Positions 1-64,000 of a stretch of 64,000 nt of DNA are shown here, one piece after another. Every line of letters begins with the position of its first letter. The stretch's first letter is position 1. The notes under the pieces are model-generated. The model made no database searches, was not told the origin of the DNA, and saw only the letters and a program-made list of their open reading frames with translations. A program made the position numbers and the translations under genes. Source of the stretch: an uncultured Alphaproteobacteria bacterium (GTDB lineage: Bacteria; Pseudomonadota; Alphaproteobacteria; SP197); the NCBI GenBank assembly GCA_958295695.1, contig OY282363.1, positions 744,001 to 808,000 on the forward strand. Reading direction: 5' to 3'.

Positions 1-56
1 AGACGGGCCGGGGCTTCTACGACTATGCCGGCGACGAGCCCGTTCCGACCCGCTAG
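1..56 (+). CDS. 3-hydroxyacyl-CoA dehydrogenase, C-terminal end (partial)
   Basis: Only the last 17 codons are in the window, reading frame from base 3 to the TAG at 54-56. The peptide TGRGFYDYAGDEPVPTR is the characteristic tail of short bacterial 3-hydroxyacyl-CoA / 3-hydroxybutyryl-CoA dehydrogenases (a G[KR]GFYDY motif followed by a short acidic tail). These are NAD-dependent enzymes of fatty-acid or short-chain acyl-CoA metabolism in the cytoplasm. The gene lies 41 bp upstream of the next same-strand gene and may be in an operon with it. The family call rests on this short tail only; substrate is unknown. Confidence 0.55.
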   Translation, partial: TGRGFYDYAGDEPVPTR

Positions 57-97
57 GCGGCCGTCCGCCGGCCTCGCCGTCCGGGCGGAGTAGGCTC

Positions 98-1063
98 GTG
101 GCCGAAGAGTCGTTGCTCTACCTCCGTCGCCGGGACGTCCAGGGCCTCGGAATCGGCGCCCGCGACATCGTCGCCGCCATCGAGAGCCTTCTCGGGCAGG
201 CCGCGGCGGGCGGGGCCTGGAACACGCCGAAGGCCCAGGTCCTGCCGGGCCGGGGTCGGCTTCACATGTCGATGTTGGCGTCCTCGACGGAACCGCCGCT
301 CATGGCGGTGAAGTCGCTCGGCATGAATCCGGCCAACCCGCGGCGGGGTCTCGAGACCATCGGCGCCCTCGTCACCGTCTTCGACGGCGACAGCGGCTTG
401 CCGCTCGGCGTCATGGACGGCGACTGGATCACCGGCGCGCGCACGGCGGGCCTGTCCGCGACCGCCGCCCACCGCCTGGGCCGCGAGGACGCCGGGACGC
501 TGGCTTTCGTCGGCTGCGGCCGGCAGGCGCGCTGTCATCTGGAGGCGTTCAGCCAGCTCTTTCCCCTGAAGCGCATCCGCATGTTGGGCCGGCGCGCCGC
601 GAACCGGGAGCGGCTGGCCGCGATGGCGCGCGGTCTGGGGCTGGAGGCCGAGGACTGCGGCGACGCCGCGACGGCGCTGGCGGGCGCCGACCTCGTGGTC
701 TCGTCGGTACCCCACACCGCGCTCGAGGCGTCCTTCCTCGACGCCGACCTCATGGAGCCGGGCTGTTTCGCGGCCATGACCGATCTCACCCGGCCCTGGC
801 ATGCCGAGAGCATCGCGCGCGTCGACAGGATCGTGATCGACGACGCCGAGCAGGAACGCTCCATGGCCGATCCCATGGTCGCGCCCGAACTCGTCGCGGG
901 CGACCTCAAGGACCTCGCGACCGGCGCGATTCCGGGCCGGCGGAACGGCGGCGAGCGGATCGTCTTCGCCTTCCGCGGGCTCGCCCTGGGCGATCTCGCG
1001 CTCGCGGCGTTGTGCTACGCCAGGGCCGTGGAGCGGGATGTCGGCCAGCGCCTGGAGCGCTGA
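98..1063 (+). CDS. ornithine cyclodeaminase / mu-crystallin family protein
   Basis: A 321-residue protein of the ornithine cyclodeaminase / mu-crystallin family, normal length for it. Members are NAD(P)-dependent and include ornithine cyclodeaminase, alanine dehydrogenase and ketimine (delta1-pyrroline-2-carboxylate) reductases. The Rossmann dinucleotide-binding loop is visible as [10 protein letters not shown] near residues 138-147. It is preceded by the family-typical region ending in [17 protein letters not shown], which in the family contacts substrate and cofactor. The start is GTG at 98, with the purine-rich GGGCGGAG at 83-90 as likely ribosome-binding site. The upstream acyl-CoA dehydrogenase and downstream reverse MFS gene do not define the substrate. 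The real reaction (cyclodeaminase versus imine reductase) cannot be decided from sequence. Confidence 0.85.
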
Positions 1064-1067
1064 CGCC

Positions 1068-2345
1068 TCAGCCGTCGCGACGCAGCAGAAACCAGACGAA
1101 ACAGGTCGTCTGGACCGCCGCCCAGCCGCCGAAGGCCACGAGATAGCCCGCGCCCGTGTAGCCGCCGTCCCCGGTCGGAAAGACATCGAGCACCGCGCCC
1201 ATGGCGAGCTGCAGCAGGCCCGCGAGCGCGAAGGTGAAGAGCGCGAGCGAGGTGTTGACCCGGCCCGCCATGGCGACCGGGAACTTCTGGGTCAGCCCGG
1301 CGTAGAAGAGCGTTGGCGCGCCGCCGGTGTACGCGAACGCGGCGGTCAGCATCCAGGCCGGGAGCGGCGCGCTCGTCGCGAGCAGGACCTGTACGCCGAT
1401 GAAGACGGCGGTGGCGACGCCCGCGACCGCGCCGACCCGGACGCCGACCCGGCTCAGCCGCTCGGTCAGCCAGCCGAGCGAGGCGTAGCCCAGCACCATG
1501 GCGACGCCGCCGATGAAAAGCGCGTCGGCCGCCCGGCCGGCGTCGAGGCCCGCGATATCCCGCAGCCAGGGGCCGAACCACAGCGCCTGTGTCGACATCC
1601 AGGCGGCCTGGGCCGTCATGACGAGCGGGGCGACCGACCAGAACGGGCGCGAGCGGAAGATGAGCGCCAGCCCCCGGATCTGGCCGGCCAGGTCCCTGGG
1701 TTCGCCTTCGGCGCGGCGTTCGGGCGCCACGAGGAAGACGACCGCCGCGACCGCCGCGGTCGCCGCCGCGAGGAGATGAAACAGGTCGCGCCAGCCGATC
1801 GCTTCGACCGCCGCCTGCACGGGAGAGGACGACGCCATGACGCCAGCGCCGCCGCAGGCCAGCAGGAGGCCGTTCGCCAGCGGCAGCTTCTGCTTCGGCA
1901 GCCACAGGGCGAAAATCTTGAAGGAGGCGAGCAGGCAGCCGGAGACGCCCGCTCCGATCAGCGCGCGGGCCAGGGCCAGCGAGAGCGTGTCCCCGCCGAG
2001 ACCGAACAGGAAGGCCCCGGCCGCCGCGACCGCCAGCAGCGCCGTCTGGGTCCGGCGCGGTCCGTACCTGTCGAGCGCCATGCCCAGCGGGATCTGCACG
2101 CCGGCGAAGGCGAAGAAGTAGGCGCCGGTCAAAAGGCCGACGGCCGCAGCGTCGATCCCCAGCTCCCGGCCGAGCACCGGTCCCAGCACGGCGTTCGCCG
2201 TGCGGTACATGTAGGACAGGAAATAGCCGAGCGCGAAGGGCAGAAAGACGCGCCCGACGACGAAAAGCAGGCCGGGCGGAGCGTCCGGCGGGGCGGTGTC
2301 GCGGGAGGGCGGGCTCGGGGCCGCCCGGTTGTCGGGTCGGGACAT
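1068..2345 (-). CDS. MFS transporter
   Basis: A 425-residue integral membrane protein with the hydrophobic pattern of about 12 transmembrane helices, typical of the major facilitator superfamily. The first helix carries [20 protein letters not shown]. The loop between helices 2 and 3 holds the family signature, here [13 protein letters not shown] around residues 100-112. The N-terminal ~30 residues are Pro/Ala-rich and cytosolic. It resembles bacterial MFS proteins of the nitrate/nitrite or organic-acid type only in general form, so no substrate is proposed. The gene converges on the ornithine cyclodeaminase-family gene with only 4 bp between the stops, so the two must be transcribed from separate promoters. 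Confidence 0.88.
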
Positions 2346-2451
2346 GGTCGCGGCGGTGCGGGTGGCGCATGGCGCGTCCCCGACCGGGAGTCGCGGGAAC
2401 GCCGGGGAAGTCTACACCCGTTCGCCCAGGCGACCCGTCCGCCAGCGCACG

Positions 2452-2547
2452 CCCTCGATACGGTCCTTACGGGCCCACTCGGGACGAGGGTTTCCCGTTC
2501 TCCACCCAAGCTTCTCCCTCACCCCGGGCAGCCCACCGCGGGTGGGC
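2452..2547 (+). repeat. dispersed repeat, long copy (family R1)
   Basis: A block of about 96 bp beginning CCCTCGATACGG and ending in CACCCCGGGCAGCCCACC. It aligns almost end to end with 18038-18130; shorter pieces occur at 8371-8402 (reverse) and 21783-21823. It fills most of the 249-bp gap between the MFS gene start and argH. The copy lacks any open frame shared with the others, so it is a non-coding element. Such CTCGATACG...CGGGATGAGGG elements resemble the short dispersed intergenic repeats common in alphaproteobacterial genomes; function unknown. The rest of the gap (2346-2451 and 2548-2594) shows no gene. Confidence 0.75.
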
Positions 2548-2594
2548 GTATCGAAGGCTTCCATCCGCCGGCCGTTTGCTCTAAGGCGCGCGCC

Positions 2595-4007
2595 ATGACG
2601 TCGCCGAGCGACAGCGGGCCCGCGACCGCCAATCCGATGTGGGGCGGGCGTTTCGCCGAAAGCCCGTCGGAGATCATGGAACGCATCAACGCGTCGGTGG
2701 CCTTCGACCGTCGCCTCGCGCTCCACGACATCCGGGGTTCCAAGGCGCACGCCGCCATGCTCGCGGCCCAGGGCGTCCTCTCCGGGGAGGACGACGCCGC
2801 GATCCAGGACGGACTCGACCGCGTCGCCGCCGAGGTCGAGGCGGGCGTCTTCCACTTCGATCCGGCGCTCGAGGACGTCCACATGAACGTCGAGGCGCGC
2901 CTGAAGACGCTGATCGGCGACGCGGCGGGCAGGCTTCACACGGCGCGCTCGCGCAACGACCAGGTCGCAACGGACATGCGCCTGTGGCTGCGCGACACGC
3001 TCGACGCCGTCGAGCATGGCCTGCGCGGCCTCCAGGCCGCGCTGATCGCCCAGGCCGAGGTTCACGCCGCGACGGTCATGCCGGGCTTCACTCACCTGCA
3101 GCCCGCCCAGCCCGTGACCTTCGGTCACCACCTGCTGGCCTATGTCGAGATGTTCGGGCGCGACCGCGGGCGCCTGGCCGACGGCCGGGCGCGGCTGAAC
3201 GAGTGCCCCCTGGGCGCCGCGGCGCTGGCGGGCACGTCCTTCCCGATCGACCGGGAGGCGACCGCGGCGGCGCTCGGTTTCGACCGTCCCGCGGCCAACT
3301 CGATGGACGCGGTCTCGGACCGGGATTTCTGCCTCGAGTTCCTGGCCTCGGGCGCGATCTGCGGCGTCCACCTCTCGCGTCTGGCCGAGGAGCTGGTGCT
3401 GTGGACCGGCCCCGCCTGGAACCTCGCGCGCCTGCCCGATCGCCTCACCACCGGCTCGTCGATCATGCCGCAGAAGCGCAACGCGGACGCCGCCGAGCTG
3501 GTGCGCGGCAAGGCCGGACGCCTGGCCGGCGCGCTGGTCGCCCTGCTCACCGTGCTCAAGGGCCTGCCGATGGCCTACGGCAAGGACATGCAGGAGGACA
3601 AGGAGCCGGTCTTCGACGCGGCGGAGACGCTCATGCTCGCGATCCCCGCCGCCACGGCCATGATCGAGGGCCTCGCGGTCGACAGGGACGCGATGCGCGC
3701 CATGGCCGCCCGGGGGTTCCCGACCGCCACCGATCTCGCCGACTGGCTGGTCCGGGCGCTGGGCCTTCCCTTCAGGGAGGCGCACCGCGCCGTGGGCCGT
3801 CTCGTGAAGGCCGCCGAGGAGGCCGGCTGCGGCCTCGCGGACCTGCCGCTCGATGCGATGCGGAAGATCGAGCCGGGCATCGACATGTCGGTCTATGATG
3901 TGCTCTCCGTGGAGGCCTCGGTCTCCAGCCGCACCAGCTTCGGCGGCGCCGCGCCCGACAGGGTGGCGCAAGCCGCCGCCGAAGCGCGCAGGAGGTTCCT
4001 GTCATGA
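2595..4007 (+). CDS. argH: argininosuccinate lyase
   Basis: Catalyses the last step of arginine synthesis, argininosuccinate to arginine and fumarate, as a cytosolic homotetramer. The protein has 470 residues, normal for ArgH. It opens with the typical [10 protein letters not shown] and contains [16 protein letters not shown], the conserved [10 protein letters not shown]-like segment ([17 protein letters not shown]), and the fumarase/aspartase superfamily signature [20 protein letters not shown] around residues 291-310, whose first serine is the catalytic base in the family. ATG at 2595 is chosen because homology starts within a few residues of it. The long upstream open frame (from 1038) is only a high-G+C artefact. 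The stop overlaps the start of lptM (ATGA), implying coupled translation with the lptM-lysA genes downstream. Confidence 0.97.
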
Positions 4008-4120
4008 CACGACGCGCCGCCCTGATGCTGGCCCTGACGGCCGCCCTCGCCGCCTGCGGACGCAAGGGCCCCTTGCAGCCGCCGTCCGGGGACGAGGACG
4101 ACGAGAAGCAGGACGATTGA
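4004..4120 (+). CDS. lptM: LptM-like small lipoprotein
   Basis: A 38-residue lipoprotein precursor. A short basic start (MTRR) is followed by a hydrophobic stretch and the lipobox LAAC, so Cys18 would become the acylated N-terminus. The mature part begins [10 protein letters not shown], the typical start of LptM/YifL proteins, and ends in an acidic tail. In the family, LptM assists disulfide maturation of the LPS translocon LptD in the outer membrane. Position between argH and lysA, with four-base overlaps on both sides (ATGA with argH, TTGA with lysA), is the usual alphaproteobacterial place for this gene. The identification is strong for the lipoprotein class, moderate for the LptM function. 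Confidence 0.78.
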
Positions 4121-5394
4121 GCGCCTTCGACTACCGGAACGGCCGTCTTCACGTCGAGGACGTCAGCCTGGCCGCCATCGCGGCCGATGTCGGCACGCCG
4201 TTCTATTGCTACAGCGCCACGGCGCTCGGGGAACGTTACGACAGGCTCGCCCGGACGGTCGCGCCCAGCGGAGCGGCCATCGCCTACGCGGTGAAGGCCA
4301 ACGGCAATCTCGCGGTCGTCGAGCTGCTCGGCCGTCTCGGCGCCGGGGCGGATGTCGTGTCCGAGGGCGAGATCCGCCGCGCGCTGGCCGCGGGCGTGCC
4401 GGCCGGACGGATCGTCTTTTCCGGGGTGGGCAAGTCGCGCGAGGAACTGGCCTTCGCGATCGGGAAGGGGCTCCATCAGATCAACATCGAGAGCGCGGCG
4501 GAGCTCGACCGGATCGCCGCCGTCTCGGAGGCGCTGGGCGCGACGGCCGCGGTCGCCTTCCGCGTCAATCCCGATGTGTCGGCGGGCGGCCACGACAAGA
4601 TCGACACGGGACGCAGGACCGACAAGTTCGGCCTGCCGCCCGACGAGGCGATCCGGCTCTACCATGCGGCGGCCGGGCTTTCCCGCGTGGTTCCGGTCGG
4701 CCTCGCGGTCCATATCGGCTCGCAGGTCCGGGACGTGGAGATTTTCGCGAAAGCCTATGGCCGCCTGCTCGATCTGTCGGCGCGGCTGCGGTCGGAGGGT
4801 CTGGACGTCTCCCGTCTCGATCTCGGAGGCGGCCTCGGCGTCGCCTACCGCGACGGCGAACGGGAGCTGCCGCTCGACGCCTACGCCGGCCTCCTGGCCG
4901 ATGTCGCCCGGCGTTCGGGCGCCAGGCTCACGATCGAGCCGGGCCGCTGGCTGGTGGCGGACGCGGGCGTGCTCGTGGCGACCGTCAACACCGTCAAGCA
5001 GGCCGGGGAGCGGCGCATCGCGATCGTCGACGCGGCCATGAACGATCTCATCCGGCCCACGCTCTACGACGCCCATCACCCCGTCTGGCCGGTCGACCGG
5101 AACGAGGCGGCCCCGCGCCATCCCTCGACCGTGGCGGGACCGGTGTGCGAATCGGGCGATATCCTCGCGGTCGACGCGCCGCTGCCCGATCTCGGGGCCG
5201 GCGATCTCGTGGCGATCGGAAAGGCGGGCGCCTATGGCGCGGCGATGTCCTCGGGTTACAATGGGCGATTGCTGGCGCCCGAGGTGCTGGTGCGCGGCGG
5301 CGAGAAGGCCGTGGTCCGGCGCAGGCCCAGCCATGACGAGGCGATGGCGCTGGAGAGTCTTCCACGGTGGAGCTCGGCGGCCGACGCCGCGTGA
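4117..5394 (+). CDS. lysA: diaminopimelate decarboxylase
   Basis: PLP-dependent decarboxylation of meso-diaminopimelate to lysine, the last step of the lysine pathway. The protein has 425 residues, as expected. The PLP lysine lies in YAVKANGN (Lys60). The glycine-rich phosphate loop is LDLGGGLGVAY, the EPGRWLVADAGVL segment follows, and the C-terminal active-site motif GPVCESGD supplies the cysteine contributed across the dimer interface. The start is taken as TTG at 4117, overlapping the lptM stop as TTGA; it gives [15 protein letters not shown], where family homology begins. Upstream in-frame codons run inside argH and lptM. The argH-lptM-lysA arrangement suggests one transcript for arginine and lysine synthesis. 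Confidence 0.95.
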   Translation: MSAFDYRNGRLHVEDVSLAAIAADVGTPFYCYSATALGERYDRLARTVAPSGAAIAYAVKANGNLAVVELLGRLGAGADVVSEGEIRRALAAGVPAGRIVFSGVGKSREELAFAIGKGLHQINIESAAELDRIAAVSEALGATAAVAFRVNPDVSAGGHDKIDTGRRTDKFGLPPDEAIRLYHAAAGLSRVVPVGLAVHIGSQVRDVEIFAKAYGRLLDLSARLRSEGLDVSRLDLGGGLGVAYRDGERELPLDAYAGLLADVARRSGARLTIEPGRWLVADAGVLVATVNTVKQAGERRIAIVDAAMNDLIRPTLYDAHHPVWPVDRNEAAPRHPSTVAGPVCESGDILAVDAPLPDLGAGDLVAIGKAGAYGAAMSSGYNGRLLAPEVLVRGGEKAVVRRRPSHDEAMALESLPRWSSAADAA

Positions 5395-5429
5395 CGCCCG
5401 GCGGACGGCGCCGGGCCGATGGAGCCGGC

Positions 5430-7844
5430 ATGGCGCCCTATTCTCCCGGACACGGGCGGCGGCCGCCCGCGGTGGCGCGGCGGATCCTTCTCGCGCGCGC
5501 GGCCCTCTTCTGGGAGGACATGCTCACGCGGCTGTGGCGCGGCGCGTCCGTCCTGCTCCTCTTCGCCGGCCTGACGCTGCTGGGGCTGTGGACCTGGCTG
5601 CCCGGACCGTTGCATGTCGTGCTGCTCGCCCTGTTCGCCGCGGCCGTTCCCGTGCTCCTGTGGCGCGATCTGCGCGGTCTCGCATGGCGCGGCGAGGAGG
5701 CCGCGCTGAGGCGTCTGGAGCTCAAGAGCGGGTTCGAGCACAGGCCGCTTCTGGCCATCGAGGACAGCTACGCCGGCGACATGCGGGACGCCGGAAGCCA
5801 GGCCCTGTTCGAGGCGCACCGCCGGCGCATGGCCGAACGCATCCGCGCCATCCGTGTCGGCCGGCCCCTGTCCCGCGTGCCGTTCCACGACCGGTTCGCG
5901 CTGCGCGCCGTCGCGGTCCTGCTCCTGGCTTGCGGGCTGATCGCCGGATGGTCCGGCGCGCGCGACCGGTTCGCGGCGGCGCTGTCGCCGGACTTCTCGG
6001 GCCCGGCGGCGCTGGGCGCGACCGGCGAGCTGACGCTCTGGATCACGCCCCCGTCCTACACGGGCGTGCCCCCGCTCTGGCTCGACGCCCTGGGGGAGGG
6101 CGACCGTATCGCGCCGGTCGGGATTCCCGAGGGCAGCGAGCTCGTGGCCCAGGTCCGCGGCGGTTCGGAGCCCCCCGTCCTCGCCATCGACGACACGGCC
6201 GCGCCCTTCGAGCCGGCGGGCCCGGGGAGCTTCCAGGTCGTCCATGTCTTCACCGAAGGCGGCCGGTTCGCCATCGCGCAGGGCGGCCGGGAGATCGCGG
6301 CCTGGCCCATCGAGGTGATCGGGGACGAAGGCCCGCTCGTCGCCCTGACCGACGATCCCACCGAGACGCTCAGGACCAGCCTCCGCCTCGACGTGCTGGC
6401 GCGGGACGACTACGGGCTTTCGGCCATCCGGGGCGTCATTCGCCGCGCCGGGGGCGCGGACGACGAGACGCTGGAGTTGAGCGTCCCGATCGCCCAGGTC
6501 GGCGTGCGCGAAGTGCAGGCGCCGGCGTTCTACAACCTCATGGCGCATCCCTGGGCCGGCATGGACGTGAGTCTGGTGCTGACCGCGGAGGACGTGATCG
6601 GCCAGACCGGCCGGAGCCAGGAGTATTTCCTCACGCTGCCGGAGCGGTACTTCATGCATCCGGTGGCCCGGCAAATCGGCGACCAGCGCAAACTCTTCGT
6701 TCAGGATCCGGACCTTGGCGAAACGACGGCCCTGATGCTGGAGGGCCTGACGCTCGATCCGTCGGCCTACCTGGACGACGCGGGCGTTCACCTCGCCCTC
6801 GTGGCGGGCGCGAAGCGGCTGCTCTACGCCGACGAATCCGGAACGGCGCGCCGGGCGGTGATCGAACTGATGTGGGACGCCGCTCTCGCCATCGAGGAGG
6901 GGCCGCTCGCCTTCGCGGAGCAGAGGGTGCGCGCCCTGCAGGAACGGCTCCTGCGGGCGTTGTCGGAAGGCGCTTCCGAAGAGGAGATCGAGCGCCTGCT
7001 CGAGGAGCTGCGGGTCGCCATGGAAGACTACATGCGGGCGCTGTCGAACCGGCTGCGCGCCGACCCCGGCGACCTGTTCGATCCGACCGACGCGCTCAAG
7101 GCGGTCGGCAGCCGCGAGCTGACGGATCTGGTCGACCAGATCCGCGAGCTCGTCCGGACCGGCTCGACCGAACAGGCCCAGACGCTGCTCACGCGGCTTC
7201 AGGAGATCATGGAGAACATCTCCGTCGGCAACCTTTCGGACCTCACGGGCAACATCGGCGCGCAGGCCGCGGAGGTCATCCAGACCATCCGCCAGCTCAT
7301 GGCCAACCAGCAGGACCTGCTCGACGAGACGTTCGAGCTCCTGCGCGGGGACGAGACCGGCGCGTTCGACACCGGGGACCAGGCGCTGAGCCAGGACGGG
7401 ATCCGGACGGTGCTGCAAAACCTGATGGAACGCATGGAAGAGTTCGGTTTCGGAACCGTCCGCGAGTTCTCGCGGGCCGACCGGTCCATGGGCCGCGCCG
7501 TGCGCCAGCTCGACGCCGACCGGCCGGGCCAGGCGGTCGACCACCAGACCGAGGCGATCGAGTACCTGCGGGCCGGCGCCGACGCGCTGATGCGGGAGAT
7601 GCTCGACCGGGCCGGCGAGGATGTCGTGGGCGACGGCCGGAACTACTTCGCCGCGCCGCGCGATCCCATGGGTCGACGCCTGGGCGGCGACGGCGACGCC
7701 GACACGACCGATTTCTCCCTCCCCGACAAGGGCGCGATCGTCAAGGCGCGCGAGATTCTCGACGAGCTCTACAAGCGCGCCGGCGAGCAGTACCGCCCCC
7801 TCGACGAGCAGGAATACCTGCGACGTCTCCTGCGCAGGTTCTGA
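5430..7844 (+). CDS. TIGR02302 family (DUF4175) membrane protein
   Basis: A large conserved alphaproteobacterial protein of unknown role, about 804 residues. Two closely spaced hydrophobic helices near the N-terminus (LLLFAGLTLLGLWTWL, then VVLLALFAAAVPVLLW) and a third about 100 residues on (AVAVLLLACGLIAG) anchor it. The rest is a large hydrophilic domain with acidic, alpha-helical, probably coiled-coil stretches and a C-terminus ending in EYLRRLLRRF. Following lysA is its standard location in this class. ATG at 5430 is preceded by GGAG with 5-nt spacing. An in-frame GTG at 5367 would add 21 Arg/Gly-rich residues and overlap lysA, which is less likely. No catalytic motif is recognised. Confidence 0.85.
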   Translation: MAPYSPGHGRRPPAVARRILLARAALFWEDMLTRLWRGASVLLLFAGLTLLGLWTWLPGPLHVVLLALFAAAVPVLLWRDLRGLAWRGEEAALRRLELKSGFEHRPLLAIEDSYAGDMRDAGSQALFEAHRRRMAERIRAIRVGRPLSRVPFHDRFALRAVAVLLLACGLIAGWSGARDRFAAALSPDFSGPAALGATGELTLWITPPSYTGVPPLWLDALGEGDRIAPVGIPEGSELVAQVRGGSEPPVLAIDDTAAPFEPAGPGSFQVVHVFTEGGRFAIAQGGREIAAWPIEVIGDEGPLVALTDDPTETLRTSLRLDVLARDDYGLSAIRGVIRRAGGADDETLELSVPIAQVGVREVQAPAFYNLMAHPWAGMDVSLVLTAEDVIGQTGRSQEYFLTLPERYFMHPVARQIGDQRKLFVQDPDLGETTALMLEGLTLDPSAYLDDAGVHLALVAGAKRLLYADESGTARRAVIELMWDAALAIEEGPLAFAEQRVRALQERLLRALSEGASEEEIERLLEELRVAMEDYMRALSNRLRADPGDLFDPTDALKAVGSRELTDLVDQIRELVRTGSTEQAQTLLTRLQEIMENISVGNLSDLTGNIGAQAAEVIQTIRQLMANQQDLLDETFELLRGDETGAFDTGDQALSQDGIRTVLQNLMERMEEFGFGTVREFSRADRSMGRAVRQLDADRPGQAVDHQTEAIEYLRAGADALMREMLDRAGEDVVGDGRNYFAAPRDPMGRRLGGDGDADTTDFSLPDKGAIVKAREILDELYKRAGEQYRPLDEQEYLRRLLRRF

Positions 7845-7858
7845 GCCGGGGGTCCACG

Positions 7859-8380
7859 GTGCCCGCCGTCAGGGACTCGACGGACGACGATCTGCCCGCC
7901 GTCGCCGCCGTCTACGCGCACCATGTCCTGCACGGCCTCGCCTCGTTCGAGGTGGAGCCGCCCTCGCGGGCCGAGATGGCGTCCCGGCGCGGCGAGGTGC
8001 TCCGCGCCGGCCTCCCCTGGCTCGTCGCGGACGACGATGGCGAGGTGGTGGGTTACGCCTATGCCGGACCCTACCGGTCCCGGCCCGCCTACCGCCACAC
8101 GGTGGAGAATTCCGTCTACGTCTCCCGCCTCCACCAGGGCCGCGGCGTCGGCCGCCTGCTCCTGGCCGAGCTGATCCGGCGCTGCGAAGCCGCCGGCCGC
8201 CGGGAGATGGTGGCGATCATCGGGGATTCCGCCAACCGCGCCTCGATCGCGCTGCACCGCGCGCTCGGGTTCGAGCATGTCGGCGTCCTGCGGAATGTCG
8301 GGTTCAAGCACGGACGGTGGCTCGACAGCGTGCTCATGCAGCGCCGCCTCCGCCACGGCGGCGTCTCCCGTCCCGAGTAG
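7859..8380 (+). CDS. GNAT N-acetyltransferase, phosphinothricin-acetyltransferase-like
   Basis: A 173-residue GCN5-related N-acetyltransferase of the Pat/MnaT type. These transfer acetyl from acetyl-CoA to small amines such as phosphinothricin, methionine sulfoximine or amino-acid analogues. The family features are all present: an opening VRDSTDDDLPAVAAVYAHHV, then VVGYAYAGPYRSRPAYRHTVENSVYV, then the acetyl-CoA P-loop QGRGVGRLLL, and GFEHVGVLRNVGFKHGRW near the end. GTG at 7859 follows the previous stop by 14 bp, with a G-rich stretch just upstream. The last residues and the stop codon fall inside a copy of the dispersed repeat (8371-8402), so the C-terminus may be repeat-derived. The physiological substrate is not known. 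Confidence 0.88.
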   Translation: MPAVRDSTDDDLPAVAAVYAHHVLHGLASFEVEPPSRAEMASRRGEVLRAGLPWLVADDDGEVVGYAYAGPYRSRPAYRHTVENSVYVSRLHQGRGVGRLLLAELIRRCEAAGRREMVAIIGDSANRASIALHRALGFEHVGVLRNVGFKHGRWLDSVLMQRRLRHGGVSRPE

Positions 8381-8402
8381 GCGCGAAGCGCCGTATCGAG
8401 GG
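8371..8402 (-). repeat. dispersed repeat R1, short copy
   Basis: In reverse orientation this 32-bp segment matches the first part of the 18038 copy at 30 of 32 positions (core GGCGCGAAGCGCCGTATCGA). The core GGCGCGAAGCGCC is itself a hairpin (GGCGC/GCGCC). The segment carries the GNAT stop codon and fills the short gap to the convergent zinc-ribbon gene, so it could act as a bidirectional 3'-end structure. That last point is inference. Confidence 0.7.
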
Positions 8403-8407
8403 ACGCC

Positions 8408-9076
8408 CTAGCGAATGTCCTCGAACGTTACGGAATAGCGGGGCGCGCCGTCCGTGCGCGGCGGATCCGGATAGACCGAGCGGAACGACGCCGCGTCGCC
8501 CGGGCCGAGCGCCGGCGCCGGCGCGGCGAAGGTCCAGTCGCGAAGCGGGCGGGACGCGGCGTCCAGGATTTCCGCGCGCAGCCGGGGCAGGCGGACGAGG
8601 TCGTCGCCCGAGTTGACGATCCGGCCGCTGACGACGAGCAGCGGCCGACCGTCCCGCTCCTCGAAGGAAAACGCGAGGTCGCGGAACTCGAGCCCATGCG
8701 AGGCCGGCGGGCCCACCCAGCCGATCGTGTCGTAAAGCTCCACGGTCCAGGGCGCCGCGCGCATGATCGGAGCGCGCCAGTGGTGTCCGCAGAACAGGCC
8801 TCCGGCGACCGCCAGAAGCAGGAACAGCGCGAGGAGCCGGCCGCCGACCGGTTTGCGGACCGGTTCCGGTCCGGCCGTCTCGTCGTCGGAAGGGACGGCG
8901 GGCGCGGCCGGTCCGGGAGGCGAAGGCGCGGCGGCCCCGGCGACGGGCGGGTCGCCGACCGGCTTCTGGAACCAGATGTGCTTGCAGGCGGCGCACCGCA
9001 GCTTGCGCCCCTTCTCGCCCAACGCGCCTTCGGGCAGGCGCAACGTCGTCCCGCATGACGGACAGTCCAGATTCAT
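8408..9076 (-). CDS. MJ0042-type zinc-ribbon, DUF3426 membrane protein
   Basis: A 222-residue protein. The N-terminus is an MJ0042 zinc ribbon with two CxxC knuckles (CPSCGTTLRLP near residues 5-15 and CAACKHIWF near 28-36). A Pro/Ala-rich linker follows, then one transmembrane helix (LLALFLLLAVAGGLF, about residues 84-98). The C-terminal DUF3426 domain (about 130-222) has a beta-sandwich look and is predicted to be periplasmic. Function is unknown in the family. In many alphaproteobacteria this gene is divergent from ftsE-ftsX. Here it is divergent from a YdcF-type gene instead, with a 270-bp gap holding a strong inverted repeat. ATG at 9076 starts directly at the zinc ribbon. Confidence 0.85.
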   Translation of the reverse strand: MNLDCPSCGTTLRLPEGALGEKGRKLRCAACKHIWFQKPVGDPPVAGAAAPSPPGPAAPAVPSDDETAGPEPVRKPVGGRLLALFLLLAVAGGLFCGHHWRAPIMRAAPWTVELYDTIGWVGPPASHGLEFRDLAFSFEERDGRPLLVVSGRIVNSGDDLVRLPRLRAEILDAASRPLRDWTFAAPAPALGPGDAASFRSVYPDPPRTDGAPRYSVTFEDIR

Positions 9077-9126
9077 GCCCCTTCGCGTGGCGTCACGCGC
9101 CCCTGCTGCTATGCTCTATAGGCGGG

Positions 9127-9164
9127 GCCGGCGGGGCCGGCAAGGGACGTCCGGCCCCGCCGGC
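9127..9164. repeat. 14-bp inverted repeat between divergent genes
   Basis: A perfect palindrome, arms at 9127-9140 and 9151-9164 (core arm CCGGCGGGGCCGG), with a 10-base centre CAAGGGACGT. It is the only striking structure in the gap 9077-9347. It could be a terminator-like or operator element, but no T-run follows. The rest of the gap shows no convincing gene. A weak -10-like TATAGAG for the zinc-ribbon gene can be read on the minus strand near 9115-9121. Confidence 0.6.
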
Positions 9165-9347
9165 GGCGCGGTTTGGGGCGAGGCTTGAAGGCGTGATTCG
9201 TTTCGAGAGCACCGGACTCCGCCGCGGAAACGGCGTGGACGAGCCGTGCGGTATCGACCCGTCATCCGGCCCGGATCCGCACCCCGAGGAGCGTCCTCGC
9301 GCGCCGGTTTCGGCGGTCGCGGCCCCTGCGGCGGCGTCCCGCGCGCC

Positions 9348-9938
9348 ATGAGACGCCGCCGGCGATCGCGAACGCGCCGCCTGGGCGCGGGCCTGGGCGT
9401 CCTGCTGCTGGCCTGGAGCGCGGGATTCGTCTGGTTCATGGACCGCATCCCGCAGCGCGTCGCGGACATGACGACCCGGACGGACGCCATCGTCGTTCTG
9501 ACGGGCGGCAGCGAACGGCTCCCGGCCGGTCTGGAGCTGCTGGAGGCCGGCTTCGCCGACCGGCTGTTCGTCTCCGGGGTCTACTCCGGCGTCGATGTGA
9601 CGACGATCCTCGACGTCAACGCCCAGGCGCCGGCGACGCTGGCCTGCTGCATCGACCTCGGCCACGACGCGCGTCACACGGTCGGCAACGCGCGGGAAAC
9701 CGCGGTCTGGATGGCGGCCGGCGGGCGCGCGTCGATGCGGCTGGTGACGGCCCACTACCACATGCCGCGCAGTCTCTACCTGTTCCACCGGGCCATGCCG
9801 GAGATCGAGATCGTACCCCATCCGGTCTTTCCCGGCGGCGTCAGGGTCGAAGCCTGGTGGCGCCATCCGCGGACCTTCGTTCTCTTGGTCGACGAATACG
9901 CCAAGTATCTCGTGAGCCTGGCCTGGCCGCCGGCATGA
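9348..9938 (+). CDS. YdcF family (DUF218) protein
   Basis: A 196-residue membrane-anchored DUF218 protein (ElyC/SanA/YdcF superfamily). An Arg-rich cytosolic start (MRRRRRSRTRR) precedes one hydrophobic helix (LGVLLLAWSAGFVWF). The DUF218 core follows: DAIVVLTGG, FADRLFVSGVYSG, TVGNARETAVWMA and LVTAHYHMPRSLYLF. Homologues are linked to envelope and undecaprenyl-carrier homeostasis, though the biochemical activity is uncertain. ATG at 9348 places the basic residues directly before the helix. An in-frame start at 9246 would add a low-complexity extension and is rejected. The stop overlaps plsC (ATGA), so the two are translationally coupled. Confidence 0.83.
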   Translation: MRRRRRSRTRRLGAGLGVLLLAWSAGFVWFMDRIPQRVADMTTRTDAIVVLTGGSERLPAGLELLEAGFADRLFVSGVYSGVDVTTILDVNAQAPATLACCIDLGHDARHTVGNARETAVWMAAGGRASMRLVTAHYHMPRSLYLFHRAMPEIEIVPHPVFPGGVRVEAWWRHPRTFVLLVDEYAKYLVSLAWPPA

Positions 9939-10654
9939 TCCTGCTGCGATCGCTCCTGTTCCTGGCGGCGTCGCTGGCGACCGTGACGGCGGTCGGGATC
10001 GGCTGCCTGCCGCTTCTGGCGGTCTCCCGGCGTCGCGCCGGCCGTGTCGCGCCCTGGGTCGGCGGCGTCCAGCTCTGGCTCCTGCGGAACCTCGTCGGCC
10101 TCCGTCTGGAGCTTCGGGGCCTGGATGGCGCGCCGCCGGGGCCGGTCATCTACGCCGTCAAGCACCAGTCGGCGCTGGAGACCTACCTGCTGTGCTCGCG
10201 CATGCCCGACGCCTGCTTCGTGCTGAAGCGCGAGATCGTGAAGGTCCCGGTGGCCGGCTGGTTCGTCGCGGCCATGAACATCATCGATATCGACCGGTCG
10301 GCCGGCGCCGCGGCGCTCAGGGACATGCTGCGCCGCGCGCGCGCCGAGGCCGGCAAGGGGCGCTCCATCGTGATCTTTCCCGAGGGCACGCGGACGGCGC
10401 CGGGAGAGCGGCGGCGCTATCATCCCGGCGTGGCCGCGCTCTACGGAGAACTCGGCCTGCCCGTGGTGCCGGTCGCCCTGAACACGGGCGTCTTCTGGGG
10501 CCGGAAACGGATCGTCAAGCGTCCGGGCCGCGCCGTGCTGGCCTTCCTCGCCCCGATCGCCTCCGGTCTGCCGCGCGAGGCTTTCGAGGACACGCTCGCG
10601 GAACGCATCGAAAGCGAGACCGCGCGGTTGGTGGAGGAGGCGCGCCATGCGTGA
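9935..10654 (+). CDS. plsC: 1-acyl-sn-glycerol-3-phosphate acyltransferase
   Basis: Transfers an acyl chain to lysophosphatidic acid to give phosphatidic acid, the second step of phospholipid synthesis, at the inner membrane. 239 residues. An N-terminal hydrophobic segment (LLFLAASLATVTAVGIGCLPLL) is followed by the acyltransferase blocks: VKHQSALET (block I), DACFVLKREIVKVPVAGW (block II region), the FPEGTR motif (FPEGTRTAPGERRRY), and LPVVPVALNTG (block IV). The catalytic block reads H-x4-E rather than the textbook H-x4-D. This variant is known to me from PlsC proteins of other proteobacteria, so it is not evidence of inactivity. It overlaps the YdcF stop by four bases. Confidence 0.9.
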   Translation: MILLRSLLFLAASLATVTAVGIGCLPLLAVSRRRAGRVAPWVGGVQLWLLRNLVGLRLELRGLDGAPPGPVIYAVKHQSALETYLLCSRMPDACFVLKREIVKVPVAGWFVAAMNIIDIDRSAGAAALRDMLRRARAEAGKGRSIVIFPEGTRTAPGERRRYHPGVAALYGELGLPVVPVALNTGVFWGRKRIVKRPGRAVLAFLAPIASGLPREAFEDTLAERIESETARLVEEARHA

Positions 10655-10705
10655 ATTCCGGGGACAACGGACGGGCCGTGGACCGACTCGCCCGAAACAA
10701 AGAAA

Positions 10706-10744
10706 GAACGACTTGTTCCCAACCCCGGCCGGACGCGCTATGAT
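10706..10744 (+). promoter_or_regulatory. putative promoter/operator of the ribonucleotide reductase gene
   Basis: In the gap 10655-10780 a -10-like TATGAT lies at 10739-10744. About 20 bases before it is the inverted repeat GAACGACTTGTTC (10706-10718), which would overlap the -35 region. The arms recall LexA half-sites, but neither the spacing nor the orientation fits the alphaproteobacterial SOS box. No NrdR box or cobalamin riboswitch is visible. Confidence 0.3.
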
Positions 10745-10780
10745 GCCGCTTTCCCGGCACGCCGAGCTTTGGATGATGTC

Positions 10781-13090
10781 ATGACCGAGGCGCCTTCGCC
10801 GATCGCCCTGCGGATCTGGGACATGAAGTACCGCCTGAAGGCGCCCGGCGGCGCGCCGGTCGACGGCGACGTCGAGGCGACGTGGCGGCGCGTGGCGCGC
10901 GCCCTGGCCTCCGTCGAGGAGGACTCCCGCGGGGCGGAGCACGAGGAGGCCTTCTTCCAGGCCATGGCGGGCTACAAGTTCCTGCCGGCCGGCAGGATTC
11001 TCGCCGGCGCGGGGACCGACCGCAACGTCACGCTCTTCAACTGCTTCGTCATGGGGACCGTCCCCGACGACATGGCCGGCATCTTCGACCACCTGAGGGA
11101 GGCCGCGCTCACGATGCAGGCCGGCGGCGGCATCGGCTACGACTTCTCGACGCTGCGGCCCAGGGGCGCGCCGGTGAAGGGCGTGGGCGCCGACGCCTCC
11201 GGTCCGCTCACCTTCATGGACGTCTGGGACGCCATGTGCCGCACGATCATGAGCGCGGGCCACCGTCGCGGGGCCATGATGGCCGCCATGCGCTGCGACC
11301 ATCCCGACGTGGAGGCCTTCATCGAGGCCAAGCGGGAAGCCGGACGCCTGCGCATGTTCAACCTCTCGGTGCTCGTCACCGACGCCTTCATGGCCGCGGT
11401 CGAGGCCGACGACGCCTGGAAGCTCACCTTCGGCGGCGTGGTCTACAAGACCGTCCGCGCGCGCGAGCTGTGGGACAGGATCATGCGCGCGACCTACGCC
11501 TGGGCCGAGCCGGGCGTGATCTTCATCGACCGCATCAACCGCCGCAACAACCTCCACTACTGCGAGACGATCGGCGCCACCAATCCCTGCGGCGAGCAGC
11601 CCCTGCCGCCCTACGGTGCCTGCCTGCTGGGTTCGGTGAACCTGTCGCGCTTCATCGCGGACCCCTTCACCGACGAGGCGGCGTTCGACGTCGGGGCCTT
11701 CGACAGGACGGTGGCCGCGGCCGTGCGGATGATGGACAACGTGGTCGACATCTCCCGCTTTCCGCTGGAGGCGCAGGCCGAGGAGGCCCGGGCCAAGCGG
11801 CGCATCGGCCTGGGCGTCACGGGCCTCGCCGACGCGCTGATCATGATGAAGGCCCGCTACGGCGGCGCGCGCGCCCTGGAGCTGACCGAGACCTGGATGC
11901 GGCGCCTGCGGCGCCAGGCCTATCTCGCCTCGGCCCGGCTGGCCGGGGAGAAGGGCGCGTTCCCGCTCTACGAGCGCGAGCCCTACCTGGCGGGCGAGAG
12001 CGTCCGCGGTCTTGAGGCCGACGTGCGCGAGACGATCGCCGAGCACGGCGTCCGCAACGCGCTGGTCACCTCGATCGCGCCCACGGGCACGATCTCGCTC
12101 TTCGCCGGCAACGTTTCGTCGGGCCTGGAGCCGGTCTTCGCCTTCACCTACACGCGCAACGTGCTGATGCCCGACGGCGGCCGCAGGAGCGAGGAGGTCG
12201 CCGATTACGCCGCGCGCCTCTACCGCCGCGCGCACGGGCCCGACGCGCCGCTGCCCGACTATTTCGTCGACGCCCAGTCGCTCAGGCCCGCCGACCACGT
12301 CGCCATGCAGGCCGCCGTGCAGAAGTACGTCGACAGCTCGATCTCGAAGACCATCAACGTGCCGGAAGACATCCCCTTCGAGGCCTTCAAGGACGTCTAC
12401 GCGCTGGCCTACGAGACCGGCTGCAAGGGCTGCACGACCTACCGGCCCAACGACGTCACCGGCGCGGTGCTCGAGGCCGGACCGAAGGCCGACGCCGACG
12501 AGCCGCGCCTGCCGCTCGAGGAGCCCGCGCCCGAGACGCCGTCGGACGCCTGGGACACCGGAGGCGTCGTCTACATGACCCGGCCGCTCGACCGGCCCGA
12601 GGTGCTGCCGGGCCAGACCTACAAGCTGCGCTGGCCCGAGAGCGACCACGCGATCTACCTCACGGTCAACGACACGGTGCGCGACGGCCGCCGGCGGCCG
12701 TTCGAGGTCTTCATCAACTCCAAGAACATGGACCACTACGCCTGGACCCTGGGGCTGACCCGCATGATCTCGGCGGTGTTCCGCCGCGGCGGCGACGTGA
12801 GCTTCGTGGTCGAGGAGCTCAAGGCCGTGTTCGATCCCCGGGGCGGCCAGTGGATGGGCGGGCGCTATGTGCCCTCGCTTCTGGCGGCCATCGGCGACGT
12901 GCTCGAGACCCACATGGTCGACATCGGCTTCATCAAGGCGGAGGGCGGCGGCGCCGGGATCCTGGCCCGCGCCGGCGGGAAGGGCGGAAGCCGCGCGCCC
13001 GACACCTGTCCCCGTTGCAGCCAGACCAGCCTGATCCACCAGGAAGGCTGCAACCTGTGCACCTCCTGCGGCTTCTCGAAATGCGCGTGA
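10781..13090 (+). CDS. nrdJ: adenosylcobalamin-dependent ribonucleoside-diphosphate reductase (class II)
   Basis: Reduces ribonucleotides to deoxyribonucleotides with coenzyme B12 as radical generator, independent of oxygen. 769 residues, in the normal range for the alphaproteobacterial class II enzyme. The first redox cysteine is in LFNCFVMG (Cys88). The active-site loop is NPCGEQPLPPYGACLLGS with Cys270 and Glu272. The beta-barrel segment PTGTISLFAGNVSSGLEPVF follows. The C-terminus has a Cys-rich tail with four CxxC-like cysteine pairs (last ~30 residues), which re-reduces the active site or binds zinc. ATG at 10781 is preferred over the in-frame TTG at 10769. No NrdR box is seen upstream. 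As a monomeric B12 enzyme it needs no NrdB partner, and none is nearby. Confidence 0.95.
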   Translation: MTEAPSPIALRIWDMKYRLKAPGGAPVDGDVEATWRRVARALASVEEDSRGAEHEEAFFQAMAGYKFLPAGRILAGAGTDRNVTLFNCFVMGTVPDDMAGIFDHLREAALTMQAGGGIGYDFSTLRPRGAPVKGVGADASGPLTFMDVWDAMCRTIMSAGHRRGAMMAAMRCDHPDVEAFIEAKREAGRLRMFNLSVLVTDAFMAAVEADDAWKLTFGGVVYKTVRARELWDRIMRATYAWAEPGVIFIDRINRRNNLHYCETIGATNPCGEQPLPPYGACLLGSVNLSRFIADPFTDEAAFDVGAFDRTVAAAVRMMDNVVDISRFPLEAQAEEARAKRRIGLGVTGLADALIMMKARYGGARALELTETWMRRLRRQAYLASARLAGEKGAFPLYEREPYLAGESVRGLEADVRETIAEHGVRNALVTSIAPTGTISLFAGNVSSGLEPVFAFTYTRNVLMPDGGRRSEEVADYAARLYRRAHGPDAPLPDYFVDAQSLRPADHVAMQAAVQKYVDSSISKTINVPEDIPFEAFKDVYALAYETGCKGCTTYRPNDVTGAVLEAGPKADADEPRLPLEEPAPETPSDAWDTGGVVYMTRPLDRPEVLPGQTYKLRWPESDHAIYLTVNDTVRDGRRRPFEVFINSKNMDHYAWTLGLTRMISAVFRRGGDVSFVVEELKAVFDPRGGQWMGGRYVPSLLAAIGDVLETHMVDIGFIKAEGGGAGILARAGGKGGSRAPDTCPRCSQTSLIHQEGCNLCTSCGFSKCA

Positions 13091-13100
13091 TCGGCTATAG

Positions 13101-13206
13101 CGGTTCCGTTTTCGACGGAACCGTCATGGCTTGTCCGTCGCTCGCGGCGGACGACCCCGAGGGCCGCGGTCGCGCCCCCGGAGCGGTTCCGGCAAAGCCG
13201 GAACCG
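13101..13206. repeat. pair of CGGTTCCG hairpins
   Basis: Two perfect inverted repeats sharing the arm CGGTTCCG occupy the gap between nrdJ and the chorismate mutase gene. The first has 9-bp arms at 13101-13109 and 13115-13123 with a 5-base loop. The second has 10-bp arms at 13184-13193 and 13197-13206 with an AAA loop, followed by TTCT. The second may end nrdJ transcription. The shared arm sequence suggests a REP-like element. Nothing else is seen in 13091-13241. Confidence 0.6.
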
Positions 13207-13241
13207 TTCTAAGCGCGCCCCGGCGCACCGACCGGACCAGC

Positions 13242-13565
13242 ATGGCCCACGACGACGACACCGGACACGCCGTTCCCGAGGAGTTGCTGCGTCTGCGCGC
13301 GAGCATCGACAACCTCGACGCGGCGGTCATCCACCTGCTCGCCGAGCGCTTCAAGCTGACGCGCGAGGTGGGTCGTCTCAAGGCCGGGCGCGACCTGCCG
13401 CCGTCCGACCCGGTCCGCGAGACGCGCCAGATCGACCGCATGCGCGCGTTCGCCGCCGAGGCCGGTCTGGAGCCGGCGTTCGCCGAGAAGTTCCTGGCCT
13501 TCGTCATCGCCGAGGTCATCCGCCATCACAAGGCTATCGCCGACTCCCAGGCGGCGGAGCGCTGA
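13242..13565 (+). CDS. chorismate mutase (AroQ type)
   Basis: A 107-residue all-helical chorismate mutase of the AroQ class, which rearranges chorismate to prephenate for phenylalanine and tyrosine synthesis. The family signature is plain: LRASIDNLDAAVIHLLAERF in the first helix, KLTREVGRLKAGRDLPPSDPVRE with the active-site Arg and Lys, and a C-terminal helix FLAFVIAEVIRHHKAI. It is a stand-alone enzyme, not fused to prephenate dehydratase or dehydrogenase. ATG at 13242 is chosen because the open frame upstream runs through the hairpin repeat and is unlikely to be coding. The 3' end overlaps the convergent methyltransferase gene by 40 bp. Confidence 0.9.
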   Translation: MAHDDDTGHAVPEELLRLRASIDNLDAAVIHLLAERFKLTREVGRLKAGRDLPPSDPVRETRQIDRMRAFAAEAGLEPAFAEKFLAFVIAEVIRHHKAIADSQAAER

Positions 13566-14599
13566 CGCCCGGCGGATCGCCCCGGCCGGAGGCCGGCGTC
13601 CCGGCGCGAAGCCTTCGCTCCGCCCCGTTCCCGCCGGGGCTTGACGGCCTGCACGAACACCCCCCGCGTCGCGAGATCTTCCGCGCTCATGTCCCGGAAG
13701 CGCGGCGCGAGCATGGACCGGGCGATCCCCGAACGGTCCCGCCGGCGTCTCTCGACCACCGGGTCGAAGCCGTGGAGCCGCATCAGCCGGATGTGCTCCG
13801 AACAGGGGACGCGGTTGATCAGGGGATCCATGCCCAGGTGGATGACCGCCCAGACGGGATCGGAATAGGCCCAGTGTCCGTTCCAGTCCCTCGCCGTGAG
13901 ATGGCAGCGGAAGTCGATCTCGTGGGACATGAAGCCTCCGGGCGCGAGCCACCGGCTCATCCGTTCGTAGGCCAGGGACAGCTCGCCGACATGCTCCATG
14001 ACGGCTTGCGAGAACACCATGTCCACGGACCCGTCGAGCGCGCGCATCGGATCGCCGCCCTTCTGGACGATGTAGCGGATGCGGGAGCCGTCCCGGTTGA
14101 CGCGGACGATGGACTCGCGGATGCGGCGAAGACGCTCCGGTTCGAGGCAGCGCTCCATGCGCTCGTCCGTCAGGACGTGGGCGGGGAACCCGCCGGACGA
14201 GTCCCGCGGCGCCCGGCGGCGGAACAGCTCCGCCAGGGCGTCGAACATCGTCAGGTTCCTCTCCGTGTCCCAGGCCCACGCGCCGTCGATCGCGACATAC
14301 CGGTCCGCCCCCGAGATCAGCGCCGCCAGCCCCGCGCCGACCGTCGCGCCGGGGCCGATCTCGCACACCGTCCCCGGTTCGCGGGGCAGTCCCCGCGCAT
14401 GCGCCTCGCCGAGATGGCCGAGCCAGACGCCGTAGCTGTACCGCGGCAGGTCGGCGATCAGGGAGGCGGGCTTCAGGATGGCCCTCACGCGCCGGAACAG
14501 CCGATGGACCGCGGGCGCCCGCGAGGCTGCGGTCCGCATCATGGAGCGGGCGGCGGACGTCGGCAGGGCCTGACGCGACTGGACGGCGAGACGTTTCAT
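13526..14599 (-). CDS. class I SAM-dependent methyltransferase
   Basis: A 357-residue protein with a Rossmann-type methyltransferase core. Motif I reads TVCEIGPGATVGAGLAALIS, and the motif IV region VDMVFSQAVMEHVGELSLAYERMSRWLAPGGF matches Methyltransf_11/23-type enzymes. The N-terminal ~70 residues are basic. The C-terminal ~35 residues are Arg/Ala-rich and low in complexity, and they run 40 bp into the convergent chorismate mutase gene, as if the original stop had been lost. ATG at 14599 has a GGGAAAC purine stretch just upstream. An alternative start at 14827 would add a low-complexity extension reaching into the divergent gene. The substrate is unknown; methyltransferases of this look often act on sugars or lipids, which is only a guess. 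Confidence 0.75.
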   Translation of the reverse strand: MKRLAVQSRQALPTSAARSMMRTAASRAPAVHRLFRRVRAILKPASLIADLPRYSYGVWLGHLGEAHARGLPREPGTVCEIGPGATVGAGLAALISGADRYVAIDGAWAWDTERNLTMFDALAELFRRRAPRDSSGGFPAHVLTDERMERCLEPERLRRIRESIVRVNRDGSRIRYIVQKGGDPMRALDGSVDMVFSQAVMEHVGELSLAYERMSRWLAPGGFMSHEIDFRCHLTARDWNGHWAYSDPVWAVIHLGMDPLINRVPCSEHIRLMRLHGFDPVVERRRRDRSGIARSMLAPRFRDMSAEDLATRGVFVQAVKPRRERGGAKASRRDAGLRPGRSAGRQRSAAWESAIAL

Positions 14600-14825
14600 G
14601 GGTGTTTCCCTCGGTTCGCCGGCGGCCCCGTCGTCCTTCCCGGAAGCGGCCGCGGCCCGGCTCCGAGAGGTCCCGGGTCCGCGCGGGGACGAGTGTCGGA
14701 CAGGTCCGGGAGGGCGGTCAATCTCCCGTCCCCGTCCGGGACGCATGAGACGGCGAACGCGGCCGGCCCTCTCCGAAAGGGGCGGGTGCTGGCCGCCGCT
14801 TCGGCATGTCCTGTAAGCTCCGGCC

Positions 14826-15854
14826 ATGCGCCGCGCCCCGATCGCCGCCTTCGCCGTTTCCGCGCTGCTCGCCGTGGCCTGGACGGTCTACTGGCACGCG
14901 CTGGCGGCGCGTTCGGAAGACCGGATCGCCTCCTGGGCCGCGCCGTCTCCCGGCAAGGCCTGGCGCGCTTCCTACGGCGAGACGGAGGTTTCCGGGTTTC
15001 CCTTCTCGCTCGAACTCTCCATCGCCGATCCTTCGGTCACGTGGCGGAGCGGCGCGGACGAGGTCGCATGGCGGGGGCCCTGGCTCGTCGCCCGCGTCGC
15101 GCCATGGACCCTGTCCTCGTTCTCCATCGACCTGCCCGGCGAGCAGACGGTGACCGTCGGCGACGGCGCCGCGCCGCGGCGGATCGCCCTGCGCATGGCG
15201 GCGGGCCGCGTCGCGGTCGATACGCTCGATGGCAAGGCGCGCTCTCTCTCGGGCGCGTTCGAGCAGGTTGCCGCGACCTACGCCCCGGACCTGCCGCCCG
15301 TGACCGCGGACCGCCTCGACGTCGGCGTCGCGTCGGTCGACGGCGACGCGGCGTACGAGGTCCGCCTCGCGGTCCGGGGGCTGGGGCTGGCGGACCGGGC
15401 GGCGGCGCCGTTCGATACGGTCGCGTCCGGCGTCGAGACGACGCTGCTGTGGACCGGGCGCCTCCCCGAGGGCGGTTCGGCGTCGCGGCGTCTCGATGCG
15501 TGGCGCGCGGCGGGCGGCACGGTCGAGGTGGTCGCCCTTTCGGTCGACTGGCCGCCGCTCGAGGTCGAGGCCACGGGCGCGCTCGCGCTCGACGGCCGGT
15601 TGCGGCCCATCGGCGCCTTCCGGGTCGACGTCGTGGGCTACCGCGACCTGCTCGCCGCCCTGGCGGACGCCGGCGGCCTGGAGCGCGGCCACGCCCGGCT
15701 CGCGGGCGCCGCGCTCGACCTCATGGCGACCCGCCAAGCCGACGGCCGCATGCGGCTGGCGGTCGATGTCTCGATCCAGGACGGCATGCTCCGGGTCGGC
15801 CCGATCCCGGTGTTGCCGGTCGGGCCCGTGCTGCCGCCGGACGGAGGGTCCTGA
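14826..15854 (+). CDS. DUF2125 domain-containing protein
   Basis: A 342-residue protein of the alphaproteobacterial DUF2125 family, function unknown. One N-terminal transmembrane or signal-anchor helix (AAFAVSALLAVAWTVYWHAL, residues ~6-25) is followed by a predicted periplasmic beta-rich domain. Typical segments are SGFPFSLELSIADPSVTW and WRGPWLVARVAPWTLSSFSIDLPG, the VSGFPF element being diagnostic of the family. The gene is divergent from the methyltransferase (227 bp between start codons) and converges on purC (63 bp gap). The long repetitive beta-strand pattern suggests relation to envelope-spanning or AsmA-like proteins, but that is inference. Confidence 0.8.
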   Translation: MRRAPIAAFAVSALLAVAWTVYWHALAARSEDRIASWAAPSPGKAWRASYGETEVSGFPFSLELSIADPSVTWRSGADEVAWRGPWLVARVAPWTLSSFSIDLPGEQTVTVGDGAAPRRIALRMAAGRVAVDTLDGKARSLSGAFEQVAATYAPDLPPVTADRLDVGVASVDGDAAYEVRLAVRGLGLADRAAAPFDTVASGVETTLLWTGRLPEGGSASRRLDAWRAAGGTVEVVALSVDWPPLEVEATGALALDGRLRPIGAFRVDVVGYRDLLAALADAGGLERGHARLAGAALDLMATRQADGRMRLAVDVSIQDGMLRVGPIPVLPVGPVLPPDGGS

Positions 15855-15917
15855 GCGCGGCCATCCGCCGCGGGCGACAGGGAAATCGTGGCGGGCCCGC
15901 CCTCGGCGGACGCGGCG

Positions 15918-16802
15918 TCACGACGGGAAGGTCCGCCCCGTCAGCCGTTCGTAGGCCTCCACGTAACGCGCGCGAGTCCCGGCGACGATGTCGGGCGGCA
16001 GCTCGGGGCCCGGCGGAGTCCCGTCCCAGTCCGGCAGGGCGGAGAGCCAGTCGCGCACGACCTGCTTGTCGAAGCTGGGCGGCGAGACGCCGGCGCGGTA
16101 GCGGTCGGCGGGCCAGTAGCGCGAGCTGTCGGAGGTAAGGCATTCGTCGACCAGGATGAGCTCGCCGTCGGCGAGACCCATCTCGAACTTGGTGTCGGCG
16201 AGGATGAGGCCGCGCCCGGCGGCGTAGGCCGCGGCCTCGCGGTAGAGCGCCAGCGCGGTCGCGCGGGCCCGTTCGGCATGGCGTGCGCCGACCGTCCCGG
16301 CCATCCGCTCGAAGGCGATGGCCTCGTCATGGCCGCCGGGAGCGGCCTTGGTCGAAGGCGTGAAGATCGGCTCGGGCAGCTTCTGGGCCTGCTCCAGGCC
16401 CTCGGGCAGGACAAGGCCGGAGACCGCGCCGGTCGCCCGGTAGTCCCTCCAGCCGCCGCCGGCCAGATAGCCCCTGACGACGCACTCGACCGGCAGCACC
16501 TCGGCCTTGCGGACGACGACGGACCGGCCCTCGAGCCACGCGCGTTCTCCGGCCTCGAGACCGAGGCCGGCGAGGTCCGTCGTCAGGACGTGGTTGGGAA
16601 CGATGGGGGCGAGCTTCTCGAACCAGAACAGCGAGAGTTGGGTTAGCAGCCGGCCCTTGTCGGGGATCGGCGTGGGCAGCGCCACGTCGAACGCGCTGAT
16701 GCGGTCGGACGCGACCATCAGCAGCCGGTCGCCGAGATCGTAGACGTCCCGGACCTTGCCGCGGGCGGCGAGCGGCGCCGCTTTCAGGCGCGGAGTGTCC
16801 AT
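15918..16802 (-). CDS. purC: phosphoribosylaminoimidazole-succinocarboxamide synthase
   Basis: SAICAR synthetase, which ligates CAIR and aspartate with ATP in de novo purine synthesis. 294 residues, the longer yeast-like form. The start is PLAARGKVRDVYDLGDRLLMVASDRISAFD broken into the known GKVRDVY ATP loop and the SDRISAFDV signature. Further motifs are VVRGYLAGGGWRDY, the ILADTKFEMG segment that binds metal and aspartate, and LVDECLTSDSSRYW. ATG at 16802 gives MDTPRLKAAPLAARGKVRDV, the expected beginning. The gene stands alone on the minus strand, with the DUF1127 mini-gene 34 bp upstream in the same direction, so it may share that gene's promoter. Confidence 0.96.
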   Translation of the reverse strand: MDTPRLKAAPLAARGKVRDVYDLGDRLLMVASDRISAFDVALPTPIPDKGRLLTQLSLFWFEKLAPIVPNHVLTTDLAGLGLEAGERAWLEGRSVVVRKAEVLPVECVVRGYLAGGGWRDYRATGAVSGLVLPEGLEQAQKLPEPIFTPSTKAAPGGHDEAIAFERMAGTVGARHAERARATALALYREAAAYAAGRGLILADTKFEMGLADGELILVDECLTSDSSRYWPADRYRAGVSPPSFDKQVVRDWLSALPDWDGTPPGPELPPDIVAGTRARYVEAYERLTGRTFPS

Positions 16803-16836
16803 GGCCGTGCTCTGTGGCGGGCCACGGACTCCGTTG

Positions 16837-17016
16837 TCAAGGTCGGGAGCGGCCGCGGAAGCGCGCGCCGGGGAGGGCGTTCGCGCCGATGTCGAGGTCG
16901 CCCGTCTCGGGCAGGCCGATGTCGGCGCGCAGGCGCGGATCGAGCCTGGAAATCTCGTGGCGGGTCCGCTGGCGGCGGCGCCAGGCGCGGACATCGTCGA
17001 TCAGGTCGTGCAGCAT
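16837..17016 (-). CDS. DUF1127 domain-containing small protein
   Basis: A 59-residue protein starting MLHDLIDDVRAWRRRQRTRH. The Arg-rich helix with a W-x-R core, followed by EISRLDPRLRADIGLPETGD, is the DUF1127 signature (RAW..RR.T...L..LD.R.L.DIGL). DUF1127 proteins are common in Alphaproteobacteria; some studied members affect phosphate and carbon metabolism or bind RNA. The ATG at 17016 has an excellent ribosome-binding site (GGAAGAAG about 6 bases upstream). It lies 34 bp upstream of purC on the same strand. The region 17017-17307 between this gene and the divergent amidotransferase holds no other gene that I can support. Confidence 0.8.
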   Translation of the reverse strand: MLHDLIDDVRAWRRRQRTRHEISRLDPRLRADIGLPETGDLDIGANALPGARFRGRSRP

Positions 17017-17307
17017 CGTTCTTCTTCCCGTGGGTCCGGTCGTTCGTCTCGTCTCCCGCGGAGGCGGGCGAAGGGCGCCGGAGGCGCCGGAACGGCGTGG
17101 CTGGCGCGCCGGAGCGCGTCCAGGAGTCGTCCAGAGCCGTCGTCAGGGGGAGGCGCCGGCGTCTCCGACACGTCCGAATCTGGTGTCCGGCGCCGCGCGG
17201 CGCCATTGCCGTATCCGAGGCCGTGGCTTGCGCCGGACGCATGGCTTGCGCGGCGTCCGGCTTCTTGCCAGTGTCGCGGTCCGACCGTGCGACCGGAGCG
17301 CCATCCC

Positions 17308-18072
17308 TTGGTCCGCATCCTGACCCTCGAGTTCTGGCCGAACTGCCATCTGGGCGAGATCGCCGGGACGTTCGACGCCCGCGGCGTCGAGGTGGACCGC
17401 CGCCGCGTCGAGGAGGGCGACCGCCTGCCCGGCGGCCACGGCGGCTGGGACGGGCTCGCCATGCTGGGCGGCCCGCAGCACGCCGAGGACGACGCCGGCC
17501 ATCCCTATCTCGCCGCCGCCGCCGCGCTCGCCCGCGCGTTCCACGACGCCGGCAAGCCGGTGCTCGGCGTCTGCCTGGGAAGCCAGGTGCTGGCCCGGGC
17601 GCTCGGCGCCCGCGTGCGCAGGCAGGGCTGGACGGAACTCGGCTTCGCCGAGCTCGCGCCGACCGGGGCCGCTGCGGCCGACCCGCTCCTCGGCGGCCTC
17701 GGCCCGGTCCGGATCCTGCAGTATCACGAGGACACCTTCGACATCCCGCCCGGCGCCGTCCGCCTGATGACCGGCGAGAGGTGCCCCAACCAGGCTTTCC
17801 GGCTGGGCGCGAGCTACGGCTTCCAGGGCCATTTCGAATGCTCGGCCGAGCTCTGGAAGGAGTGGTTCGCCGAGATGGGCGACCGCCTCCGCGAGGCCGA
17901 TCCCGGCTACCACGCCCGCTGGCCGGAGGACTTCGCCCGGAACGAGGCGGGCGCGCTCGCCTTCTGCGGGACGGTGTCCGGGCGCTGGCTGGACCTCGTC
18001 GAGGCCCACGCCGGGACGACGTCCGGAACGCATTCGTCCCTCGATACGGCGCTTCGCGCCACCTCGGGATGA
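17308..18072 (+). CDS. type 1 glutamine amidotransferase (class I GATase-like)
   Basis: A 254-residue stand-alone GATase1 domain. The nucleophile elbow is PVLGVCLGSQVLARALG with the catalytic Cys near residue 89. The His is in YGFQGHFECSAELWKEW, with a glutamate close by. HEDTFDIPPGAVRLM is also typical of the GMP-synthase-like class. Such proteins hydrolyse glutamine for an unidentified partner, or act on gamma-glutamyl compounds. TTG at 17308 is chosen because GGAG lies 9 bases upstream and it leads straight into VRILTLEFWP; GTG at 17287 is an alternative. The last ~12 residues (SLDTALRATSG) are encoded by a copy of the dispersed repeat, so the natural C-terminus appears to have been replaced by repeat sequence. 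Confidence 0.82.
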   Translation: MVRILTLEFWPNCHLGEIAGTFDARGVEVDRRRVEEGDRLPGGHGGWDGLAMLGGPQHAEDDAGHPYLAAAAALARAFHDAGKPVLGVCLGSQVLARALGARVRRQGWTELGFAELAPTGAAAADPLLGGLGPVRILQYHEDTFDIPPGAVRLMTGERCPNQAFRLGASYGFQGHFECSAELWKEWFAEMGDRLREADPGYHARWPEDFARNEAGALAFCGTVSGRWLDLVEAHAGTTSGTHSSLDTALRATSG

Positions 18073-18130
18073 GGGTTTCTTGTTCCCCGCCCAACCTCTC
18101 CCTCACCCCGGGTAGCCCACCGAAGGGGGC
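18038..18130 (+). repeat. dispersed repeat R1, long copy
   Basis: Second full-length copy, beginning CCCTCGATACGGCGCTTCGC and ending TAGCCCACC plus a G-rich tail. It matches 2452-2547 over its whole length with scattered substitutions and small indels. The 5' third lies inside the end of the amidotransferase frame; the remainder fills the gap to lolA. Confidence 0.75.
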
Positions 18131-18137
18131 GCTCGTT

Positions 18138-18743
18138 TCACTCCGGCTTCGCCGTCCTGGCGGGGTCGAACTCGAACAGGGCGTCGTCGAGCGCGGCGCC
18201 GTGGACGACGTCGACCAGGGTGACGCGGGTGACATGGCCCTGGGCGTCGCGCACGAACCACAGGCGCAGGCCGAACGGGTCCTCCTCGAAGGCGAGCGTT
18301 AGGCGCCACGCGCCCGGCTCGTCGGCGGGCTCCATCGTGACCGTCAGGTAGTTCCCGTCGCGCCCGACATGGAGCACGTTGGCGGCGTCCTCCAGCCGGA
18401 TTTCGGGATGGAGCAGCACGCTCGCCGGCGAGGCGCCGACCGGGCCCTCGTGGAACTGGCCGATCTCGCCGTCCCAGAACATGAACTTCTGGCCCCGCGC
18501 GATGAGCAGCGTCGGCGGGTCGTCGTAGGCGATCCGCGCGAAGTGGGGCCTCTTGAGCTGGAACGCGCCCGTCGTCGTCGCGCCGTCGTGGTCGACCTGC
18601 ACGAAGCGCGAATCGAGCGTCGTGATCGCGTTGAGATAGGCCTCGACGCGCGCGATCGCCTCGTCCCGGTCCTCGGTCGACGCGGCGGTCGGCGCCAGCG
18701 CGAACGCGGCGGCGAGGGCGAGGCGGCGGAGGATCGGTCTCAT
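18138..18743 (-). CDS. lolA: outer-membrane lipoprotein carrier protein LolA
   Basis: Periplasmic chaperone that ferries lipoproteins from the LolCDE exporter to the outer membrane. 201 residues with a signal peptide (MRPILRRLALAAAFALAPTA, probable cleavage near residue 22). The mature sequence has the LolA fold marks: RVEAYLNAITTLDSRFVQVD, GAFQLKRPHFARIAYDDPPTLLIARG, and FWDGEIGQ followed by SVLLHP. LolB is absent, as usual in Alphaproteobacteria. The ATG at 18743 has GAGGAAG just upstream. In many relatives lolA follows ftsK; here it is isolated between a repeat copy and the divergent hyuA gene, 207 bp away. Confidence 0.88.
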   Translation of the reverse strand: MRPILRRLALAAAFALAPTAASTEDRDEAIARVEAYLNAITTLDSRFVQVDHDGATTTGAFQLKRPHFARIAYDDPPTLLIARGQKFMFWDGEIGQFHEGPVGASPASVLLHPEIRLEDAANVLHVGRDGNYLTVTMEPADEPGAWRLTLAFEEDPFGLRLWFVRDAQGHVTRVTLVDVVHGAALDDALFEFDPARTAKPE

Positions 18744-18950
18744 CGCGTCTTCCTCGAAGCGTCCCCGCACCATAGGGCGCTCCCGCGCGGCGGAACAGGG
18801 GCGGGACGGACGGGAACGCCCTTTCGACGGGTCCGAGGGAAGGGTTGGGGCTCGGTCCAACGCCACCGCGCCGGAGGCGGTCCCGCGAGGGTGTTCCGCG
18901 CCGGCGCGATCCGCTCTACGCTTTCGCGCGCGGGCACGCGGGAGAGCGCC

Positions 18951-20969
18951 ATGCGCGTCGGGATCGAGGTCGGCGGCACGTTCACGGATCTGGTGGCGAT
19001 CGACGGCGAGGGCCGGATCGTCGTCGTCAAGACGCCCTCGACGCCGTCGGAGCCCGACCGGGGAGCGTTCGACGCGCTGGCCGCCTCGGGCGTCGACATC
19101 GGCGCCATCGAGGACCTCGCCCACGGCTCGACCATCGCGACCAACGCGGTCCTCGAGCGCAAGGGCGCGAAGATCGCCTTCGTCACCACCGAGGGCTTCC
19201 GCGACATCCTCATCATGCAGCGGCACGGCCGGAGCCGCGTCTACGACCTCGCCTACCGCAAGCCCGAGCCGGTCGTGCGCCGCCGCGACAGCTTCGAGGT
19301 CGCCGAGCGCGTGCTGGCCGACGGCGGCGTGCTGGAGCCGCTCGACCCGGAAGCCGTGGAGCGGGAGCTGATCCCCAGGCTCAGGGACGGGGGCTACGAG
19401 GCCGTCGCCATCTGCCTGCTCAACGGCTACGTCAACCCGGCGCACGAGGAGGCGCTGGCGAGCCTCGTCGCCCGCCATTGCCAGGGCATGCGGGTCGCCT
19501 GCTCGTCGGCCGTCACGCGCGAGTTCCGCGAGTACGAGCGCGCCTCGACGACCGCGCTCTCGGCCTATGTCCAGCCGGTCATCGACGCCTATCTCGAGCG
19601 TTTCGAGGACAGGCTCGCCGCCGACGGCTTCACCGGCCGCTTCTCGGTGATGCAGTCCAACGGCGGCAGGCTCCCGGCCGGCGGCATGCGGCGTAACGCC
19701 ATCACCGCGCTGCTGTCCGGGCCCGCCGCGGGCGTGATGGGGGCGGTGCGCCAGGCCGCGCGGTCTGGCTTCCGGAACCTCGTGACCTTCGACATGGGCG
19801 GAACCTCGACCGACGTCTGCCTCGTGACCGACGGCGAGCCGGAGCTCACCGCCGAGTTCGCGCTCGACGGGTTGCCGGTGCGCACGCCCATCGTCGACAT
19901 CGCCACGGTGGGCGCGGGCGGCGGCTCGATCGTCTGGATCGACGACGGCGGCATGCTGCGCGCCGGACCCCGGAGCGCCGGCGCCGACCCCGGCCCGGCC
20001 TGCTACGGCCGGGGCGGGACCGATCCCACCGTCACCGACGCCCATGTCATCCGCCGCACCCTGCGGGCGAGCGCCTTCCTGGGCGGCCGGATGACGATCG
20101 ACCCGGAGGCCTCGCGGGACGCCTTCCGGCCGGTCGCCGAGGCCCTCGGCATGTCGCCCGAGGAGGCCGCGGACGCCGCGGTCCGCGTGACCGACGCGAA
20201 CATCGTGCGCGCCATGCAGATCGTCTCGACCGAACGGGGCAAGGACCCGCGCGACTACGCCATGGTCGCCTTCGGCGGCGCGGGCCCGCTGCACGCCGCC
20301 CGGGTGGCCGAGGACCTGGGGGTCGACACCGTCGTCGTCCCGCCCAACGCCGGCGTGCTCTCGGCCTACGGGCTGCTCGCCGCCGACTACCGGCAGTTCG
20401 ATTCGACCACGCGCAGGATGCGGCTCGGCGACGACACGCCCGCGGCCGTGCGCGAGGTCTTCGAGGAGATGAGGAGGCGCGCGGTCGAGCGCTTCGCGCT
20501 CATGGGGCTGGGCCGCGCCCCGGAGCTCGCCTTCCACGCCGACATGCGCTTCGTCGGCCAGGCCTTCGAGGTCGCCGTCGAGATCGACCCGGCGGCGCTG
20601 CCGGGACTGACCGCCGACGCCCTGCGCCGGGCCTTCGCCGCCGAGCACCACCGGGTCTTCATGCACGGCGGCGACGCGGCCAACCCCATCGAGATCGTCG
20701 CCTTCCGCCTGGGCGCGACCGCGCCGCTGCCGCGCGTCCCCGCGCTGCGCGAGGACGGCGCCGGCGAGGCCGCGCCGCTGGCCCCCTGGTCCCTGTACGA
20801 ACGCGGCGCCGCCCGCGACGGCGTCGGCGGCCACCGCGCGGCGCTCCGGCGGGGCGACAGGCTGGCCGGCCCGGCGCTCCTGGAGGACAGCACCTCCACC
20901 GTCTCCATCCCGCCCGGCTGGACCGCCGCCGCCGACGAGCGCCACAACCTCGTGCTGAGGCGCGGTTAG
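18951..20969 (+). CDS. hydantoinase/oxoprolinase family protein, A subunit
   Basis: A 672-residue HyuA-type protein (hydantoinase A / 5-oxoprolinase N-terminal half). It has an ASKHA ATPase fold: the phosphate-1 loop GIEVGGTFTDLVAID at the N-terminus, HGSTIATNAVLERKGAK, and the phosphate-2 region VTFDMGGTSTDVCLV with the metal site, followed by TVGAGGGSI. Characterised relatives are ATP-dependent N-methylhydantoinase, 5-oxoprolinase, acetone carboxylase and acetophenone carboxylase; substrate cannot be told here. The start ATG at 18951 has GGAGAG in front. The partner B subunit begins at 21929, but a 960-bp insertion carrying a restriction-enzyme fragment separates the two. The stop overlaps the stop of that fragment (CTAA/TTAG). 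Confidence 0.9.
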   Translation: MRVGIEVGGTFTDLVAIDGEGRIVVVKTPSTPSEPDRGAFDALAASGVDIGAIEDLAHGSTIATNAVLERKGAKIAFVTTEGFRDILIMQRHGRSRVYDLAYRKPEPVVRRRDSFEVAERVLADGGVLEPLDPEAVERELIPRLRDGGYEAVAICLLNGYVNPAHEEALASLVARHCQGMRVACSSAVTREFREYERASTTALSAYVQPVIDAYLERFEDRLAADGFTGRFSVMQSNGGRLPAGGMRRNAITALLSGPAAGVMGAVRQAARSGFRNLVTFDMGGTSTDVCLVTDGEPELTAEFALDGLPVRTPIVDIATVGAGGGSIVWIDDGGMLRAGPRSAGADPGPACYGRGGTDPTVTDAHVIRRTLRASAFLGGRMTIDPEASRDAFRPVAEALGMSPEEAADAAVRVTDANIVRAMQIVSTERGKDPRDYAMVAFGGAGPLHAARVAEDLGVDTVVVPPNAGVLSAYGLLAADYRQFDSTTRRMRLGDDTPAAVREVFEEMRRRAVERFALMGLGRAPELAFHADMRFVGQAFEVAVEIDPAALPGLTADALRRAFAAEHHRVFMHGGDAANPIEIVAFRLGATAPLPRVPALREDGAGEAAPLAPWSLYERGAARDGVGGHRAALRRGDRLAGPALLEDSTSTVSIPPGWTAAADERHNLVLRRG

Positions 20970-21780
20970 TCCAGACCGTCCAGCGCCGCCGGGAACTCCG
21001 CCTCGTCGAACACCAGCCGGAAGACGCCCTTGGCGGGGCCGTCGCGCACGGTCATCGACCCGCGGTCGAACGCGCCTTCCAGGGCGTCCGGCACGCGCTT
21101 CTTGTAACCGGCGTCGTCGGAGTCGAGATGGGCGCCCTTGGTCTCGAAGACCGGAAGATGCTCCAGGCCCTTCCTGTCGCCGCCAACGGCCACGAAATCG
21201 GGCCAGATGCGGTTCCGCCTCCAGCTCTTCAGATAGTAATCGCCTCCCTGGCGCGCGGCGACCCGGTGCCACCATCGCAGCGCCTTCCGTTCGTCGAGAT
21301 AGCGCGCGAACCTGCGTTCCAGGCCGCTGTCGAACTGGTGCGTGTAGACCGGCTCGAACAGGCTCAGTTGCAGCGGGCGGCGGTCGTTCCCGGTCATCAG
21401 GCCGGCCTCGTCCGGCGCCGGTATCTCATAGCGCCCAGCCATCTCGAAACCGGGTTGGCCGGCCTCCAGGTCGAAGCGGATCTCCTGCCGCGCCAGCTTC
21501 TCCATGAAGACGGCCCGCGCCAGCGTCTCGACGCCCTCGCCGACATGCTTGCGCAACTCGTGGATCAGCCAGGACCGCCGGCCGTGGATCGCGGCGTCGG
21601 TTTCGCCGGCTTGCCGCAGCCTCTCCAGAAGGCTTCGGGCGATGCGGGCCGCCTGCCACGGATTCGGGACCGCGTCGGACAGGCGGCGGGCGAACCACGA
21701 CAGGTCGGGAGCGGTGTCGATGAAGACCTCCCGGCCCCCATCGCCGACGATGTCGCCGACGGCTTCGTCACCCGCCGGGC
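20966..21780 (-). pseudogene. type III restriction endonuclease (Res) C-terminal fragment
   Basis: About 270 codons matching the C-terminal part of type III restriction Res / DEAD-helicase proteins, whose full length is about 900-1000 residues. Visible pieces are NPWQAARIARSLLERL, QEIRFDLEAGQPGFEM, LQLSLFEPVYTHQFDSGLER and ARYLDERKALRWWHRVAARQ. The PD-(D/E)xK nuclease core follows as WPDFVAV and VFETKGAH, then MTVRDGPAKGVFRLVFD. The nuclease domain looks intact, but the helicase domains are missing and no credible start codon or ribosome-binding site lies at the 5' end, where the frame runs into a repeat copy. It sits between hyuA and hyuB in the opposite direction. The exact 5' limit is uncertain. 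I infer a decayed remnant of a laterally acquired restriction system. Confidence 0.75.
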
Positions 21781-21782
21781 CG

Positions 21783-21823
21783 CCCTTCGATACGCGGCCT
21801 TCGGTGGCCACCCGGGATGAGGG
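21783..21823 (+). repeat. dispersed repeat R1, partial copy
   Basis: A 41-bp partial copy starting CCCTTCGATACG and ending CACCCGGGATGAGGG, at the point where homology to the type III Res protein stops. It may mark the recombination junction of the fragment. The following 100 bp up to hyuB contain no gene. Confidence 0.55.
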
Positions 21824-21928
21824 AGGGGTTGAATCCCGGCCGGACGCGATGGCCCCGCGACGCGGGCGGCGGGAGGTGACGCGGAGCGGCGTCCGCGCCA
21901 CAATGCCCCCCGGAGAGGGGAGGCGGCC

Positions 21929-23596
21929 ATGGCCTTGGATCCGGTCGACTACGCGGTCATCAGCCAGGGACTCGTCGCGGGCGCGCGCGAGATGGGCGCG
22001 AAGCTCATCCGCAGCGCCTACTCGACCATCGTGCGCGAGGCCCAGGACGCCTCGGCGGCCCTGCTCGACCGCGACGGCAACGTCGTGGCCCAGGCCGAGC
22101 TCATCCCGATGCAGCTGGGGCCCATGAAGATGACCTTCGAGCCCTGCGCGGCGACCCATCCGGTCGACAGGTTGGCGCCGGGCGACTTCTACATCACCAA
22201 CGACCCCTTCAACGGCGGCCAGCACCTGCCCGACGTCTTCATCTTCTCGCCCATCTTCTTCAACTGCGCGGTGATCGGCTTCGGCGCGTCGGTGGCGCAC
22301 CATCTCGACCTCGGCGGCGGCGCGCCGGGGCTCAACGCCGACGCCTCGGACATCTACCAGGAGGGCCTGTTGATCCCGCCGTCGCGCTACAACATGGACC
22401 GCGACTGGAACGGCGGCCCCTTCGAGCGGCTGGTCGCGGCGAACATCCGTGTGCCACGGCTCACCATCGGCGACTTCAACGCGCAGTTCGCCGCCAACGC
22501 GATCGGCGGCCTGCGGCTGCGGGAGCTCGCGGAGAAGTTCGGCGCCGACGCCGTGCTCGCCGCCATGGCCGAATTGCTCGACTACAGCGAGCGGCGCGTG
22601 CGGGCGGCCATCGCGGCCATTCCCGACGGCGTCTACGAAGGCGAGGACGCGGTCGACGACGACGGCGTCACGGACGACCCGCTGCCGGTCAGGGCGCGGC
22701 TCGAAGTCGCCGGAGACGACATCGCCATCGGCTTCGAGGGCACGGCGCCCCAGGTCTCGCGCAACCTCAACTGTCCCTTCTCCTCCACCGTCTCGGCCGC
22801 GCTCGCCTGCGTGAAATCGGTGCTGACCAGCGCCGACATCCCGTTCAACGAGGGCGTCAAGCGGCCCTTCGCGATCCAGGCGCCCTACGGCTCGATCCTC
22901 AACCCGAAACCGCCCGCGCCGGTGCGGGCGCGCATGGAGCCCGCCTACCGCGTCTTCAACGCGGTGATGAAGGCGCTGGCGCGGGCCGCGCCCGACCGCG
23001 TCATCGCCTGCGGCTTCGACACCACGGCCGTGTTCGCCCTGTCGCGCCTCACCGAGACCGGCTACCGGGTCTACGTCGAGATCTTCGGCGGCGGCTACGG
23101 CGCCTCGGTCGCCCGGGACGGGTGCGACGCCATCGACAGCCCGCTGTCGAACTGCTCGAACACGCCCGTCGAGGCCCTCGACATGGAGTACGACTACTTC
23201 CGCGTCGTCGACTACGGGCTCCGGCCGGATTCGGCGGGCGCCGGCCGGTTCCGCGGCGGGTTGGGCTTCACGCGGGCCTACGAGATCGCGGAGGACGGCG
23301 TCGTCTTCGCGATCTACGCCGACCGTTTCCGCATCGCGCCCCAGGGCCTCTTCGGCGGCGCGGACGGCACGCTCGGCCGCTGCGAGGTGCGTCGCGGCGG
23401 CGAGATCATCCCCGTCGACTCGAAGGCGGGCATGGCCTTGCGCAAGGGCGACATCCTGACGATCCATACCGGCGGCGGCGGCGGTTACGGCGCGGCCTCG
23501 GAGCGGTCCCGCGCCGCGATCGACCGGGATCTCGCCGACGGCCTCCTCACCTCCGAAGGCGCCGCCCGGGACTACCCGGCGATCGCCGCGGAGTAG
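21929..23596 (+). CDS. hydantoinase/oxoprolinase family protein, B subunit
   Basis: A 555-residue HyuB-type protein, the usual partner of HyuA. Family marks are DPVDYAVISQGLVAGAREMG at the start, AQAELIPMQLGPM, then DFYITNDPFNGGQHLPDVFIF, a conserved metal-binding stretch of the family. VAHHLDLGGGAPGLN and GGGYGASVARDGCDAIDSPLSNC (shortened here) also match. Together with the A subunit it should form an ATP-dependent amidohydrolase or carboxylase; the substrate is unknown. ATG at 21929 is preceded by GGAGAGGGGAGG. If expression relied on read-through from hyuA, the antisense Res fragment in between would interfere, so hyuB may have its own promoter. Confidence 0.9.
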   Translation: MALDPVDYAVISQGLVAGAREMGAKLIRSAYSTIVREAQDASAALLDRDGNVVAQAELIPMQLGPMKMTFEPCAATHPVDRLAPGDFYITNDPFNGGQHLPDVFIFSPIFFNCAVIGFGASVAHHLDLGGGAPGLNADASDIYQEGLLIPPSRYNMDRDWNGGPFERLVAANIRVPRLTIGDFNAQFAANAIGGLRLRELAEKFGADAVLAAMAELLDYSERRVRAAIAAIPDGVYEGEDAVDDDGVTDDPLPVRARLEVAGDDIAIGFEGTAPQVSRNLNCPFSSTVSAALACVKSVLTSADIPFNEGVKRPFAIQAPYGSILNPKPPAPVRARMEPAYRVFNAVMKALARAAPDRVIACGFDTTAVFALSRLTETGYRVYVEIFGGGYGASVARDGCDAIDSPLSNCSNTPVEALDMEYDYFRVVDYGLRPDSAGAGRFRGGLGFTRAYEIAEDGVVFAIYADRFRIAPQGLFGGADGTLGRCEVRRGGEIIPVDSKAGMALRKGDILTIHTGGGGGYGAASERSRAAIDRDLADGLLTSEGAARDYPAIAAE

Positions 23597-23616
23597 GGTT
23601 GGGTTCGTTCGTTCGG

Positions 23617-23639
23617 CCTCGAGCGCCCGGCGCTTGAGG
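23617..23639 (+). terminator. hairpin after hyuB, possible terminator
   Basis: Arms CCTCGAGCGC (23617-23626) and GCGCTTGAGG (23630-23639) pair over 10 bp with one G-T pair and a 3-base loop, 21 bp after the hyuB stop. There is no T-run, so factor-independent termination is uncertain. Confidence 0.4.
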
Positions 23640-23704
23640 GAACGCATACGGATTGGCGCGTCTCCCCCGAATCGTTCAGGATGCGCGACCGACGGGAAGA
23701 GGCC

Positions 23705-26341
23705 ATGCGCACCGAGGAACCTCGCGCGATCCATCTCGCCGACTATTCTCCGCCCGACTACCGGGTCGAGACCGTCGCGCTCCATTTCGAGCTGGACCCC
23801 GAGGCGACGAAGGTGCGGGCGGATCTCGCCGTCGCGGCGAATTACGAGGCCGGCGGCGAGGCTCGGCCGTTCCGGCTCGACGGCGACGATCTGACCCTCG
23901 ACCGTCTCGAACTCGACGGCGCGCCCCTGCCGGCGGACGCCTACAGCCACGACGAGACCGGCCTCGTCATCCACGCGCCGCCGCGGGCCTTTTCGCTCGG
24001 GACGGAAACCACCATCGCGCCGGCCCGGAACACGGCGCTCGAAGGGCTCTACGTCTCGTCGGGCATGTTCTGCACCCAGTGCGAGGCCGAGGGCTTCCGG
24101 CGCATCGCCTTCTATCCCGACCGGCCCGACGTGCTCGCGGCCTACACGGTCGCGATCGACGCCGACAGGCGGACCTGCCCGGTGCTCCTGTCGAACGGCG
24201 ACCTGGCCGGAACGGCGGACCTCGGCGGCGGACGCCACCGCGCCGTGTGGCGCGACCCGTTCCCCAAGCCGTCCTACCTCTTCGCCCTCGTCGCCGGCGA
24301 CCTGGGCTGCCTGGAGGACGGCTTCACCACCGCCTCGGGCCGCGCGGTCGCCCTGCGCATCTGGAGCGAGCACGGCAACCGGGACAAGTGCGCCTACGCC
24401 ATGGACGCGCTGAAGCGCGCCATGCGGTGGGACGAGGAGCGCTACGGCCTGGAGTACGACCTCGACACCTTCAACATCGTGGCCGTGAGCGACTTCAACA
24501 TGGGCGCGATGGAGAACAAGAGCCTCAACATCTTCAACTCGAAGCTGGTGCTGGCGAGTCCCGAGACCGCGACCGACGACGACTACGAGGCCATCGAGAG
24601 CGTGGTCGCGCACGAATACTTCCACAACTGGACCGGCGACCGGGTGACCTGCCGGGACTGGTTCCAGCTTTCCCTGAAGGAGGGGCTGACGGTCTACCGC
24701 GACCAGGAGTTCAGCGCCGACATGCGCGACCGCGCGGTCGGGCGCATCGACGACGTCCGCCGCCTGCGCGCCGACCAGTTCCCCGAGGACGCGGGCCCGC
24801 TGGCCCATCCCGTGCGGCCGGCGAGCTACATCGAGATCAACAACTTCTACACCGCCACGGTCTACGAGAAGGGGGCCGAGGTGATCCGCATGATGGAGCG
24901 CATCCTCGGCCGCGACGGCTTCCGCAAGGGCATGGACCTCTATGTCGAGCGCCACGACGGCCAGGCCGTCACCTGCGACGACTTCGTCGCCGCCATGGCC
25001 GACGCCAACGGCGCCGACCTCGAACGGTTCAAGCTCTGGTACGGCCAGGCGGGCACGCCGGCGGTCGCGGCGTCCGGCGTCTACGACGCCGGGAACCGGA
25101 CCTACGAGCTGACGCTCCGCCAGGAGACCGCGCCGACGCCCGGCCAGCCGGACAAGGCGCCGCTCCACATGCCCTTCGAGGTCGGCCTGATCGGCCCCAA
25201 CGGCGGCGAGATGGAGACCGCGGTGAACGGCCGCGCGGCGACGAGCCATGTCCTCGACCTGACCGGGGCGGAGCAGTCGTTCCGCTTCGAGAACGTCGGC
25301 GCGCCGCCGACGCCGTCGCTCAACCGCGGGTTCGGCGCGCCGGTCCGCCTGGAGACGGACCTCGGCGACGACGACCGCGCCTTCCTCATGGCGCACGACA
25401 CGGACCCCTTCGCCCGCTGGGAGGCGGGCCAGCAGTACGGGACCGGGGTGCTGCTCGCCATGGTCGACGGGATCCGCGGCGGAGCCGGGGCGTCGGTCGA
25501 CGACCGCTACGTCGAGGCGCTGGGCGCGGTCCTGGCCGACCGGTCCCTCGATCCCGCGTTCAAGGCCCGGATGCTCTCGCCGCCGTCGGAGAGCTACCTC
25601 GCCGACCGGATGGAGACGGTCGACGTCGACGCCATCCACGCCGCGCGCGAGGCCCTGCGGCGGGCGGCGGGCGAGCGCCACCGCGACGCATGGCTCGCGG
25701 CCTGGGAGGCGTGCCGGACGGACGAGCCGTTCGGTCCCGACCCGCGGCAGGCCGGCCGGCGCGCGCTGAAGGCGGTGGCGCTCGCCTACTACGCCGCCCC
25801 GGCCGACGCCGGGGCCATCGCGCTGGTGAAGGCGCAGTACGACGCGGCCGACAACATGACCGACCGGCTGGCCGCCCTCACGCTCATCGCACGTTTCGAC
25901 GCGCCGGAGCGGACGGCCTGCCTCGACGATTTCTACCGGCGCTTCAGGGGCGACGACCTCGTCATCGGCAAGTGGCTCGGCGTCCAGGCGACCTCGCCGC
26001 TGCCGGGCGCGGTCGGGCGCGTGACGGCGCTGCTCGGCCACGAGGCTTTCGCCATCCGCAATCCCAACAAGGTTTATGCGCTCGTCGGCGGACTGGCGAT
26101 GGGCAACCCGGTGAACTTCCATGCGAGGGACGGCGCGGGCTACCGCTTCCTCGCCGACCGCCTGATCGAGCTCGACGGCCTCAACCCTCAGGTCGCGTCC
26201 CGCCTCGTCGACCCCCTGGGCCGCTGGCGGCGCCAGGACGCCCGGCGCCAGGACCTCATGAAGGCCGAGCTCCGGCGCGTCCGCGCCAGGAAGGGCCTGT
26301 CGCCCGACCTCACGGAGAAGATCGACAAGTCGCTCGCCTGA
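23705..26341 (+). CDS. pepN: aminopeptidase N (M1 family)
   Basis: Broad-specificity zinc aminopeptidase of cytosolic peptide turnover. 878 residues, close to E. coli PepN (870). The exopeptidase loop is GAMENKSLNIFN. The zinc site is VVAHEYFHNWTGDRV with His303, Glu304 and His307, followed by the third ligand glutamate in LKEGLTVYRDQEFS about 20 residues on. The C-terminal half is the alpha-helical domain typical of PepN, ending in RKGLSPDLTEKIDKSLA. ATG at 23705 has GGAAGAGG a few bases upstream; the in-frame ATG at 23681 would add 8 residues and has no ribosome-binding site. It precedes a hydrolase gene by 16 bp, probably in one transcript. Confidence 0.96.
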   Translation: MRTEEPRAIHLADYSPPDYRVETVALHFELDPEATKVRADLAVAANYEAGGEARPFRLDGDDLTLDRLELDGAPLPADAYSHDETGLVIHAPPRAFSLGTETTIAPARNTALEGLYVSSGMFCTQCEAEGFRRIAFYPDRPDVLAAYTVAIDADRRTCPVLLSNGDLAGTADLGGGRHRAVWRDPFPKPSYLFALVAGDLGCLEDGFTTASGRAVALRIWSEHGNRDKCAYAMDALKRAMRWDEERYGLEYDLDTFNIVAVSDFNMGAMENKSLNIFNSKLVLASPETATDDDYEAIESVVAHEYFHNWTGDRVTCRDWFQLSLKEGLTVYRDQEFSADMRDRAVGRIDDVRRLRADQFPEDAGPLAHPVRPASYIEINNFYTATVYEKGAEVIRMMERILGRDGFRKGMDLYVERHDGQAVTCDDFVAAMADANGADLERFKLWYGQAGTPAVAASGVYDAGNRTYELTLRQETAPTPGQPDKAPLHMPFEVGLIGPNGGEMETAVNGRAATSHVLDLTGAEQSFRFENVGAPPTPSLNRGFGAPVRLETDLGDDDRAFLMAHDTDPFARWEAGQQYGTGVLLAMVDGIRGGAGASVDDRYVEALGAVLADRSLDPAFKARMLSPPSESYLADRMETVDVDAIHAAREALRRAAGERHRDAWLAAWEACRTDEPFGPDPRQAGRRALKAVALAYYAAPADAGAIALVKAQYDAADNMTDRLAALTLIARFDAPERTACLDDFYRRFRGDDLVIGKWLGVQATSPLPGAVGRVTALLGHEAFAIRNPNKVYALVGGLAMGNPVNFHARDGAGYRFLADRLIELDGLNPQVASRLVDPLGRWRRQDARRQDLMKAELRRVRARKGLSPDLTEKIDKSLA

Positions 26342-26357
26342 GCGGGAGGGAACGGCC

Positions 26358-27176
26358 ATGCCCCATTTCAGGACCTCCGGCGCCAGCCTCTACTACGAGC
26401 AGACGGGTTCGGGCCCCGATATCGTCTGGCTGCCCGGCGGCGACCAGCGCGGCGCGGAGATGCGCTGGCAGGTGGACGGGTTCGGCGACTTCCGCAACAC
26501 CACCATGGACCCGCGCGGAGTGGGCGAGACCGGGCATCTCGAAGGCCCGCCCTGGACCATCCTCGACATGGCGCGCGACGCGGCCGAGCTGATCGAGGCG
26601 CGGTGCGCGCCGCCGGTGATCGCGGCCGGCCTCTCCATGGGCTCGCTGATCGTCCAGGAGCTCGCGATCGGTTGGCCGCATCTCGTCCGGCTGGCGATCC
26701 CCATGGGCACCTTCGCCGTCTCGGAAGGCTTCTCCAGGGAATGGATGGAGGCGGAGGTCCGCTACCGGCGCGAGCATGGCGACCTGCCGCCGGACTTCGC
26801 CATGACCCACTACGCGGCCTTCATGTACCCGCCCGAGGTGCTCGACAACCCCGGCCTCTGGGCCCGGTTGCGCGGCGTGACCTCGGCGGCCTACGAACAC
26901 CGGGACGGCGCCATGCTGGACGCCCAGTGGCAAGCCTGCCTCGACTTCGACACGACCGGCCGCCTGCCCGGCTGCCGGGTGCCCATGCATGTCATCGGCT
27001 TCGGGCTCGACATGCAGGCGCCGCCCGGCCTGGGCAGGAAATGCGCCGAGCTCGCCGGCGACGGCCACTTCCACCGCCTGGAGGGCCTCGCCCACCTCTC
27101 GCTCTGCGGCCACCGGCCCGACGCGGTCAACGCCAAGATCCGGGAGATCGTCGACAGCCTGCCGGAGGGGGCCTGA
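26358..27176 (+). CDS. alpha/beta hydrolase
   Basis: A 272-residue alpha/beta-hydrolase fold protein. It starts MPHFRTSGASLYYEQTGSGP, a typical first strand pair, with the oxyanion region WLPGGDQRG. The nucleophile elbow is GLSMGS with Ser93. The probable catalytic His is in LEGLAHLSLCGH near the C-terminus, and an Asp is available in between. It resembles esterase/lactonase-like members but no substrate can be named. The short distance to pepN (16 bp, with GGGAGGGAACGG as ribosome-binding site) suggests co-transcription. Confidence 0.82.
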   Translation: MPHFRTSGASLYYEQTGSGPDIVWLPGGDQRGAEMRWQVDGFGDFRNTTMDPRGVGETGHLEGPPWTILDMARDAAELIEARCAPPVIAAGLSMGSLIVQELAIGWPHLVRLAIPMGTFAVSEGFSREWMEAEVRYRREHGDLPPDFAMTHYAAFMYPPEVLDNPGLWARLRGVTSAAYEHRDGAMLDAQWQACLDFDTTGRLPGCRVPMHVIGFGLDMQAPPGLGRKCAELAGDGHFHRLEGLAHLSLCGHRPDAVNAKIREIVDSLPEGA

Positions 27177-27375
27177 GCCGGGCCGGGGATTCCTCCCGCC
27201 CGGCGCGCGACGACGGCCTCGCGGCGGAAAACGCGGGGGCTCGACGCGGCCATGGCGGCGGTGCCGACGAGCGCGGGCCGGCGTCCGCGAAAGCCCCGAA
27301 ACCGGGCGCCGTCGTTCCAGGGCGTCCGGTCGTGTGACGCACCGGGCGGAGCGCCCATGGACACGCCGCCCGGAC

Positions 27376-27405
27376 TTGACTCCCGAAGGGAGCGCTATGT
27401 ATGTT
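27376..27405 (+). promoter_or_regulatory. putative aapJ promoter
   Basis: TTGACT at 27376-27381 and TATGTT at 27400-27405, 18-bp spacer, ending 36 bp before the aapJ start codon. It is the best sigma-70-like match in the gap 27177-27441, which otherwise shows no gene. Aap systems are often nitrogen-regulated elsewhere, but I see no clear NtrC or sigma-54 site here. Confidence 0.45.
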
Positions 27406-27441
27406 CACTCGTCACAAGCTTCATTCCGGGAGGAACAACTT

Positions 27442-28458
27442 ATGCGATCATTCGGAGTTCTCGGCTTGGCGGTGGGCGCCGTCATGGCCGCCAGCCAGGC
27501 CATGGCCGGCACGTTGGACGACGTCAAGGCCAACGATTCGCTGCAATGCGGCATCAACACCGGCCTGCCCGGCTTCGCCTTCACCGACGACGACGGCAAC
27601 TGGACGGGTTTCGACGTGGCCTACTGCAAGGCGCTCGCCGCCGCCGTGCTGGGCGACGCCGGCAAGGTCTCTTACGTCAACCTGACCGGCAAGAACCGCT
27701 TTCCGGCGCTGGCCTCGGGCGAGGTCGATGTGCTCTCGCGCAACACCACCTGGACCCTGTCGCGCGACGTCGACCTGGGCTTCACCTTCATCGGCGTCAA
27801 CTATTACGACGGCCAGGGTTTCATCGGCCGCAAGGCGCTGGGCGTGATGAGCGCCGGGGAGCTCGACGGCGCCTCGATCTGCATCCAGACCGGCACCACC
27901 ACCGAGCTCAACCTCGCGGACTTCTTCCGCACCAACGGCATCTCCTACGAGCCGGTGCCGATCGAGACCAACGCCGAGGCGCGCGCCGCCTACGAGGCGG
28001 AGCGTTGCGACGTCTACACGACGGACGCCTCGGGCCTCGCCGCGACCAAGACGACCTTCGCCGACGCCGATGCGCACATGGTGTTCCCGGAGATCATCTC
28101 CAAGGAGCCGCTGGGGCCGCTGGTGCGCCAGGGCGACGACCAGTGGGCCGACATCGCCCGCTGGGTGCTGAACGCGCTGATCAGCGCCGAGGAGCTCGGC
28201 GTGACCCAGGCCAACGTCGCGGAGATGGCCAACGGCACCGACAACCCCGAGGTCAACCGCATGCTGGGTTCCGAGGGCTCGATGGGCGAGATGCTCGGCC
28301 TCGACGCGCAATGGGCCGTCCGCGCCATCGCCGCGGAGGGCAACTACGCGGAGATCTTCGATCGGTATATCGGCCCCGACACCGCGCTCGGGTTGGCGCG
28401 GGGTCTCAACGCCCTCTACAAGGACGGCGGCATCCTCTACTCGCCCCCGATCCGCTAG
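27442..28458 (+). CDS. aapJ: general L-amino acid ABC transporter, substrate-binding protein
   Basis: Periplasmic solute-binding protein of the Aap (general amino-acid permease) system. 338 residues with a signal peptide MRSFGVLGLAVGAVMAASQAMA, cleaved before Gly23. The mature part starts TLDDVKANDSLQCGINTGLP. It contains the AapJ/BztA-specific KNRFPALASGEVDVLSRNTTW and the second cysteine pair region (GASICIQTGTT, AERCDVYTTDASGLA). ATG at 27442 follows an excellent ribosome-binding site GGGAGGA. It is the first gene of aapJQMP. The family takes up a broad range of L-amino acids, acidic ones included, and supports nitrogen nutrition. Confidence 0.95.
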   Translation: MRSFGVLGLAVGAVMAASQAMAGTLDDVKANDSLQCGINTGLPGFAFTDDDGNWTGFDVAYCKALAAAVLGDAGKVSYVNLTGKNRFPALASGEVDVLSRNTTWTLSRDVDLGFTFIGVNYYDGQGFIGRKALGVMSAGELDGASICIQTGTTTELNLADFFRTNGISYEPVPIETNAEARAAYEAERCDVYTTDASGLAATKTTFADADAHMVFPEIISKEPLGPLVRQGDDQWADIARWVLNALISAEELGVTQANVAEMANGTDNPEVNRMLGSEGSMGEMLGLDAQWAVRAIAAEGNYAEIFDRYIGPDTALGLARGLNALYKDGGILYSPPIR

Positions 28459-28538
28459 CGTTCACGACAGCACCGTCCCGCCCGGGCCCTCCGGGCGGGA
28501 CGCCGCCGCAACCGGAATCCGGGTAAGGCCGCGGGACC

Positions 28539-29723
28539 GTGGCCAGAAGCTCAGCCATCGCCGGTGACGGCGGGATCGGTCGCGTATGGACCGACGAGCG
28601 CGCCCGAGGCGTGCTCTTCCAGTTGCTGTTGGTGCTCGGGCTGGCGCTGCTCATCGCCTTCATCGCTTCGAACACGATTGCGAACCTGCAACGCGCCGGC
28701 CTCGCCTCTGGCTACGGCTTCCTGTTCGATACCGCTTCGTTCGACATCAATCAGCGTCTCGTCGCATACTCGTCGACCTCGTCCTACGGACGCGCGTTCG
28801 TCGTCGGCGGCATCAACACCATTCTCGTCGCCGCGATGGGCGTCGTCACCGCGACGATCATCGGCTTCTGCGCCGGCGTCCTGCGACTTTCCAGCAACTA
28901 CCTGATCAGCCGGACGACGGCGGTCTACGTCGAGTTCATCCGCAACGTCCCGGTGCTGCTGCAGATCATCTTCTGGTGGCTGATCATGCTGGCGCTGCCG
29001 CGGGTGCGCGAGAGCCTGTCGATCGGCGATTCGATCTTCCTCAACAACCGCGGCGTGCGCATGCCCGCGCCGATCTTCGAGAGCGGCTCGGCGATCGTGC
29101 TGGCGACGATCCTCGCCGGCGTCGTCGGGACCGTCCTGATCTCGCGCTGGGCCAAGGCGCGCCAGGATGCGACGGGCCGGACATTTCCGGTCGGCCGGGC
29201 GGGCCTCGGGCTGGTCGCCGTCGTTCCGCTGATCGTTTATTTCATCCTTGGCCAGCCGCTCGATTTCGAGCAGCCGGTTCCCCGACAGTTCAATTTGAAA
29301 GGCGGCCTGAACATCACGCCGGAACTGGTGGCGCTGTGGCTCGCGCTCTCGACCTATACCGGAGCCTTCATCTCCGAGATCGTCCGCGCCGGCATTCTGT
29401 CGGTCTCCAAGGGACAGGCCGAGGCGGCCAGCGCGCTCGGCCTGCGGCGCGGGCTGACGATGCGCAAGATCATCCTGCCGCAGGCGCTGCGCGTGATCGT
29501 CCCGCCGACGACCAGCCAGTACCTCAACCTGACCAAGAACTCCTCGCTCGCCGTCGCCATCGGCTACCAGGACATCGTCTCGATCGGCGACACCATCCTC
29601 AACCAGAGCGGCCAGGCGCTCGAGGTGATCTCGATCTACATGGCCTTCTATCTGATGCTCAGCCTGCTCACTTCGGCGTTCATGAACTGGTACAACAAAC
29701 GCATCGCGCTGGTGGAACGATGA
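28539..29723 (+). CDS. aapQ: general L-amino acid ABC transporter, permease AapQ
   Basis: Inner-membrane permease, 394 residues, about eight hydrophobic segments. It has the long insertion between early helices and the transport domain that marks AapQ. The HAAT-family permease signature appears as YTGAFISEIVRAGILSVSKG and then QAEAASALGLRRGLTMRKII, with PQALRVIVPP (EAA loop contacting AapP). GTG at 28539 is the start; the region between aapJ and aapQ (80 bp) has an inverted repeat CCGTCCCGCCCGGGC.../GGGCGGGACG that could trim or weaken the transcript after aapJ. The stop overlaps aapM (ATGA). Confidence 0.94.
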   Translation: MARSSAIAGDGGIGRVWTDERARGVLFQLLLVLGLALLIAFIASNTIANLQRAGLASGYGFLFDTASFDINQRLVAYSSTSSYGRAFVVGGINTILVAAMGVVTATIIGFCAGVLRLSSNYLISRTTAVYVEFIRNVPVLLQIIFWWLIMLALPRVRESLSIGDSIFLNNRGVRMPAPIFESGSAIVLATILAGVVGTVLISRWAKARQDATGRTFPVGRAGLGLVAVVPLIVYFILGQPLDFEQPVPRQFNLKGGLNITPELVALWLALSTYTGAFISEIVRAGILSVSKGQAEAASALGLRRGLTMRKIILPQALRVIVPPTTSQYLNLTKNSSLAVAIGYQDIVSIGDTILNQSGQALEVISIYMAFYLMLSLLTSAFMNWYNKRIALVER

Positions 29724-30832
29724 CGGACCGGCCGTTCCACCGCGACCGGGCGGAGATGCTGCCCGAGCGACCGGCGCCGATCGCCAGCGTCGGTCCGATC
29801 GGCTGGATGCGCGCGAACCTGTTCTCCAGCTATCCGAACACGGCGCTGACGCTGCTCGCGCTCGCGCTTCTGTGGTGGATCGTGCCGCCGATGCTCGACT
29901 GGGCGCTGCTCGACGCCGACTTCACCGGCGAATCCGGCAGGGAATGTACCGCCGAGGGCGCGTGCTGGGCATGGTTCGACCAGCGCATCGACCAGTTCCT
30001 CTACGGCTTCTACCCGGCCGAGGCCTATTGGCGCGTCAATCTGGCCATCGTCCTGCTGGCGCCGGCGCTCGCCTACCTGTTGTTCGGCAATTTGCCCTAT
30101 GTGCGTTACGGCCGTTGGTTCTCGCTCGCCTATCCCGCGATCGCGGCGTTTCTGCTGGTCGGCGGTCTCGGCCTCGAGGGCGTGACCACCGACAAGTTCG
30201 GCGGCTTCATGCTCAACCTCGTCGCCGGCCTGACCGGCATCGTGCTGTCGCTGCCGATCGGCATCCTGCTGGCGCTCGGCCGGCGCTCGCGCATGCCGGC
30301 GGTCCGCATCCTGTCCGTCACGTTCATCGAGTTCATACGCGGCGTGCCGTTGATTACCCTGTTGTTCGTCGCGATCGTCATCTTGCAGCTGTTCCTGCCG
30401 CCGGAGGTCTCGCTCGACCAGTTGGTCCGCGTGATGATCATGATCACGCTGTTCGCCTCGGCCTACATGGCCGAGGTGATCAGGGGCGGTTTGCAGGCGA
30501 TCCCCCAAGGCCAGTACGAAGCCGCGCAGGCGATGGGGCTCAGCTACTGGCGGACGATGCGGCTGATCATCCTGCCGCAGGCGCTGAAGATATCGATTCC
30601 GGGCATCGTCAACACTTTCATCGGCCTGTTCAAGGACACGACGCTGGTCATCATCATCGGCCTGTTCGACATCCTGGGCCAGGCGCGGCTCCTGCAGACC
30701 AACCCCGATTGGCTGGGCAAGGTCGACTACGAGACTTTCGTGCTGACGGCGCTGTTCTTCTTCGTGATCTGTTTCGGCATGTCGCGCTACTCGATCAACC
30801 TCGAAAAGCGTCTGGACACGACGCGACACTAG
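29720..30832 (+). CDS. aapM: general L-amino acid ABC transporter, permease AapM
   Basis: Second permease, 370 residues, forming a heterodimer with AapQ. The N-terminus is hydrophilic (~35 residues), followed by a helix and a periplasmic loop with two cysteines ([15 protein letters not shown]), a feature of AapM. The transport domain carries [59 protein letters not shown] and [20 protein letters not shown]. The start overlaps the aapQ stop by four bases, and aapP follows after 13 bp. Confidence 0.94.
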
Positions 30833-30845
30833 GGGAGGGAAAGCG

Positions 30846-31610
30846 GTGCCGGAAGCCGAAACGAAACCGACCAGCGCCGATCCGATCATCCGTATCGCCG
30901 GACTCAACAAGTGGTTCGGCGCGTTTCACGCGCTGCGTGACATCGATCTATCGGTGGCGCGGCGCGAACGCATCGTCATTTGCGGACCGTCCGGCTCCGG
31001 CAAGTCGACCCTGATCCGCTGCATCAACAGGCTCGAGGAGTATCAGGAAGGCAAGGTCGTCGTCGACGGCACCGAACTGACCCACAACCTGAAGAACATC
31101 GACGCCATCCGCCGCGAGGTCGGCATGGTCTTCCAGCAGTTCAACCTCTTTCCCCATCTGACCGTTCTCGACAACTGCACGCTGGCGCCGATCTGGGTGC
31201 GGCGCATGCCCAGGGCCGACGCCGAGGCGCTGGCCATGCGGTACCTGGAGCGGGTCAAGATCCCCGAGCAGGCGGGCAAGTATCCGGGGCAGCTCTCCGG
31301 CGGACAGCAGCAGCGCGTCGCCATCGCGCGTTCGCTCTGCATGGAGCCGCGGATCATGCTGTTCGACGAACCGACCTCGGCGCTCGATCCCGAGATGATC
31401 AAGGAAGTGCTCGACGTGATGGTCGACCTCGCCGAAAGCGGCATGACCATGCTCTGCGTCACCCACGAAATGGGGTTCGCCCGCCAGGTCGCGAACCGCG
31501 TGATCTTCATGGACGAGGGCCAGATCGTCGAACAGGCGCCGCCCATCGAGTTCTTCGAGAATCCGAAGAGCGAGCGCACCCGGCTCTTCCTGAGCCAGAT
31601 TCTTCACTGA
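30846..31610 (+). CDS. aapP: general L-amino acid ABC transporter, ATP-binding protein
   Basis: Cytosolic ATPase driving AapQM. 254 residues. Walker A is GPSGSGKST, the Q-loop is [17 protein letters not shown], the signature is [17 protein letters not shown], Walker B is [15 protein letters not shown], and the H-loop is [19 protein letters not shown] at 30846 has GGGAGGGAAAG upstream. Last gene of the operon. The gap of 233 bp to the convergent rpoN (31611-31843) shows no further gene and no clear terminator. Confidence 0.96.
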
Positions 31611-31843
31611 GTCGGCGACCGGCGCTCGAACCCGACGCGACCCAGACGCTTCGGACAGCATCGCAAGGCGGGGCCCGGACCTGCATGGGGGTCTTCCTCC
31701 GGCTGTTCGTTTCCACTCACGGCCCCGGAGACCCCGGCCCCCGCTTCAGGGAACCCCGCTCGTCTCTCTCCGGGCGAAATCGGCGGCCATCCGCGAACCG
31801 TCGCCACCGAACGACATGACCGGTCGATGGCGGGGCGGCGCCG

Positions 31844-33292
31844 TCAAGGTCGGGACGCGCCGATCCGCCGCGCCTCGCGCCTGCGCCGGACCGACGACGG
31901 AATCCGCATGGCCTCGCGGTACTTGGCGACCGTTCGCCGGGCGATGCCGACGCCGTCTCCCCGCAAGGCGCGCGCGATGTCGCCGTCGGACAGCGCCTTG
32001 GCGGGGGTTTCGTCCTCCACGAGCGCCTTGATCCGGTGGCGCACGGCCTCGGCCGAATGCGCCGGCCCGCCCCCGGTATCGTCCAGCGCCGCCGCGAAGA
32101 AGTACCGGAGTTCGAAGACGCCTCGCGGCGTCAGCACGAACTTGTTGCTCGTCGCGCGGCTCACGGTGCTTTCGTGGAGCCCGAGCGCGTCGGCGATGTC
32201 GCGCAGCGCGAGAGGCTTCAGGTGGCGGGCGCCCCGCGCCAGGAACATGTCCTGCCGGCGAACGATCTCGCGCGCCACCCGGAGGATGGTCCGGGCCCGC
32301 CGGTCCAGCGCCCCGACCAGCCAGTTCGCCTCCGCCCACCGTTCGGCGACGAAGGTCTTGTCCGCGTCCGACCGGGCGCCGCCGCGGACCTCGGCGAAGT
32401 ACCGCCCGTTGGCCAGGACGCGCGGCAGGCGCTCGGCGTCGAGCTCCACATTCCAGCCGCCGGCCGCGCCGGTCCTCACGACGACATCGGGGACGACCGC
32501 CTGGACGGGACCGGCCTCGAACCGGAGTCCGGGCTTGGGATCGAGCGCCTTCAACTCGCCGAGCACGTCGAGGATGTCCCGGTCGGAGCATCCGCGGATT
32601 TTCCGCAGGGCGGCGACGTCCCGTTTCGCGACAAGCTCCAGATTGTCGAGCACGGCGCCGCTGACGGGATCGAGACGGTTGAGATCCCGGAGCTGCAGCC
32701 CGAGGCACTCCTTCAGGTCCCGCGCGAAGATTCCGGGCGGATCGAGGCGCTGAAGCCTGGCGAGGACCCGCTCGCAGGCCACCGCGCCGCGGCCGAGCCG
32801 GTCGGAGGCGTCCGCGATCGTGGTCGTGAGATAGCCGGCGTCGTCCAGCGACCCCAGCAGATGGACCGCGATCGACCGTTCGTCGCGTCCGTCGAACGCG
32901 ATCCGGATCTGCCGCGCCACATGGTCATGGAGCGACACGCGGCCGGCGGCCGTTCGCTCCACGCCGTCGGGGGCGTCGACCGCGGCCGCTCCATGCGCCG
33001 CGCCCCAGGGCATGGAGCCCGCCGCGTCCAGGTCCGCGTTCCTCGCGCCGTCGCGGCGGTCGCCGTCGTTCCTTTCGGTCCGGGCCGGCTCCCGCTCCGG
33101 CGACGCGGCGACCGGCGGTTCGGCATCCTCAATCCGGTCGCGCTCCAGGAGCGGGTTGCGCTCGAGTTCCTCCTCGACATAAGCCGCGAGATCGACATTC
33201 GAGAGCTGCAACAGCTTGACCGACCGATGCAGCCGCGGCGTCATCGCGAGCGACGGCGTCTGCCGCGGGTCGAGACGCGGCGCGATCGTCAT
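31844..33292 (-). CDS. rpoN: RNA polymerase sigma-54 factor
   Basis: Sigma-54, directing RNA polymerase to -24/-12 promoters of nitrogen and other genes with enhancer-binding activators. 482 residues. The N-terminal Gln/Leu-rich activator region is seen as LAMTPRLHRSVKLLQLSNVDL and EEELERNPLL. The core-binding domain lies in the middle (LQRLDPPGIFARDLKECL, LKALDPKPGLRF). A helix-turn-helix is at ALRDIADALGLHESTVSRAT, and the RpoN box RRTVAKYREAMRIPSS lies near the C-terminus. It is the last gene of nrnC-lptC-lptA-lptB-rpoN on this strand, 11 bp after lptB. The hpf and ptsN genes that often follow rpoN are not here. Confidence 0.96.
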   Translation of the reverse strand: MTIAPRLDPRQTPSLAMTPRLHRSVKLLQLSNVDLAAYVEEELERNPLLERDRIEDAEPPVAASPEREPARTERNDGDRRDGARNADLDAAGSMPWGAAHGAAAVDAPDGVERTAAGRVSLHDHVARQIRIAFDGRDERSIAVHLLGSLDDAGYLTTTIADASDRLGRGAVACERVLARLQRLDPPGIFARDLKECLGLQLRDLNRLDPVSGAVLDNLELVAKRDVAALRKIRGCSDRDILDVLGELKALDPKPGLRFEAGPVQAVVPDVVVRTGAAGGWNVELDAERLPRVLANGRYFAEVRGGARSDADKTFVAERWAEANWLVGALDRRARTILRVAREIVRRQDMFLARGARHLKPLALRDIADALGLHESTVSRATSNKFVLTPRGVFELRYFFAAALDDTGGGPAHSAEAVRHRIKALVEDETPAKALSDGDIARALRGDGVGIARRTVAKYREAMRIPSSVRRRREARRIGASRP

Positions 33293-33303
33293 GGCCGGAC
33301 GCT

Positions 33304-34065
33304 CTAGAGGCGGAAACGTTCGCCGAGATAGACTTGGCGCACGCCTTCGTGCGCCACGATCTCGTCCGGCGCGCCCTCCATCAGGACGCGGCCCTCGTGG
33401 AGGATGTACGCGCGGTCGATGATGTCGAGCGTCTCGCGCACGTTGTGGTCGGTGACCAGGACGCCGATGCCGCGATCCTTGAGATGGGCGACGAGGTCGC
33501 GGATGTCGCCCACGGCGATCGGATCGATGCCGGCCAGGGGCTCGTCGAGCAGGATGAAGCCGGGCCTGGAGGCGAGCGCGCGCGCGATCTCGACACGCCG
33601 CCGTTCGCCGCCCGAGAGAGCCAGCGCCGGCGTCCGCCTGAGATGCGATATCGAGAACTCGGCCAGCAGTTCGTCCAGCACGGTCTCGCGCGCGTCGCGG
33701 TCCTTCTCGACCACCTCGAGCACGGCGCGGATGTTGCCCTCCACGGAAAGGCCGCGGAAGATCGAGGCCTCCTGGGGCAGATAGCCGATACCGAGCCTGG
33801 CGCGCCGGTACATCGGCAGATCCGTGACGTCGTGACCGTCGAGCGCGATGGCGCCGGAATCGGCGACGATCAGGCCGGTGATCAGATAGAAGCAGGTCGT
33901 CTTGCCGGCGCCGTTCGGCCCCAGCAGCCCCACGGCCTCGCCCCGCCGCACGCCGACGCTCACGTCGCGCAGGACGGGGCGGCGCCGGTAGCTCTTTCTC
34001 AGGTTGCGAGCGGCCAGACCGGTGTTGTGGGCGACAAGCGTGGGTCGTTCGACAGGAGACGCCAT
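33304..34065 (-). CDS. lptB: LPS export ABC transporter ATP-binding protein
   Basis: ATPase of the LptB2FGC machine that extracts lipopolysaccharide from the inner membrane. 253 residues. Walker A is [17 protein letters not shown], the Q-loop region is [20 protein letters not shown] (typical of LptB), the signature is [15 protein letters not shown], Walker B is [16 protein letters not shown], and the H-loop is [15 protein letters not shown]-terminal [19 protein letters not shown] is also characteristic. It lies 12 bp downstream of lptA and 11 bp upstream of rpoN. Confidence 0.97.
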
Positions 34066-34077
34066 CGTGGCGGGATC

Positions 34078-34584
34078 CTAATTCTCATCCGCATCCGCGT
34101 TGAACAGCACATTAACCCGATCGTCGCCGCCGGTCACCAGACTCTGGCCGGTTTCGAGGTTCATGGTGGCCTGATTTCCTCTCAGCACCGCTTCGGCGTT
34201 CGTCAGGACGACATTTCCCGCGAGCGTGACGACCCCGGTGTCGACGTCATAGGCGCCCATGTCGCCCTGGGCCGTCTCGTCGGGCGTCGCGAAGAACACG
34301 TTGCCGAACGCCTCGATGAAGTGGATCGAGTCTTCGCCGTCGTCGCCTTCCCGATAGTGGACGACGAGCTTGTCGGAGCGAAGCGCCAGATCGCCCTGCT
34401 CGACATCGACGTCGCCGATGAACGTGGCGCGCCGCTCGTTCTGCTCGACCTCCATGCTGTCGGCCGTGATCGCGATCGGCAGACTCCTGTCGTGCCGCGA
34501 GGTGTCGAGCGTCTGGCCGGCCGCGGGGAGCGAGACCAGGACGAGGACGGCGAACGCCGGAGAGACCAGATGGCGCGGGATCAT
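34078..34584 (-). CDS. lptA: lipopolysaccharide transport periplasmic protein LptA
   Basis: Periplasmic bridge protein of the Lpt system. 168 residues, with a signal peptide ending near AAG at residues 21-23. The OstA/LptA beta-jellyroll domain shows the repeats ADSMEVEQNERRATFIGDVD, QGDLALRSDKLVVHY and TGVVTLAGNVVLTNAEAVLRG. It overlaps the lptC stop by four bases and precedes lptB by 12 bp, the classic lptC-lptA-lptB order. The acidic C-terminal tail is short. Confidence 0.93.
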   Translation of the reverse strand: MIPRHLVSPAFAVLVLVSLPAAGQTLDTSRHDRSLPIAITADSMEVEQNERRATFIGDVDVEQGDLALRSDKLVVHYREGDDGEDSIHFIEAFGNVFFATPDETAQGDMGAYDVDTGVVTLAGNVVLTNAEAVLRGNQATMNLETGQSLVTGGDDRVNVLFNADADEN

Positions 34585-35261
34585 GGCTGCGCTCCCGGAA
34601 GGATCGTGAGGTGGACCCGGCCGTCGAAGAACAGGCGGTCGCCGTTCTCGGCGACGCGGAAGCCCTGGGCGTCGATCGCGCCCGCGGGTCCCCGCCCGGA
34701 GACCGGAAGATGGCCTTCGGCGACGCCTTTGTCGAGATCGATCAGCGCGTAGTCGCTGTGAAATTCGTAACCTTCGTCCGTGGACACGCTGGCGTTGGCT
34801 TCGACCACGAGGAGCCGGCTGGCCTGGTCGTAGACGCCCCGGTCGGATCGGAAGGTGGTCCCGACCCCGTTTTCCAGTATCGCGCTGCCCCGCAGGTTCT
34901 CGAGGTGGACGATCTTCTCTCGGCCCTGTTCCCGCCAGGCGGCCGTCGCCGTCACGATGTAGGGGTTTCCGTCCTTGTCGGCGCCGAGAAAGCGCGCGTT
35001 CGTCATGACCGGTCGGTCCCCGACCGGCAGGTCGAGCGTCCCGAGGTCGACCATGGTCCCCCGGTCGGCGACGTTGAGGTGGGGCCAGACGATGACCGTG
35101 ACGGCGAGCGACAGGGCGCCGACGGGAAGCAGCCAGCGCATCAGGCCGACGAACCGCGTGTGGCGCCCGCCGCCTCCGATGCGACGGTGGCCTTGCGCCG
35201 CCGCCGGCCCCGGTGGGCGGGCGGCGCCCGGGGCGGCTGTCGGGATTCCGTCATGGGTCAT
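34581..35261 (-). CDS. lptC: LPS export ABC transporter periplasmic protein LptC
   Basis: Bitopic inner-membrane protein linking LptB2FG to LptA. 226 residues. A Pro/Ala/Gly-rich cytosolic start precedes one transmembrane helix (WLLPVGALSLAVTVIVWPHL, about residues 44-63). The periplasmic beta-jellyroll follows, with MTNARFLGADKDGNPYIVTA and KGVAEGHLPVSGRGPAGAID. Its position ahead of lptA-lptB is decisive. It begins 27 bp after the nrnC stop. Confidence 0.9.
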   Translation of the reverse strand: MTHDGIPTAAPGAARPPGPAAAQGHRRIGGGGRHTRFVGLMRWLLPVGALSLAVTVIVWPHLNVADRGTMVDLGTLDLPVGDRPVMTNARFLGADKDGNPYIVTATAAWREQGREKIVHLENLRGSAILENGVGTTFRSDRGVYDQASRLLVVEANASVSTDEGYEFHSDYALIDLDKGVAEGHLPVSGRGPAGAIDAQGFRVAENGDRLFFDGRVHLTILPGAQP

Positions 35262-35288
35262 GCCGGGCGGCTCTCCACGATGGTGGGC

Positions 35289-35900
35289 TCAGTGCTCGAA
35301 GATGTCGGGTTCGTCCCAGCCGGACAAGTCGAGCTGCGCCCTGTAGGGCAGGAAGTCGAACAGGGCCCGCGCCAGTTCGGCGCGCCCCTCGCGGGCGAGG
35401 CGGCGGTCGAATTCGTCCCTGAGACGGTGCAGGTGCAGCACATCCGACGCGGCGTACCTGAGCTGTTCGTTGCTGAGCTCGGGCGCGCCCCAGTCGCTGC
35501 TTTGCTGCCGCTTCGAGATGTCGACATCGAGCACCTCCTTGCAGAGGTCCTTCAGGCCGTGCCGGTCGGTGAAGGTGCGCACCAGCCTGGAGGCGATCTT
35601 GGTGCAGTACACGGGAGCGACCGTGACGCCGAGGCGGCGCTTCATGACCGCGAGATCGAACCTGGCGAAGTGGAATATCTTCAGGATGTCGGGATTGCCG
35701 AGCAGCGCGACGAGATTGGGCGCCCCGGTCTGGCCCCGGGCGATCTGCACCAGGTGCGCGTTGCCGTCGCCCGACGAGAGCTGCACCAGACACAGACGGT
35801 CGCGCGCCGGGTTGAGGCCCATCGTTTCGGAATCGACGGCGACCACCGGGCCGAGATCGAGATCGTCCGGCAGGTCGCCCTGATAGAGCAGATGGGCCAT
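35289..35900 (-). CDS. nrnC: NrnC-type nanoRNase (RNase D family 3'-5' exonuclease)
   Basis: A 203-residue DEDDy exonuclease lacking the HRDC domains of true RNase D. This is the size and form of NrnC, which degrades dinucleotides and short RNAs and replaces Orn in Alphaproteobacteria. Catalytic residues are visible: DSETMGL (Asp and Glu, motif I), FHFARFDLAVMKRRL (motif II Asp) and YAASDVLHLHRL (motif III Tyr and Asp). CTKIASRLVRTFTDRHGLKDL and the C-terminal LDLSGWDEPDIFEH match what I know of Brucella/Bartonella NrnC. ATG at 35900 leads into MAHLLYQGDLPDDL, the expected beginning; the longer upstream frame is unsupported. First gene of the lpt-rpoN transcript. Confidence 0.88.
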   Translation of the reverse strand: MAHLLYQGDLPDDLDLGPVVAVDSETMGLNPARDRLCLVQLSSGDGNAHLVQIARGQTGAPNLVALLGNPDILKIFHFARFDLAVMKRRLGVTVAPVYCTKIASRLVRTFTDRHGLKDLCKEVLDVDISKRQQSSDWGAPELSNEQLRYAASDVLHLHRLRDEFDRRLAREGRAELARALFDFLPYRAQLDLSGWDEPDIFEH

Positions 35901-36030
35901 GCCGCCAATCGGGCCGTTGCAAGTCCATGGAAAGCTAGGCCCGGCGCGTTCCGAGCGCAAGCGGGAGCGCGGCGTCGCGTTCGTCCGGGGGAGGCAAAAT
36001 TCGAGTCGGCGGGATCGTCCGGAGCGGACG

Positions 36031-36117
36031 TGGTGCCCAGGAGAAGACTCGAACTTCCACGGGGTTGCCCCCACAGGTACCTGAAACCTGCGCGTCTACC
36101 AATTCCGCCACCTGGGC
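36031..36117 (-). tRNA. tRNA-Leu (CAG)
   Basis: An 87-nt cloverleaf with the CCA end encoded. The acceptor stem is GCCCAGG (36117-36111) paired with CCTGGGC (36041-36035). The anticodon stem CAGGT/ACCTG encloses the loop TTCAGGT, giving anticodon CAG for CUG codons. The long variable arm of class II tRNAs and the TTCGAGT T-loop are present. It is isolated; upstream lies a near-consensus promoter. Confidence 0.95.
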
Positions 36118-36126
36118 TCGGCGCTC

Positions 36127-36155
36127 CAAGTATTGATCGCGCTCCGGCCTGTCAA
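36127..36155 (-). promoter_or_regulatory. promoter of tRNA-Leu
   Basis: On the minus strand a perfect -35 TTGACA (36155-36150) is followed after 17 bp by TACTTG (36132-36127), 9 bp before the tRNA 5' end. Spacing and position suit a tRNA promoter. Confidence 0.6.
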
Positions 36156-36221
36156 GGCCGGCGCCCGCTTGCCCGGTTCCGGCGCGCAACTAAGATGCGG
36201 CGCCAACGCGGAGGTCCTGGA

Positions 36222-37172
36222 ATGGCGCGTCGCGATGTCGTGGTGTTCGGCGGCTCCGGCTTCATCGGCCGCTATCTCGTGCGCCGCCTGGCCGACGACG
36301 GCTGGCGCGTGATCGTCGCGGTGCGCGACGCCGAGCGCGCCCATTTCCTTCAGCCTCTCGGCGACGTGGGGCAGGTGGCGCCCGTGCGGACGGACATCGC
36401 CCGCCGCGAGCAGGTCGCGGCGGCGGTGGACGGCGCCGAGGCGGTCGTCAACCTCGTCGGCGTCCTCTACGAGCGCGGCCGCCGCACGTTCCGCCGCATC
36501 CATGTCGAAGGCGCCGGGAACATCGCCGAAGCGGCCGCCCGGGCCGGATGCGGGCGCATGGTGCAGGTCTCGTCGATCGGAGCGTCGCCGCGGTCTCCGT
36601 CGTCCTACGCGCGCTCCAAGGCGGCCGGCGAGCGGGCCGTGCTCCAGGCCATGCCCGGCGCCGCGGTGGTCCGCCCCAGCGTCGTGTTCGGCGCGGAGGA
36701 CGGCTTCTTCAACCTGTTCGGCCGGATGGCGGCGCTCTCGCCGGCGATCCCGCTGTTCGGCGGCGGCGCCACGCGGTTCCAGCCGGTCTATGTCGGTGAC
36801 GTCGCCGCCGCGATCGTCCGGTGCCTCGCCGACCCCGGGACCGGCGGACGGGTTTTCGAGCTCGGCGGTCCGTCGATCTACAGCTTCCGCCAGCTCATGG
36901 AGATCGTGCGCCGCGAGACCCGGCGCAACGTCATGCTCGTGCCGGTCCCGTTCCTGGCGGCCCGCGTCCAGGCCCTGGCCCTGCAGTTTCTGCCCAGGCC
37001 GCCGTTGACGCCCGACCAGGTCCGGTTGCTGCGGATCGACAACGTGGTCGACCGCGGCATGCCGGGTTTCGACGACCTCGGCGTCGTTCCCACGACGGTC
37101 GAGGCGATGGTCCCGCGCTATCTCTCCCGCTACCGCCGGGGCGGCGCGCGCGGCAGGCCGCGTTTCGGCTAG
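36222..37172 (+). CDS. complex I NDUFA9 subunit-like NAD(P)-binding protein
   Basis: A 316-residue atypical short-chain dehydrogenase. The dinucleotide loop is VVVFGGSGFIGRYLVRRLAD at the N-terminus. VNLVGVLYERGRRTFRRIHV, QVSSIGASPRSPSSYARSKA (Tyr and Lys of the SDR site) and RPSVVFGAEDGFFNLFGRMA are typical of the NDUFA9 family. In mitochondria the protein is an accessory subunit of complex I; in bacteria its role is unclear. ATG at 36222 has GGAGGTCCTGGA ahead of it. The stop overlaps that of the convergent uppP by three bases. Confidence 0.86.
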   Translation: MARRDVVVFGGSGFIGRYLVRRLADDGWRVIVAVRDAERAHFLQPLGDVGQVAPVRTDIARREQVAAAVDGAEAVVNLVGVLYERGRRTFRRIHVEGAGNIAEAAARAGCGRMVQVSSIGASPRSPSSYARSKAAGERAVLQAMPGAAVVRPSVVFGAEDGFFNLFGRMAALSPAIPLFGGGATRFQPVYVGDVAAAIVRCLADPGTGGRVFELGGPSIYSFRQLMEIVRRETRRNVMLVPVPFLAARVQALALQFLPRPPLTPDQVRLLRIDNVVDRGMPGFDDLGVVPTTVEAMVPRYLSRYRRGGARGRPRFG

Positions 37173-37957
37173 ACGTAGACCCAGGCCAGCAACGCCAGCC
37201 CGAGCGCGACCCGGTAGACGACGAACGGCGTGAAGGTCGCCCGGCGGAGCCACGCCATCATCAGCCAGATCGCCACGATGGCCGAGACGAAGGCCATGGC
37301 GGCCGCGATCAGCGCGGCGCGCGTCATGGCGGGTTCGCCGCTCCGGTAGACGTCGAGGCCCGCGAGCACGGTGGCCGCGAGGATCACGGGAATCGACAAC
37401 AGCAGGGAGAAGCGGGCGGCCGCCTCGCGTTCGAAGCCCATGAAGCGCGCGGCCGTCATGGTGACGCCGGACCGGCTCGTGCCGGGAATCAGCGCGAGCG
37501 CCTGGGCGAGCCCGATCGCGACGGCCGGGGCCCAGGTCATGTGCTCCATGCGCCGCAGGGTCATGCCGAACCGGTCGGAAACGAGGAGCAGCAATCCGAA
37601 CCCCAGAGTTGTCCAGGCGACGATCGAGACGTCCCGGACCGTATCCTGCCCCATCTCGTGGAGCGCGAAACCCGCCGCGCCGACCGGAAGCGTCGCCACG
37701 ATCAGCATGGCCGCCAGCGGACGTGTGCTGGCGCTTCCGGTTTCGGTCAGGCCCGCGACGATGCGGGCGATGTCGCGCAGAAAGTAGACGACGACGGCCA
37801 GCAGGGTTCCGGCATGGACCGCGATGTCGATCTCCAGGCCCTGGTCGGGCCAGCCCAGGACCCGCGACGTCAGGATCAGGTGGCCGGAGGAGCTGACGGG
37901 CAGGAATTCCGTGATGCCCTGGACCAGGGACAGAACGGCGAGTTGCAGCAACGTCAC
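37169..37957 (-). CDS. uppP: undecaprenyl-diphosphatase
   Basis: Integral membrane phosphatase (BacA/UppP) that regenerates undecaprenyl phosphate, the lipid carrier for peptidoglycan and polysaccharide synthesis. 262 residues with about eight hydrophobic helices. The two signature regions are QGITEFLPVSSSGHLIL and ALIPGTSRSGVTMTAARFMG, carrying the conserved Glu, Ser and Arg of the active site. GTG at 37957 starts directly at TLLQLAVLSLVQGITEF and has GGAG about 10 bases upstream. The longer frame to 38020 would add 21 unconserved residues. Overproduction in the family confers bacitracin resistance. Confidence 0.94.
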   Translation of the reverse strand: MTLLQLAVLSLVQGITEFLPVSSSGHLILTSRVLGWPDQGLEIDIAVHAGTLLAVVVYFLRDIARIVAGLTETGSASTRPLAAMLIVATLPVGAAGFALHEMGQDTVRDVSIVAWTTLGFGLLLLVSDRFGMTLRRMEHMTWAPAVAIGLAQALALIPGTSRSGVTMTAARFMGFEREAAARFSLLLSIPVILAATVLAGLDVYRSGEPAMTRAALIAAAMAFVSAIVAIWLMMAWLRRATFTPFVVYRVALGLALLAWVYV

Positions 37958-38207
37958 GTCAACCGGACTCCGTCGGGGCGGATCATCGTAGCATGGCGTC
38001 CGGCCGCTTCGTTCAGCCAATATGGATCAGCAACACTGACACAAACAGCATCTCATCGGTCGACGCTGTTCTTTCTGACACATATACCGTCGAATTCAGG
38101 CTATAAATAGGTCGCATATTCTGACTTTCCATGTGGAATCCGCTCGCAAGGGAACGGAAAATCCCCTAGAACGCGCATCCCCGCTCGGTTGGGGACGGGA
38201 ATGGACG
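37958..38207. promoter_or_regulatory. divergent regulatory region between uppP and gltD
   Basis: Noticeably richer in A+T than its surroundings, especially 38020-38135. It contains TATAAAT near 38102-38108 with TGACAC upstream (spacing long, about 20 bp) and other AT tracts, so promoters for both gltD and uppP probably lie here. I find no sigma-54 -24/-12 match: the nearest candidate, TGGAATCCGCTCGC, has one base too few between GG and GC. No gene is seen. Confidence 0.4.
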
Positions 38208-39647
38208 ATGGCCGCGGATCTCCTGACCTTCGTGGATGTGCCGCAGCGCCGGCCTGAGAAACGCGCGGCCGGCGTGCGCCGCGCCGATTTCGACGAGATT
38301 TTCGACGAGTACGTCCCGGAGCGCGCGCGCGAGCAGGCCGCCCGCTGTTCCCAGTGCGGCATCCCGTTCTGCCAGGTCCACTGCCCGCTCCACAACAACA
38401 TCCCGGACTGGCTGAAGCTCGCGGCGGAGGGGCGCCTCCAGGAGGCCTACGACCTCTCCTCGGCGACCAATACCTTCCCCGAGATCTGCGGCCGCATCTG
38501 TCCGCAGGATCGGCTCTGCGAGGGCAACTGCGTGATCGAGAAGGGGTTCGAATCCGTCACGATCGGCGCGGTCGAGCGCTACATCGCCGAGACCGCGTTC
38601 GAGAGCGGCTGGGTTTCCGGCCCGCGGCCGCGCGCCGAACGGCCGCGGTCCGTCGGCGTCGTCGGGGGAGGGCCCGCGGGGCTCGCCGCCGCGGACGCCC
38701 TGCGCCGCCACGGCTACCGGGTCGAGGTCTATGACCGGCACGACCGCATCGGCGGCCTGCTGATCTACGGCATTCCGAACTTCAAGCTGGAGAAGGATGT
38801 CGTCCGGCGGCGCACCGACATCCTCGCCCGGAGCGGCGTCGTGTTCCACACCTCGACCGAGATCGGCCGCGACCTGTCGTTTTCCGATCTCCGCGACAGG
38901 CACGACGCGGTCCTGATCGCGACCGGCGTCTACGTGGCGCGCGACATCAAGGCGCCCGGCGTCGGTCTCGCGGGCGTCGTTCCGGCGCTCGATTATCTGA
39001 CCGCCAGCAACCGCATGGGCCTGGGCGATACCGTGCCCGCCTTCGAGTCCGGCGCGCTCGACGCCCGGGACAAGCATGTCGTCGTCATCGGCGGCGGCGA
39101 CACGGCCATGGACTGCGTCCGCACCGCCACCCGCCAGGGCGCCAGGGCGGTGACCTGCCTCTACCGGCGCGACCGCGACAACATGCCCGGCAGCCAGCGC
39201 GAGGTGTCCTATGCGATGGAAGAGGGCGTGCGCTTCGAGTTCCTCGCCACGCCGGAGGCGTTCCTGGGCGACGAGCGGGTGGAGGCGGTGCGGGCCGTTC
39301 GGATGCGCCTCGGAGAGCCGGACGAGGGCGGCCGTCCGACGCCCCGGGTCGTTCCGGGCTCACAGCGCCGTCTGCCAGCCGATCTCGTGCTCATGGCCCT
39401 GGGGTTCGACCCGGAACCCATCGCCGAGAGCTTCGGGACGGGCGATCTCGCCCTGACCCGGTGGGGGACGCTCAAGACCGACATGCTCACCGGCCGCACG
39501 AATCTCGCCGGCGTCTACGCCGCGGGCGACATCGTGCGCGGCGCCTCGCTCGTCGTCTGGGCGATCCGCGACGGCCGGGACGCCGCGGAAGCCATCCATC
39601 TCGACCTCGAGGCGGCCGCCTCGCGGCCGCTCCGGGCGGCGGGCTAG
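38208..39647 (+). CDS. gltD: glutamate synthase (NADPH) small subunit
   Basis: Beta subunit of GOGAT, passing electrons from NADPH via FAD to the large subunit. 479 residues. The N-terminal iron-sulfur region has CSQCGIPFCQVHCPLHN and CGRICPQDRLCEGNCV. The FAD loop is GVVGGGPAGLAAADALRRHG (around residue 150), followed by RIGGLLIYGIPNFKLEKDVV. The NADPH loop is VVVIGGGDTAMDCVRTA. The C-terminal FAD motif is AGVYAAGDIVRGASLVVWAI. ATG at 38208 is preceded by a GGGGACGGGA stretch. gltD precedes gltB by 10 bp, the order also known from Azospirillum. With glutamine synthetase the complex assimilates ammonium. Confidence 0.95.
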   Translation: MAADLLTFVDVPQRRPEKRAAGVRRADFDEIFDEYVPERAREQAARCSQCGIPFCQVHCPLHNNIPDWLKLAAEGRLQEAYDLSSATNTFPEICGRICPQDRLCEGNCVIEKGFESVTIGAVERYIAETAFESGWVSGPRPRAERPRSVGVVGGGPAGLAAADALRRHGYRVEVYDRHDRIGGLLIYGIPNFKLEKDVVRRRTDILARSGVVFHTSTEIGRDLSFSDLRDRHDAVLIATGVYVARDIKAPGVGLAGVVPALDYLTASNRMGLGDTVPAFESGALDARDKHVVVIGGGDTAMDCVRTATRQGARAVTCLYRRDRDNMPGSQREVSYAMEEGVRFEFLATPEAFLGDERVEAVRAVRMRLGEPDEGGRPTPRVVPGSQRRLPADLVLMALGFDPEPIAESFGTGDLALTRWGTLKTDMLTGRTNLAGVYAAGDIVRGASLVVWAIRDGRDAAEAIHLDLEAAASRPLRAAG

Positions 39648-39657
39648 GGAGACCGCC

Positions 39658-44184
<4,527 letters not shown>

Positions 44185-44259
44185 CGGGGATGACGGCGCG
44201 CGAGCGGCAAACAAGTCATGGCGATTCCGTCGAGGGCGGAAACGCTATAGCGTCGCGCG

Positions 44260-44952
44260 ATGCGCGAGCTTTACCATCTGCCGCTTTCGCCCTTTTGCCG
44301 CAAGGTTCGCATCGCTCTGAAGGAGAAGGGGCTGCGCTTCGCGTTGAAGACCGAGAGAGTGTGGGAGCGGCGCGAGGCGTTCCTGGCCATGAACCCGGCC
44401 GGAACCGTGCCGGTCCTCGTGGAGGCCGATGGCGCGGTGCTGGCCGACAGCCGCGCCATCGTCGAGTATCTTGAGGAGATCCGGCCCCGGCCGGGTTTCC
44501 TGGGCGAAACGTCGGCGCTGCGGGCCGAGACCCGCCGTCTCGTCGCCTGGTTCGACGAGAAGATGTACGCGGAAGCGACCCGGAACATCCTCGGCGAGAA
44601 GGTCCAGAAACGGTATCGGGGCCGTACCGGACCGGACTCCGGGACGGTCCGGGCGGGTCTGGCGAACATCCGGGTGCATCTCGACTACATCGCCTGGCTC
44701 GTGGAACGCCGGGTCTGGCTCGCCGGCGACAGCTTCGGCCTCGCCGACATGGCCGCGGCGGCGCAGCTTTCCTGTATCGACTACCTCGGCGATGTCCCCT
44801 GGTCCCGCCACGAAGGCGCGCGGGACTGGTATGCGAGGGTGAAGTCCCGTCCGTCGTTCCGGTCCCTGCTCGACGACCGCTTGCCGGGTCTGCCGCCGGC
44901 GAGCCACTACGACGACCTCGACTTCCGGGCGGAGGCCGCCATCCGGCCATGA
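44260..44952 (+). CDS. fzlA: FzlA-like glutathione S-transferase-fold cell-division protein
   Basis: A 230-residue GST-fold protein. The thioredoxin-like half starts [20 protein letters not shown], with [20 protein letters not shown]. The helical half contains [22 protein letters not shown]. The C-terminus, [20 protein letters not shown] plus DDLDF, is the conserved tail known from FzlA, the FtsZ-binding GST-like protein of Alphaproteobacteria needed for constriction. The position directly ahead of queG with a four-base overlap is also the usual FzlA context. FzlA itself lacks GST activity as far as known. A plain glutathione transferase is the alternative. Confidence 0.78.
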
Positions 44953-46076
44953 CGACGCCCGCGCTCGATCCCGAACGTCTCCGCGCCAAGGCCCGGTCCC
45001 TCGGCTTCGACCGGGTCGGAATCGCGCCCGCCGAGGGTCGGGAAATCTGGCGCGACCGCCTTCGGAAATGGGTCGGCTCCGGCGCGGCGGGCGACATGGA
45101 CTGGCTGGAACGGCGGATCGACGAGCGGGCGGACCCGAAGGCGCTCTGGCCCGACGCCCGAAGCGTGGTGTCTCTCGCCATGAACTACGGGCCGGGCCAC
45201 GACCCGCTCGACGACCTGCGCCGCGACGGTCGCGGCGCGATCTCGGTCTACGCGCGCGGGCGCGACTACCACGACGTCCTCAAGAAGCGCCTGAAGGCGC
45301 TGGCGCGCTGGATGGCCGGAACGGCGGAATGCGGCGTGAAAGTTTTCGTCGACACCGCGCCCGTCATGGAAAAGCCGCTGGCCGCGCGCGCTGGCGTCGG
45401 CTGGCAGGGCAAGCACACGAACCTCGTGTCGCGCGACTTCGGATCCTGGCTGTTCCTGGGGGAGATCTACACCACGCTGGCGCTGGAGCCCGACCGGGCG
45501 GAAGAGGACCGTTGCGGATCCTGTCGCGCCTGTCTCGACATCTGCCCGACCGGCGCCTTCCCCGCGCCCTACAGGCTCGACCCCCGGCGCTGCATCTCCT
45601 ATCTCACCATCGAACACAAGGGCCATATCGCCCGCGAGTTCCGCGCCGCCATGGGCAACCGCATCTACGGCTGCGACGACTGCCTGGCGGTCTGCCCGTG
45701 GAACAAGTTCGCGGCCGCCGCCCGCGAGCCGGCGTTCCTGCCGCGCGCCGAGCTCACCGCGCCCCGGCTCGCCGGTCTGGCGGCGCTCGACGACGCCGCG
45801 TTCCGCGCCCTGTTTCGCGGCAGCCCCATCAAGCGCGCCGGCCGCGACCGCTTCGTGCGCAACGTGATGATCGCGCTGGGCAACAGCTCCGATCCGGCGG
45901 CCGGCGAAGCGGCGGTCGCGCGTCTCGACGACGGCTCGCCCCTTGTCCGCGCCATGGCGGTCTGGGCCCTGGGCCGCCTGACCGACGCCGCCGCCTTCGC
46001 CCGGCGCCGGCGGCGACGCTACGACGCCGAGACCGACGCCGCCGTGCGCCGCGAGTGGGACGGAGGCGCCGCGTGA
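44949..46076 (+). CDS. queG: tRNA epoxyqueuosine(34) reductase
   Basis: Last step of queuosine synthesis at the wobble base of GUN tRNAs: cobalamin- and 4Fe-4S-dependent reduction of epoxyqueuosine. 375 residues. The N-terminal region has [11 protein letters not shown] and [36 protein letters not shown] (Asp of the active site) and [14 protein letters not shown] follow. The two 4Fe-4S motifs are [16 protein letters not shown] and [15 protein letters not shown]-terminal HEAT-like part ends the protein. The start overlaps fzlA and the stop overlaps the next SDR gene, each by four bases, so three genes are tightly coupled. It needs B12, as does the NrdJ in this window. Confidence 0.95.
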
Positions 46077-47011
46077 ACCGGCTGTTCTGCTTCGGCCTGG
46101 GCTACAGCGCCCTCGCCCTGGCGCGCGGGCTTCTGAAGGAGGGCTGGACGGTCGCCGGCACCGCGCGCCGGGAGGCCAGGCGGACCGCGCTTCGCCGGGA
46201 GGGCATCCATGCCGTGCCGTTCGACGGAGACGAATCCGGCGACGGACTGGCCGAAGCCGTGCTGGGAGCGACACATCTGCTGGACTCGATCCCGCCCGGG
46301 CCGGATGCGGTCTGTCCGCCGCTCGACCGTCTCGCCGGCGTCGTCGCGCGGGCCGAGGAGCTGGTCTGGGTCGGCTATCTCTCGACGACGGGCGTTTACG
46401 GCGACCGCGGCGGCGCGTGGGTCGACGAGGCGACTCCGGCGGCGCCCGGTCTCGAGCGCGCCGTGCGCCGCGTCGCCGCCGAGGAGGCCTGGCTCACGAT
46501 GCACGAGCGCTACGGACTGCCGGTGCACATCCTGCGGCTCGCGGGTATCTACGGCCCCGGCCGGGGCGTCCTGGAGCAGGTTCGCCGGGGACGGGCGCGT
46601 CGCGTCGTGAAGCCGGGACAGGTGTTCTCCCGCATCCATGTCGACGACATCGTGCGGGTGCTGCGGGCGTCCATGGCCCGGCCCCGGCCCGGGGCCGTCT
46701 ACAACGTCTGCGACGACGAACCGGAGGCGCCCGACAAGGTCGTCGAATACGCCTGCGGACTTCTGGGCGTGGCGCCGCCCGCGCCGGTCGCCTTCGAGGA
46801 CGCCGATCTCCCGGACATGGCCCGGAGCTTCTATGCCGACAACAAGCGGGTCCGGAACGATCGCATCAAGGACGAACTGGACGTGGCGCTCCGTCACCCG
46901 GACTACCGGTCCGGGATGGCCGCCGATCTGGCGGCTTCGCGCCGGACCTCCAGCAGCTCGTCGAGCGTCCGGCCTAGCCGCGCGAGGTCCTCGGCGCGCG
47001 ACAGGCGGTGA
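46073..47011 (+). CDS. SDR/NAD-dependent epimerase-like protein (YeeZ type)
   Basis: A 312-residue NAD(P)-binding epimerase-like protein. The nucleotide loop at the start is the YeeZ variant [39 protein letters not shown] (SDR serine and tyrosine region), [20 protein letters not shown] and [17 protein letters not shown] match the family. No substrate is known. GTG at 46073 overlaps the queG stop. The conserved part ends near [13 protein letters not shown]; the last ~30 residues are Ser/Arg-rich and overlap the 3' end of the convergent hydrolase gene by 109 bp. A natural stop seems to have been lost in one of the two genes. Confidence 0.8.
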
Positions 47012-47694
47012 TCGCCGTCCTTGACGAGATCGACGACGACATCGTCGGTCGTCAGGCACCGCGCGATGCGCAGCGCGGTGTCCCAGGGCACGGCGCGGTC
47101 GCGCATCCCCTGCAGCAGGCGCACGGGAGCGTCGATTTCGAGCGGCGCGCGGAGCAGGAGGTTGGCCCGGCCGTCCTCGAGGAAGGCGCGCGAGAACGCC
47201 GTGGCGCCGTCGTCGTCCTCAAGGGAGACCGCGCCGTCGCGCGGCGTCGCCGCGCGCTGTTCGGCCGTCATCGTCCACCAGACGTCCTGGCTGAAGTCCG
47301 GCGCCGCCGCGACGCCGATCAGTCCGGCGACGCGCTCGGGGCGGCGGAGCGCCAGATTCAGCATGATCCAGCCGCCCATGCTGGAGCCGACCAGGATCTG
47401 GCGTCCTTCGGTCAGCGCATCGAACGCCGTGAGCGCGTCGTCGGTCCAGCGGCCGATCGTCCCTTCGCCGAAGGCCCCGCCGGAGCGGCCGTGGCCGCGG
47501 TAGTCGAAACGCAGGCAGGGCCGCCCGCGGTCCCGGCACCACCGGTCCAGGAAGCTCGCCTTGGCGCCGGTCATGTCCGAGGCGTAGCCTCCGAGAAAGA
47601 CCACGCCGGCGCCGGTTCCCGGCGCCGTGAGGCAGGCCAGCCGATGGCCGTCCGGGTGGTCGAGCCACCGCGTTGTCGTGCCGGTTTCCGACAT
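46903..47694 (-). CDS. alpha/beta hydrolase, ABHD10-like
   Basis: A 263-residue alpha/beta hydrolase closely recalling ABHD10-type thioesterases. FLGGYASDMTGAKASFLDRW, CLRFDYRGHGRSGGAFGEGT, IGRWTDDALTAFDALTEG and the nucleophile elbow ILVGSSMGGWIMLNLALRRP are all in the family pattern. The acid is probably in QGMRDRAVPWD and the His in KDGDHRLSR. Human ABHD10 removes acyl groups from proteins and acyl glucuronides; the bacterial role is unknown. The C-terminal ~35 residues overlap the convergent SDR gene by 109 bp. Start ATG at 47694; upstream is the divergent glycosyltransferase gene (45 bp between starts). Confidence 0.84.
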   Translation of the reverse strand: MSETGTTTRWLDHPDGHRLACLTAPGTGAGVVFLGGYASDMTGAKASFLDRWCRDRGRPCLRFDYRGHGRSGGAFGEGTIGRWTDDALTAFDALTEGRQILVGSSMGGWIMLNLALRRPERVAGLIGVAAAPDFSQDVWWTMTAEQRAATPRDGAVSLEDDDGATAFSRAFLEDGRANLLLRAPLEIDAPVRLLQGMRDRAVPWDTALRIARCLTTDDVVVDLVKDGDHRLSRAEDLARLGRTLDELLEVRREAARSAAIPDR

Positions 47695-47739
47695 GGGGTA
47701 TAGGGTCCGGGTTCGTCGGCGAGCAGGCTCCCACATAGC

Positions 47740-48891
47740 ATGAATCGCGATCGGCAAGACCGAGGCCCGGTCATCCTGCAGGTCATTCCCCGGCTCGGAG
47801 TCGGCGGAGCGGAACGCGCGGCGATCGATGTTTCGCGCGCGATCGTCGCGGTGGGCGGCAGGGCGCTGGTGGCGTCCGAAGGCGGCGCGCTGGAACCGGA
47901 ACTTCTGAGGACGAAGGCGACGCACATCCCGATGCCGGCCGGGTCGAAGTCGCCCTTCACGATTCTGCGCAACGCCGGCCGGTTGGCCGACCTGATACGC
48001 CGCGAAGGCGTCGACCTGATCCATGCGAGATCCCGGGCGCCGGCCGCGTCGGCGCTGAAGGCGGCCAGACGCACGGGCGTCCCTTTCGTGACGACCTTTC
48101 ACGCCGCCTACAACTTCTCGAACCGGATCAAGAAATCCTACAACGCGGTGATGGCCAGGGGCGACCGGGTGATCGCCATCTCCGATTTCATCGCCGATCA
48201 TGTCCGCGAGCATTACGCGGTGGGCGACGACCGCCTGCGCCGCATCCATCGCGGAATCGACATGGTGGGCTTCGACCCGGCGGCCGTCGGCTCCGAGCGC
48301 GTGGCCAGCCTCGCCGCGCGGTGGAACCTGCCGGACGGCGTGCCGGTCGCGATGCTGCCGGGCCGTCTGTCCCGCTGGAAGGGCCACGGTGTCATGGTCG
48401 AGGCCATGGCGCGCCTCGAGCGCGACGCCATCTGCCTCCTGGTCGGCGTGGGATGGGGCCGCGAAGGCCAGCGCCGCGAGCTGGAGAGGGCCATCGCCCG
48501 GCGCAACCTCGAGGGCCGCGTGGTCATGATCGAGGATGTGCGGGACATGCCCGCCGCCTACAGGCTGGCCGATGTCGTCGTCTCCGCGTCGGTCGCGCCC
48601 GAAGGCTTCGGGCGCGTCGCCGTCGAGGCCCAGGCGATGGGCGTTCCGGTGGTGGCCACCGACCACGGCGGGGCCCGGGAGACGGTCGACGCCGGCTCGA
48701 CCGGCTGGCTGGTCCGCCCGAACGACCCGTCGGCCCTCTCCCGGGCCGTCGCGGAGGCCCTCGATCTGGACGAGGAGGCGCGGGTGAAGCTCGCGGCGAT
48801 GGCGCGCGCGCGGGCCGTCGGCCTCTTCAGCCGGCCGGCGATGTGCGCCGCGACCCTCAATGTCTACCGCGAACTGATCGACTTCCCATGA
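47740..48891 (+). CDS. glycosyltransferase family 4 protein
   Basis: A 383-residue GT-B fold glycosyltransferase. The N-terminal domain starts [20 protein letters not shown], the usual acceptor-side glycine motif, and has [20 protein letters not shown]. The C-terminal donor domain includes [20 protein letters not shown] and the retaining E-x7-E motif in [20 protein letters not shown], followed by [14 protein letters not shown]. It probably adds a sugar from a nucleotide donor in lipopolysaccharide core or capsule synthesis at the inner membrane; the donor and acceptor cannot be read from sequence. No further polysaccharide genes are adjacent. Confidence 0.87.
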
Positions 48892-48953
48892 CGGCGAAGA
48901 CGCCCGCCGCCTGGACCGGCGCCATCCGCCGCGGCGCGCGGCGGTCCCCCCGC

Positions 48954-49009
48954 TTGACTCGCCGGAACGCGCCACTAGGTTGCGCGCGCCCGCGAGGGAC
49001 GCGCGCAAC
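48954..49009 (+). promoter_or_regulatory. thrS promoter with overlapping 10-bp inverted repeat
   Basis: TTGACT (48954-48959) and TAGGTT (48976-48981) are spaced by 16 bp. Overlapping the -10 end is a perfect inverted repeat GTTGCGCGCG (48979-48988) / CGCGCGCAAC (49000-49009). Its centre contains CCC-GCGA-GGG, so as RNA it would fold into a 13-bp stem with a GNRA tetraloop and one bulged A. The thrS start codon lies 22 bp further on, with GGAG at 49018-49021. It may be a DNA operator or an RNA leader structure. Confidence 0.55.
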
Positions 49010-49031
49010 CCGAACCCGGAGTCGTCCGATC

Positions 49032-50969
49032 ATGAGCGCCGAAGCGCAGCGCGCCCGCGTGGCGATCGCATTGCCCGACGGATCCGTGCGCGAGTTCAAC
49101 GCGCCGGCCACCGGCGCGGACGTGGCGGCCGCGATCGGTCCCGGTCTGGCGAAGGCCGCGCTCGCCGTCAAGGTCGAGGGCGAACTGCGCGACCTCAAGC
49201 GCGAGATCGGGCGCGACGCCGCGGTCGAGATCGTCACGGCCGCGTCGGACGAGGCCCTCGATCTCGTCCGCCACGACGCCGCCCACGTTCTGGCCCAGGC
49301 CGCCAAGGAACTCTTCCCCGAGGTCCAGGTCACGATCGGCCCGGTGATCGAGGACGGCTTCTACTACGATTTCGCGCGGCCGGAACCGTTCACGCCCGCC
49401 GACCTGGAGGCCATGGAAGAGCGCATGGCCGAGATCGTCGAGCGTGACGAGCCGATCGCGCGCGAGGTCTGGGACCGCGCCGAGGCCGTCGCCCTCTTCG
49501 AGGCGCTCGGCGAGACCTACAAGGCCGAGATCGTCCGCGACCTGCCCGAGGCCGAGACGATCACGCTCTACCGCCAGGGCGACTGGATCGACCTGTGCCG
49601 CGGACCCCACCTGCCGTCGACGGGCAAGCTGCCCAGGGCCTTCAAGCTCATGAAGCTCGCGGGCGCCTACTGGCGCGGCGACAGCCGCAACGACATGCTG
49701 CAGCGCGTCTACGGCACGGCCTGGCTCGACGGGTCGCAGCTCCGGGAACACCTGACGCGGCTGGAGGAGGCCGGGAAGCGCGACCACCGCCGCCTCGGCC
49801 GGGAGCTGGACCTGTTCCATTTCCAGGACGAGGCGGTCGGGTCCGCCTTCTGGCACCCGAACGGCTGGCGGCTCTACCGGACGGTGCAGGACTACATGCG
49901 CCGCAGGCTCGACGCGGAGGGCTACAGGGAAGTCAACACGCCCCAGATGGTCGACAGGACGCTCTGGGAGGCGTCCGGCCACTGGGAGAAGTTCCGCGAG
50001 AACATGTTCACGGCCCGGACCGAGGACGATCGCGTCTGGGCGATGAAGCCCATGAACTGCCCGTGCCACGTCGAGGTCTTCCGCCGGGGCGTGAAGAGCT
50101 ACCGCGATCTGCCGCTCCGCATGGCGGAGTTCGGCTCGTGCCTGCGTTACGAGCCCTCGGGCGCGCTTCACGGTCTGATGCGCGCGCGGTCCTTCACGCA
50201 GGACGACGCGCACATCTTCTGCACCGAGGATCAGATCGCGTCCGAGACGGTCCGCTTCTGCGAGCTGCTGGCCTCGATCTACGGGGATTTCGGTTTCGAC
50301 GACATTACCGTGAAGTTCGCCGACCGGCCCGAGGTGCGCGCCGGCGACGATCCGGTCTGGGACCGGTCCGAGGACGCGCTCAGGGATGCGGCGGAGGCCG
50401 CGGGCCTCGCGCTCGCGCTCAATCCGGGCGAGGGCGCCTTCTACGGGCCGAAGCTGGAGTTCGTCCTGCGCGACGCCATCGGCCGCGACTGGCAGTGCGG
50501 CACGTTGCAGGTCGACTTCGTGCTGCCCGAGCGGCTCGACGCGAGCTACGTGGCCGAAAGCGGCGAACGCAGGCGGCCCGTCATGCTGCACCGGGCGATC
50601 CTGGGCTCGTTCGAGCGGTTCATCGCCGTGCTGATCGAGCACTACGCCGGCGCCTTTCCGCTCTGGCTGGCGCCCGTGCAGTACGCGGTGGCGACGGTCA
50701 CCAACGAGGTCGACGACTACGCGGCGCGGGTGCACGGCATGCTCGCCGGAGCCGGCCTGCGCGGGATCCTCGACACGGGCGCCGACAAGATCGGCTACAA
50801 GGTGCGTCTGCACTCGACATCGAAGGTCCCGGCGCTCGTCGCGGTCGGGAAGCGCGAGGCCGCGGAGGAGTCGGTGTCTCTGCGCCGTCTCGGAAGCGGG
50901 GATCAGCAATCCCTTGCACTTGCCGACGCCATTCATAAACTCGCGGACGAATCGCGGCCTCCGGCCTGA
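49032..50969 (+). CDS. thrS: threonine--tRNA ligase
   Basis: Charges tRNA-Thr. 645 residues, full length for the bacterial enzyme. N-terminal TGS domain ([20 protein letters not shown]), editing domain with the HxxxH-type site ([18 protein letters not shown] and, later, [12 protein letters not shown]), then the class II catalytic core. Motif 2 is [20 protein letters not shown] and motif 3 is [20 protein letters not shown]. The zinc cysteine is in [13 protein letters not shown]. The C-terminal anticodon-binding domain starts near [16 protein letters not shown] at 49032 has GGAG 10 bases upstream. It heads the thrS-infC-rpmI-rplT-pheST cluster known from E. coli. A structured leader precedes it; in E. 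coli ThrRS represses its own mRNA through such a leader. Confidence 0.97.
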
Positions 50970-51004
50970 TGCGCCCCGGCCGCCAGCAAAGAGGAGTCGT
51001 CTAG

Positions 51005-51544
51005 ATCGCACGCCCACGATACAGCATGGCGCCGCCCGAGAAATCCGGTCCGCGCGCCAACGAGGATATCCGCGTTCCGCAGGTGCGCCTGATCGGCGCC
51101 GACGGATCGCAGGTCGGCGTCGTCAACATCCAGGCCGCCCTGCGCGCGGCGGAAGATTCCGGACTGGACCTCGTCGAGATCTCGCCCAACGCCGATCCGC
51201 CGGTCTGCAAGCTGCTGGACTACGGCAAGTACAAATACGAGGCCCAGAAGAAGGCCAACGAGGCGCGCAAGCGCCAGAAGACCTTCGACGTCAAGGAAAT
51301 CAAGATGCGGCCCGGCATCGACGACCACGACTACGACGTGAAGATGCGCTCGCTGATGAAGTTCCTGGGCGAAGGCGACAAGGTGAAGGTGACCATCCGG
51401 TTCCGCGGCCGCGAGCTCGCCCATCCCGAGATCGGCCGCAGGCTCCTGGGCCGCATCCAGGACGACGCCGAGGAGATCGCCAAGATCGAGGCGATGGCGA
51501 GGATGGAAGGCCGCCAGATGATCATGGTGATGGCGCCGAAGTAA
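51005..51544 (+). CDS. infC: translation initiation factor IF-3
   Basis: IF-3 binds the 30S subunit and checks the start codon and initiator tRNA. The conserved protein runs from [20 protein letters not shown] through the linker ([20 protein letters not shown]) to the C-terminal domain with [17 protein letters not shown] and [21 protein letters not shown]. The first ATG is at 51026, but the strong Shine-Dalgarno AAAGAGGAG (50988-50996) lies 29 bases before it. An in-frame ATC at 51005 has ideal 8-base spacing and gives (M)[12 protein letters not shown], 179 residues. infC is the classic gene with non-AUG starts (AUU in E. coli) that let IF-3 regulate itself, so ATC is preferred; the ATG version would be 172 residues. 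Confidence 0.93.
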
Positions 51545-51565
51545 CGGTTTCCGGCGCCGCGCCCC

Positions 51566-51636
51566 TTGCATATCCCGGCGCGCGCGGATATAACGCGCGC
51601 CCGTTCCGGGGGGACCGCGCCCCGGGTCCCGTTTTT
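51566..51636 (+). promoter_or_regulatory. rpmI-rplT internal promoter and attenuator-like leader
   Basis: TTGCAT (51566-51571) and TATAAC (51589-51594), 17-bp spacer, form a good promoter in the gap between infC and rpmI. Downstream the stem GGGACC/GGTCCC (51611-51616 with 51625-51630) is followed by GTTTTT, like an intrinsic terminator. A second stem CCGGGG/CCCCGG (51606-51611 with 51620-51625) uses the same bases and excludes the first. This looks like an attenuation switch, fitting L20 autoregulation known for this operon in other bacteria. Confidence 0.5.
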
Positions 51637-51662
51637 GTCAACGCCGGCTTTCGGACGGAGCC

Positions 51663-51863
51663 ATGCCGAAGCTGAAATCCAAGAGTTCGGTGAAGAAGCG
51701 CTTCTCCTTCACCGGCGGCGGCAAGCTGAAGCGCAACCATGCCGGCAAGCGCCACTTCATGCGCCGCAGGCCCAAGCGGTTCATTCGCGGCACGCGCCGC
51801 GCCGCCGCGGTGGCCAGCGCCGACGAGAAGATGGTCAAGCGTCTGCTGGCCGGCGGCGGCTGA
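51663..51863 (+). CDS. rpmI: 50S ribosomal protein L35
   Basis: A 66-residue, very basic ribosomal protein. It starts MPKLKSKSSVKKRFSFTGGG and contains KRNHAGKRHFMRRRPKRFIRG, the standard L35 pattern. ATG at 51663 follows CGGACGGAGCC. It sits 25 bp upstream of rplT and downstream of the leader region described separately. Length is normal. Confidence 0.97.
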   Translation: MPKLKSKSSVKKRFSFTGGGKLKRNHAGKRHFMRRRPKRFIRGTRRAAAVASADEKMVKRLLAGGG

Positions 51864-51887
51864 CGTCGCGGCGGGTGGATTGAACCG

Positions 51888-52253
51888 ATGGCGCGAGTGA
51901 AACGCGGGACGACGTCCCACGCCCGTCACAAGAAGGTGCTGAAGCTGGCCAAGGGATACCGCGGCCGGGCCAACAACTGCTACAGGATCGCCTTGGAGCG
52001 GGTCGAGAAGGCGCTGCAGTACGCCTATCGCGACCGCCGCGCGCGCAAGCGCGACTTCCGCGGCCTCTGGATCCAGCGCATCAACGCCGGCGCGCGCCGA
52101 CACGGCCTCACCTATTCCCGGTTCATGCACGGGATGAAGCTCGCGGGGGTTGGGCTCGACCGCAAGATCCTGGCGGATCTCGCGGTGCGCGAGCCCGCTT
52201 CCTTTGCGAAGCTCTGCGACCGGGCCCGCTCGGCGGTCGAAAAGGCGGCGTAA
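51888..52253 (+). CDS. rplT: 50S ribosomal protein L20
   Basis: A 121-residue early-assembly 23S rRNA-binding protein. Characteristic segments are [60 protein letters not shown] and [20 protein letters not shown]. In enterobacteria and Bacillus L20 represses the rpmI-rplT operon by binding its leader RNA. Here a switch-like leader is present upstream of rpmI. Length and order are normal. Confidence 0.97.
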
Positions 52254-52270
52254 GGCGCTCCCGTCGCGCC

Positions 52271-52321
52271 GCCGGTATCTTCCGGCCATCGACAGACGAG
52301 GGGGCGCGAGCCCCCTTCGTC
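52271..52321 (+). terminator. tandem hairpins between rplT and pheS (terminator or attenuator)
   Basis: Two stems follow the rplT stop. The first is small, GCCGG/CCGGC at 52271-52275 and 52282-52286. The second is strong: GACGA plus GGGGGC (52295-52305) pairs with GCCCCC and TCGTC (52310-52321), GCGA tetraloop and one bulged T, 11 bp in all. No T-run follows. It ends 19 bp before the pheS start. In E. coli the same place holds the pheM leader peptide and attenuator, but I find no Phe-rich leader peptide here. Confidence 0.55.
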
Positions 52322-52340
52322 ATGTTTGGACTTCCCCGAG

Positions 52341-53474
52341 ATGCAGGATCAGATCGACACCACCAAGAACGACACGCTCGGCGCCAGCGCGGCGGCGGAC
52401 TTCGACGTCTTGACGCTAGAAGCCAAGCTGCTGCTGAAGATCGAGACGGCGACCGACCTCGGGCGCCTCGACGCCATCCGAGTCGACGCGCTGGGCAGGA
52501 AAGGCGACATCACCGGGCTCATGAAGCGGCTCCGCGGGCTCGACCCCGACCGGCGGCGCGAGATGGGCCGGGAGCTGAACAGCGCGAAGGACTCGGTGCG
52601 GGACGCCATCGAGGCCAAGAGGGCCGAGCTGGCGCGCGCCGAGATGGACCGCAGGCTGGAGGCCGAGCGGGTCGATATCTCGCTCCCGCCCCGGCCCGAG
52701 GCCCAGGGCTCGGTCCACCCCGTCAGCCAGGTGACGGAGGAGGTCGTCGCGATCTTCCGCGAGATGGGCTTCGCCGTCGCCGAGGGCCCCGACATCGAGG
52801 ACGACTGGCTCAATTTCGGCGCCCTCAACATCCCCGACGAGCATCCCGCCCGCCAGGAGCACGACACCTTCTACCTGCCGGCCTCCGGAGAAGGCGGCCG
52901 GCCCGTGCTGCGCACTCACACCTCGCCCGTCCAGATCCGCCACATGCTCTCGAGCGAGCCGCCGATCCGCATCGTCGCGCCGGGCCGGACCTACCGCGGC
53001 GACAGCGACATGACGCATACGCCGATGTTCCATCAGGTCGAGGGCCTCGCGATCGACAAGAGCACGCACCTCGGCCACCTCAAGGGCTGTCTGCGCGATT
53101 TCGTCGAGGCGTTCTTCCAGGTCGAGAAGGCGCCCATGCGGTTCCGCCCCAGCTACTTCCCGTTCACGGCGCCGTCGATGGAGGTCGACATCGGCTGTTC
53201 CTTCGAGGGAGGGGAGCTGAAGATCGGCGCGGGCGACGACTGGCTCGAGATTCTCGGCAGCGGCATGGTCCATCCCAATGTGCTGCGCAACGGCGGGATC
53301 GACCCCGACGTCTGGCAGGGGTTCGCCTTCGGCCTCGGCATCGACCGTCTGGCGATGCTGAAGTACGGCATTCCCGATCTCCGCGGCTTCTTCGAGGCCG
53401 ATCTGCGGTGGCTGCGGCACTACGGCTTCCGGGCGTTCGACGCGCCGACGCTCCACGGAGGGCTGGCCCGATGA
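52341..53474 (+). CDS. pheS: phenylalanine--tRNA ligase alpha subunit
   Basis: Catalytic subunit of the alpha2-beta2 PheRS. 377 residues from ATG 52341; an in-frame TTG at 52326 would add five. The N-terminal coiled coil ([37 protein letters not shown]) is followed by the class II core. [19 protein letters not shown], the TSPVQIRHM motif, [20 protein letters not shown] (motif 2) and [20 protein letters not shown] (motif 3) are all seen. It overlaps pheT by four bases. Confidence 0.96.
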
Positions 53475-55873
53475 GGATCACGCTCGACTGGCTCAGGCGC
53501 CATCTGGAGACGGACGCCGCGCTCGACGGGATCGTCGGGACGCTGAACCGCGTCGGGCTCGAGGTCCAGGGCGTCGAGGACCGCGCCGAGGAGCTCCGGC
53601 CCTTCACCGTGGGCTATGTGGTCGGGGCCGAACGGCATCCCAACGCCGACCGCCTGCGGGTCTGCATCGTCGAGACGGGACAGGGCGAGGTCCAGGTCGT
53701 CTGCGGCGCGCCCAACGCGCGCGCCGGCATGAAGGGCGTGTTCGCGCCGGCCGGCAGCCGCATTCCCGGCGCCGGCGTCGCTCTCGAGGAAAGCGAGATC
53801 CGGGGCGTGGCGAGCCGCGGCATGCTCTGCTCCGAGCGCGAGATGGGCCTGTCGGACGACCACGAGAGCATCATCGAGCTTCCCGCCGACGCCGAGGTCG
53901 GCGCGTCCTGGGCCAGGCTCGCCGGCCTCGACGATCCGGTCCTCGATATCGGCGTCACGCCGGACCGCGGCGACTGCTTCGGCGTGCGCGGCGTCGCCCG
54001 CGACCTCGCGGCGGCGGGGCTGGGCGCGCTCAGGCCGCTCGATACGTCCCCCGTGGAGGGCCGTTACCGGAGCCCGATCGACATCGAGCTGCGTTTCGAC
54101 GAGGCCGCGAAGGACGCATGCCCGGCCTTCATCGGGCGTCACTTCCGGGGCCTGGAGAACGGATCCAGCCCGGCCTGGATGCGGCGCAAGCTGGAGGCCG
54201 TGGGCCTGAGGCCGATCTCCGCCTTGGTCGACATCACCAATTGGCTCACCCTGGACCTCGGCCGGCCGGCCCACATCTACGACGCCGGCAAGGTCAGGGG
54301 CGCGATCGGCGCGCGCCTCGCCGAACCCGGCGAGACCTTCGAGGCGCTGAACGACAAGACCTACGAGACCGACGGCGAGATGACCGTGATCTTCGACGAG
54401 TCCGGCGCGCTCGGCCTGGGCGGCGTCATCGGCGGCGTGTCGACGGGCGTCGACGGGGACACCACGAGCGGCTTCCTGGAGATCGCGCTCTTCGATCCCG
54501 TCCGCACGGCGGCCACGGGGCGCAAGCTGGGCCTCGTCACCGACGCCCGCCAGCGTTTCGAGCGCGGCGTCGACGCCGCCTTCGCGCCCGAGGGCATGGA
54601 AGTCGCCACCCGCCTGATCCTGGACATCTGCGGCGGCGAGGCGAGCGATGCGGTGACGGCGGGCGCGATTCCCGCCGCGCGCCGGACCATGACCGTGCGG
54701 CCGTCGCGCGTGCGGTCCCTGGGCGGGGTCGCCATCGACGGGTCGCGGGCCGGGGCGATCCTCGCCGGCCTCGGCTACGGGGTCGCGGACGCGGGCGAGG
54801 ACGCCTGGATCGTGACCGTTCCGACCTGGCGGCACGACATGCAGTGCGAGGCCGACGTCATCGAGGAGGTCCTGCGCATCCACGGCTTCGACCGGGTGCC
54901 GATGGCGTCGCTGCCGCGCGAGGCGGCGGTCGCGCGTCCGGCGCTCTCGACGCGCCAGAAGCGGGTGGGCTGGGCGCGCCGCGCGCTGGCGGCCCGCGGG
55001 CTCGACGAGGCGGTCACTTATTCCTTCATCGCCTCGTCGGCCGCCCGCGCCTTCGGCGGCGGCGACCGGGGCCTGACGCTCGTCAACCCGATCTCGTCGG
55101 ATATGGACGCGATGCGCCCCTCGGGCCTGCCCGGGCTCCTGGCGGCTGCGGCGCGCAACCAGGCCCGCGGCCTGGCCGACTTCGGCCTGTTCGAGATCGG
55201 TCCCGTCTATGGCGGGACCGGGCCCGGAGACCAGAAGACGGCCGTGGCCGGCCTCAGGATCGGCCGTTCGGGACCGCGCCACTGGAACCGGGCCGACCGC
55301 GCAGTCGATGTCTTCGACGCCAAGGCCGACGCCCTCGCCGTGCTGGACGCGGTCGGCGCGCCGGCCGGGACCCCGCAATCGGCCGCCGAGGCGCCGGACT
55401 GGTACCACCCCGGCCGCTCCGGCGTCCTGCGCCTGGGGCCGAAGGTCCTGGCGGCCTTCGGCGAGCTCCACCCGCGGGTTGTCGCGGACGCGGACGCCTC
55501 GGGTCCCGTGGCCGCTTTCGAGATCCGTCTCGAGGACGTCCCGGAGCCCAGGGCGGCGACCGTCGCCCGCCCGCGCCTCTCGGTCTCGCCCTACCAGCCC
55601 GTCCGGCGCGACTTCGCCTTCGTGCTCGACGCGGGCGTGTCCGCCGAGCGGTTGGTGCGCGCCGTCCGGGGCGCGGCCAAGGCGCTCGTCCGCGAGGTCG
55701 GCGTCTTCGACCTCTACGAGGGCGAGGCCCTGGGGGAGGGCCGCAAGTCGTTGGCCGTCGCGGTCACGCTGCAGCCGGTCGACGCCACCATGACCGACGG
55801 GGAACTGGAGGCCGTCTCGGACAGGATCGTCGCCGCCGTGGCCAGACAGACCGGCGGCGAGCTGCGGGGCTGA
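53471..55873 (+). CDS. pheT: phenylalanine--tRNA ligase beta subunit
   Basis: Structural, tRNA-recognising and editing subunit of PheRS. 800 residues. The N-terminus [20 protein letters not shown] is followed by an EMAP-like tRNA-binding domain ([39 protein letters not shown]). B3/B4 editing domain contains [21 protein letters not shown]5 and the core-like domain follow ([20 protein letters not shown]). The C-terminal FDX-ACB anticodon-binding domain starts near [20 protein letters not shown]. Translation is coupled to pheS through ATGA. lepA follows 29 bp downstream. Confidence 0.96.
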
Positions 55874-55902
55874 ACGGGTCCCGCTGGGATATCGCCGGCC
55901 GC

Positions 55903-57705
<1,803 letters not shown>

Positions 57706-57901
57706 AGGCCGAAGAGACTGGGTTCCGAAGGGTTCGGCCGGCCCGAGCCTGCCGAAGGGGACGCCCTTCGACGCGGGACTCCCGCGGGGCGCTCTCCTCC
57801 GAGCGTCGTTCCGAAACGTAAGGCAAACGGGCCATCCGTGTCAAGAACAAAATAAAAACACCCCTCCGGTTCCGGCGGAAGGCGCGGAGCCGCCCGCCGC
57901 C

Positions 57902-57930
57902 TTGCCCTGCTCCGGCCGCGCGGCTAGGGT
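57902..57930 (+). promoter_or_regulatory. promoter of tRNA-Ser
   Basis: TTGCCC (57902-57907), 17-bp spacer and TAGGGT (57925-57930), ending 11 bp before the tRNA 5' end. The TAGGxT -10 resembles that proposed for thrS. The rest of the gap 57706-57941 holds small G+C-rich palindromes and an A-rich patch (57840-57860), but no gene. Confidence 0.5.
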
Positions 57931-57941
57931 CCGCCGCCCGA

Positions 57942-58029
57942 GGAGGGGTGGCCGAGCGGTCTAAGGCGCACGCCTGGAAAGCGTGTTGGGCGCAAGCCCT
58001 CGCGGGTTCGAATCCCGCCCCCTCCGCCA
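57942..58029 (+). tRNA. tRNA-Ser (GGA)
   Basis: An 88-nt cloverleaf with CCA encoded. The acceptor stem GGAGGGG (57942-57948) pairs with CCCCTCC (58019-58025). The anticodon arm CACGC-CTGGAAA-GCGTG gives anticodon GGA for UCC codons. There is a long variable arm (class II) and a GCGGG-TTCGAAT-CCCGC T-arm. The 3' end is the junction to the AT-rich islet, a classic integration position. Confidence 0.96.
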
Positions 58030-58109
58030 GACCGCTCCACCGGGGTCTTCACAGGTGCCACATGATCGTCGGAAACGAGCAGCCGGTCTCCGATGCGGGA
58101 AGAAATCGG

Positions 58110-58138
58110 TTGAATTACCACTTTGGCTTTGGTATGTA
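58110..58138 (+). promoter_or_regulatory. putative promoter of the islet genes
   Basis: TTGAAT (58110-58115), 17-bp spacer, TATGTA (58133-58138), 29 bp before the DGQHR gene start. Moderate match to the sigma-70 consensus, the best one in the short upstream region. Confidence 0.4.
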
Positions 58139-58167
58139 CGATACGCTTGTCTTGAGAGGCGTTACAA

Positions 58168-59295
58168 ATGTCAATATTGCATCTACCTGCGGCTAAAGTG
58201 CGACAGGGTGATCTGACTTTGTTTTCGACAGCAATCAAGGTCAAAACTTTAATCCAAGATTGTTTTTACTCCGTCGAAACTTTAGATTCGAGTAAATCAG
58301 GTGATTCCGGGTACCAACGTCTACTCAACCAAGCACGAGCTAGGAAACTCTCTGACTACATCGTGAAGGGACAAGAACATCAAGATGCGTTTCTGCCCAC
58401 ATCAGTATTTTTGGCAACTGACAAGGTTCTCGACTTTGACTCAACCACAAATATAATCAGTTTCGATACGACTACCGTAGGGCCATTTAGTGTTGTAGAC
58501 GGACAGCATCGTTTAGAAGGTCTGAAAATGGCCGCCAAGAAGGATGATCGGGTTCTCGAATTTGAAGTTCCTGTTAATATCGCCGCAAATCTACCAAAGC
58601 TCCATCAAATGTGTCACTTTTTGATCGTCAACACGACACAGAAAAGTGTTGATAAAGCGGTGGAACAGAGAATTATGGCCCGATTGACCGAGGCTGTAGA
58701 TGTTGAAGATATTCCAAGTTTGCCGAAATGGATCTTAAATGTCGTGGAGAGAGGGGAAGTTGAAAAGTCTCTTAGATTTGTGGATTTTTTGAATGAGGAG
58801 CCAAGTTCTCCTTGGAATAATAAGATAAAAATGGCAAACGACTCATCACCAAACATGATGATAAATCAAGGTTCATTTGTGAAAGCGATTGTCAAATATG
58901 TTCTGACTGCAAACAATCCAATTGCTGTAATAAACGATTTTAATAAGGAACGTAAGATATTTCTCAACTATTGGAAAGCTATTGCTGATCTTATCGACGA
59001 TGGAAACGCCTCAGTCCTTTATAGATATAATGGAGTAGAATTGTTCTGTCGGTTTTCGATTCCATTTTTCACAAAACTTCAAGAGGATCGCAGCTTCACC
59101 GTAAGTGCGATGAAAAATCTTCTTTCGAAATGCTTTGAAAATGTTGAAGGCGAGTTCTCTGGTGTTGGGCATCCTCAATGGTGGGCAAGAGGCGGGAAGG
59201 CAAGTGGGCTAAACGCGGGAGCTATAAACCACGTTGCTCAAGAAATGACCAAAGCTCTGCACAAGTTATCAATATCTTCTGAGATTGAATTATGA
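58168..59295 (+). CDS. DGQHR domain-containing protein (DndB-like)
   Basis: A 375-residue protein with the signature VVDGQHRLEGL (DGQHR at residues 111-115). Upstream is the basic element NQARARKLSDYIV that in this family precedes the domain, and downstream FLIVNTTQKSVDKAVEQRIM (about 151-170), the F-x-x-x-N block. DGQHR proteins are ParB/Srx-like and include DndB, the DNA-binding regulator of phosphorothioate modification; many others sit on islands with no assigned role. ATG at 58168 has GAGAGG 9 bases upstream. Low G+C, many Lys/Asn codons, and the tRNA-adjacent location point to lateral acquisition. The stop overlaps the GIY-YIG start (ATGA). No dnd genes are nearby, so the function is unknown. 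Confidence 0.85.
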   Translation: MSILHLPAAKVRQGDLTLFSTAIKVKTLIQDCFYSVETLDSSKSGDSGYQRLLNQARARKLSDYIVKGQEHQDAFLPTSVFLATDKVLDFDSTTNIISFDTTTVGPFSVVDGQHRLEGLKMAAKKDDRVLEFEVPVNIAANLPKLHQMCHFLIVNTTQKSVDKAVEQRIMARLTEAVDVEDIPSLPKWILNVVERGEVEKSLRFVDFLNEEPSSPWNNKIKMANDSSPNMMINQGSFVKAIVKYVLTANNPIAVINDFNKERKIFLNYWKAIADLIDDGNASVLYRYNGVELFCRFSIPFFTKLQEDRSFTVSAMKNLLSKCFENVEGEFSGVGHPQWWARGGKASGLNAGAINHVAQEMTKALHKLSISSEIEL

Positions 59296-59636
59296 ATGTT
59301 CAATATCTTGATCCTTGCCCGAAACAAGGCGACAGAGAGAATTTCCGTCGTGATCGCCAGCGATTTATTCCTCAAGATTCTGGATGTTATATTCTTGCCT
59401 CGTTTCAAAGAAAAGTATTGTATGTGGGCTTAACAAAGAATTTGAGACGACGTTTTGGTGAGCATTTGGATGATCCTGAAAAAATGTCCGTGACTAAAGA
59501 GGGAGCAGTGGTTTTCTTTTATTGGCTTGAATGTCAAGACTTGGAAAAAGTTGAAAGAACTTGGCAAAACCAGTGCGAATTGAAGGATGGTGTTCTTCCT
59601 ATTCTTAACAAAGCAAGATCACCAGTTTCTGTTTGA
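59292..59636 (+). CDS. GIY-YIG nuclease family protein
   Basis: A 114-residue single-domain GIY-YIG protein. FIPQDSGCYILA (the GIY part is Gly31-Cys-Tyr33) and VLYVGLTKNLRRRFGEHLDD (the YIG part is Tyr44-Val-Gly46, then Arg52-54 and His58) form the catalytic half. A glutamate in LEKVERTWQ (Glu84 or Glu88) can bind the metal, and PILNKA supplies the conserved Asn106. All catalytic positions are thus present. There is no extra DNA-binding domain, so targeting would have to come from a partner, most simply the DGQHR protein with which translation is coupled by ATGA. It could be a restriction-like, homing or repair nuclease; which is not known. Confidence 0.85.
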   Translation: MNVQYLDPCPKQGDRENFRRDRQRFIPQDSGCYILASFQRKVLYVGLTKNLRRRFGEHLDDPEKMSVTKEGAVVFFYWLECQDLEKVERTWQNQCELKDGVLPILNKARSPVSV

Positions 59637-59700
59637 GAAGCTATCTTGGCTGTATGTGTCGATGCCTGTGGCATGAGTGAGTTCATAAAAAATTTCGTCA

Positions 59701-59886
59701 CTAAAGTGTCGAGATAGATCTTTGTTCGTTTCGAATCTTCTTTCCAAAAACTGCGCATACGTCGGGCCGCGCGAATGTCGCCGCTTTGCGCGCCGCGACG
59801 GCGCTTAGCTGCGCGGCGATGCGGGCTTCGATCCGTTCCCCGTTTCTGTTATCCGCCGCCATGCTCGATGCTTCTGCTTCGGCCAT
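59701..59886 (-). pseudogene. hypothetical protein cut by the islet edge
   Basis: A 61-codon minus-strand frame starting MAEAEASSMAADNRNGERIE. The first ~44 codons are G+C-rich and protein-like (ARIAAQLSAVAARKAATFAR). The last ~17 codons (AVFGKKIRNEQRSISTL) lie in AT-rich islet DNA. The frame therefore looks like the 5' part of a resident gene whose remainder was replaced at the islet's right edge. GGAG is just before the start. No family is recognised. It could also be a chance frame. Confidence 0.4.
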
Positions 59887-60089
59887 TGCTCCGGCTCCGC
59901 GATCTCTAGCCCCTCGCCGCGCGAACCTCCGCCAAGTGTTGCGCCGAGACCCTATGGCGCGTCCGTCCTTGACGGGAGCGCCACGGCTTTTTGTCGCTCG
60001 CGGCGTTCCCGCGCGGGAGGCCCGGTCGGGGAGGCCGTCCGCCGCGAGCGAAACGAGGCTGGAGCGTTATCGTGCGAAGCGGACGAGCC
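59887..60089. other. non-coding stretch right of the islet
   Basis: G+C-rich, no supported gene. It contains CCTCCGCCA (59926-59934), identical to the last nine bases of tRNA-Ser, and palindromic CGCGGCG/CGCCGCG-like words. Together with 59637-59700 and the truncated frame it makes a 450-bp region without an intact gene between the GIY-YIG gene and the SDR gene. Confidence 0.5.
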
Positions 60090-60866
60090 CTAAAGCACGC
60101 CGGCTTGGCTTTCGGGCAGAATCTGGCCGCCGTCCACGACGATGGTCTGGCCGGTCACGTAACGGGCCTCGTCGCTGGCCAGGTAGAGCGCCGCGTGCGC
60201 GATGTCCTCGGGCGCGCCGAGCTCGCCCATGGGGATCGCGGGCGCCATCGTGGCCTCGTGCTCGCGCGCCTCGCGCGAACCGGGCCGGCGGATCAGGATA
60301 TTGCCGGGTTCGACGGCGTTGATCGTCACGCCCTGTCTGGCGACCTCCAGGGCCGCGGCCTTGATGAAGCCGTTCACGCCGGCCTTCGAGGCGCAGTAGT
60401 GGCTCCACCCGGGCATGGCCACCCGCGGGCCCGAGATCGACGACGTCACGACGATGCGGCCGTACTTGCGGCGGGTCATGTGGGGCAGGACAGCCTTCGC
60501 GATCAGAAAGAGGCTCTTGAGATTCGTGTCGAGCACGCGGTCCCACTCGGCCTCCCTCATCGTCGCGATCGACGACGACGGGAAGACGCCCGCGTTGTGG
60601 GCGACGATGTCGATCGCGCCGAGCCGTTTCCGGGCCTCGGCGATCGTCGCCTTGACCCGCGCCGCGTCGGCCACGTCCGTTTCCATCGCCCAGGCCTGTC
60701 CGCCGGCCCTCGCGATCGCGCGGGCGACCGCCTCGCCGCGGCTCACGGTGCGCGTGGCGATCGCGACCCTCGCGCCCTCCCTCGCGAAAACCCTGGCGAT
60801 TCCCGCCCCGATGCCGCGCCCGCCGCCGGTCACCAGCGCGGTCCTCCCGTCAAGCCGTCCGCCCAT
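60090..60866 (-). CDS. SDR family oxidoreductase
   Basis: A 258-residue classical short-chain dehydrogenase. The cofactor loop TALVTGGGRGIGAGIARVFA is followed by DIVAHNAGVFPSSS (the NAG motif), the catalytic VVTSSISGPRVAMPGWSHYCASKAGV (shown in part: Ser, Tyr-x3-Lys as YCASK), and AVEPGNILIRRPG. The end reads YVTGQTIVVDGGQILPESQ. It resembles 3-oxoacyl-ACP reductase-like enzymes; substrate unknown. Arg in the cofactor-binding region (ATRTVSRGEA) fits NADP(H). ATG at 60866 has GGAGAAG upstream. It overlaps the upstream cupin gene by 17 bp, so they share a transcript. Confidence 0.9.
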   Translation of the reverse strand: MGGRLDGRTALVTGGGRGIGAGIARVFAREGARVAIATRTVSRGEAVARAIARAGGQAWAMETDVADAARVKATIAEARKRLGAIDIVAHNAGVFPSSSIATMREAEWDRVLDTNLKSLFLIAKAVLPHMTRRKYGRIVVTSSISGPRVAMPGWSHYCASKAGVNGFIKAAALEVARQGVTINAVEPGNILIRRPGSREAREHEATMAPAIPMGELGAPEDIAHAALYLASDEARYVTGQTIVVDGGQILPESQAGVL

Positions 60867-61590
60867 GACGCTTCTCCTCTCCCGGCGCCGCCGCCGCGCC
60901 AGTCTGGGCGAAGGGAAGGGCCGGGCCAAGCCCGCGCCCGGCCTTCAGGTAGAGCGCGCAGGCGGTCGAAGCCCGGAACGTTGTCGCCATGCCGGCGGGA
61001 TGGCGCAGCCAGCCGCCCGGGCCGAGCTCCGCGCCCCCGGCCTCGAGGCGGCCCTCCATCACGAACGCCTCGGTTCCGCCCGTTCCGTCGAGGCCGAGCC
61101 CGGCGCCGGCCTCGATCCTGAGAAGCCGGACGGTTTCGGGACGGCCCGCGGCGCGGTAGAGCGTTTTCTGCGTCACGCCGGCGGCCCCGGCCGGCTCCCA
61201 CGCCATCCGGTCGGTCCCGATCGCGATCCGCCGGCGGCCGAGGCCGGGATACTGCCGCAGCTTCACGAAGAGCAGGCAGCCCTCCTCGGAGAACGGGCTG
61301 TGCTCGAATCCCTCGGGATTGAGGAGGTAGCTGCCCGCGGGATAGTCGCCGGTCCGGTCCGAGAACACACCGTCGAGCACGAGGATTTCCTCGCCGCCGG
61401 GATGGGGATGGGCATGGAACCCGCCACCGGGATCGTACCGCACGACCGAGGTGACCCGGCCGGCCTCGGCGGGCCCGATGCGGTCGAGCCGCTTGCGCCA
61501 GACGGTGGGGCTGGGGCTTGCCTCCCAGTCCATCGACGCCGTGTCGACGACGACGGGCCGGGCGATGTCGTCGTTGAGGCCCCGGTTCAT
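60850..61590 (-). CDS. cupin domain-containing protein (ChrR-like)
   Basis: A 246-residue protein with two cupin-like beta-barrels. The first carries the metal motif FHAHPHPGGEEILVLDGVFS and GSYLLNPEGFEHSPFSEEGC, the pattern of ChrR-type anti-sigma cupins (HxHxxGEE). The second half (TVRLLRIEAG to GGWLRHPAG) has lost most ligands. It may bind zinc or another metal and act as an enzyme or sensor. There is no sigma-factor gene nearby, so an anti-sigma role is unsupported. ATG at 61590 is preceded by GAGGAGAGAG. First gene of a two-gene transcript with the SDR. Confidence 0.83.
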   Translation of the reverse strand: MNRGLNDDIARPVVVDTASMDWEASPSPTVWRKRLDRIGPAEAGRVTSVVRYDPGGGFHAHPHPGGEEILVLDGVFSDRTGDYPAGSYLLNPEGFEHSPFSEEGCLLFVKLRQYPGLGRRRIAIGTDRMAWEPAGAAGVTQKTLYRAAGRPETVRLLRIEAGAGLGLDGTGGTEAFVMEGRLEAGGAELGPGGWLRHPAGMATTFRASTACALYLKAGRGLGPALPFAQTGAAAAPGEEKRHGRTA

Positions 61591-61711
61591 GCTCTCTCCT
61601 CGATCTTCCTCGCGCGGACTATGGCGTCGGGACGGCTCCACCGCCAGATCGCGGTTGGACGGCGCGCCGGTCTGGGGCAGCGTTGCGCAGCGGTTTCAGG
61701 GGAGCGGCGCC

Positions 61712-62899
61712 ATGAGCGGGCTGTTCGCGTTCGCCGAATACGAGGCGCGCTGGTCGGGCGTTCTGGCCGGCATGGCGGAGAAGGGCTATCGGGCGGCGGT
61801 CGTCTTCGGCCGCGGCGGCGGCTCCTACGACCGCTGCGGAGATGTGCTCTACCTCACGAACCACTACTCCTGCGCCTCGGGCCAGGAGATCGACAACCGG
61901 CTCAACACGGCGCGCTCCTTCTCGGCGGCGATCCTCGAGCCGGGAGAGGAACCCGAGCTGATCGTCGATGAGCCCGGCCCGCGCCGGGAGCTTCTGAGCG
62001 TCGAGCGGGTCAGCGGTCACAACGATCCGATGTCGGCGGTGGGCAGGGCGCTCGCCGCGCGCCGCCTCGACGGTCCGGTGGCGCTTGTGGGCGCGGACGT
62101 CCTGCCCCTGAAGTACTGGCGCCTGGTCGATGCCGCCGCGCCCGGCGTCCGGTGGGTCGAGGACGAGACGCTCGTCCAGCGCGTCCGCCGCATCAAGAGC
62201 CCGGCCGAGATGGAGCGCTTCCGCGAGGCGGGCGAGATCGCCACGCGCTCGCTGAACCTTCTGATGGAGGGCCTCGTGGGCGGCGCGTCGGAGGCCGGGG
62301 CGGTGGCGGAGGCCATCCGCGAGCTGCGCCGCTCCGGCGCGGTGTGCCAGATGATTCCCGTGGCACATGGCGCGCACATCTCCCGCTGGGCGACCGATCC
62401 CTTCACCGGCGCGGGCGCCGCGACGCCGGAACCGGGCGACCTCGTGCGCGGCTGGCTCGACAGCATCGTCTTCCAGGGCTACTGGCTCGATCCCGGGCGC
62501 ACGGCGGTGGCCGGAGGCAGGCCCACGGCCGCCCAGGCGAGCCTGATCGAGAACTGCGTCGCCATCGTCGACGGCGTGATCGGCGCGATCCGCCCGGGCG
62601 TCCGCGTCCACGAGGCGGCGGAACTGGGCGACCGCCTCTCGGAGGCGTTCCGGGATGGCGCCAGCCAGATGAACGAACAGTGGCCGCTCTACGGCCACGG
62701 CACGGGCCTCTACTGGGAGCACCCCTACATCGGCGTCGGGATGTCGGAGCCCGGCGACCGCTTCGAGGCCGGGATGGTGCTCGGCGTCGAAGCCTTCCTC
62801 CACATCGACGGCCTCGGCACCGCCGCCCACGAGCAGAACCTCATCGTCCACGAGGACCGGAACGAGATCATCACGCATTCGCCGATCCGCTGGTGGTGA
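61712..62899 (+). CDS. M24 family metallopeptidase (Xaa-Pro peptidase-like)
   Basis: A 395-residue pita-bread-fold protein. The N-terminal creatinase-like domain is followed by the M24 catalytic domain from about residue 165. Metal ligands can be followed: Asp in VRGWLDSIVFQGYW and in LDPGRTAVAGG (11 apart), His in LYGHGTGLYWEHP, Glu in MVLGVEAFLHIDG and Glu in AAHEQNLIVHEDRNE. The set is complete, so activity is likely, either as proline dipeptidase or in related C-N cleavage (creatinase, ectoine-type hydrolases). ATG at 61712 has GGGGAGCGG upstream. It is divergent from the cupin gene. Confidence 0.87.
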   Translation: MSGLFAFAEYEARWSGVLAGMAEKGYRAAVVFGRGGGSYDRCGDVLYLTNHYSCASGQEIDNRLNTARSFSAAILEPGEEPELIVDEPGPRRELLSVERVSGHNDPMSAVGRALAARRLDGPVALVGADVLPLKYWRLVDAAAPGVRWVEDETLVQRVRRIKSPAEMERFREAGEIATRSLNLLMEGLVGGASEAGAVAEAIRELRRSGAVCQMIPVAHGAHISRWATDPFTGAGAATPEPGDLVRGWLDSIVFQGYWLDPGRTAVAGGRPTAAQASLIENCVAIVDGVIGAIRPGVRVHEAAELGDRLSEAFRDGASQMNEQWPLYGHGTGLYWEHPYIGVGMSEPGDRFEAGMVLGVEAFLHIDGLGTAAHEQNLIVHEDRNEIITHSPIRWW

Positions 62900-62910
62900 C
62901 GCGGACAAGC

Positions 62911-63831
62911 CTAGGCCGCGGGCAGGCGGTGGGGCAGCACGGCCCTTGCCGCCGCGATGTGCTCGGGGCCGAGGCCGCAGCAGCCGCCGATGGCGCGGCA
63001 TCCCGCCTCGAGATAGCCCAGGGCCTCCCTGGCGTAGTCCTCCGGCGCGATGACGCGGTCGAACCGCCAGTGGGGCATGACGAACGCGCCGGAGTGGGGA
63101 TAGGCGAAAAGCGGGCCGGACCACCGGGTCTTCAACGCCTCCAGCGCCGCGGGCGTGGTGGCGATGTCGCTGTGCATGACGCCGGCGGCTTGCGCGTCCG
63201 CGATCAGGCAGGCGTCCATGACGGCCTCGAAGGACAGCGTCTGGCGCTCGCTGAAGCCCATCACGCGGCCGTCCTCGACGCGGGCGCTCAATCCGAGCCA
63301 CACGGGGAGCCCGGTCGCCACCGCGCACTCGGCGGCGATCGGCGAGACGCTGTCGTCGAGCAGCATCTCGCAGACCAGAAAATCGCAGCCCCCCTCCGCC
63401 AGCGCCTCGGCCTGGGCCGTGTAGCTGGACCGCGCCTCCGCTTCGGTGGGCAGCTTGTCGAGGTCGAGTCCGGCCCGGAAGCTGGAGAGCGAGCCCGCGA
63501 CATGGACGGGGCGGTCCGCCCCGGCCTGCTCGACCGCCTCGCGCGCCAACCCGCAGCCGGCGCGGTTGAGACCGAGCGTCCGGGCCTCGTCGAACCCGGC
63601 GTGTTTCAGGACATGGGGCGCGGCGGCGTAGGTGTTGGCGATGACGATATCGGCGCCGGCCTCGATGAACGCGCGGTGGATGCGGCGGATCGCGTCGGGC
63701 GCCGTCTCCAAGGCCGCGCCGGCCCACGCTTCGCCGTCCATCCCGACCCCGCGGCGCTGCAGCTCCGTGCCCATGCCTCCGTCGATGACCAGGATGTCGC
63801 CGCCGTCCAGGCGATCCGTCACGCTCGTCAT
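62911..63831 (-). CDS. homocysteine S-methyltransferase family protein
   Basis: A 306-residue TIM-barrel protein of the Hcy-binding/BHMT family. It starts LVIDGGMGTELQRRGVGMDG, has ADIVIANTYAAAPHVLKHAG, and ends with the zinc motif IGGCCGLGPEHIAAAR carrying two adjacent cysteines. The third zinc cysteine, usually in a G-x-N-C element in the middle, is not seen: the equivalent segment reads AAGVMHSDIATTPAALEALK, with His/Ser there. Methyl transfer from S-methylmethionine or a similar donor to homocysteine is the family activity, but this substitution leaves it uncertain. ATG at 63831 is preferred; a GTG at 63870 overlaps the upstream gene's stop. Confidence 0.82.
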   Translation of the reverse strand: MTSVTDRLDGGDILVIDGGMGTELQRRGVGMDGEAWAGAALETAPDAIRRIHRAFIEAGADIVIANTYAAAPHVLKHAGFDEARTLGLNRAGCGLAREAVEQAGADRPVHVAGSLSSFRAGLDLDKLPTEAEARSSYTAQAEALAEGGCDFLVCEMLLDDSVSPIAAECAVATGLPVWLGLSARVEDGRVMGFSERQTLSFEAVMDACLIADAQAAGVMHSDIATTPAALEALKTRWSGPLFAYPHSGAFVMPHWRFDRVIAPEDYAREALGYLEAGCRAIGGCCGLGPEHIAAARAVLPHRLPAA

Positions 63832-63866
63832 GGCCGTCCCATCCTGGACCGGGGGGAGGGACGCTG

Positions 63867-64000
63867 TCACCCGCCGCGCCGGCGCGGCCCGCGGATCGCG
63901 GCCCGCGCGAACCGCGCGACGGCGTCGAGCGCGCCGGTCATGGCGGCCTCGCGGGAGAGTCCGCTCTTCTTGCGCGGCGCGAGGTCGTGATCGCCGTCCT
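63867..64000 (-). CDS. alpha/beta hydrolase (KANL3/Tex30-like), C-terminal end, partial
   Basis: Only the last 44 codons are present; the gene continues beyond the right edge. The sequence begins DGDHDLAPRKKSGLSREAAM. The GDHDL-x-PRK element is the C-terminal catalytic-His segment of KANL3/Tex30-type alpha/beta hydrolases, a dienelactone-hydrolase relative. A short Arg-rich tail follows. It lies directly upstream of the homocysteine methyltransferase-like gene on the same strand, 35 bp between its stop and the chosen start. Confidence 0.6.
   Translation of the reverse strand, partial: DGDHDLAPRKKSGLSREAAMTGALDAVARFARAAIRGPRRRGG

Follow-up and report, generated by a model that had tools for sequence, protein, structure and literature searches.

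A conserved DGQHR and GIY-YIG gene pair beside a tRNA-Ser gene in an uncultured alphaproteobacterium: a candidate mobile restriction module

The window analysed here, a 64,000-nucleotide stretch of a contig from an uncultured Alphaproteobacteria bacterium, carries an intact tRNA-Ser (GGA) gene on the forward strand (57942..58029) followed by an AT-rich islet (58030..59760). The GC content of the islet was 39–43% compared to about 70% around it, falling at about position 58000 and returning to 0.70 after about 59750. The composition drop right after an intact tRNA-Ser, as noted in a preliminary description of this DNA, was thus confirmed by ARAGORN and by the GC profile. Two genes were found in the islet, both on the forward strand. 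The first (58168..59295) encodes a DGQHR-domain protein of 375 aa and the second (59292..59636) a stand-alone GIY-YIG nuclease of 114 aa, with an ATGA stop/start overlap between them (59292..59295). No further gene was found within 58030..59760, and these reading frames agree with the earlier account of an ATGA-coupled pair, with a complete nuclease gene, in an otherwise empty islet. A conserved promoter or operator was not apparent by eye upstream of the DGQHR gene, and the promoter-like matches fell inside the AT-rich gene.

When sister genomes of the same genus were compared, the tRNA-Ser gene was conserved, whereas the DNA 3' of it differed in most of them (two resembled each other), so this spot can be regarded as a variable site; in one of these genomes (L090) a tyrosine integrase is encoded directly 3' of the tRNA. 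At the window islet itself, neither an integrase nor a duplicated tRNA-Ser 3' end or att-like repeat at the right edge was seen, and tRNA-mediated integration of this islet was therefore not supported. A motif of about 60 bases beside the islet (59940-60005), perhaps a REP-like element, is found at more than ten places in the genome with 75–91% identity.

Relatives were collected with a profile built from seven of them, which yielded 53 loci out of 84,980 species genomes, and plasmid copies and viral contigs were added to these. Adjacency was then scored in 57 non-duplicate relatives (36–78% identical) with a complete or nearly complete DGQHR gene, two of them frameshifted (L054 and L055). The GIY-YIG gene lay directly downstream on the same strand in 55 of the 57, the exceptions being L027 and L040, and the overlap was exactly 4 nt in 46 of the 53 pairs measured. 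The lengths of both proteins were nearly constant (372–384 aa for the DGQHR protein and 110–121 aa for the nuclease), and their distance matrices were correlated with r = 0.85, a value reached by none of 2000 permutations. In pairs with unsaturated synonymous change, dN/dS values of 0.02–0.17 showed purifying selection on both genes. The DGQHR and GIY-YIG pair is a real conserved two-gene unit and not a chance arrangement; homologues that were rarely adjacent, as the preliminary description had allowed for, are not what was found, as the pairing extends over many phyla. When neighbour families were compared across the loci of the relatives, no third neighbour recurred in more than three of them, so the unit consists of just these two genes. 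A related GIY-YIG gene without a DGQHR gene was detected on a Rhizobium etli plasmid (L008). Distant DGQHR proteins, including a DndB-like protein of the same genome, had no such GIY-YIG neighbour in the flanking DNA examined, and the partnership is therefore considered a property of this DGQHR subfamily.

The first protein of the pair belongs to the DGQHR family, with 103.3 bits for TIGR03187 (cut-off 58.85; 1.8e-29), and also exceeded the cut-off of the DndB model PF14072 (44.4 vs. 29.1; 1.5e-11). An alignment of 48 relatives placed the DGQHR motif at aa 111–115 (codons 58498..58512, forward strand), where D111, G112, Q113 and H114 were invariant and R115 was conserved in at least 90%; Q50 and R51 as well as F151 and N155 were also invariant. 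Thus the three motifs known from DGQHR domains and shared by GmrS (DGQHR, QR and FxxxN; PMC4619093) are all invariant or nearly so. The structure model of the protein (pLDDT 87.9; plasmid-record rows were left out of the input alignments for both models) shows a ParB/sulfiredoxin-like fold in residues ~10–160 and a helical C-terminal part. Its best matches were KorB (Z 7.2, rmsd 4.7, 203 residues aligned), PadC (7.0, 2.9, 99) and ParB-CDP (6.7, 2.6, 95), followed by Noc (6.7, 4.5, 194) and sulfiredoxin (5.1, 4.2, 96), with lower values for SspE (4.2, 4.5, 124) and BrxU (4.0, 8.6, 218). Foldseek alone returned nothing under E 0.001 when the model was compared to the PDB, and no relative of solved structure was found by sequence. 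Although the Z values for ParB-fold matches are middling (about 4–7), the ParB/Srx reading was retained because nearly all top matches belong to one superfamily and because the three motifs shared with GmrS are conserved. For this protein, DndB is a less apt description than ParB/Srx-fold NTPase relative, in the manner of GmrS and SspE. The label "DndB-like" given to it earlier holds as far as the DGQHR domain and the PF14072 score are concerned, but the equivalog cut-offs for DndB (TIGR03233, 15.4 bits vs. 328), DpdB (NF041060, 44.1 vs. 300) and DGQHR_dnd_1 (TIGR04172, 55.1 vs. 450) were all missed.

Some copies of the DGQHR protein carry extra in-frame N-terminal domains of at least three unrelated kinds (L003, L005, L006, L018, L020 and L021). 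A DUF5655 domain was recognized in four Rhizobiaceae, with 28.4 bits in L006 (cut-off 24) and a score below the cut-off in L003 (20.7), whereas an unrelated domain of about 140 aa is present in L018 and L020 and yet another kind in L021. Such differing N-terminal domains would suit a variable recognition of targets.

A second DGQHR subfamily was detected in Pf phage PfAC19, Providencia, Burkholderia glumae and plasmids of Leptospira and Acinetobacter (L064:3974-5953, L065:4959-6829, L066:4875-6926, L067:4986-6915 and L068:2350-4303). In these loci, the DGQHR gene is followed 0–13 bases 3' by a gene for a different partner of about 300 aa without any Pfam match, in which a "YYCAFFS...RNxWNY" pattern recalls, by eye only, HEPN proteins. 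This arrangement suggests that DGQHR proteins pair with alternative effectors.

The second protein of the pair is a member of the GIY-YIG superfamily by its score (PF01541, 36.4 vs. a cut-off of 22.6; 6.8e-9), its fold and its catalytic residues, as Y33, Y44, R54, H58, E88 and N106 are all present in the window nuclease. Across 48 nuclease sequences F18, G31, Y33, G46, R54, H58, G71, E88, P103 and N106 were invariant and Y44 nearly so, in agreement with the Tyr/Tyr/Arg/Glu/Asn residues used for catalysis by UvrC and I-TevI. The model (pLDDT 95.6) corresponds to a bare catalytic domain, with fold matches to T4 EndoII (Z 10.0), UvrC (9.7), I-TevI (6.8), R.Eco29kI (5.9) and PD-T4-3/CMoRE (5.1). 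With invariant catalytic residues and purifying selection, this protein is not the decayed remnant that had been considered in the preliminary description.

The module is widely distributed, as it was found in Alpha-, Beta-, Gamma- and Deltaproteobacteria, Bacteroidota, Acidobacteria, Chloroflexi, Planctomycetes, Elusimicrobia, a spirochaete and the archaeon Methanoperedens. At the same time it is rare, since among 289 sampled Alphaproteobacteria genomes a close member was present only in the genome of the window, nine genomes of its genus had none, and no match was found by DNA similarity in Escherichia coli genomes. Compared to the flanking DNA, the AT content of the module was higher in 44 of 45 loci, with a mean difference of 12.6 points, and the copies in a Sphingobium (Alphaproteobacteria) and a Methylophilus (Betaproteobacteria) MAG were 92% identical for the DGQHR protein and 84% for the nuclease. 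The pair is also carried by rhizobial megaplasmids and a Cupriavidus plasmid, and in a viral contig of 40 kb (L002/L062) it is flanked by a tail gene and the tape-measure gene and runs opposite to them; two further viral contigs hold the module as a pair. The pair behaves as a mobile accessory module that moves horizontally. In two viral contigs (L126:11751-14075 and L127:8113-10437) a further DGQHR gene, encoded on the other strand, is found within about 0.5–2.3 kb of the module, and its product in L126 has 774 aa and an N-terminal region that appears nuclease-like by eye.

The DGQHR domain is common to DndB, DpdB and DGQHR_dnd_1, but the pair lies outside any dnd or dpd operon. DndC exceeded its family cut-off in only 3 of 48 carrier genomes and, as no neighbour family recurs and the equivalog cut-offs were missed, membership of a Dnd operon was rejected. 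These data agree with the earlier view that this is not a normal Dnd system, and the DGQHR gene does not always belong to a larger Dnd operon elsewhere, a possibility raised in that description. Its remark that no modification genes are nearby is right within the window; past the window end, however, genes for DndC, DndD, a DndB-like protein and Dnd-type restriction are located on the same contig, with dndC at a distance of about 23 kb from the module. Since Dnd genes generally do not co-occur with the module in its carriers, this proximity was regarded as coincidental. The genes form part of an island of lower GC (G000:C1, ~812000-846000; L096 and L097), about 10–40 kb from the module, which also encodes a MobF relaxase, a second DGQHR protein of 590 aa, a Dnd-type restriction helicase, a DUF499 anti-phage-like protein and a tyrosine recombinase.

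The neighbourhood of the module was compared to the models of PADLOC, which gave matches to 181 models (141 + 40) among 255 neighbour genes of 43 loci vs. 9 among 113 control genes, a rough enrichment taken as only suggestive because redundant restriction-modification models raise the model counts. Type I and type II restriction-modification, MADS, AbiE, DRT and Mza genes were neighbours in some loci, but many copies of the module lie among housekeeping genes. Thus proximity to known defence genes is seen in part of the loci, with a modest enrichment. From the mobility of the pair, its carriage by phages and plasmids and its analogy to known enzymes, we infer a probable function in defence. 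In PADLOC-DB 2.0 the DGQHR protein had only weak DpdB/DndB matches and the nuclease none below E 0.02, and no description of the pair was found in the openly accessible papers searched for DGQHR or DndB with GIY-YIG. Within the literature searched and PADLOC-DB 2.0 the pair is best called undescribed, the principle of NTP-gated restriction itself being already known.

The closest analogies for a mode of action are found among NTPase-gated type IV enzymes. GmrSD and BrxU (PF03235 DUF262 plus PF07510 DUF1524) likewise combine a ParB/Srx-fold NTPase-type domain, with a D-G-Q-[QH]-R motif, and an endonuclease, and GmrSD also occurs as two separate proteins (PMC4619093). However, their nuclease is HNH and that of the pair is GIY-YIG; the DGQHR protein reached 15.8 bits for GmrSD_N (PF03235, cut-off 33.2), and the DUF1524 HNH domain (PF07510) had no match in either protein. 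SspE, which resembles the DGQHR protein in its ParB-like domain with a corresponding motif, uses GTP hydrolysis by the DGQQR motif of this N-terminal domain to license its HNH nuclease (PMC13251355), but it is a single polypeptide that needs the ssp modification operon, whereas the pair consists of two proteins with a GIY-YIG nuclease and no modification operon. CMoRE (PD-T4-3) is a single-protein GIY-YIG type IV enzyme specific for 5hmC (PMC12923530) and shares with the pair the type of nuclease and, putatively, anti-phage defence, but it has its own C-terminal modification-sensing domain; in the pair the nuclease is bare, and its partner would do the sensing. As to the ParB, Noc and KorB CTPases, whose fold the DGQHR model matched best, the difference is that the DGQHR gene is linked to a nuclease and that no ParA or parS-like partner was seen.

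With these analogies in mind, the pair would be a horizontally moving two-gene restriction module made of a nucleotide-gated DGQHR sensor and switch and a GIY-YIG cutter, a reading to which we assign a probability of roughly one half. The ParB/sulfiredoxin-fold domain of the DGQHR protein would bind and hydrolyse a nucleotide, a role as a nucleotide-driven switch proposed by analogy with the DGQQR motif of SspE, and the protein may recognize some feature of foreign DNA, such as a modification, a structure or a bound state. Upon recognition, it would license the co-translated single-domain nuclease, presumably within a physical complex, to nick or cut the DNA in a putative defence role. The mode of working would thus be like that of GmrSD, BrxU and SspE, with a separate GIY-YIG subunit in place of the HNH domain. 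Against this restriction module stand the DGQHR genes without a partner in L027 and L040 and the unaccompanied GIY-YIG gene of L008, as well as the modest defence enrichment, the many copies among housekeeping genes and ParB-fold Z values of only 4–7. A more specific proposal, which we put forward tentatively and consider doubtful as a whole, is that of an immune system not described before, with a ParB-type nucleotide switch that would sense the DNA, a separate bare GIY-YIG domain that would cut it and swapped N-terminal domains, DUF5655 among them, that would broaden the sensing; its sensor could possibly be a DNA clamp driven by CTP or GTP, like KorB and ParB.

Among the alternatives, a toxin-antitoxin-like or abortive module, in which the DGQHR protein would restrain a cell-damaging DNase and repress the operon, the nuclease being released upon infection or when the module is lost, appears unlikely, though several features suit it: the operon is small and coupled, its first gene is regulator-like, and it is carried by plasmids and phages. 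Moreover, DndB is reported as an ATP-dependent repressor of dnd (PMC10853773), and the coupling of the sister DGQHR family to a different partner of about 300 aa implies that controlling effectors may be a general role of the DGQHR protein. However, no operator-like sequence conserved upstream of the gene was apparent by eye, and the nuclease-like gene of L008 stands without a DGQHR gene, although an unrestrained toxin should be lethal. A plain type II restriction enzyme, or a replicon maintenance or repair function, with the ParB-like protein as specificity subunit was judged improbable; GIY-YIG type II enzymes such as Eco29kI and Hpy188I are structural relatives and the fold of the DGQHR protein fits, but no neighbour family recurs, methyltransferase and ParA included, and the majority of copies lie on genome contigs in which nothing points to a plasmid partition operon.

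Still smaller is the chance that the pair is a selfish homing cassette, spreading by cutting empty sites with a GIY-YIG homing endonuclease and a ParB-like DNA-binding partner. The likeness of the nuclease core residues to I-TevI, the absence of cargo and the many unrelated sites would fit such a cassette, but there is no repeated neighbour, no intron or intein context and, at the window islet, no flanking duplication. The least credence was given to an accessory Dnd role, in which a dnd system at another place in the genome would supply the phosphorothioate DNA that the pair reads, as SspE reads its own ssp mark. The cluster about 23 kb away in the genome of the window and the naming of the DGQHR family after dnd point in this direction, whereas the scarcity of DndC among carriers (3 of 48) and the failure of the protein to come near the cut-offs for DndB, DpdB and DGQHR_dnd_1 argue against it.

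If the restriction module proposed above is real, NTP-gated restriction of the GmrSD/SspE kind would not be bound to HNH nucleases, and its modular switch could be combined with other nuclease folds. It would also represent a very small (~1.5 kb), self-contained DNA-targeting system spread across phyla, and would suggest a function for orphan genes annotated as "DGQHR domain-containing" or "GIY-YIG nuclease family", linked to Dnd by name only.

The two domains were also observed together in the reverse order. In a contig with three DGQHR matches (G390:C41), a GIY-YIG gene of 200 aa precedes and overlaps a truncated DGQHR gene (L150:860-2061), apparently an independent pairing of the same two domains.
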